Shown: positions 1-42,034 of the stretch, in pieces | Layout: each line of letters opens with the position of its first letter | How positions within the stretch are numbered: position 1 is the first letter of the stretch | From: a virus | Virus record (IMG/VR): IMGVR_UViG_3300020202_000042 | Span: 1 to 42,034 of that record | Reading direction: 5' to 3' (one strand) | Length of the DNA stretch: 42,034 bases | Made by a program: the position numbers and the translations under genes | Notes under the pieces: generated by a model | Seen by the model: the letters and a program-made list of their open reading frames with translations, nothing else | Database searches by the model: none | What the model was told of the DNA's origin: nothing

Positions 1-127
1 GCGCGTGGATCGGTGACAACTGGTGCCGGCCGAAGTCGGGGAGCAAACCGCGGCTCGATCGCGGCGGCGTCGGCATCAATCGTGACGGCATCTGGCACAA
101 ACGCCCGCAGACCGGCAAGGGTGGTCA
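1..127. repeat. Terminal direct repeat, left copy
   Basis: Bases 1-127 are identical to 41908-42034. The reading frame of the adenine methylase continues unbroken from the right copy into the left one, so the two ends are the same genomic place. A length of exactly 127 equals a common largest assembler k-mer, so this is most likely an assembly overlap of a circular map and not a packaged terminal redundancy. Confidence 0.95.
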
Positions 128-818
128 CGGGATCCACGCCAGCCGCGTCACTGCTGGCGACGGCAGCGGATTGGACCATCGCCGCCCGCACTTAACCAGG
201 TCGAACGGCGTGCACGCGAAAAACTGGACCGACGACGGTATCTGGAAACAAAAGCCTGTAGTCAGCGGCCACGGTCACGGGATCCATTCCACCGCAAACC
301 CCGGCTTGATTCAGTTTTTCGGAGAACTCCAGGGCCGTCTGCGCCGCGTGCGCGTGTGTTGTGGCGACTGGTCGCGCGTCGTGAAACCCTCCGTCACGGA
401 GAACAACGGTTTAACCGGCGTGTTTCTCGATCCGCCCTACGGCGTCGAAGACCGCGACAAGGTCTACAACCACGACAGCCTGGACATTTCCGCCGACGTC
501 CGCAAATGGGCCATCGCCAACGGCAACAACCCGAAGTTGCGTATCGCGCTCTGTGGCTACGACGGCGAACACGACATGCCCAAAGACTGGGACGTCGTTA
601 GCTGGAAGGCCAACAGCGGATACGGCGGCCAGCGCAAAAGCGGCCGCAACGAAAACCCCACGCGCGAACGCATCTGGTTTTCGCCGCACTGCCTGCAACC
701 GCTCGCCTTGTTTAACAACCTGAAAGGAAGCTCACATGGGAACGGCAATCGCCACCGCAGCACCCGACGAATTCAACGAACGAAAACTGCTCAAGCTGAT
801 CCAGCCGCGGCGCAATGA
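1..818 (+). CDS. DNA adenine N6-methyltransferase (D12 class), 3' part
   Basis: This is the C-terminal part of a gene that starts at 41538 and crosses the contig joint; the joined gene encodes about 395 aa. The frame enters at base 3 and ends with TGA at 816-818. It contains the catalytic motif DPPYG (bases 429-443, Asp267 of the joined protein), which binds the target adenine in alpha-group Dam-like enzymes. The stretch before it repeats a Gly-Ile-Trp ... Gly-His-Gly-Ile-His pattern twice (about bases 95-140 and 238-285), a Gly/His-rich insert of the kind often seen in phage members of this family. The last 83 bases overlap the next gene in another frame. Expected role: methylating adenines in phage DNA to escape restriction. 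The family call is strong; the target sequence cannot be read from the gene. Confidence 0.9.
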   Translation, partial: AWIGDNWCRPKSGSKPRLDRGGVGINRDGIWHKRPQTGKGGHGIHASRVTAGDGSGLDHRRPHLTRSNGVHAKNWTDDGIWKQKPVVSGHGHGIHSTANPGLIQFFGELQGRLRRVRVCCGDWSRVVKPSVTENNGLTGVFLDPPYGVEDRDKVYNHDSLDISADVRKWAIANGNNPKLRIALCGYDGEHDMPKDWDVVSWKANSGYGGQRKSGRNENPTRERIWFSPHCLQPLALFNNLKGSSHGNGNRHRSTRRIQRTKTAQADPAAAQ

Positions 819-1017
819 TCCAGCGCCAATGTGCGTCGATATCGCCCAGGCCGCGCGGATGTTGTCCACGCACCCGCGCCGCATTAAAGCGCTGATCCGC
901 AATGGCGAACTCTCAGCGCTGAAAATTCCGGGGTGCAAATCGTTGCGGATCCGCACCGCCGCATTAGATAGCTACCTGCGCGTCATGGAACAGACGCACA
1001 AAAACAACTCTATTTGA
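736..1017 (+). CDS. Small helix-turn-helix protein, probable excisionase
   Basis: This 93-aa protein starts at an ATG preceded by AAAGGAAGCTCAC. Residues 32-85 form an excisionase/MerR-type helix-turn-helix: an N-terminal helix-turn-helix (DIAQAARMLSTHPRRIKALI), a small wing (ALKIPGCKSLRI) and a final helix. It overlaps the end of the methylase gene by 83 bases and sits 15 bases before the integrase gene, the usual place for a recombination directionality factor. The fold call rests on pattern; the excisionase role is inferred from position. It could instead be a transcription regulator. Confidence 0.65.
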   Translation: MGTAIATAAPDEFNERKLLKLIQPRRNDPAPMCVDIAQAARMLSTHPRRIKALIRNGELSALKIPGCKSLRIRTAALDSYLRVMEQTHKNNSI

Positions 1018-1032
1018 TCCCGGGGGGGATGT

Positions 1033-2805
1033 ATGCACGGAGAACGATACCGTTCTGCCAGGTCCGGTCGTGTCGGCTGGCGGTTCCGCTACACAGATCC
1101 AATCGACGGCAAACGCAAACGCCGCGTCGAATTCATCGACGACCAGCGCAAAGCCGAAAAGGCCATGCACGCCTTTTTAGATTCACGCGAACAGGTGAAG
1201 ATCGGCTTGCCCGATACGGCCAACTGGCAGATGTCCTATCGTGCCCTGGTCGAACGCTTCCTGGAAGAAGCACCGATAACCACCGACGACCGCCGCGGCC
1301 GTTTGAAAAAATGCCTCGAACGCAACCTGCTGAAGGTTAACGTCGCCGCCGATCTTGGTTCACCCGGCAAACTCACGCAACGACTTCGCAAAGTTGCGAA
1401 GACGCACGGCGACCATTACGCCGCGTGCTACGTTCAGAAGTTCACCAAACAGTTAACCCGCTGGGCGGCCGCCGAAGGCATTCTGCCGCAAGACCCGCTG
1501 GCCAACTGGCAGACGTTGCCCTTTGATCGCGTGCGCGAAAGGCGAGCGTTCGAACCGCACGAGCTGCGCGCCGTGCTCGCCGCGGCCGTCGACCTCGACA
1601 GCCTGTTAGGCCACGAAAACCCCAGCGCGCTGACGTTCACCACGCTACTGGTCACGGGCAACCGGCCGTCGGCAGTGCTCAACGCTAAAATTTTAGACTT
1701 TGACTCAAAGCGTATACATCTGCCGCGCGGCAATGGGAAGAAGCGCAACGGACTGGCCACGGTTCCGCCGGCGCTGGCGAAGATCCTGCATAGCCACGCC
1801 GCCGGCCGCTCCGAAAAGGAACCGCTGTTACTCAGCCACGAAGGCGACGCGTGCAACCGCAACAACATGCACAAATACTTCAAGCGCTGCGCGACGCTGG
1901 CCTTCGTGCGTTTGTGCTGGCCACAGTTGGACGACGTCGACGCCGCCGCCGTTCAACAACTGCAACTGAACGTCGCGTATCTCATCTATCACGGCAAGCT
2001 GCGCGGCAAGGACGGACCGCCGGCGAAGAACCCCAAGAAGATCGCGGCGCGCAAACGCGTCGAAGCGCTGGTGACCGACATTGCCGACCAGATCCGGCCG
2101 GAAGTCGAACGCCGCCTGCTGGGCCGTGACATGTACAGCCTGCGCAAAACCCATATCAGTTGGGCGCGCCGGCTGGCCAATCATGACAGCGTGCGCTTGC
2201 AAGTCGGACGAGCGCCGCGCGACGTGGACGAACGCCATTACGTTGACCTGGTGGACGCGCACGAAAGCAGCCGCGCCGTGTGGGACGTGCTCGCCGGCGC
2301 GCGAAACCTGTCCGGAGAAGTGATCGAACCCGCCGAAGATTTCCCGTTGCTGCAACACGCCGCCGGCGCCGAAGCGCTGACCAGCGCCGCGGTCATGACC
2401 GCCAGAAACCCGCGGCAAGTGGGCTCCAATGTGGCCACAATTGGAAAAACCGCCGAACTTTTCGAAAATTCACCGACAAAAAAACCCACGCAAAACGTGG
2501 GTGTGTCGAGAGTTGTAAATGGCGTACCCGGGGGGATTCGAACCTCCGACCTCAGCCTTCGCAGGGCCAAACGGGAAGCTGTCCAAACTGAACCGCACGT
2601 AACTCGTTTCGCATCGGATCGAACTCCGGAAAAACTTGCCGACCCCGCTCCCCATTCTGCGCCAAATGGGCTCCAATGTGGCCAGATTGTAAGCCTGCCT
2701 AAGTCCACCCTGGCCGACCTGATACGCCAAGCCGCCACCACTCCCGAAGCCGATTTAGACCGCCTTTTAGAGAAAGTGGTCGGAAGATCGGAGGGTGCGC
2801 AATGA
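1033..2805 (+). CDS. int: Tyrosine recombinase (phage integrase) with attP inside its 3' end
   Basis: This 590-aa frame starts at an ATG with a strong G-run ribosome site (CGGGGGGGATGT). The N-terminal 170 aa are arm- and core-binding-like. The catalytic domain spans about residues 170-420: Arg211 (TGNRPSAV), box II with Arg371 (MYSLRKTH, where Tyr368 takes the usual first His place), Arg393 in the LGH-box position, and the nucleophile Tyr403 (ERHYVDL, encoded near 2239). The enzyme should recombine attP with a bacterial attB. The last 130 aa (from about residue 463) are translated from the attachment-site DNA, including the telltale GGIRTSDLSL peptide of an antisense tRNA end. The stop overlaps the next start as ATGA, so translation through attP is plausible. 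The integrase call is secure; the role of the tail is unknown. Confidence 0.9.
   Translation: MHGERYRSARSGRVGWRFRYTDPIDGKRKRRVEFIDDQRKAEKAMHAFLDSREQVKIGLPDTANWQMSYRALVERFLEEAPITTDDRRGRLKKCLERNLLKVNVAADLGSPGKLTQRLRKVAKTHGDHYAACYVQKFTKQLTRWAAAEGILPQDPLANWQTLPFDRVRERRAFEPHELRAVLAAAVDLDSLLGHENPSALTFTTLLVTGNRPSAVLNAKILDFDSKRIHLPRGNGKKRNGLATVPPALAKILHSHAAGRSEKEPLLLSHEGDACNRNNMHKYFKRCATLAFVRLCWPQLDDVDAAAVQQLQLNVAYLIYHGKLRGKDGPPAKNPKKIAARKRVEALVTDIADQIRPEVERRLLGRDMYSLRKTHISWARRLANHDSVRLQVGRAPRDVDERHYVDLVDAHESSRAVWDVLAGARNLSGEVIEPAEDFPLLQHAAGAEALTSAAVMTARNPRQVGSNVATIGKTAELFENSPTKKPTQNVGVSRVVNGVPGGIRTSDLSLRRAKREAVQTEPHVTRFASDRTPEKLADPAPHSAPNGLQCGQIVSLPKSTLADLIRQAATTPEADLDRLLEKVVGRSEGAQ
2389..2402. repeat. 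Palindrome GCGGTCATGACCGC, copy 1
   Basis: This perfect 14-bp palindrome lies inside the integrase gene, just upstream of attP. The same 14 bases recur at 3549, 20934 and 21087. Confidence 0.6.
2420..2437 (+). repeat. Putative integrase arm site, left copy
   Basis: TGGGCTCCAATGTGGCCA is found here and again at 2667-2684 in the same orientation. The two copies are read in different codon phases, so the likeness is constrained at the DNA level and is not a peptide repeat. Confidence 0.7.
2478..2501 (-). terminator. Rho-independent terminator carried beside the tRNA end
   Basis: On the minus strand CCCACG, a five-base loop and CGTGGG are followed by seven T. It lies 19 bases downstream of the tRNA CCA end, as a host tRNA terminator would, so integration would supply both tRNA 3' end and terminator. 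Confidence 0.8.
2520..2569 (-). other. tRNA 3'-end fragment (attP core candidate)
   Basis: Read on the minus strand: T-stem GGAGG/CCCCC around the loop TTCGAAT (2547-2531), acceptor 3' strand CGGGTAC (2530-2524), discriminator G and encoded CCA (2522-2520). Upstream is a possible anticodon arm, TGGCC-CTGCGAA-GGCTG (2569-2553), whose loop would give a GCG anticodon, unusual for bacterial arginine tRNA. No matching 5' acceptor strand or clear D-arm follows, so this is a fragment and not a working tRNA gene. The identity of the host tRNA is uncertain. Confidence 0.8.
2667..2684 (+). repeat. Putative integrase arm site, right copy
   Basis: Exact second copy of the 18-bp repeat at 2420-2437, on the other side of the tRNA-like core, 247 bases away. 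Confidence 0.7.
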
Positions 2806-3584
2806 AACCTTTGAACACGGGCGAAGTGCTCGCCGCGTTGCGCGGCCGCTATTCCGGCAGCGCTTGGGCATTCTTGACGGAAGTGCCAAACGGTACCGGA
2901 TTCGCCGGCACGCGGTCAGCGGACGGAATTGCAATGAGTCTGTGGCCATCGCGCGGCCTCGAACTCCACGGCATCGAAATCAAAGTGTCGCGCTCCGACT
3001 GGCTGCGCGAATTGAAAGACCCCGGCAAAGCCGACGACTTCTTTAATTACTGTGACCGCTGGTGGGTTGCTGTCGGCGATCCTGCCATTGTCAAAGACGG
3101 AGAACTGCCGCCGAATTGGGGGCTACTGATACCCCGCGGTAAATCGCTCTTTCAGAAAGTCGAAGCGGGCAAGCTGTCACCGATACCGCCGGATCGTTGT
3201 TTTCTCGCCGCATTGATGCGCCGCGCATGTGAACAACTGGTGCCGAAATGCGAAATCACGGAACGCCTTAACCAAGCCAGGGAAGAAGGCCGCGAAGAGG
3301 AACGGCGGAACGTTCGTTTCAATGCGCAAGAACTCGTGGAACTACAGAAGGCGGTAAAGGATTTTGAAACGGCCTCCGGTATTCGACTGAGTCATTGGGA
3401 CGCCGGCAAGGTTGGCGAATTGGTGCGCAAGCTGCGCAATCTCCCTCATCGGCAAGACATTCGATCGGACATCGAACGCCAGTTGCGCCAAGCTGAAGGC
3501 ACGGCGAACGGTCTTAAAGCCATGCTCAAAGAACTCGATGAAGTCGCGGCGGTCATGACCGCCGCGAAGGAGGCGCACGCATGA
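2802..3584 (+). CDS. PD-(D/E)XK-like nuclease, MmcB-like
   Basis: This 260-aa protein starts in an ATGA overlap with the integrase stop. Residues 50-105 have the layout of MmcB-type/restriction-endonuclease-like proteins: GIEIKVSRSDWLREL (E-x-K pair), then a Lys-Ala-Asp-Asp segment, then YCDRWWVAVGD. The C-terminal half is charged and helical, with a probable coiled coil at 140-175 and 215-245. It ends in an ATGA overlap with the Gp37/Gp68-family gene, which suggests coupled translation and a shared task in DNA repair or phage DNA metabolism. The nuclease fold is inferred from motif spacing; activity and substrate are unknown. Confidence 0.6.
   Translation: MKPLNTGEVLAALRGRYSGSAWAFLTEVPNGTGFAGTRSADGIAMSLWPSRGLELHGIEIKVSRSDWLRELKDPGKADDFFNYCDRWWVAVGDPAIVKDGELPPNWGLLIPRGKSLFQKVEAGKLSPIPPDRCFLAALMRRACEQLVPKCEITERLNQAREEGREEERRNVRFNAQELVELQKAVKDFETASGIRLSHWDAGKVGELVRKLRNLPHRQDIRSDIERQLRQAEGTANGLKAMLKELDEVAAVMTAAKEAHA
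3544..3567. repeat. 24-bp perfect palindrome (extended GCGGTCATGACCGC, copy 2)
   Basis: The 14-bp core at 3549-3562 is extended by five bases on each side to a perfect 24-bp palindrome, ending 13 bases before the start of the next gene at 3581. It is the longest of four copies and could be a protein-binding site. Confidence 0.6.
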
Positions 3585-4645
3585 GCAACCGCACCGGCAT
3601 CGAATGGACCGACGCCACGAGTAACCCGCTGCGCTATCGCAACCCGGCTGGAAAGGCGGTGTGGGGTTGCGTGAAGGTTTCTTCAGGCTGCACGCATTGC
3701 TACGCCGAGGGCATGGCCAAACGCTTTGGCCGGGGTGAGCCGTTTACTGCTGTCACCATGGGCAAGCTGATCCCCTACCTGGACGAAAAGGAAGTGCGCC
3801 ACCTGCTCACATCCAAAACGCTCACGGGTAAACGCGTGTTCCTCAACGACATGACGGACATGTTTGGCGAGTGGGTGTCTGACGAGCTACTCGACCAGAT
3901 GTTCGCCGTCATGGCGTTGCGCCCAGACGTCACGTTTCAGGTGCTCACCAAACGCGCCGAACGCATGCGGCGGTATTTCGCGGCGTACGGTAACCGTGAA
4001 GGGCTGGTGTTTCGCGCCGCACTTCCGTTCTGCAATCAGATCGGAAAGGACTGGGATTACCACATCCGCAAAGATCGTCGGCCAGACTGGCCGCTGCCCA
4101 ACGTCTGGCTGGGCGTCAGCGTCGAAGACCAGAAAGCTGCCGATTCACGCATTCCTGAATTGTTGAAAACGCCCGCGGCCGTGCGGTTCCTGTCGTGTGA
4201 ACCGTTGCTGGGCTCGGTGACACTTCGAGAAATACAGCACAACGGGGAAGTTGAAATTGACGCGTTGACCGGTGACCACGGGGTTATTCGTCCACTGCAG
4301 GGCCGCTCAGTAAACCGGATTGATTGGGTCATCGTCGGCGGTGAAAGCGGCGCCGGCGCCCGGCCCATGCATCCGGATTGGGCGCGCTCGATCCGCGACC
4401 AATGCCAAGAGGCGGGCGTCGCTTTCTATTTCAAGCAGTGGGGTCACTGGCTGGACTTCGAAGAAGCACGACGGCGGAAGATCTTAACCAAGTCTGGCGG
4501 TTGTTTCATCAGCGAATGGCATTTCGTCAACGGTCTGCTGCGCGCCGGTCACCAGAATATGGAACCCGTCGGCAAAGCAAAAGCTGGCCGCCTTCTCGAC
4601 GGCCGAGAGTGGTCCGAATTCCCAGCCGTACCCGCATCTGTTTAG
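3581..4645 (+). CDS. Phage Gp37/Gp68 family protein (DUF5131)
   Basis: This 354-aa protein matches the Gp37/Gp68 family: IEWTDATSNP at the start, then the family cysteine cluster WGC-(x6)-C-(x2)-CYAE (Cys30, Cys37, Cys40), NDMTDMFGEWV at about 88-98, FQVLTKRAERM at about 119-129, NVWLGVSVEDQ near 175, RFLSCEPLLG near 205, VIVGGESGAGARPM near 250, and FYFKQWG near 285. The family has a radical-SAM-like layout with a three-cysteine motif; its biochemical activity is not established. Its start overlaps the nuclease-like gene (ATGA), so the two are probably made together. The family call is strong. Confidence 0.88.
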   Translation: MSNRTGIEWTDATSNPLRYRNPAGKAVWGCVKVSSGCTHCYAEGMAKRFGRGEPFTAVTMGKLIPYLDEKEVRHLLTSKTLTGKRVFLNDMTDMFGEWVSDELLDQMFAVMALRPDVTFQVLTKRAERMRRYFAAYGNREGLVFRAALPFCNQIGKDWDYHIRKDRRPDWPLPNVWLGVSVEDQKAADSRIPELLKTPAAVRFLSCEPLLGSVTLREIQHNGEVEIDALTGDHGVIRPLQGRSVNRIDWVIVGGESGAGARPMHPDWARSIRDQCQEAGVAFYFKQWGHWLDFEEARRRKILTKSGGCFISEWHFVNGLLRAGHQNMEPVGKAKAGRLLDGREWSEFPAVPASV

Positions 4646-4674
4646 TTTTAAGTGAACGTTGGAGTAAGCCGCGC

Positions 4675-5556
4675 ATGGCGAAACTACCTTACTTCAAAGT
4701 GTACCCCGGCGACGACATGCAGTCGCCGGTCTTCGGCTGTTCCCTGGCTGCGCAGGGGCTTTATGAACGCATGCGCTACATCGCTCACAATGGATCCCCT
4801 CGCTACGGGTTCCTCGAAAACGCTTCTGGCGGCCTTGCCTCTTCTGTAATCGCAGCGCGTTGCGGTTGCCAGTTGAGCAACTTCCAGAACACCTTTCAGG
4901 AATTACTGTCAGCAGGCGCGATCCATTGCGACGAGAAGGGCATCGTTTATTTTCCTGAACTGGTCGAACAGCAGAAACAACGCGACGCCGACGCCGCCCG
5001 AAAAAACAAATCGCGCCACGACAAAACCATGCCGCTGGCGCTGGGCGCCGATCCACCCGAACACCCGCCAAATGTCACACCGCCGGTCACACCGCCGTCA
5101 GTGTCATTGTCAGTTAAACAGCAACAGACTACTACCGCGCCGCCAGCGGCCGCGGTCGGAAATTCTTTGGCGCTGAAAAACAGCACGAAGAACTACGCGA
5201 AACAGGCGGCCACGGACGAAGACTGGCGCGACGTGGACCACTGGCGCGCCATTCTCATGCGTGCCGGCTGGGCCAACGACGGCTTGCTCTCGGCGCTGAT
5301 TAAACTCGGCAAACAGCGCGTGAAGCTGGCCAGCCAGCCCGACCTGGAGGCGTACAAGTTTCTCGCCCAGGGCATCAATGCCGTTACCGATCCGGTCGTG
5401 CGCAACCGCTACCGGGTCGTGCACAGTGGCGGATACAACCCGAACGAATACGAACTGGCGCAGGCCAAACGCGCGCTGTTCAACGAACGCAACAAAGCAG
5501 CACAGGCCGCCGGCGGACCAAAGAAACTCGCCGCCGTTCTCGCCGCGGGGGAATGA
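4675..5556 (+). CDS. Replication initiator / replisome-organiser-like protein
   Basis: This 293-aa protein has its start set by GGAG at 4661; the open frame runs further upstream but only inside the preceding gene. The N-terminal 100 aa (PYFKVYPGDDMQSPVF ... LSAAQGLYERM-type segment ... EELLSAGAI) resemble the winged-helix domain of phage replisome organisers and DUF1376-like proteins. A low-complexity Pro/Thr linker (about 125-165) leads to a helical C-terminal domain (175-270). With no polymerase or helicase in the genome, this is the best candidate for starting phage replication by recruiting host enzymes. The call is moderate and based on layout. Confidence 0.5.
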   Translation: MAKLPYFKVYPGDDMQSPVFGCSLAAQGLYERMRYIAHNGSPRYGFLENASGGLASSVIAARCGCQLSNFQNTFQELLSAGAIHCDEKGIVYFPELVEQQKQRDADAARKNKSRHDKTMPLALGADPPEHPPNVTPPVTPPSVSLSVKQQQTTTAPPAAAVGNSLALKNSTKNYAKQAATDEDWRDVDHWRAILMRAGWANDGLLSALIKLGKQRVKLASQPDLEAYKFLAQGINAVTDPVVRNRYRVVHSGGYNPNEYELAQAKRALFNERNKAAQAAGGPKKLAAVLAAGE

Positions 5557-5799
5557 ATGGCCGCATTGCTGCCGTTCAACATCAAGTGTCCGAAGTGCGG
5601 CAACACGGACTATAACGACCGATGCGGCCCGTGCATGGCGCGCGAGTATGCGTACATCATCATCCGTTACCGGCCGAAAACGTGGCGCAACAAGCTCGAA
5701 CATATGGCTGGATTTTGTGGAGCGTGCCGCGCGTGGTGGAAAATGCGCTGCAAAGACGACGACGAACTACTGGCCGAAGTGCTGAAAGGAAACAAATGA
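5557..5799 (+). CDS. Small zinc-ribbon protein
   Basis: This 80-aa protein starts directly after the preceding stop. It has two cysteine pairs, CPKC (residues 11-14) and CGPC (23-26), and a further CGAC near residue 55, followed by aromatic and basic residues (RAWWKMRC). This looks like a zinc ribbon. Its function is unknown; it lies between the replication-like gene and the Mom-like gene and overlaps the latter by 4 bases (ATGA). Confidence 0.7.
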   Translation: MAALLPFNIKCPKCGNTDYNDRCGPCMAREYAYIIIRYRPKTWRNKLEHMAGFCGACRAWWKMRCKDDDELLAEVLKGNK

Positions 5800-6245
5800 A
5801 TGCCGAAACGCCGAATTGGTGGATCACGAAAGACGGCGATCGCGCGGCGTTGGCCCTCTACAATCGGCACTACTCGGCGTACAATTATAAAGACGGCCGG
5901 CAGCGGAGGCTATTTTGCGGGCCAGGTGAAAAGTTCGTGCTGCGTACGTGGGATGAAACAGCGTTATTTGTTTGGCGTAAATTCAAAGACGACTCGGGCC
6001 AAAAAGGAATTAACTGCGCAGTCTTCCGAAACGAGGGCGCATTGCGCTCGTCCGGGCTTATTCGAGAAGCGGACGCAATTGCTTTTAAAATCTGGCCTGG
6101 TGAAAGGCATTATACCTACGTCAATCCGGAGAGAGTGCGATCCGAAAATCCGGGGTATTGTTTCCTTATGGCCGGATGGAACAAATGCGGCACAACAAAG
6201 GGCGGGCTGTTAGTTCTGGAAATTACAGCGCCTTCTCAGCCTTAA
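5796..6245 (+). CDS. Mom-like GNAT-fold protein
   Basis: This 149-aa protein starts in an ATGA overlap with AAAGGAAAC upstream. The order of segments fits the Mom/acetyltransferase-like fold known from phage Mu: YNRHYS near 22-27, FRNE near 77-80, a long helix LIREADAIAFKIWPG (88-102), YTYVNPERVRSENPG (106-120), and a terminal AGWNKCGTT (126-134). Mom adds a carbamoylmethyl-type group to adenine in DNA and protects phage DNA from restriction. I infer the family from this layout; the exact chemistry is not shown. It is the last gene of the rightward arm and overlaps the 1796-aa gene tail to tail by 23 bases. Confidence 0.5.
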   Translation: MNAETPNWWITKDGDRAALALYNRHYSAYNYKDGRQRRLFCGPGEKFVLRTWDETALFVWRKFKDDSGQKGINCAVFRNEGALRSSGLIREADAIAFKIWPGERHYTYVNPERVRSENPGYCFLMAGWNKCGTTKGGLLVLEITAPSQP

Positions 6246-9200
6246 GCAACTGCTGGTATTCCGCGCTCTTGTTCTTGCCCTCTTTGCGTAGCGCGTCTTT
6301 CCGCTTGGTGATTGCGCGTTTCTGCGCGCGCCGCGTCTCTTCTTCGGCATCGATCGACACGATACGCTGGCCGGCCAGAAGGTTCAGCCCCACTTCGCCG
6401 CCGCTCTTGCGCTCGTCCGTCGCCTTGCTGGCCGTGTTCGATAGGCGCGAGAGTGGCGAACGCTGCAACGCAAACAGCGCGTACGGGTCCATTTCATAGC
6501 GCTTGTTGCCGTCCTTGCCCGTCTCTTCGCTCACGCCCAGCACCGCCTTAACGCTGTCCGGCATGTCTTCAACGTAGTGCGGAGCCTTCGTGTTGCTCTC
6601 AATGGGGCGCTGTAAAAAGAAGTCTTGCCCGCTGGCCACTTCCAGCGGCGTCTTAATGATCGGATTCAGCGAATTCAGCGCAAAGTGTAGCGGGTTCGCG
6701 ATCGGCTGCGCCGCGGCTTCAATCGGCGTGCCCAGGTCGTAGGCCACCGTGCGATTGCCTTCGCTGTCGATACCCGTATTCACGCCCAGCCCCTGTCGCG
6801 CGTATTCGGGCAGATGTTCCGGCTTGCTTGGTTGCTGGCCAAGTTGCGTAATGCGTTTCACTTTGCGAACGTCGTTCAATGCCGTGTCCAAAACCATCGG
6901 CAGAACGTTGCGCGTGTAGCCGTAGAAGAATACGACGCGATTCATGACGTTCTTTTCGAAGTCGTTCATGTTCTGTTTGCTGTAGTCGAACAGGTATTTG
7001 TCGACGTGCTGCGCCGCGGCCGCCGGCGACAAGCCCTGCTGGCGCATATAAACGTAATGCCCCAGGCGGTCGGTGTTCTCCAGTATCTTGCCGTCAATCT
7101 TGGAAAGGTTTTTCGTGGCGCCAGAAGCCACACGCCCCGGACCGGCGGCAAGCGTCGCACCGACCTTTTCGCCCATCTTCAACACGCGGTTATCGACGAA
7201 AACGTTGTTCGGGTCGCGCGGATCGAAGCTCCAGCCCTTGCCTTTTGTGCTGTCCAGCCGTTCGGCCAGGCCGTCGGTCGTATCAGCCGCACCTTCCAGA
7301 AGATCTTCGAAGTAACCGCCCTTCAGCGCGCGAGCGTCCGCCGCCTCTTTAATCAACTGGTCGCGCGTCAGCGTCTTGCCGTCGCCTAATTTTACTTTCA
7401 CGTCGGCGCCGGCCATGACCTGGTTGGCAATCTTGTAATGTTCGCCCGTCGTCGGCACACCGCCCAGCCAACTCTGCACGCGGTTGCTGATATGGTTGCG
7501 CACGTGGAACGCCGGGAATGCCCGCGTGATGCTGCTTTTGAAAATGCGTGTGATGCCGTCGTACCACTGCAACAGCGGCCCGACTTCTTCGGGATTCTGC
7601 AACTTGTTCTGCATTTCAAGAATCGCCGTCGCCGTCTGCGGGTCATAGCTGACAGGTTCCAGCCCGCGGGCGATACGCTGTTTGTTGTGTTCGGTCAGGC
7701 CCACCGTGCCGTCGCTGAATTGCGTCAGTACTTCCGTGCCGTTTTCGTCCAGCTTGATCGCTTTACCGCCTTCGGCAATCTTCGGGTCGATAGGCTTGCC
7801 GACGTTCTCGCCAATGCGGTCCAGCATTTTCTGCCCGGCCATGGCGCGTATATGCCGCGCCTCACGAGCGAACTGTTGCGCCGCGGGGTTCGGATTGAAG
7901 ACGGGATTTTTGCCGTTCCACTTGCTGAAGACGCTGTTCAATTCTTCAATCGTCAGGTCGCGATAGGCCGGCAGACGGGCAATCTGTGACGGGTGGCTGT
8001 TGTCGATCGATCGCGAGAACGCCAAAAACTCGTCCTTCAGGCCCTCGCGCAGTATGAACTGGCGCGCCTCGTCGTCCAGATCAAGCAGCGCCTTTTCGCC
8101 TACGTTCTGAACGTTTAAAGGAACCGGCTTACCCTTCTGCAGGTCCGGCGCTTTACCGTGCGTCTTGCTGACGATCGACCGTTCGGCCGCTTCTTTCTCC
8201 AGCTTAGGCAGGTTGGGAATCGACTCCGCCGCGGGCGTCAGGCCCTTTGCCAGACGCTGTTCGTGCAACGCCTGGAACACAGCGAATTGTTTCTTCGGGT
8301 AGCGCTTCAACGACTGGAAGAACCGCCGGCCTTCTTCGGTCGACACGTGCGTGGTGTAATCGATCGCGCCTTTGTACGCCGCGGACTTCAGCCCCGCTTT
8401 CTGTTCCACTTCCAGCATGGTCTTGTACTTCTCGCGGATCTTCCCGGCGAGTTTCATCAATTCAGGCGCGTCGGACGCGTCCAGCTTTTCCAGCAGGTTG
8501 GTGACCCGCGTGTGGACTTCCGGCGCCAAACCCTTCGAAATCTGCGCCGCGTCTTTCGCGGCCGCTTTCGTCGCTTCGGCCACTGGCTGCAATTGGCCGA
8601 CGACCTTCTGTTCCGCGTTGTACTGACGGTCCTGCTGCATCATGTCGCGCAGGTCTTCACGTGTCTTGTCAGACGGGCGGCCGCCGGCGGCGCGTATCTC
8701 CGCCTGTGTTTTGGCAATGCGGTCCGGGCGAGTTTCAGCAATGACGCGCCGCGCGTCTTCAATGCGCCCCGCTTTCATCAGGTCGTTAGACAGCCGCGCC
8801 AGTTCAACGTTGGAAAGCGCCTTCAGGTTCTGCGGAATGGTCGGACCATCGCCAGGCGCCGGCGCGACCATCTGCGCCTTATCGTCCGGCACGCGTGCGG
8901 ATCCGCTTTCCAGAATGTCGTCAGACCCCTTGCGCAAACTTGCGTCCTTGCCTATGAGATTGTCAGGCGCGCGATTCGCCGCGGCATCCGGTATTCGAAC
9001 GTCGTTTCGATCACCCAATTTTCGGGCGGGCAGTTCTCCAGATAGAACAGATCCCGCATCGCCACCAGGTCGCGGCCGGACGGCTTGCGCGCCTTCCGCC
9101 GCTTCATCCACCATTCCCGCAGGATTGACGCCCAGCTTCGCTTCTGTCGCCGCGAGCACGTCGGCGGCTTTGTTGATCTTCGCAATTTTCGGGTCTGGCC

Positions 9201-11613
9201 CGCGCAACTCCGGCGGCATGAATTCATCGATCACCCCTTCCGGCGCGCGGTTTATCGCCGTTCCTTTGTCCTTCGGTACCAGCCCTTCCGGCACCGTAAT
9301 GTCGGGTAGGTCCGTATCCTTCAGGCGTATTTTGCCGTCAGGCGTAAACTCCTTCGCCTCCCACGGATGGCCCGCAAACTTCAATTTGTCGCCGGGTGCA
9401 ACATCCCCTACGAACTCGACCTTCTTCAGGTTCGGCAGCGGCGCTTGCCCCGCCTCGACTTTGGGCAGCAGGTCTTCCAGCAATTTCGGCAGCGCGGCGG
9501 CCTGGCCTTTGGGACCGACATCATCAATACCCAGCCCACGCAGCAAGTCGTCGCGCTTCTCTTTAACAAAACTCTGCGCCTCCATGCCCAGGTTCACTTC
9601 GCCGTCAACCCGGCCGCCCTTCATCAGCAATTCGTCGGGTATGCCCGTCTGTTCCAGGTGCAGCTTGCGAGCATCCGCGGCCAGGTCGCGGGTTTCTTTG
9701 GGAACGGTGGCGTTTTCGAAGCGCTTCTGCGCGTTCGCCAGATCTTTGCGCACGAACTTGTCGCGGCGCTTCGCCTTATCGATAGGCACCATCCACTGGC
9801 CCGACGGCGTTTCAATCGTCGCCATGCCGCTGGCGTCGTCGATGTTGACGACCTTGCCTTTCAGCGCTTTGCGCAAGCCCCGCGCACCGCCAACGGCATC
9901 CGCCGGCCGGAACTCCACGCCGTGGCCCTTCTCCAGCTTCGTGAAGTCGTCAAACACCGGCCGCGCCGCGTCCGCTGCGCCCATCGGAGCGTCAGCCGGG
10001 GAGAGAGTGGGCCCGTTGACCGGCGCGGCCGGAGCGGGAGGCGCCGCCGGCGTTTCTACTGGTGGCACTTCACCGCGCGCCCGTGCGCGCTCTAACAATT
10101 CCTCGTCGCTGAACGGTTTCAGTGCCGGCGCCGGTGGCGGTGGCATCTGCGTCACTTCGGCAACGTTCGGCTTTGGCTTTAAAATCAGATTGCCGTAGCG
10201 GTCGGCGTCGGTCATTTCATCCAGCAACGACGGCGGCGGCGCCGGGAGTGTGGGCCCCGTGAATTCCGTTTCGTCGAAAATGCTTCGAGTCGGCGCCGCC
10301 TCGATTACGTTTCCCGTGGCGTTATCAATCAGATTGCCGTTTTCATCCAAGTGCGTGTTGAAGTGGTCAACAGCGCTAGGCGGTGGCGTGATGATCGGTG
10401 CCGGCGGCGGCGCCTTCTCCAGCCCCGTCAATTCGTTCAGCATCGCTTCGGCTTCGCGCGCCGCGTCGCCTTCGCCCTTCGCCACGTCGCGGAAAAAGTC
10501 TTCCTTCGCCGCTTTGATCGCCGCGCCCGCTTTGCCCGCCACGCCCGCGGTTTTGCTGAACAGATTGCCCACGTCGCGAATAACGGGCGCCCCGGCAAAC
10601 GTTCTCCAGGCGTCCTGTATCTTCTGCGCCGTCTCTGCGCCTTCGATCAATGTTTTTTGCGGCAGGTCAAAGCCCAGTTTGCCCAGGTAGGGCAGGGGCG
10701 CGAAAGGCTCAACCCGTCCGCCAATGCTGAACAGCGCTTCCTGCCCACGGTTCACCCGGTCGCCGGCGTTCTCGGCAATTTCAAACGCTTCATCGCCCAG
10801 CCCGCGCGCCGCTTTGTTCTCCAGCAATTCACGCGCAGCCGCGCCCACTTCGTCGTTGCGCTGCGCCAGGCGTTTCACCAATTCTTCACGCGAAACCGCT
10901 TCCCCGGCGTCGTCCACCAGGTCGCCAAGTAAATCGTGCACGGGTTTTTTCGGTGGTTTCTTCACCACTGTTTCGGCGACGTCGTCAACTAAAGACACCC
11001 CGTCAGCGGCGGCCTGTTCGACGACGTTCTGCGCGGAGCGTCGGGCAAGTTCTTTTGCGCCCTTAACCTCATTGGCATACTTCGCCGCCAGCTTCGCCGC
11101 GTCGTCCAGATACGGCGTTACTTTCGACGTGGCCCGGCCCACACCAGACAATGCCTTGATGCCCATGAATCCGGGTAGAAGGTTCAAAGGATCTAGCAGG
11201 ATTTCAGACGCCAGCCCAGCCGCGCCGGCGCCGCTAAACAGCGGGTTATCCGTGCGGTCAACCAGCCCATAGTTGTGCAGCAGTTCCTGCCCGCTGACGC
11301 GGCTGCCAGCCTTGCCGGCCAGCAACCCGCGAAACAGCGCTCCCGGTGTATCCAGCACATACCCGACCTTCGAAAGGAACCCTTCTTCCTGTGGTTCCGG
11401 TTCGGGAAGTGCAATGGGTTCAGGTTCGGCCACGGGTGGCAGCACCGGCGCCGGTTCTTCAGGCTCAATCGGACTAAGCCCAAGCAAGTCGTCCAATGGA
11501 TCGCGCGGCCGTGGGGGATTTCTGCGACGACGTACGGCGGCCGGCATCGGCGCAGGTTCTTCCTGCGCGGCGGGCGTTGTCATCATCCGTAAAATGTCGT
11601 CGTACGCTGCCAT
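6223..11613 (-). CDS. Very large internal virion protein with LPD38-like region
   Basis: This 1796-aa protein is the last gene of the leftward arm. Residues 1-80 are rich in Pro/Glu; residues 80-170 hold several hydrophobic helices (GFLSKVGYVLDTPGALFRG, LASEILLDPLNLLPGFMG). The middle (about 380-620) is Ala/Pro-rich linker, and the C-terminal third holds the segment ITRAFPAFHVRNHISNR (around 1370) and VFFYGYTRNVLPMVLD (around 1563), typical of large polyvalent proteins (LPD38-like). Such giants in short-tailed phages are packaged in the capsid and ejected with the DNA. No polymerase or lytic-transglycosylase motif was recognised. The family hint is moderate; the virion role is inferred from position after the other internal-protein genes. 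Confidence 0.7.
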   Translation of the reverse strand: MAAYDDILRMMTTPAAQEEPAPMPAAVRRRRNPPRPRDPLDDLLGLSPIEPEEPAPVLPPVAEPEPIALPEPEPQEEGFLSKVGYVLDTPGALFRGLLAGKAGSRVSGQELLHNYGLVDRTDNPLFSGAGAAGLASEILLDPLNLLPGFMGIKALSGVGRATSKVTPYLDDAAKLAAKYANEVKGAKELARRSAQNVVEQAAADGVSLVDDVAETVVKKPPKKPVHDLLGDLVDDAGEAVSREELVKRLAQRNDEVGAAARELLENKAARGLGDEAFEIAENAGDRVNRGQEALFSIGGRVEPFAPLPYLGKLGFDLPQKTLIEGAETAQKIQDAWRTFAGAPVIRDVGNLFSKTAGVAGKAGAAIKAAKEDFFRDVAKGEGDAAREAEAMLNELTGLEKAPPPAPIITPPPSAVDHFNTHLDENGNLIDNATGNVIEAAPTRSIFDETEFTGPTLPAPPPSLLDEMTDADRYGNLILKPKPNVAEVTQMPPPPAPALKPFSDEELLERARARGEVPPVETPAAPPAPAAPVNGPTLSPADAPMGAADAARPVFDDFTKLEKGHGVEFRPADAVGGARGLRKALKGKVVNIDDASGMATIETPSGQWMVPIDKAKRRDKFVRKDLANAQKRFENATVPKETRDLAADARKLHLEQTGIPDELLMKGGRVDGEVNLGMEAQSFVKEKRDDLLRGLGIDDVGPKGQAAALPKLLEDLLPKVEAGQAPLPNLKKVEFVGDVAPGDKLKFAGHPWEAKEFTPDGKIRLKDTDLPDITVPEGLVPKDKGTAINRAPEGVIDEFMPPELRGPDPKIAKINKAADVLAATEAKLGVNPAGMVDEAAEGAQAVRPRPGGDAGSVLSGELPARKLGDRNDVRIPDAAANRAPDNLIGKDASLRKGSDDILESGSARVPDDKAQMVAPAPGDGPTIPQNLKALSNVELARLSNDLMKAGRIEDARRVIAETRPDRIAKTQAEIRAAGGRPSDKTREDLRDMMQQDRQYNAEQKVVGQLQPVAEATKAAAKDAAQISKGLAPEVHTRVTNLLEKLDASDAPELMKLAGKIREKYKTMLEVEQKAGLKSAAYKGAIDYTTHVSTEEGRRFFQSLKRYPKKQFAVFQALHEQRLAKGLTPAAESIPNLPKLEKEAAERSIVSKTHGKAPDLQKGKPVPLNVQNVGEKALLDLDDEARQFILREGLKDEFLAFSRSIDNSHPSQIARLPAYRDLTIEELNSVFSKWNGKNPVFNPNPAAQQFAREARHIRAMAGQKMLDRIGENVGKPIDPKIAEGGKAIKLDENGTEVLTQFSDGTVGLTEHNKQRIARGLEPVSYDPQTATAILEMQNKLQNPEEVGPLLQWYDGITRIFKSSITRAFPAFHVRNHISNRVQSWLGGVPTTGEHYKIANQVMAGADVKVKLGDGKTLTRDQLIKEAADARALKGGYFEDLLEGAADTTDGLAERLDSTKGKGWSFDPRDPNNVFVDNRVLKMGEKVGATLAAGPGRVASGATKNLSKIDGKILENTDRLGHYVYMRQQGLSPAAAAQHVDKYLFDYSKQNMNDFEKNVMNRVVFFYGYTRNVLPMVLDTALNDVRKVKRITQLGQQPSKPEHLPEYARQGLGVNTGIDSEGNRTVAYDLGTPIEAAAQPIANPLHFALNSLNPIIKTPLEVASGQDFFLQRPIESNTKAPHYVEDMPDSVKAVLGVSEETGKDGNKRYEMDPYALFALQRSPLSRLSNTASKATDERKSGGEVGLNLLAGQRIVSIDAEEETRRAQKRAITKRKDALRKEGKNKSAEYQQLLKAEKAL
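8926..8944. repeat. 19-mer CCCCTTGCGCAAACTTGCG, copy 1
   Basis: This copy lies inside the 1796-aa gene. Exact copies of 18-19 bases are at 28336 and 31594, and a diverged one near 35292. Here TTGCGC is followed after 17 bases by TATGAG on the plus strand. Confidence 0.7.
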
Positions 11614-11616
11614 GGG

Positions 11617-12879
11617 TTATAGTTCCACGCCATCCAACAGCATGGTCTTAACGAACGTTGCCGCATGTGTCGGGTCAACACCCTTACCGACGAAGTAATC
11701 AATAAAGGATTGGTTAGCCAACTGCTCAAGTTGCTGCGGATTTGTGATTCCACGGCGCAACATCTGTTCTTTAATACGCGGGCCAATAATCGCTTTGGCG
11801 TGCTGCCACACCTGTACCGGGTCGGTACCGCCTAATGCGTTACTGACATACTTCAGTGAAGATTGCGGATTCCGCGGAAGTGTCGGAGTTTCGAACGTCA
11901 TTTCGCGCGGGTCGCCAGTGCTGACCTTCGCTTGGGCGTTCAAGAATTCGCGCGTAAGTTCCTGCATACGTTCGTGGTCCCCTAGCTCACTAGCCTGCTT
12001 GATGGCAGGAGAGAACAATGCGGCCAAGTGCTGGCGTCGTTCTTCACGGATCTTGTTTAAATCAACGAAGTTCGGATCGGACTCACGATCCGCACGCGCT
12101 GCGGCCCGTTCTGCCGCTCGGAATTCGAACTCCTGCATCCGGCGTTTGTGCTCTTGGTCGGCGGTACTGGCGCGGCCCTGTATGCGGTCGTACGCGTTCA
12201 GCAACTGTTCCATGCGGGAACCCGTCGACATTGGCGCCGCGGCGGCGGATCCGCCAGGCGTGTAAACGCTTTCAGCTTTCGGACGCGCCAGAAGGGGCGG
12301 GGGAGCGTTCGGCGCCGGCGGCGTCGTGGTGTTCATGCCCGGTTCGTCCAACAGCGGCTTGAAAATCTGTTCTTCAATGCGCTGTTGAATCGTCTTTTCG
12401 CCGATCTTGCCGGTGCGCGCATTCATTTCAGCAATCTGCGCCGCATTGAGTGCCGCGGCATTTTCTGCTGCTTTGCGCCGCGCCGCGGCGTCGCCCTCTT
12501 CAATCTTGAATTTACGGTCGGTGTCCGTACGGCTGTCACCATAGGCGCGTTCCCGTTCCGTGTCGCCCACGCGGTCGCGATTGTCACGGTACGCGCCTTC
12601 ACGGATCAACGTCGACAACTTGTCGCCGCGTTCGGTTTCGAACCGCTGGTCGCCCACGCCGTCGCGCGACTGGCGATAGGTCCGTTCCGCCTCGCGTTCC
12701 TTGGCAAGCTGCGAACGTTCCTCACGCCCCATCATCAGTTCCAGCATGCGCAAATCGCGGTCGCTCTTTACGCCCGCCATTTGCCGCCGGAACATGTGTT
12801 CATTGTATTCCGGGCTACCCATCGTCAGTTCTGCATACGGGCCCGCCTGCACACCCTGTCCGTATAATCCAAGCGCCAT
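11617..12879 (-). CDS. Internal virion protein, coiled-coil rich
   Basis: About 420 aa. The ATG at 12879 lies 9 bases after AGGA; a TTG two codons upstream is less well spaced. Residues 20-160 are highly charged and helical with a diverged internal repeat (RDGVGDQRFETERGDK, RDRVGDTERERAYGDS), then a Pro-rich hinge (about 185-215) and more helices. No family is recognised. Length, helix content and place between the 405-aa and 1796-aa genes resemble the internal-protein genes of short-tailed phages. Confidence 0.6.
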   Translation of the reverse strand: MALGLYGQGVQAGPYAELTMGSPEYNEHMFRRQMAGVKSDRDLRMLELMMGREERSQLAKEREAERTYRQSRDGVGDQRFETERGDKLSTLIREGAYRDNRDRVGDTERERAYGDSRTDTDRKFKIEEGDAAARRKAAENAAALNAAQIAEMNARTGKIGEKTIQQRIEEQIFKPLLDEPGMNTTTPPAPNAPPPLLARPKAESVYTPGGSAAAAPMSTGSRMEQLLNAYDRIQGRASTADQEHKRRMQEFEFRAAERAAARADRESDPNFVDLNKIREERRQHLAALFSPAIKQASELGDHERMQELTREFLNAQAKVSTGDPREMTFETPTLPRNPQSSLKYVSNALGGTDPVQVWQHAKAIIGPRIKEQMLRRGITNPQQLEQLANQSFIDYFVGKGVDPTHAATFVKTMLLDGVEL

Positions 12880-12918
12880 AATCAACGATCCTTTCAGTGT
12901 GTGTTCGGTGTCTTTGTC

Positions 12919-14136
12919 TTACGCCAGCGCGCCCGTCAGCAATTGCCACAGTCCATTCGCGCCCGTGATGCCCGGTTTCGGAGCCGCCCATGGCACGCCG
13001 CCGACGGTGATACCCGTGGAGGGCTTCGGCGCGGCCGGGCGTGGAGCAATGACGCCGAAGTCAGACGCCGGCTGCGCCGGCTGAACAACCCCGATGCCCG
13101 CACCCACGCCAGCACCCGTACTCACCGCAGGGGACACGCTGCGCGACGGCGTCACGGAATTGGTGCCGTTCTGTTGGTCATACTTGCGATAGTACTCTTC
13201 CCACTTCCGCTTCTCGGCTTCGGCGTCGGCTTCGCTCCACTTCTTCACCGTGGGCGTTGTCGGCTGCCCCGGCGTCGTCGCCGGCGGCGCAACAATCCCG
13301 GGGTTTACGCTGGTGGTATTTCCCGAAAGCCGGTCGCCTTTGACGTCGCTATAGTTCGCACCGCCGGCGGGCTTCTGGTTGCGCGCCTCGCGCTCGCGCA
13401 GCATGTCTTCATAGCTGCGCTGTTCCATGCGGTCGGTATAGGCGCGGTCGATTTCACTCTGACGGTCGATACGGTCTTGCGCATAGCGCGCGTCGGCAGC
13501 GGCCCGCGCGGCGTTGGCCTGGTCGCCCTGGAAGGCACGGTTCTTGTCGCCTTCAACGCTGGACGACGCCAGACCCATCGCCTGCATTAATCGCGTCTGG
13601 CGGTCCTTCTCGGCTTCCACGCGTACGTCGCGCGCCAAGTTGGCCCGCTGTCCGCCAAAATCGGTAGCAATGCGCCGCATGCCGGCCTGCATCGCCCCGC
13701 CTTCGGCGCCGCCGGTCATGTTCGCGCGCATGCCCAGGTTGAACTGCGTGTCGCGCTGCGCTTCAGCGATGCCCTCAGTGCCGCGGTTTATCATCCCTTC
13801 GATCGTCTCTTCGCTCATGCCGGGATTGTTCATCATGCTTTCCAGGCGCGAATTGAACGTCGAACCCAGCGTGCCTCCGGCAGGAGCGCCAGGCGTGGAA
13901 GGTTTCGCAGCCACCGGCGTGACGGGCTTGGGTGCAACGCCCGCCTGAAAGGTGCTGCTTTTGTTGGTGCCGGCGTAGCGCGTGCCGCCGCCCAGCATGT
14001 TCGTCGCCTGCGGGCCCCGGGCGCCCGTGTTGTAGCCGCCGTTGTAGCCGCCCAGATTGTGCGTCGTCGTGCGGCCCTGAACGCCAACAGTGCCGATGCT
14101 CGCCGCCCGTCCGCCGTGTAAGTTTCCAACTGGCAT
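12919..14136 (-). CDS. Putative internal virion/structural protein, low complexity
   Basis: 405 aa with ribosome site GAGGTCACTT before the ATG. The N-terminus is Gly/Asn-rich (GGYNGGYNTGARG). The centre (90-260) is helical, Glu/Arg/Ala-rich and shares with the next gene the short charged repeat style (DRIDRQSEIDRAYTDR). The rest is Pro/Thr/Gly-rich. No domain is recognised. It precedes two larger internal-protein genes and probably belongs to the same set of ejected or tail-associated proteins. Confidence 0.5.
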   Translation of the reverse strand: MPVGNLHGGRAASIGTVGVQGRTTTHNLGGYNGGYNTGARGPQATNMLGGGTRYAGTNKSSTFQAGVAPKPVTPVAAKPSTPGAPAGGTLGSTFNSRLESMMNNPGMSEETIEGMINRGTEGIAEAQRDTQFNLGMRANMTGGAEGGAMQAGMRRIATDFGGQRANLARDVRVEAEKDRQTRLMQAMGLASSSVEGDKNRAFQGDQANAARAAADARYAQDRIDRQSEIDRAYTDRMEQRSYEDMLREREARNQKPAGGANYSDVKGDRLSGNTTSVNPGIVAPPATTPGQPTTPTVKKWSEADAEAEKRKWEEYYRKYDQQNGTNSVTPSRSVSPAVSTGAGVGAGIGVVQPAQPASDFGVIAPRPAAPKPSTGITVGGVPWAAPKPGITGANGLWQLLTGALA

Positions 14137-14159
14137 AAGTGACCTCGTTTCAGTTTGCC

Positions 14160-14441
14160 TTATTCGTATCTCGCCACGCGCGTCACGCGTTGCGCCAGTT
14201 CAGTGCCCAGCACTTCAATCAGCCGCGCCGCGTTCGCCGCGGCAACATCCGGCAACGCGTTCCCGTCTCTATCGAACGGCGTTAAATCGATCGCTTCGCG
14301 GTGCCTATTGCGCGCCAACTGTTTCCCGCTTTGCAGGTCTTGAATTTCAGTAATACGCAAGATTTCGACGCTGCGCCGCGCGCCCCGCATTTTGATTGTG
14401 ATGTCCTTCATCTCGACTTCGTTCACTTCGCGCGTGGCCAT
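14160..14441 (-). CDS. Small conserved-type hypothetical protein
   Basis: 93 aa with AAGGGGATCAC before the ATG. It mixes strands and helices (KDITIKMRGARRSVEILRITEIQ), has no membrane segment and no recognised family. It lies between the fibre-like gene and the internal-protein genes, so a small tail or chaperone role is possible but not shown. Confidence 0.6.
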   Translation of the reverse strand: MATREVNEVEMKDITIKMRGARRSVEILRITEIQDLQSGKQLARNRHREAIDLTPFDRDGNALPDVAAANAARLIEVLGTELAQRVTRVARYE

Positions 14442-14450
14442 GTGATCCCC

Positions 14451-15806
14451 TTAAACTTTGTACCAACCGCTAATCATGATCCCGCTGTTATTGGCAATGC
14501 TGGTCATCGGAAGCGCTGTGGGGGATGACGCGGAAACATTCTCAGCCAGAAAAACCGATGTGTCGTTAGGGAGGATGTATCCGCCGAGAGCAATAGTGGA
14601 CGCGCCAATCGTAATGCCAGAGTGCCAGCCGATCGCCACCGTGCTGAACGTACCTGTGCCTTGCGCCGCCGAGGTAAAAGGCAAGCCGCCGACCCTGGCA
14701 TTGCCCGTCCAGCTACCCTTGTTTGTCAACACGATGTACAGCTTGATCCAGACCTGGCTGCCGATGCGCACATAGGTACCGTGGATTTCACTCGCGTTAG
14801 CGGCGTATGCTCCGAGAGAACCCGTTGTGCCGAAAATGGTTGGCGTGAATGTCCCTTCGTCGTAATCGTTCAGGTTTTCGTCGCCGAGATTGATCCCGGC
14901 AAACGTTGGCGTGTCGCCTGTGCCGACACCAAGCGTCGTGCGAATAGCGCTCGTACTTGCATCGTCCAGGATGCTGCGCGCCGCCGCCGTGCAGGTGATT
15001 TCCTCAACGACACCGGCGCCGGCCGTGGAGCGACCCAGCAATTTATCCGTGGCACTGACATTCTGGATTTTCGCGTACGTTACGGCGCCGTTGTCGATGT
15101 TCTGTTCTTTAACGCCTGCATTCTTAATACGCAGCGCGTCGCTGTTAATTTCCAGCGTCGTGTCGTCAACGTTGACCGACAACGTCACTTCAGCGGTGCC
15201 GCTGCTGGACAGTCCATCGCCCGCAATGATCGACTGCACAACGGTCGGTATCTGTACGCTGATTTCCGTAGGTGTGACCACCAGCGTTTCGCCGGGCTGA
15301 ATCTCACGTTTGCAAATCGTTCGGCGGTTGGTGCCGTTGAACACGCGCACAATCACCGACTTGGCCGCCGTGTCGGCGTTGTACACACTCAGGAAATTAA
15401 CGCCGCGAGTAACGCCCGTCGCCGGCGCCGCTATCACCGTCACGGCCGTGGTGCCGTTGGTCGTGTTGTCGGTCACCTGGTCGGCCAGTTCGGTCTTGGC
15501 GAAGTCCTGATAACTGGCGTAAATCTCCAGCGGGTTGGTCGTGTGCGCCGCCGTCAGCAACACTTCTATCGTGCGCGTGCTGTCCAAGTTCAGCAGCGAA
15601 ACAGCAGTGCGCGGATTGCTCGTCGCGACCTCAAGGCCGCCGTTTTCTTTCGATACCAGCAACGGCGACGGCGTGCGCTGTTCTTTGGACAAGGCGAACA
15701 TCTGCATGCGCTGATAGTCGCCGCCAGGCGTGGCGCCGCGGCTGGCCAACGCTGCCGTTAGCTCCTTCATCGCCGCTAGAATTTCCGCCGTCGCTTCCAT
15801 CGTCAT
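14451..15806 (-). CDS. Tail fibre / receptor-binding-like protein
   Basis: 451 aa starting in an ATGA overlap with the nozzle-like gene. It has a helical N-terminal 25 aa and a beta-rich body. The segment from about residue 195 to 290 (AGDGLSSSGTAEVTL ... TLGVGTGDTPTFAGINLGDENLNDYDEG) is typical of phage fibres and trimeric appendages, and the C-terminal domain begins with YDEGTFTPTIFG, a phrase common at the start of fibre tip domains. The call is supported by these phrases and by position. The host receptor cannot be deduced. Confidence 0.75.
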   Translation of the reverse strand: MTMEATAEILAAMKELTAALASRGATPGGDYQRMQMFALSKEQRTPSPLLVSKENGGLEVATSNPRTAVSLLNLDSTRTIEVLLTAAHTTNPLEIYASYQDFAKTELADQVTDNTTNGTTAVTVIAAPATGVTRGVNFLSVYNADTAAKSVIVRVFNGTNRRTICKREIQPGETLVVTPTEISVQIPTVVQSIIAGDGLSSSGTAEVTLSVNVDDTTLEINSDALRIKNAGVKEQNIDNGAVTYAKIQNVSATDKLLGRSTAGAGVVEEITCTAAARSILDDASTSAIRTTLGVGTGDTPTFAGINLGDENLNDYDEGTFTPTIFGTTGSLGAYAANASEIHGTYVRIGSQVWIKLYIVLTNKGSWTGNARVGGLPFTSAAQGTGTFSTVAIGWHSGITIGASTIALGGYILPNDTSVFLAENVSASSPTALPMTSIANNSGIMISGWYKV

Positions 15807-17902
15807 TTACCCGTCGGGCTTTCCCGGTCTTCGTCGTCGTAATCCAGCTTCAGTTCCATCAATTCGAAGGGCTGCCCGGCCTTGTTCTGAGTGATTTCAA
15901 TTTCAATCGTCGTCGCCTTGCGGTTGTTCAGTGGGATCTGAAAGCGGTATTGGTTCGCCGTCGTGGGGTTCACCGTATAGCCCGCGACCGCCTCCGTGGC
16001 CGTGACGCCGTTCTGGCTGAATGTTTTGTGGTTGCTGTCCGGCGTGGTCGATCCGTCGTAATACACCTTCACCACAAACGGCACGCACGCGGTTTTGTAG
16101 ACCGCGCGCACCCATAGCCATTTCCATTTCTTCTTGCGCTCCGGCTGGCCCGCGTCCAGACGCCCGCTGCGATAGACGAACATCAGCGGCGCGATCCGGA
16201 ATTCGTCGTTCTCCGCCGGGGTGAAACTGAACGCTGCCGACACCGTCGGCGTCGTCGCCGTGTTGTCGGAAATAATGCGTTCCTCTTCCTGCCCGTTGCT
16301 GGCGCGAATGATCCGCAGCGCCACACCTTTCAGCTTGTCGCCGCTCGTCGGCAACGTCGCGGACTTCAGCGGTATTTCCGTATCCGTCGCGCCCTGGTCA
16401 ACTTGGCCATATAGCGGCGTGGTGCTGGGCGCGGCGCCCGCACTGAACCCGATTTCATCAGTCCACATGTAGCTTTTCACGCTGCCCGAACGCGTGGTGA
16501 AGAAATTAAAGCGATAGGCGCCCTTGTCGTCGGGCAACGGTACGCCGCAGGGCGATTGCGGCATGCGCCGCTTGCTATCGATCCAGCGCCGCCGCTCCAA
16601 ATCCCACACCAGAACTTTGCCGGGGTAGCGGTCGGTCTCTTCGCAAATGTGGAACAGCAGCACGCCGCGGAATGGATCTTCGGAGATATAGAAATTGTCG
16701 CCCGCTTCGAAATTGATCTTCCCGGATATCCAGTCGTTGCGGAATGGCTGCCCGATCTCTTCGGGGATCCCGCCCGGCGCCATGCTCCATATGCCGCTGT
16801 AGTCGATGCCGTACGCGCGCCCGTCGAAACTCTTGATCGCCAGCGGAGACAACGCGCCGCGGCGCACAGGCACGGCCGTAATCACGCCGTCGCCAATAAT
16901 CGGGTTGGGATTCTGGCTGTAGAACTGAGCGTACAACATCGTTTCTTTGGCCCACAGGAAACCGCCGCGGCCAAAACCACACCCGCCCACCAGCGCTTCG
17001 CCGTCGCTGCCGATCCGGTATTCGTTGCTGCAAAACCCGACTTCCTGGCTGCCGAAATGTTCGGGGCTGTCCGCTTCGCTGTTGGCGCCATAGTCGCGCA
17101 CACCAGCAATCGTCACGTTTTTAACGCCGGTCGATCCCGCGTAGTTCGCGGCCAATGTCAGATTGTTGGAGTCGGATACGGACAGAATGCGGTAGCTCTT
17201 GCCGTCGGTGTCGCCGTCGGCCGCCAGGTCCTGCCCGACCATGTCCTGGTTGAAACCGCCCGCCACTGCGGACACGGCCGCGTTGCTGGCCGTCAGTTGC
17301 ACCGGCACACGGTGTTTGCGCCCGCCGCCCAGCCATAGAAATCCGCCATGGCCTTCACAGAATCGGTAGTTTTTCGGAATGCCCTGATTTTCATTCAACA
17401 GCGCACGGTTGCGCAGCAGGTTGTCGGCCAGATTGTCCGCGCACGTGCTGCCCAGCGCCGTACCGTTGGGGCTGTCAAACGACCGATTGACCGGAAAGAA
17501 CGACGACCCGCCGGCCGTCGTGCGTTCGACGATGAAATGCGTGGCCCGGCCCGGCGCGCTCCCAGGCTGCGTAATGTTCACGCTATTACCCGTCGCCGCG
17601 AACGACGTTTCCGTACCCGGCAAACTCATCGTGTTCGTATATTGGTCGTACCAGCGCCCGCGGTAGCGCACCGCGCCCTTAACATTGCCGGCGCCGCCAC
17701 TGCTGACGCCGCCCAGCGCGCCCGGCGCGGCAATGCCCAAGTCGTACACGTTGCCGGTGCGCAGTTGGAATACCTTCCACTTGTCGTGCCCGTTGCCAAA
17801 CACGCCGACGTCGCCCACTTGCGCGAAATGCTCGCGGTAAGCGCCATTGCGGCCGGTGACCAGGTTGGTGGCGGTGATCGCTGAAAAACTCACGATGGCC
17901 AC
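15803..17902 (-). CDS. Tail nozzle-like protein (T7 gp12-like position)
   Basis: 699 aa, almost wholly beta-strand. Aromatic and Gly-rich repeats such as GHGGFLWLGGGRKHRV, FDGRAYGIDYSGIWSM and VLVWDLERRRWIDSK look like blades of a beta-propeller, as in nozzle proteins of short-tailed phages. The C-terminal 130 aa form another beta domain (KWLWVRAVYKT, TTIEIEITQNKAGQPFELME). It lies directly after two adaptor-sized genes and before the fibre gene, the usual order adaptor-nozzle-fibre. The structural role is strongly suggested; the precise homology is not proven. Confidence 0.65.
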   Translation of the reverse strand: MAIVSFSAITATNLVTGRNGAYREHFAQVGDVGVFGNGHDKWKVFQLRTGNVYDLGIAAPGALGGVSSGGAGNVKGAVRYRGRWYDQYTNTMSLPGTETSFAATGNSVNITQPGSAPGRATHFIVERTTAGGSSFFPVNRSFDSPNGTALGSTCADNLADNLLRNRALLNENQGIPKNYRFCEGHGGFLWLGGGRKHRVPVQLTASNAAVSAVAGGFNQDMVGQDLAADGDTDGKSYRILSVSDSNNLTLAANYAGSTGVKNVTIAGVRDYGANSEADSPEHFGSQEVGFCSNEYRIGSDGEALVGGCGFGRGGFLWAKETMLYAQFYSQNPNPIIGDGVITAVPVRRGALSPLAIKSFDGRAYGIDYSGIWSMAPGGIPEEIGQPFRNDWISGKINFEAGDNFYISEDPFRGVLLFHICEETDRYPGKVLVWDLERRRWIDSKRRMPQSPCGVPLPDDKGAYRFNFFTTRSGSVKSYMWTDEIGFSAGAAPSTTPLYGQVDQGATDTEIPLKSATLPTSGDKLKGVALRIIRASNGQEEERIISDNTATTPTVSAAFSFTPAENDEFRIAPLMFVYRSGRLDAGQPERKKKWKWLWVRAVYKTACVPFVVKVYYDGSTTPDSNHKTFSQNGVTATEAVAGYTVNPTTANQYRFQIPLNNRKATTIEIEITQNKAGQPFELMELKLDYDDEDRESPTGK

Positions 17903-18624
17903 TCCTCGTCACCGTTGCTATCGATATAGCCCTGTTCCAGACGCATGGACGGCGAAGGCCCGCCGGTGGTGGCATCGACCACCAGCGTGAACGTCGCTTC
18001 GTTGAAGGTGAATTCGTGGTTATTGCCGTTCACGTACGGATTGCGTTCAGTAACGATCAGCGTGCCCGAACGGTCGATGATTCCCGACGCAACGGGCGGA
18101 TTGAACGTGCTGTAATTGCCCATGCGGAAAATGCGGCCTTCGCGTCCGGGCCCGGCATAGCCGTCGGCAAAGAACGCCGACAAATCGCGCGACGTGACCA
18201 ATCCGGCAGCGGCGCTCCATTCGTCCAGCGCAATGGCGAGATTGTTTTGGGGCAGCGCCGCGTCCGGGTCGGGGCCCTGATCGAAATTCTCGTCGTAAGT
18301 GTCGTCGAAGGTTTCTTCATTGTTGAACAGCGGCAGCGGTCCGCCGCACGGTTGCTGTCCATCGCCGGGTGTCATGCGCACCGTGCCGGCGTCGCTGCAA
18401 TCCAGCAGGAACTTTTTGCAGTCGCGACGCGTGAACACGGCGCAGTTGGTAACCGTGTTCGTGCTGCCCGATACCTGATTGCGCTGGTACCCGCCGCCGC
18501 GGCGCACGCGGCCCTGCAGAAACTTTAAATCGGCGTGCTGCAACACATACGCGGCGTCTGGCGGCATCGCCTCCAGCGCCACGCTGCGTTCAATCCTCGT
18601 CGGAAACAGCACAATCTGCGGCAC
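17890..18624 (-). CDS. Structural protein of the head-tail/tail region
   Basis: 244 aa with a GTG start preceded by AGGGGCAGAAC. The protein is beta-rich with acidic loops (FDDTYDENFDQGPDPDA). Its start resembles proteins that coat tail tubes (VLFPTRIERSVALEAMP), and it overlaps the nozzle-like gene by 13 bases. No family is recognised. Confidence 0.55.
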   Translation of the reverse strand: MPQIVLFPTRIERSVALEAMPPDAAYVLQHADLKFLQGRVRRGGGYQRNQVSGSTNTVTNCAVFTRRDCKKFLLDCSDAGTVRMTPGDGQQPCGGPLPLFNNEETFDDTYDENFDQGPDPDAALPQNNLAIALDEWSAAAGLVTSRDLSAFFADGYAGPGREGRIFRMGNYSTFNPPVASGIIDRSGTLIVTERNPYVNGNNHEFTFNEATFTLVVDATTGGPSPSMRLEQGYIDSNGDEEWPS

Positions 18625-18633
18625 GTTCTGCCC

Positions 18634-19566
18634 CTATTCGTAAACCGGTTCACCATCCGCCCAGCGCCGGCGCCAGCGGTCGCGCGATCCCGCCGGCTCA
18701 TCGCTGATTTCCTCACGCTGCAAGCTCTCCGTGCGGCTGCGCCACTGACCCATGCGCTGCATCGCCATGGCGCGCGCGTTCATCAGGTGCTTGTCGCCCT
18801 TGCCCTTTTCAATGAACAGGTAGCCAAGCTGAATCTGTTGCAGGACGCTATGCAGGCTGGCCTGGTCAGGGAATCCGAAGTCGTGGCCCACCGCCGTCGC
18901 CTCCGACGGGGTGCAGTAGTACGGTATTTCGATAATCTCTTTTTCACTCGGAGACGGGTACACCCACATGTACGGCACAGGAACGGTCGTTGCTGCGCTG
19001 TCAGCCACCGCCCATTCAATTGCGTATTCGCGCGGCGTGTTCACTTCGCGCTGCAAGCGCAACATCTGTTTGATGTCGATCACGTCCAGCGCCGGCTCCA
19101 AGCGCCAGTCGCCGCTTTCGATGATCGGATTTTCAAAGCAGCGGAAGTTCGTCGGCAGCGCAATACGCGGGAACGTCAATTCGTACGTCGTGCCGGCGGC
19201 CAGATTGCTGGCGCCGCGGTAGTTACTTTGTAACGTGAACCCCGTGGCCCCGGTGCGCGTCTTCCCGCGGTAGGTCTGTTGCTCGCCATTGAAGCGGAAA
19301 TAGCCGCCCTGCATGGCTTCTGTCCAGACGGTGCTGGATCCGCTCAATGTCGGGCTGTCGACGCTGATGGAAATGGTGCCGGTGGAATACGGGGCCAGAA
19401 ACGTCAGTTCCGCCAGGCGGCGGTCGAAGTCCCAGTTGCACAGTTCGTGCAGGTCGCAACTGCCCTGATTCGCGCACTTGTCGTAGATCGCCAGCGCTTT
19501 ATCGGAAGTGTCTTCGTCGTTGTAGTGCTGCAAAAATGTGCGGCAGTCGGCAAGCGTGTACGCCAT
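18634..19566 (-). CDS. Head-tail adaptor-like protein (T7 gp11-like)
   Basis: 310 aa with GGAGATAGGCCAC before the ATG. The N-terminal helix set (TLADCRTFLQHYNDEDTSD) and a central beta insert (VDSPTLSGSSTVWTEAMQG ... FRFNGEQQTYRG) are followed by YYCTPSEATA and C-terminal helices. This layout fits adaptor proteins of short-tailed phages that join portal to nozzle. The phrase around the inserted beta domain is common in such adaptors. Moderate certainty. Confidence 0.6.
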   Translation of the reverse strand: MAYTLADCRTFLQHYNDEDTSDKALAIYDKCANQGSCDLHELCNWDFDRRLAELTFLAPYSTGTISISVDSPTLSGSSTVWTEAMQGGYFRFNGEQQTYRGKTRTGATGFTLQSNYRGASNLAAGTTYELTFPRIALPTNFRCFENPIIESGDWRLEPALDVIDIKQMLRLQREVNTPREYAIEWAVADSAATTVPVPYMWVYPSPSEKEIIEIPYYCTPSEATAVGHDFGFPDQASLHSVLQQIQLGYLFIEKGKGDKHLMNARAMAMQRMGQWRSRTESLQREEISDEPAGSRDRWRRRWADGEPVYE

Positions 19567-19571
19567 GTGGC

Positions 19572-19748
19572 CTATCTCCAGTCTTTCTTACGCTCGCATC
19601 CCCGTCGCCCCTCGCGCGGTTCCCCGACGCAATACAACCCGTCCACCGTCATAATGAAGCAACACGTTTTCCGGCAGCCGTCGCAGTAAAGCAGAATCCG
19701 GCGCGGCCTGACGTAGAACTCATCGAGCGGAGCCGGGTTTTGGCGCAC
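19572..19748 (-). CDS. Small cysteine-rich protein
   Basis: This 58-aa frame has a GTG start preceded by AAGGAAAGGGG. It shows CDGCRKTCC (residues 22-30), a further Cys at 40 and at 51, and a basic C-terminus (CERKKDWR), suggesting zinc binding. It fits exactly between its neighbours (22-base gap upstream, 5 bases before the adaptor gene) and covers a stretch with no other good frame. The start is inferred; no function can be given. Confidence 0.6.
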   Translation of the reverse strand: MRQNPAPLDEFYVRPRRILLYCDGCRKTCCFIMTVDGLYCVGEPREGRRGCERKKDWR

Positions 19749-19770
19749 ACGGCGCCCCTTTCCTTGGCCG

Positions 19771-20136
19771 TCAAAACGTTTGTCGCTCGCTCTCCCACTC
19801 TGTTTCCGGTCCTGCCAATTTCTTCGCCTTCGGTTGCTCGACGTCGCGCGGCGGCGGTTTTTCCTTTTCGATTTCCTTCAGCGTCTCCGCCAGGCGTCGG
19901 CAGATTTCCTTGTGTTCTTTGTCCTTCGGCAGCTTCTTCGCCAGAATGTCGGACACGTCCACGTGATAGCTGACGCGGCCTTCGCTGTAACACAGGCCCG
20001 GACCGTTCAGCACTTCGGCGGCTTCGGCATCGCGGCCCCAAATCAGCAGCACCGCCAGCAACGCCAACAGAATCACCCACATCACGAATGATTCGTTCGG
20101 GTTACCGTCCAGTTGGTTGATGCGTCGGCGGCTCAT
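19771..20136 (-). CDS. Small inner-membrane protein, possible spanin-like
   Basis: 121 aa. I chose the ATG at 20136 because GGAGAAGCGCGACG precedes it; a longer frame exists upstream. One membrane segment (about residues 17-34, SFVMWVILLALLAVLLIWG) is followed by a Lys/Glu-rich helix (EICRRLAETLKEIEKEK), so the C-terminus is probably outside the membrane. The gene overlaps the lipoprotein gene. A membrane protein with a helical periplasmic part next to a lipoprotein recalls spanin pairs, though the order is opposite to lambda. Role inferred. Confidence 0.55.
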   Translation of the reverse strand: MSRRRINQLDGNPNESFVMWVILLALLAVLLIWGRDAEAAEVLNGPGLCYSEGRVSYHVDVSDILAKKLPKDKEHKEICRRLAETLKEIEKEKPPPRDVEQPKAKKLAGPETEWESERQTF

Positions 20137-20476
20137 CGTCGCGCTTCTCCGGCAAAGGTCCGTACAGCTTTTCGTACTCATGCAAATCGGCGTTGACGCT
20201 GCGCCACCACCACGGCGTAACTAAAACCATCTGCCCGCAGTCGCGTTCCTCGTGGTGGGTCTTGCCGTCCTTCGTCTTCGACACCACGGGTATTTTCTTG
20301 TTCGTCGCCACCTGGACCGCCCCGCCAACGGGTTCTTCGCCGGCGAAAACATGGTTCGTCACGACGTCGGTGCCACCCATGCGCACCGTTGGCGCGCAAC
20401 TACCAAGTGGCAGAAGGACCGGAACGACGACGGCGGCGCAAAGGACTAGCTGGAGGTTCGATAGATGTGAGAACAT
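20102..20476 (-). CDS. Lipoprotein, possible outer-membrane spanin-like
   Basis: 124 aa with GGGAG before the ATG. A signal peptide ends in the lipobox LGSC (Cys27). The mature part has a short beta region, DGKTHHEERDCG and WWWRS, and a Pro/Asp-rich end. It overlaps a small membrane-protein frame at its 5' end and another membrane-protein gene at its 3' end. It is probably lipid-anchored; a role in lysis is inferred from this neighbourhood. Confidence 0.6.
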   Translation of the reverse strand: MFSHLSNLQLVLCAAVVVPVLLPLGSCAPTVRMGGTDVVTNHVFAGEEPVGGAVQVATNKKIPVVSKTKDGKTHHEERDCGQMVLVTPWWWRSVNADLHEYEKLYGPLPEKRDDEPPTHQPTGR

Positions 20477-20555
20477 GCGTTCGGTCTCCCGTTTCGAACA
20501 GCTTCATCAGCACCGGCAACAGCGCCGGCAATAGTCCCAGCAGCGCGAGCAACAT
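20400..20555 (-). CDS. Short membrane protein overlapping the lipoprotein gene
   Basis: 51 aa. Its ATG overlaps the stop of the upstream gene (TAATG), which favours re-initiation. Residues 1-20 are almost all Leu/Ala/Pro/Val (one membrane helix), and the C-terminus has five Arg in a row. Its last 77 bases overlap the lipoprotein frame in another phase. It could be a holin-like or antiholin-like peptide. Real translation is not proven. Confidence 0.45.
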   Translation of the reverse strand: MLLALLGLLPALLPVLMKLFETGDRTHVLTSIEPPASPLRRRRRSGPSATW

Positions 20556-21127
20556 TAGGCGGCCCGTTTCTGCGGCGTGTCGTCGTCGTAAGCCAACAGC
20601 GCCACGTCGTTTTCAAAGTCGGTCTTATCCTTCTCCGTCGGCACCTTGCCGTAGGTCTTCATGAATTGGCGTTCGAAGATTTCGAGCCCCTTCTCCAGCT
20701 TTGGCTTTGCGCCCAGTACTCCCGACGCCTGCACGGCGTTGTAGACGTGTTGCGTCAGACCCACCCAGCGGTCGGCGTCCAACTTCTTGCGTTCGTTCAG
20801 GAACCGCAAAACAAGCGCTGCAACCATGCCAAACGCGCCGATATAGAGCGCCATGCGTTCTTGCGCTTTGGCGATTTCCAGCGCTTCAGAGGCAGATTGC
20901 ACATTCGGCCCCGGCACCGCCGGTGGGGCTGCGGCGGTCATGACCGCGGGCGGTTGCACGACCGAAGGTGCAGGCGCAGCTACGGCGGCCGGCGTCGCGT
21001 TGTACGGCTTGCCGTCGATGTACACGACCTTCACCGCCGGGTTTTCCGGCGCGTCGATAACCGGCTCCGACGCGTACAGCGCTCCGGCGGTCATGACCGC
21101 CGCCAGTAAGGCCCAAAGGTTTTTCAT
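20555..21127 (-). CDS. Secreted/membrane protein with LLH-holin-like C-terminus
   Basis: 190 aa from the ATG at 21127, which overlaps the upstream stop (ATGA) and follows AAAGGGACTCC. It has an N-terminal signal-like helix (1-19), a Pro/Ala linker, a membrane segment (92-110), then a helical C-terminus (QASGVLGAKPKLEKGLEIF) that recalls LLH-type holins. Two copies of AVMTA (residues about 10-14 and 61-65) coincide with the DNA palindrome. A lysis role is likely by position but not shown. Confidence 0.5.
   Translation of the reverse strand: MKNLWALLAAVMTAGALYASEPVIDAPENPAVKVVYIDGKPYNATPAAVAAPAPSVVQPPAVMTAAAPPAVPGPNVQSASEALEIAKAQERMALYIGAFGMVAALVLRFLNERKKLDADRWVGLTQHVYNAVQASGVLGAKPKLEKGLEIFERQFMKTYGKVPTEKDKTDFENDVALLAYDDDTPQKRAA
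20934..20947. repeat. Palindrome GCGGTCATGACCGC, copy 3
   Basis: Perfect 14-bp palindrome inside the 190-aa gene, 153 bases from copy 4. Confidence 0.6.
21085..21102. repeat. 18-bp palindrome around GCGGTCATGACCGC, copy 4
   Basis: The 14-bp core (21087-21100) is extended to an 18-bp palindrome close to the start of the 190-aa gene. Confidence 0.6.
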
Positions 21128-21357
21128 GGAGTCCCTTTCGAGTAAACCCAATTCCGGATTTCTTTCACGTCGGATTCAATCCGGTCCAACTGCTTGCCGT
21201 CCTTCTCCTGGCGCGCCTCGTCGGCAGACTGCCGCGAATTCAACGTGTACGTCTCGTACAGATTGAAACTCGCCAGACCGAACACGACGGCGAACGCCGC
21301 CGCTATCAACCTGTCGTTGCTTCGCCGTTCAGCCTCTAACGCCTCCGCCTTCGCCAC
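21124..21357 (-). CDS. Small membrane protein with coiled coil, holin-like
   Basis: 77 aa from a GTG at 21357, preceded by AAGGCGG. A charged N-terminal helix is followed by one membrane segment (about 17-33, LIAAAFAVVFGLASFNL) and a charged coiled coil. The open frame continues upstream but only as shadow of the neighbouring gene. Size and single membrane helix fit small holins or holin partners. Role inferred. Confidence 0.55.
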   Translation of the reverse strand: MAKAEALEAERRSNDRLIAAAFAVVFGLASFNLYETYTLNSRQSADEARQEKDGKQLDRIESDVKEIRNWVYSKGTP

Positions 21358-21382
21358 GATGCACCGCCTTAGAGCTCCCTCA

Positions 21383-21691
21383 CTAGCTGAACTTGCGGAA
21401 GAAAAAGTTGATCGTCGTGTTGCCGGCGCCGCGGCCGAAATAGAAAATGTCGCCCGCTTTGCACGGCAATTCGTAATAGGTGTCTGCGGGAATGGTGAAC
21501 TTGCCGCCAGTCGCCCCGCCGGCCACCAGCCGCAGTTCAATCGCAAACGACGGCGCGTGCACGCACAGTGAATGCGCACCCGCCGGCGCCGTCAGTGACG
21601 CTTCGGTGCCGGCGCTGGCGATCGGCGATACCTGCGCACCCGCCGCCGTCGCGTCCGTCATGGTCAAACCGCGCGCAAATCCGAACTGCAT
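21383..21691 (-). CDS. Small beta-rich structural-type protein
   Basis: 102 aa with AAGGGAGTACGCC before the ATG. The sequence is Ala/Gly/Thr-rich and predicted beta (CVHAPSFAIELRLVAGGATG, YYELPCKAGDIFYFGRG), like small head or fibre-associated proteins of phages. No family recognised. Confidence 0.55.
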   Translation of the reverse strand: MQFGFARGLTMTDATAAGAQVSPIASAGTEASLTAPAGAHSLCVHAPSFAIELRLVAGGATGGKFTIPADTYYELPCKAGDIFYFGRGAGNTTINFFFRKFS

Positions 21692-21705
21692 GGCGTACTC
21701 CCTTC

Positions 21706-21740
21706 AAAACCGGAAACAGAAAACCGGAAACCGGAAACCC
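21706..21740. repeat. GAAACC-type purine repeat, locus 1
   Basis: Short degenerate repeats of the type GGAAACCGG and AGAAAACCGG fill the gap between two genes. Similar tracts occur at 32401, 32481, 34386, 37017 and 37248. Confidence 0.6.
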
Positions 21741-21744
21741 GCCG

Positions 21745-22674
21745 TTAAGGCATCAATTCGAAGTGCATCGAACTGCCTACCTTCACCGTAGTGGTGTCAG
21801 CATGGCTGGCGTTCTGAGCGGCCTGCAGCGTGATCGTGCCGGCGCCGTTGACGACTATCGTTCCGTCGATTTCAACGAAGTCGGTAACGACCGTCGCGCC
21901 GTACAGCGCACCCAACGACGTCACTTGCGCCGGCGTGTTCAGCGTTGCCGCGTTGTAGGTCTTGATATTGGCGATGATGCTGGTGGCCGTGGCCGTGCCG
22001 CCAAAACCCAGCTTCAACCCGCCGTTGGCTGTACTCGTGGTGTAAAGGCGGATCCGGAACGCATAGCGGTCGCCAGCGTCCACGGTCGTCGACATACCAG
22101 TAATGTTGGCCAGCGTGACATTGGTGGTCGCCGTCAGCGCCGTAGTACAGCTTGAACGCCCAGCAGGCAGGTCTGCATGAATACCGGTCGCGCCGATAGT
22201 CACGTTCGAACCGGAAGTGCTTTCGGTAATCGTGTCGGCGCGAATGCCGGCGGCGCCAAAGTCGCTCGTGCCTGAAGCGGGCCCCGCAGCTACCAGTGTC
22301 CACGTCGTCGCGTTACACGTGACCATCGCCCAATTACCAGGCGTCACCGTGACAATTGTGGAAGCGGCCGGATCGCGCACGACCAGGTTGCCAGCACTGC
22401 CTGTGTTCGTAATCACGAACCACAAGCCCATGCTGTTGGCCAGCGCCGGCAGGTCCACATTGCGGTTGCTGCTGTCCGGGTTCAGCCGCTGGAACTTGTA
22501 GTCGGTGGACACCAGCGTTTTGGCCGCGGCCAGCGTTTCGGTGTTCGTGCCGAGTCCCACAACGCGGTTGGCCTTGTTGTCGTAATCGGTCGCAGCATGA
22601 GAAAGCGGAGCCACGCCAAGGGCCAGAACCCAGGCGAACAGCACCGCGAGAATAGTAGAGGGTTTTGGACCCAT
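21745..22674 (-). CDS. Structural-type protein with a secretion signal
   Basis: 309 aa with CGGAGCGACGATC before the ATG. Residues 1-27 form a clear Sec signal peptide (MGPKPSTILAVLFAWVLAL, cleavage after SHA). The rest is beta-rich, Thr/Ala/Gly-rich and without charged helices (TNTGSAGNLVVRDPAAST, ITLQAAQNASHADTTTVKV), like fibre or decoration proteins. A signal peptide on a protein placed among virion genes is unusual. It may be exported before lysis or may act on the host envelope. No family recognised. Confidence 0.6.
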   Translation of the reverse strand: MGPKPSTILAVLFAWVLALGVAPLSHAATDYDNKANRVVGLGTNTETLAAAKTLVSTDYKFQRLNPDSSNRNVDLPALANSMGLWFVITNTGSAGNLVVRDPAASTIVTVTPGNWAMVTCNATTWTLVAAGPASGTSDFGAAGIRADTITESTSGSNVTIGATGIHADLPAGRSSCTTALTATTNVTLANITGMSTTVDAGDRYAFRIRLYTTSTANGGLKLGFGGTATATSIIANIKTYNAATLNTPAQVTSLGALYGATVVTDFVEIDGTIVVNGAGTITLQAAQNASHADTTTVKVGSSMHFELMP

Positions 22675-22708
22675 GATCGTCGCTCCGTGAAAAAGTGGTT
22701 TCGGTAAA

Positions 22709-22734
22709 GCCCGCCCCGTTCAACCGGGGCGGGC
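22709..22734 (-). terminator. Strong hairpin after the capsid/decoration genes
   Basis: GCCCGCCCCG and CGGGGCGGGC form a 10-bp stem with a six-base loop; on the minus strand TTTACC follows. The T-run is short, so this is a weak terminator, attenuator or processing site between the 175-aa and 309-aa genes. Confidence 0.55.
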
Positions 22735-22762
22735 GTCGCTTGTTTGTTGGGAAAGGTGCCGC

Positions 22763-23290
22763 CTAGGCGAAGCCCCACACGCTGCGGACGATGTTGGCTT
22801 TGACCTCTTCGTCGAGCGTTGTCTTGGCTGCTTCGCACAGCGCGAACCCGGCCGCCAGGCTGGCCACGGTGTTCACCGTCGGCGCTCCGCCTTCGACCTT
22901 GCCGGCCACAGTCGCGGAAGTGACGATGTATTCGTTTGCCGCGGTGGCCTGTCCGCCGGAATGCAGGAACGTCGCGGCGCCGGTGTACTGAAACCAGCCG
23001 TATTCGCCCTGCGCCATGCTGTCGGCATCAGCGACGCGCACGCCGGCGAAGCCGATGACGGCGTCAGTGGCGGCTGCAAGCGCAGCGAAATAGCTGCTCT
23101 TGTCTGTGCCCAGCGCGACGCACGCCAGCTTCTGAGTGATCGCGGCGGCGCCTGAATTCTTCAGGAAGATAAACCACGCCTTGCGGGCGATATCGTAAAA
23201 CTTCATCCCGACCGACAGGTGGTTGTTAGACACTTCTGTCGCGGTGTACACAGCCGTCAGGCTGTTTCCGACCATGTTTTGAATGTGCAT
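22763..23290 (-). CDS. Capsid decoration-like protein
   Basis: 175 aa with AAGGAACATCAAA before the ATG. The compact beta/Ala-rich sequence (HLSVGMKFYDIARKAWFIFL, EYGWFQYTGAATFLHSGGQA) and the place directly after the major capsid gene fit a head decoration or stabilising protein. The role is inferred from position. Confidence 0.6.
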   Translation of the reverse strand: MHIQNMVGNSLTAVYTATEVSNNHLSVGMKFYDIARKAWFIFLKNSGAAAITQKLACVALGTDKSSYFAALAAATDAVIGFAGVRVADADSMAQGEYGWFQYTGAATFLHSGGQATAANEYIVTSATVAGKVEGGAPTVNTVASLAAGFALCEAAKTTLDEEVKANIVRSVWGFA

Positions 23291-23329
23291 TTTGATGTTC
23301 CTTCGTCAGTGTTCTTTTGTCCGGTTGTC

Positions 23330-23347
23330 CGCGCTCCCGTGAGCGCG
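23330..23347. other. Hairpin between major capsid and decoration genes
   Basis: CGCGCTC and GAGCGCG form a 7-bp stem with a four-base loop in the 98-base gap. No T-run follows on the minus strand, so it may stabilise or process the mRNA. Confidence 0.5.
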
Positions 23348-23388
23348 AACGTTTTTAGAAGTCAGCGGGCGCTAGGGTCGTTCAGGTA

Positions 23389-24429
23389 CTAGGCGACGGA
23401 TGCGACGCCGCAGCTTGACGGCTTATCGCACCACTGCTGCACCTGGCTGCCGATGGTGATCGTCTTGACGGTGCCCTGGCCCTGGCTGCCGTCGTCGTAG
23501 ATGCTCAGCAACTGGCCGTCGTCTTCCGTGCACCACACGAACAGATGGTCGAAGTTGACCATGTAGATTTTTCCGGACGGGCAGAAGGTGTCCCAATCGA
23601 TCGGCTTGCCGTGGAAGGAAAGCTTCTTGATCGGGTCCACGTCGCTGTCGTCGACGTAGCGGAACTGGCCCATCAGCGAATTTTCATACTGTTCGTAGAT
23701 GGTCTGAGTGGTGATCGTGCCGGAAGGTTCCTCGCGGGACTGCGCCAACTTGTCGTTGGTCTTGTCGCCTTCCTGCTTGCCGACGGAGCATTCGTTCCAC
23801 AGCGTCTTCATGCCTTCGACGCCGTTGGTGACGCCGTTGCCGTTGTCGTCCAGATCGAAATTGGTGATCGCCTGGACCTGGTTGCGCCAGAACGCGTTCG
23901 AAGACGTGGTGCGGTTGATGCCCGCATACGTGTTCGTTGAAGCGCCGGCGGAAATGTGGCAGATCTTCTGCAAGCCGTCGAACGGCACGGCCAAGTCGTC
24001 GCTATCGACCGCGGTGCCGTCGCCGTAGGCGTAGGTGGCGAAGCGTTCCATGGCCGACTGGTACAGTTCCTTCACCTGTTCGGCTTCCGCGTCGAACATC
24101 TTCGCCACGTTCGAAGCGTTCTTGTTTCGCTTCGCCTGGAACTTGGACATCAACAGCGAAAAGCTGTACTGAGTCCATTCCACCGTGACGGTTTCGAACG
24201 CGTTGGAGGTCTTCGGATTGCGCTGCAACCAATCGTTGGTCGCACCACCGAGTGAAGACTTGCTCTTGCGGATGCGGAATTGAATATTCTTTCCGCCCTT
24301 TTTGAACATGAAGACTTTGTTGCGGCGCATCCAGTCCCACAGAACGCAGCGCTTGAAAATCTGGTCGGAGATTTTCGGCAGGACCTGTTCGCTCAGTGTC
24401 GCTACAAACATCGGGGAAATGTCAGACAT
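23389..24429 (-). CDS. Major capsid protein
   Basis: 346 aa with GGAGCCGGTC before the ATG. Features fit HK97-fold capsid proteins of short-tailed phages: an N-terminal helix with VLPKISDQIFKR, a basic segment (KKGGKNIQFRIRKS), then EWTQYSFSLLMSKFQ, a long helix (VAKMFDAEAEQVKELYQSAM) and a C-terminal beta domain (GKIYMVNFDHLFVWCTED). It directly follows the scaffold gene. Confidence is high from length, context and composition; no direct alignment was run. Confidence 0.8.
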   Translation of the reverse strand: MSDISPMFVATLSEQVLPKISDQIFKRCVLWDWMRRNKVFMFKKGGKNIQFRIRKSKSSLGGATNDWLQRNPKTSNAFETVTVEWTQYSFSLLMSKFQAKRNKNASNVAKMFDAEAEQVKELYQSAMERFATYAYGDGTAVDSDDLAVPFDGLQKICHISAGASTNTYAGINRTTSSNAFWRNQVQAITNFDLDDNGNGVTNGVEGMKTLWNECSVGKQEGDKTNDKLAQSREEPSGTITTQTIYEQYENSLMGQFRYVDDSDVDPIKKLSFHGKPIDWDTFCPSGKIYMVNFDHLFVWCTEDDGQLLSIYDDGSQGQGTVKTITIGSQVQQWCDKPSSCGVASVA

Positions 24430-24442
24430 GACCGGCTCCTAT

Positions 24443-24498
24443 CGTTTCCGCCGCGCCCTCCACGCGGTGTTTAGTTGTGATGTGCGCAGACGGAAACG
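24443..24498. other. Structured leader upstream of the major capsid gene
   Basis: CGTTTCCG (24443-24450) pairs with CGGAAACG (24491-24498); inside, CCGCG (24451-24455) pairs with CGCGG (24463-24467). It fills the gap between scaffold stop and capsid start on the minus-strand mRNA and could tune capsid translation or mRNA stability. Confidence 0.5.
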
Positions 24499-24510
24499 CC
24501 CGCCCGCGTC

Positions 24511-25677
24511 CTACCTGTTCAGGAACGGCAACTTCTCCGTCAGTTGGTCTTGAAGGTCGTTAATCACGGCGTCGGGAATCTCTTCGCCGGCTGCGCGCAT
24601 TTCCTGCGCGATCCGCGAAATACCCTGTTTGAACGTGCCACCGCGCGCCGGGGCTGTCAGTCCGCCCGTGCCCGGCTTCGCCGTCGCCGCTTTGCCGCGC
24701 AGAACCTTTAACTTCTCTTCGCTCGCAGTCGCGCGGGCGCCGTCCAGTTGTGCGAGAATTTCGCGCTGAGCTCGGGCCCAAAGGTTGTACTTGGGGTCCA
24801 TACGCGCGCGCTGTTCCTCGTACTTGTAGTTTTCCTGATACCACTTCTGCAAAGCGGTGTTCAGCGGCCCGCCGGGCGCAAAACGCTCGTCCTTCAGGAC
24901 GTCGCGCAGTTGCGATTCAACGTGAACCGTGAACGCCTCTTCGATTTCGCGCTGTTCGTTCTGTTCAATTTTCTGGTGCTTTTCGATAACCGGCTTCAGT
25001 TCAGGCTGCACCATTTCGCGCAGCATTTCTTTCATTTCCGGGCGTTCCTTCATTTGATGCATGAAGACGCGCCACTTCGTTGTTTCGGGGTCGGCTTTCA
25101 TCGCCGCTTGCAGTTCCGCTTCGCTGGCAAAGCCGTAGAACGTCTTCGCCGGCGCCGCGGCCTGCTGCTGCTGCTGTCCGCGCTGAATCTCCGCCGCACG
25201 CGCGCGCAGAATTTCCTGCACCGCCTGCTTGTACTCATCGCGTTCAGCCGTGATTGCCCGGCTTTCCTCCGCCAGTCGCTTGGCTTCGGTGCTGCTGGCG
25301 CCGTAACGGTCGGCAAATTCACCCTGCGTTTTGCAGCCGTACTTCTTGGCCATCGCCGGGTGCAAAGGCTGGTTGCGCCAAGAAAGATCTTCGGCGCCTT
25401 CATCGCCTTCGGCCTGTTGCTGCTTCTGGTCGGCGCCCTCGTCTTCGCCTTCGCCGGCGCCCGCCTTCTCGCGCGCCTGCACGGCTTTTTCGAGTCCGTC
25501 GCTATCCATCAGGTCGTTTAGCGACTGGTCGTCGTCCCCGCCGGTGTCGGTGTCTTCGGCAACGTCGTCGGCCTGCCCGCCGGCATCGCCGTCAGGAGAC
25601 AAACACAACCGCGTCAGCGCCGGACGATACAGGCCGCTGGCCGGTGTCACGTTGTCGGGTTCGTTTTCAATCGTCAT
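24511..25677 (-). CDS. Scaffolding protein
   Basis: 388 aa from the ATG at 25677, preceded by GAAGGACGAGAGCAC; a longer frame upstream lacks such a site. It is acidic and disordered at the N-terminus (many Asp/Glu/Gly), then highly helical (about 95-330) with Gln-rich stretches (RGQQQQQAAAP), ending in a basic Gly-rich linker and a helix (GISRIAQEMRAAGEEIPDA). Composition and the place between portal and major capsid genes are typical for scaffolds that shape the procapsid. Confidence 0.8.
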   Translation of the reverse strand: MTIENEPDNVTPASGLYRPALTRLCLSPDGDAGGQADDVAEDTDTGGDDDQSLNDLMDSDGLEKAVQAREKAGAGEGEDEGADQKQQQAEGDEGAEDLSWRNQPLHPAMAKKYGCKTQGEFADRYGASSTEAKRLAEESRAITAERDEYKQAVQEILRARAAEIQRGQQQQQAAAPAKTFYGFASEAELQAAMKADPETTKWRVFMHQMKERPEMKEMLREMVQPELKPVIEKHQKIEQNEQREIEEAFTVHVESQLRDVLKDERFAPGGPLNTALQKWYQENYKYEEQRARMDPKYNLWARAQREILAQLDGARATASEEKLKVLRGKAATAKPGTGGLTAPARGGTFKQGISRIAQEMRAAGEEIPDAVINDLQDQLTEKLPFLNR

Positions 25678-25896
25678 GTGCTCTCGTCCTTCCGCGTCCG
25701 CCGGGTTGCCTGTTCGGGGCCGGTCTGGCCGCTTCCTCACGTCGGGTTGCCTACTTGTCTCGCGCGCGTTGCCGGTTCGCCGGGGGCGCTGCTGAAACGT
25801 TCGGGGCCGAACATCATGGGCTACTTTGCGAAGACGCGGAGATAGTGGAGGAGGGGTTTCCAGGGACTCCCCGCGTCTGGCATTTCGCCCTTCTCG
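25678..25896. other. Intergenic stretch upstream of scaffold gene
   Basis: 219 bases without a convincing gene. It has a hairpin GTTCGG-GG-CCGAAC (25799-25812) and a longer inverted pair AGACGCGG ... CCGCGTCT (about 25831-25888). Two minus-strand frames of 20 and 26 codons start with ATG, one after GAGAAGGGCGAA, but they are too short to judge. Confidence 0.4.
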
Positions 25897-26214
25897 TTAC
25901 GTGAACTCGCGCAGCTTCTTCTGCTTCATGATGCGCTTGCGTTCACTGTTACTCTCGTACCCACAGCCCAAGCCGGGGTCGTAATCTGTTCGATAGCGGC
26001 TGTCCGCCAGCACCACCGGCGCAACGTTCTGCACCGTGGCGGCCGCCGCCCGTTTCTCTGCCTTGCGCTGTTCGGCGATCGCTTTGCGCCGGCGCTCCGC
26101 ACACTCTTCGTCGCTGCCGAAAATGCGTTCGTAATTCTTGGCGCCTTCGCCGCTGAAGTTCAGCTTCACCAGGCCGGTGTACACACGGCGCGATTTCTCC
26201 GGATACCAAGGCAT
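25897..26214 (-). CDS. Small head-region hypothetical protein
   Basis: 105 aa starting in an ATGA overlap with the portal stop. Basic and helical in the middle (CAERRRKAIAEQRKAEKRAA), with a Lys/Arg-rich C-terminus. It may be a small head-assembly protein; no family recognised. Confidence 0.6.
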   Translation of the reverse strand: MPWYPEKSRRVYTGLVKLNFSGEGAKNYERIFGSDEECAERRRKAIAEQRKAEKRAAAATVQNVAPVVLADSRYRTDYDPGLGCGYESNSERKRIMKQKKLREFT

Positions 26215-28148
26215 CAGGCCACCCCTTGCGGTGTCGCCGCGGCTGGATTGTTCGGATCGACCACGGCCGGCGGCGCTGGCGCTTCCGCGACAGGCGCGGC
26301 CGACGGCGGCAATCCGGCACTCGGCACCGCCGAGCCCTGCATTTGGGCCATCATGGGATCGATCGGCGCGGCCGGGATCGGCTGGCCAGTCATCGGGTCA
26401 ATCTGTTGCGGCGGCGGGAACGCATCGGCCGGATACTTGAAGCGGTCCGGATTGCGGACCTTGTCCTCGCGAATGATTTCTTCGCTGATTTGGTTGGTGT
26501 CCCAAATCGGATTCTTGCCGACCGCGAAGGCGTTGGCGTTCTCTTCGTTCGCCACGTTGCGGAAACGGTTCCAGCGGTTCATGCGTTCGTCCTTGGCAAG
26601 CTGTCCCGTGGATCCGGCCGCCACGCCCACGCTGTACGCGCACTTGAAGTCCTCAGCGTCCGCCGCGTGCAGATCCCACAACAGCCCCACCAGAAACCCG
26701 CCGTCTTCGTCGTCTTCGCTGATTTGCAGAACCTTCTCTTTCGGCATCAACTGGCGAGCAATCTGCGCCATTTGGCTGGCCTGCACGTTCAGGAACTTGT
26801 CGTAGAAGCTGGTCGAACGGCCCGTGCGGAGTTTGCTGTTGGCGTCGCGAATGCGCGCTTCTTCCGCGGTCATGTCGTTTACTTCCGCGCCGCGCATCAA
26901 TTCGTCTTGCCCGGTAATTTCGTCCGCCGTGGCCTTCATCGCCGCGGACATTTCCAACGACGGGTCGCTCTTGCTGTTGAATTCCATCATGAACAGCGCT
27001 TTATCGAGCGCCTTCGTGCCGTTCTGCGTGTTGATCGGAACCGGCTCCGTGTCTTTGGAACTCAGCGCCTTTTTCAGCTTGCCTTCGTCAATCATCGCGT
27101 CGTCGTAAAGGAGCTTGCGCGCCAGGCTGCGCAGCACGGCTTTGTGGTTCAGTTCGAAATACTTCTGCTGCGATTTGCGCAGACTCTGAATCACTTCCAG
27201 CACCGGGAATGCGTCGCTGATTTGCGTGTGCAACTGATTGAACATCAGCGCCGCGAACGGGAATTCGTCCAGCGTCAACTGGAACGGCCATTCCCGCTTC
27301 AGCAGCGTGCGGTGCGTGTCGAACGTGCGGTACACCAGCACGTTGCGGTCGCGCTCTTTGATCCAGATTTCGTAGTATTTGAATAAGTCTTTGTCGCCGT
27401 TCTCCGGCGCGTTCTTCTTCGCCGCTTTGGCGCGCATGCTCTCGCCGTCGGCCAGCGTCCAATTGGGCTCGATGCCCTTCACGCCCAGGTTGTCGAAAAA
27501 GTCGATCGCCTGTTCGATCGGGTCTTCGACCGTCTGGCAGATGTAACGCGCCTGGCGCAGGCTGTAGCGCGCGTGCGGATCCACATACACTTCGTGCCGC
27601 ATCAGCGCATCGGCGCGCGGACACTGCCGCGCCGCGTCGAAACTCTGCTTCGTGTAGCCCAGCCCCGTTAACAGCGCTTCCTGCAAACAGGCTTCGTTCG
27701 CCTCTATGGCGTTGGTTTCCTCGTAGGCGTGCTTCACCACCGTTTCCAGCGTGTCGGCAAACTTGCGCCGCGCAGACCGCATGTCGGGGAAAACGCCCAG
27801 GTCAACCAGTAGTTTGAATTGTTTGTCGCCGCCGCCGCGCGGATCGCATTCGACGGTCGGCAGGTTGGCGTTGAGGAACGCCAGCAGCATGTTGACCAGG
27901 GCAAAGGTGAAGTTGGCGGTCACTTTGTCCTCGTCGCTGTCGTACAGGCCGTGCTTGTATTCGTTGCGGAACGGCTCGTACTTTTTGATTTCGTCTTTCG
28001 ACTGCTTCAGGGCCGCTTCGGTAATGCGGTCCAGCAGCGTCGTGTTTTCGGAGATAGGCGGTTTGCGGATGATCGTCAGCGGAGACACCGAACGTTGTCC
28101 GGTGCCACCGCTGACCGATTGTGCTGCTGACGCGCCCGCTGACTCCAT
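26214..28148 (-). CDS. Portal protein
   Basis: 644 aa. The N-terminal region has IKKYEPFRNEYKHGLY, then LVNMLLAFLNANLPTVECDP near 85-104, a central region (ALMRHEVYVDPHARYSLRQA, YYEIWIKERDRNVLVY) and the long helices of the stem and crown (LNVQASQMAQIARQLMPKEK), ending in a Pro/Ala-rich tail. Length and gene order (large terminase, small gene, portal, small gene, scaffold, capsid) are typical. The start has no strong ribosome site, so the first residues are less certain. It forms the dodecameric DNA gate. Confidence 0.82.
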   Translation of the reverse strand: MESAGASAAQSVSGGTGQRSVSPLTIIRKPPISENTTLLDRITEAALKQSKDEIKKYEPFRNEYKHGLYDSDEDKVTANFTFALVNMLLAFLNANLPTVECDPRGGGDKQFKLLVDLGVFPDMRSARRKFADTLETVVKHAYEETNAIEANEACLQEALLTGLGYTKQSFDAARQCPRADALMRHEVYVDPHARYSLRQARYICQTVEDPIEQAIDFFDNLGVKGIEPNWTLADGESMRAKAAKKNAPENGDKDLFKYYEIWIKERDRNVLVYRTFDTHRTLLKREWPFQLTLDEFPFAALMFNQLHTQISDAFPVLEVIQSLRKSQQKYFELNHKAVLRSLARKLLYDDAMIDEGKLKKALSSKDTEPVPINTQNGTKALDKALFMMEFNSKSDPSLEMSAAMKATADEITGQDELMRGAEVNDMTAEEARIRDANSKLRTGRSTSFYDKFLNVQASQMAQIARQLMPKEKVLQISEDDEDGGFLVGLLWDLHAADAEDFKCAYSVGVAAGSTGQLAKDERMNRWNRFRNVANEENANAFAVGKNPIWDTNQISEEIIREDKVRNPDRFKYPADAFPPPQQIDPMTGQPIPAAPIDPMMAQMQGSAVPSAGLPPSAAPVAEAPAPPAVVDPNNPAAATPQGVA

Positions 28149-28197
28149 AGCAAGGCGCCATCAGATAGGTTTTATTTTCAGGAGGGAAGACTTTGTT

Positions 28198-28237
28198 CAC
28201 TCACGCTCACTCATGGCCACTCGTGGCCACTCATGAG
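28198..28237. repeat. Tandem 10-bp iterons, CACTCATGGC consensus
   Basis: Four head-to-tail units: CACTCACGCT, CACTCATGGC, CACTCGTGGC, CACTCATGAG. The 10-bp period places units on one face of the helix, as in protein-binding iterons. They lie about 50 bases upstream of the portal start. Confidence 0.7.
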
Positions 28238-28335
28238 ACAAACGGTGGAAGAACAGACGGACGACGCCGACCGGTCAACAGCACCAGCACACCCGGATAA
28301 TGGGCCCCGCTAAAGAGCGCCGCCCGTCTGTTTAA

Positions 28336-28353
28336 CCCCTTGCGCAAACTTGC
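28336..28353. repeat. Dispersed 18-mer, copy 2 (CCCCTTGCGCAAACTTGC)
   Basis: Matches 8926 and 31594. On the plus strand TTGCGC is followed after 17 bases by TATGAA, the same promoter-like spacing as at 8930. Confidence 0.65.
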
Positions 28354-28443
28354 CAAACGCCCTATGAAGAACGCAACAGACTCCCCACGCATAGGGCGAC
28401 AGGGTTCCGACACCCCAACGCACCGCGCACCACGGGGAGTTTT

Positions 28444-28848
28444 CTATTTCTCCAAAACGTATTCGTAAAACGTCTGGCCGCTGTTGCTCTTATGCCGATG
28501 CAACCGATACAGCACCTGCTTGTAGCGATCCCAACTGATCGGCTTACCTTTGAAAGTGAGGTCACTTGGTTCCGACGGCAACGTTTCAATCATCGTGTAC
28601 CTATCGTTCATTTCGTTTTCGTAGAACTCGCGCGCTTGGCAATGCCACGGACCGCCACTGAAATACACCAGCAGCAACCGTCCGCGCTTCGCCCGCCACT
28701 CGTCCGCCCGACGTCGTTCCTCGCGCGAAAGCGCTTCGTCTCGCGCTTCGCTGTCCTTATCCGGCTGGCCACAATCCGGCGCAAACGCCGGGTTGCGCCG
28801 CGGCACAATCGGCGTCACTTTTTGCGTTCCGCGTATGCTGAAATTCAT
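28444..28848 (-). CDS. Hypothetical protein downstream of terminase
   Basis: 134 aa from the ATG at 28848 in an ATGA overlap with the terminase stop. It has a charged helix (ARDEALSREERRRADEWRA) and an aromatic C-terminus (KPISWDRYKQVLYRLHRHKS). No membrane segment and no recognised family. It is translated after terminase and before portal and may act in packaging. Confidence 0.6.
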   Translation of the reverse strand: MNFSIRGTQKVTPIVPRRNPAFAPDCGQPDKDSEARDEALSREERRRADEWRAKRGRLLLVYFSGGPWHCQAREFYENEMNDRYTMIETLPSEPSDLTFKGKPISWDRYKQVLYRLHRHKSNSGQTFYEYVLEK

Positions 28849-30368
28849 AGGATGATCTTCCTTTTCGGTTCCCGCTTCGCCCGGAACAACGCCCCCAGCT
28901 TGCTCGCCGGCAAATCTTCCAGCACCGGCGGTTCCTTGTACTTCAATCCGTGCACGATGCCGTAACGGAACGGGTCCAGGCAATGGTCGTCGCGCTTCAC
29001 CGGATTGTCTGGCCCCTCGTCGCCCTTCTCGCGCGCGTCGCGATGCATGTAGCCGCGGCGTTCTTCCAGCAGTTCCGTGCACGTCCGGAAGATGCGCATG
29101 CGCGGCCGGTCCCCGTTCGGACCGCCCTTTTCCTTCAGTAACGATATCACCTTCGCCACGCCGGCCAGAATTTCATGGTACGGCGACGGCGTCACATTGC
29201 ACCCCAGCGCCTCCGTCCATAAATCAATCACGCGCACCACCTGCCCCTGCGGATTCTTTCCGCCACTGCTGGCCAGCGTTGCGCGATCGATACCTGTTTC
29301 GATAAACCGCCGCCCGTTTTCCAGACCGTTAATCGCCGCCGCGTTCTCCGGAATTGTCCGTTCCTTGCCCTTGTACGAACGATAGCACACCAGGTCGTCT
29401 TCATTGGGACTCACCGCAAACCACACACAGCCGCAGTTGCGCCAGCCGTGGTCAATCCAGCGATAGCGCGCCCAGTCGTCCGGAATGTCGAACGGATCGC
29501 AGACATGGTCAGGCGTCCAGACGGTGTCAGGGTAGACCAGCCCCTGCAGCGCCATTTCGATCCCTTCAAGCCGGCACTTCAGCATTTCCGGATTGTGAGC
29601 GAACTCGGCTTTAATTTCGTCGATCGCCTTCGACGGCATCGCCGGGTTGTCCATCGTCTTCAAGCGCACGAAAAACACGGTTGGCGTTTTCTTCTCTTCA
29701 ACCTGCCGCGTGTATTCCTCTTCGATCTTGCGCAGACTCGGCGCGCCCTTCAGCGGCGTGGCGCTGAACGACAACTGGCCGGATCGTTCCATGATGCGCA
29801 TGCGGCATTCCTGAACAATGTCTTCCGGCGCCTCTTCGTCCAAATGCAGCAGGTCCACGCCGCCCGATTGAAACGTGTCCACGCCCTGTTCGTAGGACTT
29901 AAACCACAGTTCGCCCACGCCGCCGTCGATACGGCGCACTTTCATATAGTCCGGTACTTGAGGATTCTTGCCGTGCCAGCCGATCGCCAGAATGTTGCGC
30001 GTCGGCAGGCGAAGTACGCTTTCCCCGGGGTACAGCAGCAGATTGCGGAAGTGAATCCAGCCCTGCAATCCGAACAGTTCGTAACTGACGGCCGCATACC
30101 AGCCCATCCAGTTGTCGTTCGGCTTGAACGGTTTCCACTGTCGGGTCGGATGCAGACCGCGCGCCTGCATTAAATCGTCGATGATCCCCGACCAGGTCTT
30201 GCCGGAGCGGTTGCCGCCTTTCGCGGCCTTCGTGGATTGTGTCGCGTGAACAAACGATTTCTGCGGCGGCGTTAACTGGTTGTAGGCCAGCATCAGCGGA
30301 TCGCCGCGGCGCAGTTCCAGTTCCTGCGCTATCTCAACTTTCCGCCGCAGTTCGTTCTGGTTGTCCAC
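28845..30368 (-). CDS. terL: Terminase large subunit
   Basis: 507 aa with a GTG start. The ATPase domain has Walker A GGNRSGKT (residues 51-58) and Walker B VDLLHLDEE (171-179), then the coupling motif FSATPLKG near 201-208. The nuclease domain follows (IDHGWRNCGC with Asp306; RDDHCLDPFRYGI near the C-terminus). It cuts and pumps DNA into procapsids with the portal. The start overlaps the upstream gene by 35 bases; an ATG at residue 26 is an alternative. The family call is secure. Confidence 0.92.
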   Translation of the reverse strand: MDNQNELRRKVEIAQELELRRGDPLMLAYNQLTPPQKSFVHATQSTKAAKGGNRSGKTWSGIIDDLMQARGLHPTRQWKPFKPNDNWMGWYAAVSYELFGLQGWIHFRNLLLYPGESVLRLPTRNILAIGWHGKNPQVPDYMKVRRIDGGVGELWFKSYEQGVDTFQSGGVDLLHLDEEAPEDIVQECRMRIMERSGQLSFSATPLKGAPSLRKIEEEYTRQVEEKKTPTVFFVRLKTMDNPAMPSKAIDEIKAEFAHNPEMLKCRLEGIEMALQGLVYPDTVWTPDHVCDPFDIPDDWARYRWIDHGWRNCGCVWFAVSPNEDDLVCYRSYKGKERTIPENAAAINGLENGRRFIETGIDRATLASSGGKNPQGQVVRVIDLWTEALGCNVTPSPYHEILAGVAKVISLLKEKGGPNGDRPRMRIFRTCTELLEERRGYMHRDAREKGDEGPDNPVKRDDHCLDPFRYGIVHGLKYKEPPVLEDLPASKLGALFRAKREPKRKIIL

Positions 30369-30993
30369 CGTCGACCGCTGCTTTCTCCCTCAGGCGCCGT
30401 TCGTATTCTTTCTGCCACAGCGTTTCGGCCCAAGCCAGACCGTCAGCAAAGCGCTCGTCGTCGTAGCGTCCGGTGCCGTCTTCATCCATCCCAAAGCGAT
30501 AATGCGAATCGATATCAATGCCGCATTTAGAAATGGTGAAATGCAACCACGGGCCGCCGCCGTCCGTCGCGAACCAAGTCTTAATTAAAAACCCGCGCTC
30601 CCACAGGTCCTTCTGCGTCAGCATCAGCGAACGTTTTGGCTTCGCGTTCGTCTTCTCGATCGCGTCGGCAACGTAGCTGCCCAGCGTCGCCGCGAATTCA
30701 CGCGAAAGCAGGTCAGCAAAATCAAGCTCGACCGGCGGCCGTTCGGCTTTCGTGATTCTGTATTGCGTCCCCGGCCGCGCCGCCGGCAGTGTGACCGTCG
30801 GAGCGAACCCAAAGCGTTCAATGAATTGCTTGCAGTAGTCGCTATACACCGGCGTTTCATCCGCGGGCGCCGGCTCCGGCTCCGGCTGACGCTCGCACTT
30901 GTCATACAGCGAACGCATGTTCGCTACCTGGCGCCGGCGTTCGTCCTCCGCCTGCTGTATCTCCATCGCCCGCCGCATCGGGTTCACGCTCAT
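30334..30993 (-). CDS. Hypothetical protein upstream of large terminase
   Basis: 219 aa from the ATG at 30993, preceded by CCGGAGGTAGCGACC; the longer open frame has no ribosome site. N-terminal charged coiled coil (about 5-35), Pro/Glu linker, then a mixed domain with ISKCGIDIDSHYRFGMDEDG, and a charged helical C-terminus. No family recognised. Tight coupling with terminase suggests a packaging link. Confidence 0.65.
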   Translation of the reverse strand: MSVNPMRRAMEIQQAEDERRRQVANMRSLYDKCERQPEPEPAPADETPVYSDYCKQFIERFGFAPTVTLPAARPGTQYRITKAERPPVELDFADLLSREFAATLGSYVADAIEKTNAKPKRSLMLTQKDLWERGFLIKTWFATDGGGPWLHFTISKCGIDIDSHYRFGMDEDGTGRYDDERFADGLAWAETLWQKEYERRLREKAAVDGGQPERTAAES

Positions 30994-30998
30994 GGTCG

Positions 30999-31106
30999 CT
31001 ACCTCCGGAAGATCTTGGCAAACGAGTACGCCACGCCAAGCACCACCACGACCATACCCAGGAAGAACGCCGCGGGAACAATTAAAAACAGCCAATAGGG
31101 GCTCAT
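30999..31106 (-). CDS. 35-aa single-span membrane protein
   Basis: The ATG overlaps the stop of the small-terminase-like gene (ATGA), and the stop lies 5 bases before the next start, so the gene fits its gap exactly. The protein is nearly one membrane helix (YWLFLIVPAAFFLGMVVVVL) with a basic end (KIFRR). Small holin-like and other membrane peptides look like this. Its function is unknown. Confidence 0.6.
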   Translation of the reverse strand: MSPYWLFLIVPAAFFLGMVVVVLGVAYSFAKIFRR

Positions 31107-31642
31107 GGTTTTATCCCGTATTTCGCCGCCAGCGCTTTCAACTCAACGTCGCTCAACTGCGACACGTGTACGTTGTGCTCGTGCTTCTCCGGTTCGTTCC
31201 AGCCCAACAGCTTCGCCAGTCGATCGATCGCACCGTGTTTGCTGTAAAACGAAACGCTGACGTTTTCACTCGTGCCGTGTTTCGTGTCGGCCTTCTTGCG
31301 TGTCACCTTTTCGATCAAATGCAGCTTGCCCTTTTCGCGCGCCGCGCACAGGTCAATCATGCCGTCGTCATCAATGAAGTCGTCAACGTTCGCGCGCAGA
31401 TGCTCCGTTAAAACCTTTATCGCCTCGTCACGCGTCGCCTGCGAATCGTCCCGCGCCGCGGCATTCAGCGCCGCAAGTTCCGCCGTGACAACCGCGTCTT
31501 TCATCAGCCGCGACGCACATTCCTGCAACGTCTTCTTGTTGCCCCTGTAGCCCGCCGCCTTCGCCGCGGCGTACGCGTCCATCCCTGCAAATACCCCTTG
31601 CGCAAACTTGCGTTTCTTCACGTCCGCCGGGCTGTCGCTCAC
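31103..31642 (-). CDS. terS: Terminase small subunit-like protein
   Basis: 179 aa with a GTG start in overlap with the upstream stop. The N-terminal part fits the Terminase_2 type: FAQGVFAGMDAYAAAKAAGY, then GNKKTLQECASRLMKDAVV, a helix-turn-helix for recognising phage DNA. A central helical domain and the C-terminal ELKALAAKYGIKP follow. It lies two short genes before the large terminase. It contains the third copy of the dispersed 19-mer in its 5' end. Confidence 0.72.
   Translation of the reverse strand: MSDSPADVKKRKFAQGVFAGMDAYAAAKAAGYRGNKKTLQECASRLMKDAVVTAELAALNAAARDDSQATRDEAIKVLTEHLRANVDDFIDDDGMIDLCAAREKGKLHLIEKVTRKKADTKHGTSENVSVSFYSKHGAIDRLAKLLGWNEPEKHEHNVHVSQLSDVELKALAAKYGIKP
31594..31612. 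repeat. 19-mer CCCCTTGCGCAAACTTGCG, copy 3
   Basis: Exact match to 8926-8944. Here it lies in the 5' end of the small terminase gene and has no -10-like sequence at the same spacing. Confidence 0.65.
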
Positions 31643-31875
31643 GGTGCCTTGCCTTTCGCCCTCGCTTCGTTCGCTGCAATGTCCGCGGCCATGACTTGCG
31701 CCCGTTTAACCTGACAATGGCGGCACAGGTCCTGCAATAAACCGTCTTTGTTGTAGTACGATTGAATGTGCGGCGGGAAGCGCCACGCCACAAGTACGGC
31801 GTGGTCCTCACGATCCGCAACGCGGCCAGCATTCCCGCACCCTTCGCAGATAATCTGGAACCGCCGCATCATCAT
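31639..31875 (-). CDS. Small zinc-binding protein
   Basis: 78 aa with CEGC (residues 10-13) and CRHC (51-54), a likely zinc ribbon, and a helical C-terminus. Its ends overlap both neighbours by 4 bases. Function unknown. Confidence 0.65.
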   Translation of the reverse strand: MMMRRFQIICEGCGNAGRVADREDHAVLVAWRFPPHIQSYYNKDGLLQDLCRHCQVKRAQVMAADIAANEARAKGKAP

Positions 31876-32060
31876 GGTGTGATTTTCCGCAGGAAGTCGG
31901 CCACCGGATCGCTGGGCTGCTGTTTCAGCAACGCCGTCAGCTTGCCCAGCGTCTCATTCTGAGCGCCCAGCACGCGCAGCAGCGCTTCTTCGCGCTGTTC
32001 GCACTGCGCCACGCGTTTGCGCAAGTCCTTCACTTGGTCGTGCAGTTCGTCGATCGTCAT
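31872..32060 (-). CDS. Small coiled-coil protein
   Basis: 62 aa, with almost all of residues 3-46 a heptad-rich coiled coil (ELHDQVKDLRKRVAQCEQRE). It overlaps both neighbours. Probably an oligomeric accessory protein. Confidence 0.6.
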   Translation of the reverse strand: MTIDELHDQVKDLRKRVAQCEQREEALLRVLGAQNETLGKLTALLKQQPSDPVADFLRKITP

Positions 32061-32467
32061 TTGTCACCAGGCAAGACCAGCTTCGGCGCCGCATCGTTCT
32101 CCACAAAACGCACGACCATCATTCCGCCTTCGGCCGTCCAACTGATGCCAAACTTGCGCGGCAAACTGTCCGCCGTCTTTATATTGAAGCGCAGCGGCCC
32201 GAACTTCTCTTTCAGCAAGCAGGCCAGAATGTCTTTCATCGCCCGGTGTTCGGGCCCGATCTGTTTCAGCATCGTATCCACTTGGATAAACTGCCCCATG
32301 AACGCCTTGAGCGTCACGACCAGCCGCGGCAGGTCTTCGGCCTTCCAGCCCGCCTGTTCGCGCGCCTGCAATTCCTCAATGTTGAACGGCACAACGGCAT
32401 CGGTTTCCGGTTTCCCGTTTACCGTTTCCGGTTCGCCCGCACTCACCGCCTTAACATCGCTGGACAT
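32057..32467 (-). CDS. Hypothetical protein with repeat-derived N-terminus
   Basis: 136 aa with GGAGACGTGACGA before the ATG. Residues 10-24 (AGEPETVNGKPETD) are encoded by the GAAACC-type repeat, which has therefore entered the coding region. The rest is helical then beta (FGISWTAEGGMMVVRFVEND). No family recognised. Confidence 0.6.
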   Translation of the reverse strand: MSSDVKAVSAGEPETVNGKPETDAVVPFNIEELQAREQAGWKAEDLPRLVVTLKAFMGQFIQVDTMLKQIGPEHRAMKDILACLLKEKFGPLRFNIKTADSLPRKFGISWTAEGGMMVVRFVENDAAPKLVLPGDK

Positions 32468-32512
32468 TCGTCACGTCTCCAAACCAGAAACAGTAAACCG
32501 AAAACCGAAAAC
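32401..32512. repeat. GAAACC-type repeats in inverted pair, locus 2
   Basis: A tract at 32401-32433 (GGTTTCC type) and one at 32481-32512 (AAACCGAAAACC type) face each other across about 47 bases; about 24 of 29 aligned bases can pair. One arm is in the start of the 136-aa gene, the other in the gap upstream. Confidence 0.55.
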
Positions 32513-32517
32513 ATTTG

Positions 32518-32709
32518 TTATAGCCTTACCCCGCCTTCGCCTTCATCCCGCAGATCCCGCAGCACCTTGTCCAGGTCGAAGCGCAGTTTGGAACGCCCGC
32601 CGCCGCCTTTCAGCGGCACGATCACCCCGGCGTCAATGCGCCGATAGATCGTGTGCCGCGACAGCCGCAGGACCGTCGCCAGTTCTATGACGGTCACAAT
32701 CCGCGGCAT
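32518..32709 (-). CDS. Small excisionase-type HTH protein
   Basis: 63 aa. VIELATVLRLSRHTIYRRI (8-26) is a MerR/excisionase-type helix-turn-helix, followed by a Gly-rich wing and LRFDLDKVLRDL. AGGG precedes the ATG. It could regulate late genes or aid recombination; the integrase-linked gene at 736 is the better excisionase candidate. Confidence 0.7.
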   Translation of the reverse strand: MPRIVTVIELATVLRLSRHTIYRRIDAGVIVPLKGGGGRSKLRFDLDKVLRDLRDEGEGGVRL

Positions 32710-32711
32710 GG

Positions 32712-33164
32712 TTAACCCTGTGTTTCAGCGTCGACGACTTCGGCCTTCTTGCCTTTGGTTTTCTTCTCTGCCTTCAGCGCCGCGGCGGCCGCCGCTTCCT
32801 TCGCTTCCTGTCCGGCAATCAACTGCATCCAGGGAAACGTCGGCGCCGGGTGCGGTGCCAGCTTGTGGTACGCCTTCAGCGCGTCGCGGCTCATCTGCCG
32901 CACAGTCGGGTTGTGGCACTCCGGGTACAGTTCCTTGTACTCCATGCTGGCCACGTCTTTTTTACTGAATCCGACCGACACCAGCGCGTCGCGGCTCGCC
33001 TTCTGTAACTGCGCCGCCAGTTCGTCATTGATCCGCAAGCCCGGCGGCAAACCCTTGTTCGTCTCCACGGCATTGGGCCACAGCGTGAACGACCGCCCCC
33101 GGATCCGCCGCGCCTGAAGCCCGCCGCAGATGTCCACCAGGTCGGCTACAAATCGTTGCTGCAT
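32712..33164 (-). CDS. Hypothetical protein with Ala/Lys-rich tail
   Basis: 150 aa with GAGGAGAAACCC before the ATG. The N-terminal half is mixed; residues 115-145 form an Ala/Lys/Glu helix and a basic linker (KKTKGKKAEV). No family recognised. Confidence 0.6.
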   Translation of the reverse strand: MQQRFVADLVDICGGLQARRIRGRSFTLWPNAVETNKGLPPGLRINDELAAQLQKASRDALVSVGFSKKDVASMEYKELYPECHNPTVRQMSRDALKAYHKLAPHPAPTFPWMQLIAGQEAKEAAAAAALKAEKKTKGKKAEVVDAETQG

Positions 33165-33197
33165 GGGTTTCTCCTCGGCTCCGACCCCGCCGGCTCC

Positions 33198-33518
33198 TCA
33201 GTCGTTGCGTGAAAACAAATCGGTGTCGGCATACTTCGCCGGTACGTCGAGCAAGCGTTCAATGGCTTTGCGCGCCATGGCCGCCGCGCGGTCTTCGGCT
33301 TCCTTGCGCAACTTGTCGACGTCGACCGTGCGCACGCGATGCGTCGCCTGTCGACAGCCGCTGCAAAGGTGCTTTACTTCGTCGCCGGATCCGACGGGGA
33401 AAATGTGCGGGGCCCAATTATGAGCCGCAAACACGGCGTCGTTGTCGTTGTCCGCGGACTTGCCGGCAGCGCCGCAGCGGTCGCAAACAACCTGCACTTT
33501 CACGACGCGCTTGAACAT
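33198..33518 (-). CDS. Small zinc-ribbon protein
   Basis: 106 aa from the ATG at 33518 (GGAG eight bases upstream; an ATG 18 bases earlier has a poorer site). CDRC (12-15) and CSGC (52-55) suggest zinc binding, with AHNWAPHIFP between and a helical C-terminus. It resembles the 78-aa protein at 31639 in layout (CxxC, AxxWxxPHI, CxxC), so the two may be paralogues. Confidence 0.65.
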   Translation of the reverse strand: MFKRVVKVQVVCDRCGAAGKSADNDNDAVFAAHNWAPHIFPVGSGDEVKHLCSGCRQATHRVRTVDVDKLRKEAEDRAAAMARKAIERLLDVPAKYADTDLFSRND

Positions 33519-33523
33519 GGGAC

Positions 33524-33721
33524 CTACTCCGGGCATTTGTAACGCTTCGCCAGTTCCATCGCCGTCACTTCACTAACGACCGTGTGACCGTAGGGCCCGC
33601 AGGTTCCGTCAGCCCACACCTGAACAAAGCAGATGTAAACGAAGCGCCGCGGTAAAACGCACCGCGCCAACCAGCGGTAGAAGTCGTCTCGCTTGCGCCG
33701 GTAAACGTGTTTCCAGGACAT
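33524..33721 (-). CDS. Small hypothetical protein
   Basis: 65 aa with AAAGGCACTC before the ATG. Basic N-terminus (WKHVYRRKRDDFYRWL), then a hydrophobic strand and a helix (TAMELAKRYKCPE). No family recognised. Confidence 0.55.
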   Translation of the reverse strand: MSWKHVYRRKRDDFYRWLARCVLPRRFVYICFVQVWADGTCGPYGHTVVSEVTAMELAKRYKCPE

Positions 33722-33746
33722 GAGTGCCTTTCGTCGTAGGCGTTGA

Positions 33747-33786
33747 GGCCGCGGGGCGCCGGCGATTAAGAGAAGCGCCCGCGGCC
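33747..33786. other. GC-rich hairpin between two leftward genes
   Basis: GGCCGCGGGGCG (33747-33758) pairs with CGCCCGCGGCC (33776-33786), an 11-bp stem with a one-base bulge. No T-run, so RNA processing or attenuation is more likely than termination. Confidence 0.5.
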
Positions 33787-33813
33787 GTCACAAGCCCTCT
33801 CGCCAGGGCGCCG

Positions 33814-34230
33814 CTACTGTGGCTTTACGTCTTCTGCTTTGGGTCGAATGCTCAGACTTTCGCGCGTCGTGATTTTCGCGCACGCCTTCAAGTCTTTGTG
33901 GATGCCGGAATCGATCAGCTTGCGCAACGCGCTCGTGTCCGGACACCGCGGGCAAAGTTCGTCGAACCACACGTCGTTCCTTATTGCCTTCTGCAACTTC
34001 TCGACGCTGAACGTGTAGACCTTGCTTTCAATCAGTAGCGCTTCGCAGCCGCCCGGCGTCATGTACCGCTGCAATTCCGCCGTGTGCAGCCCCGCCTTGA
34101 TCGCCTCTTTGTACTGGTCAATGCGCGCCTGAATCTTCGCCAGTTCAAACTGCGACGCCGCGCAAAGCTCAATGAGCATGTTCAGCGAGTCCGTGTTTGC
34201 AGCGGTCGCGGTGTTCGCAGTCTTCGCCAT
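33814..34230 (-). CDS. First gene of the leftward arm, hypothetical
   Basis: 138 aa from the ATG at 34230 (GAGGG upstream). Helical (SLNMLIELCAASQFELAKIQ, ARIDQYKEAIKAGLHTAEL), with CPRC near residues 92-95. It is the promoter-proximal gene of the late-type operon, so an early regulatory role is possible; no family recognised. Confidence 0.55.
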   Translation of the reverse strand: MAKTANTATAANTDSLNMLIELCAASQFELAKIQARIDQYKEAIKAGLHTAELQRYMTPGGCEALLIESKVYTFSVEKLQKAIRNDVWFDELCPRCPDTSALRKLIDSGIHKDLKACAKITTRESLSIRPKAEDVKPQ

Positions 34231-34511
34231 GGGCGCACCCTCAATTTGCAATTGTTGGACGCTTCATTAACTCACGCTTCTGTCACGATGAAAACAGGTT
34301 GAACACCCAAAGTTCTTCGTGGCGCGTTCTGGCGCGTAGTGGCGTGGAGCATCCGCCGCGCCGCCATGGTCTAATTGGAAGGCCAAACAACCGAAAAATT
34401 GAAAACTGTGAACAGGAAACCCTAACGGTAAACGCAAGCGCCCGTAACACGATGTATGCACTTCGTGCTACCGCTGGGGTCAAATAACGGTTATAGTGGG
34501 AACTCGCCTCT
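34231..34511. promoter_or_regulatory. Divergent control region between the two arms
   Basis: 281 bases with no convincing gene. Leftward: an inverted repeat CAATT-TGC-AATTG (34242-34254) lies just before the first minus-strand gene, with TTAATG as a possible -10. Rightward: TATAGT (34492-34497) is a good -10 placed so that the transcript would start about 8 bases before the ATG at 34512; no good -35 is seen, which suggests an activator. Tandem 10-bp repeats (34320-34349) and a GAAACC-type tract (34386-34433) lie between. Confidence 0.5.
34320..34349. repeat. Tandem 10-bp iterons, TGGCGCGTAG type
   Basis: Three head-to-tail units TGGCGCGTTC, TGGCGCGTAG, TGGCGTGGAG in the divergent control region, helically phased; a candidate binding site for a phage regulator. 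Confidence 0.6.
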
Positions 34512-34811
34512 ATGGGTGGTGGCTGGGACTCGTTACCAACGTTCCGCTGTCCCACGTGCGGGCAAGCTACCGCGCGACGTATCGACGTTCCCAGTTCACC
34601 TGCACTTGTTAGTAGCTGCCCGACGCCGGCGCCGAAGTTTCTCAAAGCCCACGAAATGGCCGGCGTTCTCCGTTGCAGCACCACAACATTGCGCCGCATG
34701 CGCCGCCGCTTCTTGAAGGACGGCGTCTACAAGCCGCCCGGCTGCCGCCAGTTGCTCTACGACCGCGACATTGTCGTGCACTTGGTCCGCTCACACCGCG
34801 AAGGAAACTAA
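34512..34811 (+). CDS. HTH DNA-binding protein with N-terminal zinc motif
   Basis: 99 aa. CPTC (residues 13-16) is followed by a linker and a MerR/excisionase-type helix-turn-helix at about 40-95 (FLKAHEMAGVLRCSTTTLRR). No ribosome site is seen; the -10-like TATAGT suggests a nearly leaderless message. It is the first rightward gene and may control the neighbouring operons. Confidence 0.6.
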   Translation: MGGGWDSLPTFRCPTCGQATARRIDVPSSPALVSSCPTPAPKFLKAHEMAGVLRCSTTTLRRMRRRFLKDGVYKPPGCRQLLYDRDIVVHLVRSHREGN

Positions 34812-34813
34812 AC

Positions 34814-35026
34814 ATGGACAATTGCCCGCACTGCAAACGCCCGATGGCCTGCGACAAATGCGGGCGCGATTTGACGAAGCCTCTGCCGCGCGAAGACGCG
34901 CCATGGATGGGCGAGCGTTGCAGATGCGGCGCGCGAATCAGCGCGCGCGTCGAAGAGCACGAACTTGAAATGCTCCGCCGCAAACATGACCGAGGAATTT
35001 ACGACAACGAGGGGAGCGACCTTTGA
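34814..35026 (+). CDS. Small zinc-ribbon protein
   Basis: 70 aa with AAGGAAACTAAAC before the ATG. CPHC, CDKC and CRCG pairs (residues 4-38) indicate zinc binding. Ends in overlap with the next start. Function unknown. Confidence 0.65.
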   Translation: MDNCPHCKRPMACDKCGRDLTKPLPREDAPWMGERCRCGARISARVEEHELEMLRRKHDRGIYDNEGSDL

Positions 35027-35256
35027 AACTGGGCGACAGAGTCCGCGACCGTTACGGCTGTCCGGGTACTGTGCGACAACTGTTCGACGACTTCAGCGCG
35101 ATTTCCGCCAGTTGCAATTCATTGACCGGCGCCGAATGGCTCGCCGCGCAAAACATCCCGATACCCGAAGAGAAACTTTCGGAAATGTGGGCCAGCGTTC
35201 TATGCGACACCGGCGGTTCGATCTGGTCGCCCGTGTCGCTACTCACACCGCTATAG
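35023..35256 (+). CDS. Small hypothetical protein
   Basis: 77 aa with a TTG start in overlap with the preceding stop, and a strong site GAGGGGAG six bases upstream. The N-terminus (KLGDRVRDRYGCPGTV) has the look of a small beta-barrel that ends with a helix. No family recognised. Confidence 0.6.
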   Translation: MKLGDRVRDRYGCPGTVRQLFDDFSAISASCNSLTGAEWLAAQNIPIPEEKLSEMWASVLCDTGGSIWSPVSLLTPL

Positions 35257-35264
35257 GACCAACG

Positions 35265-35285
35265 AAAAAGCCCGCCGAAGCGGGC
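35265..35285 (-). terminator. Rho-independent terminator of the repressor operon
   Basis: On the minus strand GCCCGC-TTCG-GCGGGC is followed by TTTTT, 29 bases after the stop of the 251-aa gene. It ends the leftward repressor/membrane-protein transcript before it meets the rightward genes. Confidence 0.85.
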
Positions 35286-35313
35286 CCCAAAACTCTTGCG
35301 TAAACTTGCGTAG

Positions 35314-36069
35314 TCAATTCTTGGGATTCGCGGCCAAGTAGGCATTGGCGAAAGAGTCGGCCCACTTTTCAACCGCTCCATCGATCGCATTCTTAACGAC
35401 CTCAGTACCAGCGATACCTACACCGCCGTCACTCCAAAGTACGACTGACATTATTGCCGGTTCCCCTGCGAACCCACGCATTGCTACCGATGTGAAATTG
35501 CAATGCGTGGAATACATGAAAGCGTTGCGGTCCTTCAGCGCAGTGAACTCGATAGCAAGTGTGTTTGCGCTCTCCTCGTCCGTTACGGGAACGCCAAGAC
35601 TACGCAATCTCAATTCGGCCTTTTGGGTTAATCGCGCGTCGGATTGGACGGCGTCTTTCAGAACGTCGCTTACAAAGACTCCAACCCGAACGGGGCCGCA
35701 GGCGGTTAATTTTTGTTTGTCCTTTAGAAGTGGCGCGCCCCTCATGGCGCCTACGAACATTTGGGCCTTCGTTAATTCTCTCACCACTTCCTTTTCTACG
35801 ACCTTTTCGACGACGACCTCTTTAATTTTCGGTACCTCGACAGTGCGGATAACCTCGCGGTCCTTCGGGACCTCCACTGTTTTCGTCACAACTTTTTCAA
35901 TCGTCCCCGGCTTTTTGTTCACCCACAGAAAGCAGAACACAACAGCCGCCACACCTGCCAGACCGAACCCCAGCCAGGCTAACTGTTCGCGATCATCCAT
36001 GGGTGCGCGCCCACGTCCGCCCTTAAGCATTTGCGCCGCTGTTTGTGGGTCCATTTGTTCAATGGCCAT
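35314..36069 (-). CDS. Membrane-anchored protein in the lysogeny operon
   Basis: 251 aa; start has the G-run site GGGGGGATTT. Cytoplasmic N-terminus (1-30), one membrane span (31-50), a repeat-like Lys/Glu/Val stalk (TVEVPKDREVIRTVEVPKIK, residues about 65-95), then an external domain of mixed structure with Cys residues. It lies 26 bases after the repressor gene and before a terminator, so it is probably expressed in lysogens. Superinfection exclusion or lysogenic conversion is a reasonable guess. No family recognised. Confidence 0.65.
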   Translation of the reverse strand: MAIEQMDPQTAAQMLKGGRGRAPMDDREQLAWLGFGLAGVAAVVFCFLWVNKKPGTIEKVVTKTVEVPKDREVIRTVEVPKIKEVVVEKVVEKEVVRELTKAQMFVGAMRGAPLLKDKQKLTACGPVRVGVFVSDVLKDAVQSDARLTQKAELRLRSLGVPVTDEESANTLAIEFTALKDRNAFMYSTHCNFTSVAMRGFAGEPAIMSVVLWSDGGVGIAGTEVVKNAIDGAVEKWADSFANAYLAANPKN

Positions 36070-36095
36070 AAATCCCCCCGTATTTCATAGGTGTT

Positions 36096-36668
36096 TTACT
36101 TCTTACGTTTCTTCCCGTACTTCCGTGTCGCCTCGCCGATCTTCTCGTCCGGCCCTGCCTCAGCAGCAGTACTCGGCGCGTCGTAGATCTTCAACCCCGC
36201 CGCCTTGTCGTGCTTAATCGTCGTGCCCGCCGGTACCGCTTCGTTGCGCAGTAGGAACGCCCGTTGCTCTTTCAGCTTCTCCAGAATCCCCCGCGCATGA
36301 TCCAGAAGCAACGCCATGGGCCGTTCCTTCCAATAACCTTCACCCATGGCCGTCATTTCGTCGACCACGCGACTGAGTGCAACCAAGTCGTCTAGATCGG
36401 TCGCGCTGAGATTGCTGAATCGGCCGGCAGTACTGAGCGCATCCGCCGCCGGCGGAACCTTCAGCAATATGTCGTCCGGCCGCAAACCCAGCATCACGGC
36501 CAGAATTGCAACCTGTCTGCATCCTGCCTCGTTTTGTGCATTTACCCAACGGTGCCAGGCACTAACGTCAGCCCCCACTGCTTTCATAAGGACTGGAATC
36601 GTTAAATCACTCGTCTGCTTTGCACGAGCCAAACGCGCGCCGATTTCCTGCAGCGTTGCGACTTCCAT
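36096..36668 (-). CDS. Helix-turn-helix repressor (immunity repressor candidate)
   Basis: 190 aa with GGGAGAGG before the ATG. Residues 5-60 have a Cro/C1-type helix-turn-helix (ARLARAKQTSDLTIPVLMKA, then VSAWHRWVNAQNEAGCRQVA). The C-terminal part is helical and ends in a basic tail (RKYGKKRKK). No Ser-Lys peptidase of the LexA/CI type is seen, so induction may not use RecA cleavage. The promoter lies in the operator region, so the gene is probably autoregulated. Confidence 0.75.
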   Translation of the reverse strand: MEVATLQEIGARLARAKQTSDLTIPVLMKAVGADVSAWHRWVNAQNEAGCRQVAILAVMLGLRPDDILLKVPPAADALSTAGRFSNLSATDLDDLVALSRVVDEMTAMGEGYWKERPMALLLDHARGILEKLKEQRAFLLRNEAVPAGTTIKHDKAAGLKIYDAPSTAAEAGPDEKIGEATRKYGKKRKK

Positions 36669-36684
36669 TTTGCACCTCTCCCTA

Positions 36685-36713
36685 AATTAACCACGAACAT
36701 TGCAAAAGTACAA
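36685..36713 (-). promoter_or_regulatory. Repressor promoter
   Basis: Minus strand -35 TTGTAC (36713-36708), 17-base spacer, -10 TTAATT (36690-36685), followed by a ribosome site and ATG at 36668. The inverted repeat at 36695-36718 covers its -35. Confidence 0.65.
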
Positions 36714-36718
36714 TGTTC
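36695..36718. promoter_or_regulatory. Operator-like inverted repeat 1
   Basis: GAACATTG (36695-36702), eight-base spacer, CAATGTTC (36711-36718). It spans the -35 and spacer of the repressor promoter and is a likely autoregulatory operator. Confidence 0.7.
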
Positions 36719-36739
36719 ACTAGGCAAAGCACATGTTTT

Positions 36740-36752
36740 TACGATCATCGTA
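36740..36752. promoter_or_regulatory. Operator-like inverted repeat 2
   Basis: TACGAT-C-ATCGTA, a 13-bp palindrome midway between the two promoters. Confidence 0.7.
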
Positions 36753-36762
36753 TTTTTAGCAG

Positions 36763-36791
36763 TTGACAGCGTAAAAGTACGATGATACTTT
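36763..36791 (+). promoter_or_regulatory. Early rightward promoter (leaderless start)
   Basis: TTGACA (36763-36768), exactly 17 bases, then TACTTT (36786-36791). The A of the ATG at 36798 lies at the expected +1. The spacer and -10 hold inverted repeat 3 (AAAGTA-CGATGA-TACTTT, 36774-36791), so a repressor bound there would block polymerase. Confidence 0.8.
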
Positions 36792-36797
36792 ATCGGC

Positions 36798-37043
36798 ATG
36801 AAAAACGCCCAGAAAGAATTAATTCTGCCGCAAGCCCTCGCCGAGTCCGCCGGTGAACTGCTGGCAGAAGGTAAAAACCGCCTCGCACGCAAAATCCTGC
36901 ACGCCTACATCGATGCCGCCATTCCTGATGAAACCAACAATGGCGCATCCATCGCCGCCGAAGCCACCAGCAACTACCCGCGCCGCCGCAAACCCGCCGC
37001 GCCGCCACGCCACGAACGGAAAACCGAAAACCAGAAACCGTAA
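36798..37043 (+). CDS. First early gene, small helical protein
   Basis: 81 aa starting at the predicted transcription start, so probably leaderless. Residues 8-45 are helical (LILPQALAESAGELLAEGKN, RLARKILHAYIDAAI), then a basic Pro/Arg-rich tail whose last residues (ERKTENQKP) come from the GAAACC-type repeat. The place equals that of cro, but no HTH is evident. Confidence 0.6.
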   Translation: MKNAQKELILPQALAESAGELLAEGKNRLARKILHAYIDAAIPDETNNGASIAAEATSNYPRRRKPAAPPRHERKTENQKP

Positions 37044-37047
37044 ACCA
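37017..37047. repeat. GAAACC-type purine repeat, locus 4
   Basis: Tract of GGAAAACCG, AAAACCAG and AAACCGTAAACC units spanning the 3' end of the first early gene. Confidence 0.55.
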
Positions 37048-37073
37048 GTCCGTCACTCCGGGGGGAGACATTC

Positions 37074-37709
37074 TTGAAGCACGACAATTTCACGGGCAGC
37101 GCTCGCCTGCCCGTCCAAACTGGATATCCGGAAACCGCCACCGGCGGACGGACCCGCAACGTCGAACGCGTCCCGCGCGCCGTCGTCCTGCGGCGCGAAA
37201 TCCCCGTGAACGAGAGGTCGGATTTCGCTCAACTGCGCCAGTCCGCACGGAAACCCCGAAACCAGAAACCGGAAAGCGAAAACATGTCGTTGCGTTGCGT
37301 TCACTCACGCGTCGGCCGCGCGCTCGTCCTCGCCGCCGCCGCCGGCCTGATTGTGCTGTTGCTCTACGGCTGCGAACGCAACGCCTACAGCACGGGCCCC
37401 ACGCTGCGCTCACCCCAAAGTATGCAGTTGCCCGTGCACGACGCCGACGTGGTCGACGTTGAAGAACTCGAACGCATGATGCAACTCAGCCAGGAGCATT
37501 GCGCGGAGTGCCAACAGGCGAAAAACCGCATTCCGGAACCCGCGATCGACCTGCCCGTCGAAGTTCCCGCCGTAGCTGAAAAGGTCTACACAGGCGAACC
37601 GGGCAGCGCCACCGGCCGCCCGCTCGAAATGTGGGAACTCAACGGCAAGTACGGCACTTGGTCCTGCGGGCCAGAAGGTTGCGGCCCGAAACCGGAGGGC
37701 GCCAAGTGA
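37074..37709 (+). CDS. Probable lipoprotein, two possible starts
   Basis: The open frame from a TTG at 37074 (strong G-run site CCGGGGGGAGAC) encodes 211 aa. An internal ATG at 37284 would give 141 aa beginning with a signal peptide (ALVLAAAAGLIVLLLYGC) and lipobox Cys30. The long form would bury this signal after 70 residues partly encoded by the GAAACC repeat (ARKPRNQKPESEN). The mature part has CAECQQAKN and WSCGPEGCGP. The short form looks functional; a role in exclusion or envelope interaction is speculative. Confidence 0.6.
   Translation: MKHDNFTGSARLPVQTGYPETATGGRTRNVERVPRAVVLRREIPVNERSDFAQLRQSARKPRNQKPESENMSLRCVHSRVGRALVLAAAAGLIVLLLYGCERNAYSTGPTLRSPQSMQLPVHDADVVDVEELERMMQLSQEHCAECQQAKNRIPEPAIDLPVEVPAVAEKVYTGEPGSATGRPLEMWELNGKYGTWSCGPEGCGPKPEGAK
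37248..37283. repeat. GAAACC-type purine repeat, locus 5
   Basis: Tract of GGAAACCCCG, AAACCAG and AAACCGGAAAG units ending directly before the internal ATG at 37284. Confidence 0.55.
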
Positions 37710-38062
37710 ACATCCAAGAACAGGAACAGGTCGTCGAAAACCTGATGGGACCCTACGAACATGCCATCGTGATCTGCTGCGCCAAGCAATCGGAAGCCAG
37801 TTTTCTGAACCGGCGTATTGTGCTGTTCGGCAATTCGTCGCCGCTCGACGTCGCGCATCTCATCGCGCAGTTGCGGCGGAGTCTGGCCGAAATGCAGAAC
37901 GGCATAGCCGACGATATTCAAGCGATGTGCGGCCTGTCTCCCGAAGAATTCGACTTGCTCGTGCGCCGCTGCGAATTGGCGCGCACAACAGTCCAGCACA
38001 AAGAAATCTCGCACGACATGGCGCCGGCCCCGGACGCGCCGGAAGCGGAGGCTGCCAAGTGA
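37706..38062 (+). CDS. Hypothetical early protein
   Basis: 118 aa with a GTG start overlapping the preceding stop (GTGA) and GGAGGGCGCCAA upstream. Helical (EQEQVVENLMGPYEHAIV, DVAHLIAQLRRSLAEMQNG), ending in an acidic Pro/Ala tail. No family recognised. Confidence 0.6.
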   Translation: MNIQEQEQVVENLMGPYEHAIVICCAKQSEASFLNRRIVLFGNSSPLDVAHLIAQLRRSLAEMQNGIADDIQAMCGLSPEEFDLLVRRCELARTTVQHKEISHDMAPAPDAPEAEAAK

Positions 38063-38430
38063 ACACAATCAACGACGATCGCGACATGTACCTGCGCCTA
38101 GTCTCCGAACTCGTAGGGGAAAAAGTCATTTCTTGCGCCGGCGTAGTGGCGTATCAGACCGAAGACGCCGCCGACATTGGCAGCGGTGCCAAGTGTTTCG
38201 GCCATGGCGAAAAGATGAACGGCGCCATGTTGGCGCAGATGTACGGCCACGCCCTGGGTTCGTTCCTGAAAACGGTCGGTGAAGTCGCCGTTGCAGTTCA
38301 ACGGACAACCAAAGGCGAAATGACCGCTCTGGAATTTCACCGCATCGTCGCGTCTGCCGCCAACGGCGGCAGCGAAAGAGACGTCGGCGGCTACACATTT
38401 TTGAAACGCGTCACACCAGATTCAAAGTAG
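38059..38430 (+). CDS. Hypothetical early protein
   Basis: 123 aa with a GTG start in the same GTGA overlap style and GGAGGCTGCCAA upstream; the start region resembles that of the preceding gene at DNA level (GCCAAGTGAACA). Helical core (KMNGAMLAQMYGHALGSFLK). No family recognised. Confidence 0.6.
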   Translation: MNTINDDRDMYLRLVSELVGEKVISCAGVVAYQTEDAADIGSGAKCFGHGEKMNGAMLAQMYGHALGSFLKTVGEVAVAVQRTTKGEMTALEFHRIVASAANGGSERDVGGYTFLKRVTPDSK

Positions 38431-38589
38431 TGCTGTTTGTCAAAAAACGGCTGCAAGCGTCGTCGTCCTTTCTCCCCCCCCCACAAGGACGGCTTGCAGA
38501 CCGCTACCGACTCCGCCGGCGGGCGTAACGGGCTCGCCCCGCCGGCGGTTCGGATTTCTCGCAACGGGGGAACTTAGGAGGGTCGTACC
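38431..38589. other. Non-coding stretch with two large hairpins
   Basis: Hairpin A: CTGCAAGC (38451-38458) with GCTTGCAG (38492-38499), inside it GTCCTT (38465-38470) with AAGGAC (38485-38490) and a loop containing nine C. Hairpin B: CCGCCGGCGGG (38513-38523) with CCCGCCGGCGG (38538-38548). No strong T-run follows, so a pure terminator is less likely than a structured leader or small RNA before the TTG-started gene at 38590. Confidence 0.6.
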
Positions 38590-38958
38590 TTGATTTCAGC
38601 CGACAACGAACCCGGTCCAGCGCCGGAACCGACGGCCGGCAACATGCCGGACCTGTCGCAAAGCAAAGTAGAACCGCCGCCCGAACCGGCGCGCGTAGAC
38701 CCAATCCACGCCCAATACCCGACTGTCGGGCGCATCGTCCACTACGTCCTGCCCGATGGACCGTGCAAAGGCCAGGTGCGCGCCGCGATCGTCACGCGCG
38801 TTTGGAGCGGCCATACGTGTAACGTGCAAGTGTACCTCGACGGCCAGGGCGACACCGTCGCCAAGCGCGATAGTTACATGGAACACGTCACCAGTGTGAC
38901 CTACGCGCCGAAAGAAGCGAACACGCTGCGCACGTGGCACTGGCCACCGCGCGCCTAG
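38590..38958 (+). CDS. Phage accessory protein of the GRIVHYVLP type
   Basis: 122 aa with a TTG start and a near-perfect site AGGAGGG seven bases upstream. Disordered Pro-rich N-terminus (1-40), then a small beta domain: VGRIVHYVLPDGPCKGQVRA, CNVQVYLDGQGD, and the C-terminal TWHWPP. Proteins with this phrase set occur widely in phages with unknown function. Confidence 0.7.
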   Translation: MISADNEPGPAPEPTAGNMPDLSQSKVEPPPEPARVDPIHAQYPTVGRIVHYVLPDGPCKGQVRAAIVTRVWSGHTCNVQVYLDGQGDTVAKRDSYMEHVTSVTYAPKEANTLRTWHWPPRA

Positions 38959-38971
38959 TTTCTGCCCCATT

Positions 38972-39095
38972 CCGCGGGCGGTGTACGCGGCCTTTCGTGT
39001 CGATCGACACAGCCGCAATGCAACGAAGACGAAATTAGACCGACAATTTCGTTCACAATCACCGGATGCACGGACAAACACCGCCCGCGGTTTTT
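38972..39095 (+). ncRNA. Candidate structured RNA upstream of the Tad2-like gene
   Basis: CCGCGGGCGGTGT (38972-38984) pairs perfectly with ACACCGCCCGCGG (39078-39090), followed by TTTTT. Within the loop, GTGTCGATCGACAC (38997-39010) is self-complementary and ACGAAATT (39029-39036) pairs with AATTTCGT (39045-39052). This is a closed multi-helix element 13 bases before the ribosome site of the next gene. It could be a terminator for the gene before, an attenuator, or a ligand- or protein-sensing leader. Confidence 0.6.
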
Positions 39096-39107
39096 GAAAG
39101 GAACGCT

Positions 39108-39389
39108 ATGAATTTTGGTCAGGCACTCGACGCACTCAAAGAAGGAAAACGCGTTTCGCGTTCGGGATGGAACGGCAAGGGCATGTGGCTTGCCATTCAA
39201 CCCGGCACGGTCATCACTGAAGAACAAGCCCGCGGCGGCGCCGCCTTGGGTCGCGCGAAGGAAGCGCCCGGCACCCCGATAACGATCCTGCCACACATCG
39301 ACATGCGTGCCGCAGATGGATCGATCGTCGTCGGCTGGCTCGCCTCACAGACCGACATGCTGGCTGAAGATTGGGACGTGGTTTCGTAG
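39108..39389 (+). CDS. tad2: DUF2829 protein, Tad2-like anti-Thoeris
   Basis: 93 aa with AAAGGAACGCT before the ATG. It shows the DUF2829 signature from end to end: FGQALDALKEGKRVSRSGWN (3-22), GKGMWLAIQPG (23-33), LPHIDMRAADGSIVVGWLAS (61-80), and QTDMLAEDWDVV (81-92). Members named Tad2 bind the cyclic ADP-ribose-type signal made by Thoeris ThsB and so silence this anti-phage defence. The family call is strong; binding of a given signal by this protein is not tested. Confidence 0.9.
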   Translation: MNFGQALDALKEGKRVSRSGWNGKGMWLAIQPGTVITEEQARGGAALGRAKEAPGTPITILPHIDMRAADGSIVVGWLASQTDMLAEDWDVVS

Positions 39390-39758
39390 TTTCAGTGGCG
39401 CCGCACGTTTCAATGTGCCGTGCGTCGTTCACAGCGCCGGGTGTGTCGCCCGGCGAACAAATTGCAGTGCGTGTTCGGGTCCGATCAGCAACAAACAGCG
39501 CGGAGTTAGTTGGTGGATGGCGGCCGCAAGGCATAAGCCCGTTACTCCGTCGCCCGGCACGCCTCAAAATTATCGCATGGCGTCTATTACTGATTCATCC
39601 CAGTGACGGCGAACTATGCGAAACCCGCCGGGTGTACCGGCGGGAAATAAAACTCCGCCGGACGCCTTGGCGGCGAATGGGGCTATCGCCGTCAGCGAGA
39701 ACGGCGTACCTCCCCCATCGCGCCCGAGCGATGGAACACTCGGGCAAAAGGATTTCGT
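39390..39758 (+). other. Non-coding stretch packed with hairpins
   Basis: 369 bases without a credible gene. Hairpins in order: CGCCGGG/CCCGGCG (39435-39455), CCCGCCGG/CCGGCGGG (39624-39644), CCGCC/GGCGG (39655-39673), CGCCGT/ACGGCG (39687-39706), CCATCG/CGATGG (39715-39734) and GCCCGAG/CTCGGGC (39722-39745). The last two overlap and cannot form together. The final stem ends just before AAAAGGATTTCGT and the ATG at 39759. Candidate RNA switch, small RNA or set of processing sites. Confidence 0.6.
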
Positions 39759-40079
39759 ATGGACCTGCGCGCGATCGACACCGACGACTTGGTCTTGGAA
39801 CTCAAACGCCGCGGCATCTCCTGTAACCGCGCCGGATTCTGCGCGCTCTCCGGCGCCGCCCGCGCCGAAGGCATCGCCGCCGGCGCCGAATTCCGCCGTA
39901 TCCGACTGGCGCGCAACATCGAAGCCCGCCACGTCGCCGAACTGCTGGAAATATCGCCGTCAATGGTCAGCCAGATCGAAACAGGAAAACGCCCCGCCGC
40001 CGCCACCATCCACCTGGCCCGGCTGAAAGCACTCCTGAACACCGTGCCGATAGAGGGAACACAGACCATCGCCGTGTGA
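39759..40079 (+). CDS. XRE-family helix-turn-helix regulator
   Basis: 106 aa with AAAAGGATTTCGT before the ATG. N-terminal 45 aa are helical; residues 45-95 form an XRE domain (FRRIRLARNIEARHVAELLE, ISPSMVSQIETGKRPAAATI). It probably binds DNA as a dimer and may be a second regulator of the early arm. Its leader is the hairpin-rich stretch. Confidence 0.8.
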   Translation: MDLRAIDTDDLVLELKRRGISCNRAGFCALSGAARAEGIAAGAEFRRIRLARNIEARHVAELLEISPSMVSQIETGKRPAAATIHLARLKALLNTVPIEGTQTIAV

Positions 40080-40094
40080 TCGTTTTTATAGTCC

Positions 40095-40118
40095 GCCTTG
40101 GTGCCTTGGAGCCTTGGT
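40095..40118. repeat. Tandem 8-bp iterons, GCCTTGGT
   Basis: GCCTTGGT, GCCTTGGA, GCCTTGGT in tandem in the 62-base gap after the XRE gene; possible binding site for that regulator. Confidence 0.65.
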
Positions 40119-40141
40119 GGTGAATCAGTTCCGGGGGGAAC

Positions 40142-40489
40142 ATGCGCTTATTCATTTTAGTCGAAAACGCCACGCCCAAACAGGTCGACGTACTCGACTG
40201 GTACAACTGGATGCAGAGTGCCAACCGCACGCTCACCAGTCAGGCCGTCGGAGAATTCACCGCGGCGCTGGTCTTCGCCGGCTTCGATCCCGACGACCAC
40301 GGCCGCGACGCCGGGCTGCTGCCCTACCTGTGGGAAACGAACATCAAGGCGCCCAACAGCGCGCCGACGATCCGCCGCCACCGCTGCATCATGGAAGCGC
40401 TGCGCCAGCACAACGCCGATTGCCTCGCGCTCTCCAACATGCAGTTGATCTACGACTGCGAACAAGCCCGCAACGCGCCAAAGCCCTGA
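40142..40489 (+). CDS. Hypothetical early protein
   Basis: 115 aa with the G-run site CCGGGGGGAAC before the ATG. Helical; IRRHRCIMEALRQHNADCLA near the C-terminus. No family recognised. Confidence 0.6.
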   Translation: MRLFILVENATPKQVDVLDWYNWMQSANRTLTSQAVGEFTAALVFAGFDPDDHGRDAGLLPYLWETNIKAPNSAPTIRRHRCIMEALRQHNADCLALSNMQLIYDCEQARNAPKP

Positions 40490-40509
40490 CCGGAAGGAGT
40501 ACAGCCGCA

Positions 40510-40917
40510 ATGAGCATGATGCATAGAAAGACGCTCGAAACAGAAGGCGCGTACTCGCTCGTACAGTGCGATCCCATGTACGCCGCCTATTCCGGTTACG
40601 CCTATACCGTGGAGTACCAGGCTCCGACGCTTTGCAACCCGAAGACGTTACGCGGATTTTCCGCCACGCAGTTAGAAGAGGCGAAGAAGTTTCTCCGCAC
40701 GAAAGCCGCCGCAAATGTCGAGGGGAAGAAATTCGCCGCGCTGAAAAAACGAGTCACAAAACAACTCGCCGGCGGATTCATGCCATGCGCCCAGGACGAC
40801 GACGAGCATCGAAACTACCTAGCGCGGCAAGGATATTCGCTCTCACACAGAAGCGGGTCGACGCTCTGGTATCGGAAGACTGTCACCGCGCCAACACTGT
40901 TCGAGGGCCAATCATGA
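40510..40917 (+). CDS. Hypothetical early protein
   Basis: 135 aa from the ATG at 40510, with GGAAGGAGTACAGCCGCA upstream; a longer frame exists but overlaps the previous gene. Tyr-rich N-terminal half (MYAAYSGYAYTVEYQ), Lys-rich helix (AKKFLRTKAAANVEGKKFAA), then a mixed C-terminus. No family recognised. Confidence 0.6.
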   Translation: MSMMHRKTLETEGAYSLVQCDPMYAAYSGYAYTVEYQAPTLCNPKTLRGFSATQLEEAKKFLRTKAAANVEGKKFAALKKRVTKQLAGGFMPCAQDDDEHRNYLARQGYSLSHRSGSTLWYRKTVTAPTLFEGQS

Positions 40918-41033
40918 GCGACTGTCCAAAGCACGGAACACGTTTGAGCAAATCCGGCCGCTGCAACAACTGCGACGCGCAGAAGTCGGCAGCAAAACGC
41001 CGCCGCCAGAAACGGGAGGCGCCGGCGAAATGA
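40914..41033 (+). CDS. 39-aa zinc-ribbon protein
   Basis: ATGA overlap at both ends. CPKH at 4-7 and CNNC at 17-20, then a Lys/Arg-rich tail (AAKRRRQKREAPAK). A tiny basic zinc protein, possibly nucleic-acid binding. Confidence 0.65.
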   Translation: MSDCPKHGTRLSKSGRCNNCDAQKSAAKRRRQKREAPAK

Positions 41034-41281
41034 GAGAATCCTACACCGTCGAACGCCATGAATTCGGCTTCCTTGTCCGCGGGCCTGTACCGGTCTCGGA
41101 ATTCTGCGCGCTGACCAGACAATGGGCCAAAGATTATCCCGGCGCCCTGGTCGATAGCGCCATTGCCAACAAGCTGGGTGCCAACTTCGCCGTCGTCGCC
41201 CCCGAAAAACAAAACGCCTGGCGCGCCGCACTCGGCCTGCCCGCCGTCGAACCCAAGCCAACGAAGGCGAAACACTCATGA
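41030..41281 (+). CDS. Hypothetical early protein
   Basis: 83 aa in an ATGA chain with its neighbours, with GGGAGGCGCCGGCGAA upstream. Alpha/beta small domain (VRGPVPVSEFCALTRQWAKD), Lys/Pro-rich end. No family recognised. Confidence 0.6.
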   Translation: MRESYTVERHEFGFLVRGPVPVSEFCALTRQWAKDYPGALVDSAIANKLGANFAVVAPEKQNAWRAALGLPAVEPKPTKAKHS

Positions 41282-41541
41282 GCGAAACGACCGAAAAGGG
41301 CCGCGTGCGCACGTTCCACATGACCGTCGATATCCGCGGCGGGCTCAAGCTGCCCAACCGGATCTTGGCCGGCATGCTTGTACGCGATGACGGCACACGC
41401 TTAACCGCTGAAGAAGCGCGCGAAGAATTGCTGCAAGCGTTCCGCAAGGGCTACGACGTCCTGCCCACCTGCGACAACCACGACGAAAAAGGCCACTGCC
41501 TCGGCCACGACAAAGAAGAATCGGAGGCGCCGGCGAAATGA
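41278..41541 (+). CDS. Hypothetical early protein
   Basis: 87 aa, ATGA-coupled at both ends. It has TRLTAEEAREELLQAFRKGY and a metal-type C-terminus (CDNHDEKGHCLGHD). Its final codons repeat the end of the 39-aa gene (EAPAK; GGAGGCGCCGGCGAAATGA in DNA), which suggests local duplication. No family recognised. Confidence 0.6.
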   Translation: MSETTEKGRVRTFHMTVDIRGGLKLPNRILAGMLVRDDGTRLTAEEAREELLQAFRKGYDVLPTCDNHDEKGHCLGHDKEESEAPAK

Positions 41542-42034
41542 CCCTGCGCGCTCCGTTCCCGTGGTTCGGTGGTAAATCGCGCGTCGCGGCCGACGTGTGG
41601 GACCGCTTTGGCGACGTCAACAATTACGTTGAACCCTTCGCCGGATCGCTCGCCGTGCTGCTGGGCCGGCCGAACGAACCGCGCATCGAAACCGTGAACG
41701 ACAAGGATTGTTACCTGGCCAATTTCTGGCGCGCCGTATCGATCGACGCCGCCGGGGTCGCGCACTACGCCGACTGGCCCGTCAACGAAGCGGACCTGCA
41801 CGCGCGCCACTTGTGGATGCACCAGCAGACCGACTTCCGTAAACGCATGGAGAAAGACCCCGACTACTTCGACGCGCGCATTGCCGGCTGGTGGGTATGG
41901 GGCTTGTGCGCGTGGATCGGTGACAACTGGTGCCGGCCGAAGTCGGGGAGCAAACCGCGGCTCGATCGCGGCGGCGTCGGCATCAATCGTGACGGCATCT
42001 GGCACAAACGCCCGCAGACCGGCAAGGGTGGTCA
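41538..42034 (+). CDS. DNA adenine N6-methyltransferase (D12 class), 5' part
   Basis: Starts in an ATGA overlap after GGAGGCGCCGGCGAA and runs off the window, continuing at base 1. Residues 7-13 (FPWFGGK) and 30-37 (YVEPFAGS) are the AdoMet-binding motifs of Dam-like D12 enzymes; VNDKDCYLANFWRAV (about 53-67) and WVWGLCAWIGDNWC follow. The DPPY catalytic motif is in the other part. Last gene before the excisionase and integrase. Probably protects phage DNA from restriction or marks it for regulation. Confidence 0.9.
   Translation, partial: MTLRAPFPWFGGKSRVAADVWDRFGDVNNYVEPFAGSLAVLLGRPNEPRIETVNDKDCYLANFWRAVSIDAAGVAHYADWPVNEADLHARHLWMHQQTDFRKRMEKDPDYFDARIAGWWVWGLCAWIGDNWCRPKSGSKPRLDRGGVGINRDGIWHKRPQTGKGG
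41908..42034. repeat. Terminal direct repeat, right copy
   Basis: Identical to 1-127; see left copy. It closes the map at 41,907 bp. Confidence 0.95.

Follow-up and report, generated by a model that had tools for sequence, protein, structure and literature searches.

The virus record IMGVR_UViG_3300020202_000042 was analysed over its whole length of 42,034 nt, referred to here as the window. Its first 127 bases are identical to its last 127 bases, so the genome is complete and circular, with 41,907 bases, and its attachment region is intact. Near its left end an excisionase-like gene (xis) is followed by the integrase gene (int) and by further genes on the same strand, and the int reading frame accommodates a partial tRNA gene, a terminator and a pair of direct repeats. 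The features are listed below.

736..1017, plus strand: excisionase-like gene directly 5′ of int (HTH_17 PF12728, E 1.3e-7; TIGR01764 "excise", E 4.8e-7, over the cut-off)
1033..2805, plus strand: tyrosine integrase ORF of 590 aa (phrog_216, E 1.3e-4; PF00589, E 0.009; motifs)
2412..2437, plus strand: left copy of a 26-nt direct repeat, proposed arm-type Int site
2477..2502, minus strand: phage-borne intrinsic terminator of the tRNA, with an 8-bp stem (2502-2484) and a T-run
2520..2569, minus strand: 3′ half of a tRNA-Arg, from CCA to the anticodon arm (anticodon GCG), recognized by anatomy and blastn, with the proposed attP core and crossover inside
2543..2802, plus strand: int codons 504-590, the part expected from the anatomy to be exchanged with a crossover at the T-loop (about 80 codons if at the anticodon loop)
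2659..2684, plus strand: right copy of the same 26-nt repeat, likewise a proposed arm-type Int site
2802..3584, plus strand: MmcB-like nuclease/DNA repair gene with an ATGA overlap with the int stop (phrog_14517, E 6e-54; phrog_5429, E 9e-22)
3581..4645, plus strand: DUF5131/gp88-like gene with an ATGA overlap with the preceding MmcB-like gene (PF07505, E 1e-81)
4675..5556, plus strand: weakly replisome-organizer-like gene (phrog_13246, E 4e-5)

The early genes face the largest ORF of the phage (1796 residues, 6223-11613, minus strand), which is convergent with them and overlaps the end of the gene at 5796-6245 by 23 bp.

The integrase gene and the proposed attachment region within it

The int product carries Arg211, an RKTHI box at 371 and the catalytic Tyr403 in ERHYVDL (codon 2239-2241), in agreement with the catalytic motif pattern of tyrosine integrases (R...H/R-x-x-R/H...Y). 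The profile scores are weak, PF00589 reaching just 16 bits against a cut-off of 27 bits, but they agree with a tyrosine integrase. The structure predicted by AlphaFold without alignment is poor (mean pLDDT 42) and may serve as a hint only; it suggests an arm-binding-like N-terminus, a stretch without structure at residues 480-555 (low confidence) and two short helices at 557-583. The C-terminus reads ...GRSEGAQ. The reading made earlier from the sequence only had described a frame open for 590 residues that overlaps the next gene, and this is what we found: the stop codon TGA (2803-2805) sits within an ATGA whose ATG, at 2802, starts the MmcB-like gene.

On the minus strand within int the parts of a tRNA 3′ half follow each other in the correct order: CCA (2520-2522), the discriminator G (2523), the 3′ strand of the acceptor stem (2524-2530), the T-stem and T-loop (2531-2547), the variable loop AGGTC (2548-2552) and the anticodon arm (2553-2569), the loop of which, CTGCGAA, contains the anticodon GCG (Arg). 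By blastn the segment is similar to annotated phage tRNA-Arg genes (E 3e-6) and to plasmid tRNA-Arg genes (E 1e-7), identified by ARAGORN as tRNA-Arg. The tRNA gene is a fragment: ARAGORN detected none, and the Rfam tRNA model gave 15 bits against a cut-off of 29 bits. The T-stem contains an A-C mismatch (GGAGG/CCCCC). Right beyond the fragment, at 2570-2585 of the minus strand, the Rfam model aligns CTTCCCG to the 5′ strand of the acceptor stem, in degenerate form and without a D-arm, which may be chance or a relic. The segment corresponds to int codons 496-513 and starts about 93-95 codons after Tyr403, which bears out the placement of the core in the int frame after residue 490, well past the catalytic tyrosine.

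The terminator begins 17 nt past the CCA, on the same strand as the tRNA, the arrangement to be expected of a phage that supplies a host tRNA gene with a restored 3′ end. It had been claimed that the int frame crosses both the tRNA end and the terminator; the in-frame run is real, but the terminator, being confined to the minus strand, belongs to the tRNA and would leave the int message unaffected. The two copies of the direct repeat (24 of 26 positions identical, 247 bp from start to start) lie on either side of the tRNA core, likewise within the int frame. The 17-nt core of the repeat has no further occurrence in the window at up to 3 mismatches, and as many matches were obtained in 2 of 100 shuffles. 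The repeats are best read as candidate arm-type Int sites, and their spacing is in line with the usual attP size of about 250 bp given in PMC4383910. Each copy also contains a near-palindrome around CAATGTGGCCA (2427-2443 and 2674-2689) that could be a separate binding site.

Judged by its anatomy, the region 2412-2684 with the tRNA piece, the terminator and the repeats would be attP, the crossover point within it being a proposal. The observation that an attP-like region lies within int is confirmed for this phage record. Taken together, we consider it likely that the module is the integration unit of a temperate tailed phage, composed of genes for an excisionase and a tyrosine integrase, the 3′ end of int being overlapped by an attP of about 270 bp, in the layout of Myxococcus phage Mx8. 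As in that phage, the prophage form of Int would most likely remain catalytic with altered activity.

Evidence for translation of the integrase tail, and its predicted exchange

Dinucleotide-preserving shuffles put the chance of an open int frame at 0.6% for the stretch from the Tyr codon to 2802 and at 1.8% from 2419 onwards. The codon-usage signal of int is strong up to 2418 (p 0.0005), at the level of shuffles in 2419-2658 and marginal in 2689-2802 (p about 0.05). Between 2506 and 2775 the int frame holds no ATG, GTG or TTG, which leaves the terminal stretch upstream of 2802 without an evident separate start codon. The ATGA stop/start overlap is found in 13 of the 45 pairs of neighbouring same-strand genes of this phage. 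The evidence that the 590-residue Int is made is moderate and not conclusive.

On integration Int would recombine the phage tRNA segment with a host tRNA-Arg gene. Since the tRNA points towards int, the int side would gain the 5′ half of the host gene and an intact tRNA would be rebuilt with the 3′ end and the terminator borne by the phage. The int frame would then run antisense across the tRNA half contributed by the host and continue into host DNA, acquiring a tail defined by the host, and its message would be antisense to the rebuilt tRNA. The exchanged end of Int would amount to about 80-90 residues, or about 87 with the crossover at the T-loop. The old int tail and the coupled genes 2802-6245 would come to lie at the opposite end of the prophage, separated from the xis-int transcript, and excision would restore the full-length Int and reunite the operon. 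In silico T-loop joints to two unrelated tRNA-Arg genes, serving as illustrations and not as the true host, gave hybrid proteins with lengths of 550 and 519 aa, the frame being open across all or most of the tRNA. The anatomy thus lends good support to two claims of the sequence-only reading, namely that Int would keep its catalytic part with the last residues replaced by a translation of host tRNA antisense sequence, and that int would be cut off from the genes 2802-6245.

Both classes of crossover are common in genomic islands (1836 in the T-stem class and 2083 in the anticodon class, according to PMC4383910). The A-C mismatch of the T-stem would enter the rebuilt tRNA with a crossover in the anticodon loop and would not do so with one at the T-loop or at the T/acceptor junction, so the latter positions are preferred here. 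An extended version of the scheme, in which the tail exchange is accompanied by translational (ATGA) uncoupling of the nuclease/replication operon from xis-int, the early genes being made only from the excised circle, is conceivable but rather unlikely.

The Mx8 precedent and other readings of the locus

The principle of an attP within int is already known from Mx8, of which the present phage is a further case of modest novelty; integrases with the att site in their own gene are described in PMC4701971 as present in very few elements. For the uoi-int-attP arrangement of Mx8, PMC6070905 and PMC4701971 cite Tojo 1996 and Magrini 1999. According to PMC6070905 the Mx8 attP is located within the int coding sequence, and integration creates a new 3′ end by which Int is modified, not inactivated; PMC4701971 states that 13 residues replace 112 upon integration and that the prophage form is less active. 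The Islander authors allow for integrases extending across attP and give Mx8 and SSV as examples (PMC4383910). An altered integrase had been proposed as the feature that sets this phage apart from switches acting on regulatory genes; that novelty does not stand, since Mx8, as presented in these three sources, does the same.

In both phages an HTH_17 excisionase gene adjoins int upstream (directly 5′ of it in the Mx8 genome also), and attP (a candidate in the present phage) occupies a position in int downstream of the catalytic Tyr codon, with an antisense-tRNA peptide in Int. In the Mx8 Int this peptide is STGLEPV at 415-421, followed by exactly 112 residues to the end, a long free-phage tail comparable to the 80-90 or so residues here that would likewise be swapped for a host-defined one. 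The placement of the candidate core and of xis thus agrees with the Mx8-type layout, whereas homology to the Mx8 Int beyond the superfamily was not found: the two Ints lack detectable BLASTP similarity (E 2.2), and phrog_216 is matched by both but phrog_1 by the Mx8 Int only. The two Ints also differ in the frame that crosses the tRNA (GLEP in Mx8, GIRT here), and the next gene starts 47 bp after int in Mx8 instead of overlapping it by ATGA. Mx8 also has an adenine methylase gene (mox) upstream of uoi-int; in the present phage a D12-class adenine DNA methyltransferase gene (plus strand, 41538-42034 continuing at 128-818 across the record junction) lies upstream of xis-int.

The strongest competitor, possible though clearly the less probable reading, is neutral read-through: attP and the open frame would be real, but stop codons are often absent from antisense tRNA halves, and an int abutting attP would simply run on, the exchange of tails being without effect. 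In the tRNA-Arg examples examined the corresponding antisense frame does remain free of stops through much or all of the gene, the codon signal is at shuffle level in 2419-2658 and residues 480-555 are, with low confidence, predicted to be structureless. An effect of the tail is suggested, on the other side, by the low chance of the frame staying open from 2419, by its end precisely in an ATGA overlap, by the weak return of the codon signal after 2689 and by the precedent of Mx8, in which the change of tail is described as altering the behaviour of the integrase (PMC6070905, PMC4701971). A reading of the tRNA piece as a dead relic, with integration of the phage at another site, appears improbable. 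The T-stem mismatch and the absence of a matching tRNA from all genomes in one pattern scan (genome_contigs) would fit a relic, but that pattern required an exact match, so a slightly different host tRNA would be missed, and the CCA, the terminator, the flanking repeats, xis and int are all correctly placed together.

Other systems in which integration removes the end of a gene resemble the locus in part. In the integration-dependent immunity of mycobacteriophages (BPs type; M. abscessus prophages MabN/MabB) attP also lies inside an ORF whose 3′ end is lost, and PMC9934374 describes that ORF as a repressor gene with an ssrA-like tag. The sequence-only reading had been reminded of such integration-dependent switches, and a stability switch of this type, with the free-phage tail acting as a degradation tag removed by integration, shares the geometry described in PMC9934374; it is nevertheless very improbable here and without support, as the gene is int and not a repressor, and its product ends in ...GRSEGAQ with no ssrA-like AA end and no visible tag. 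Least credible of all is a suicidal integrase of the archaeal SSV/pT26-2 type, which inactivates itself on integration. Such integrases do have a tRNA-bearing attP inside the int ORF, and both blastn and tblastn matched the int of pT26-2, where the tRNA-Arg segment (202-255) is read as NGGPGGIRTRDLRLRS. The frame is that of NGVPGGIRTSDLSLRR in the present Int and the residues are nearly identical; this peptide likeness probably comes from conservation of the tRNA. The position of attP contradicts such a reading: it lies near residue 70 in pT26-2, upstream of the catalytic domain, which integration splits off (PMC8371274), whereas here the core is past Tyr403 and the catalytic domain would stay whole. 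Moreover, the class is described as exclusively archaeal (PMC8371274), and a Pfam search revealed no PF16795 match in the phage. A further parallel is offered by streptococcal ICEs in rumA, in which the att site is inside the integrase gene and the C-terminus differs between the integrated and excised forms (PMC4701971), although the enzyme is a serine integrase and the target is rumA.

By analogy with these systems, a regulatory role of the int tail swap is plausible. A further tyrosine-integrase case in an unrelated phage, with no detectable BLASTP relation to Mx8 and another tRNA frame, would point to more than one origin of tail swapping, and the phage offers a small system for asking whether the Int tail controls the direction of recombination.

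Searches for relatives and an additional gene

Relatives of Int were found neither in viral_contigs (searched with the whole Int, the catalytic C-terminal piece and a degenerate motif) nor in genome_contigs or among PDB sequences, and tblastn against phages and plasmids, including searches with the core only and E values up to 10, gave none that was usable. Exact patterns for the host tRNA had no match in viral_contigs and genome_contigs, and no attB, attL, attR or integrated copy was found in the collections searched. The pattern of the arm repeat matched twice in viral_contigs, both times by chance in tape-measure-like genes. The terminase large subunit has no relatives in viral_contigs and only distant ones in the phages collection (about 25-27% identity, PaP3-like and environmental podoviruses); none of four records with distant terminase or capsid matches contains an Int like the present one.

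Elsewhere in the window, a small gene at 39108-39389 (plus strand) contains a Pfam Tad2-like domain (Thoeris anti-defense 2-like, E 6e-27) and probably encodes an anti-Thoeris protein.
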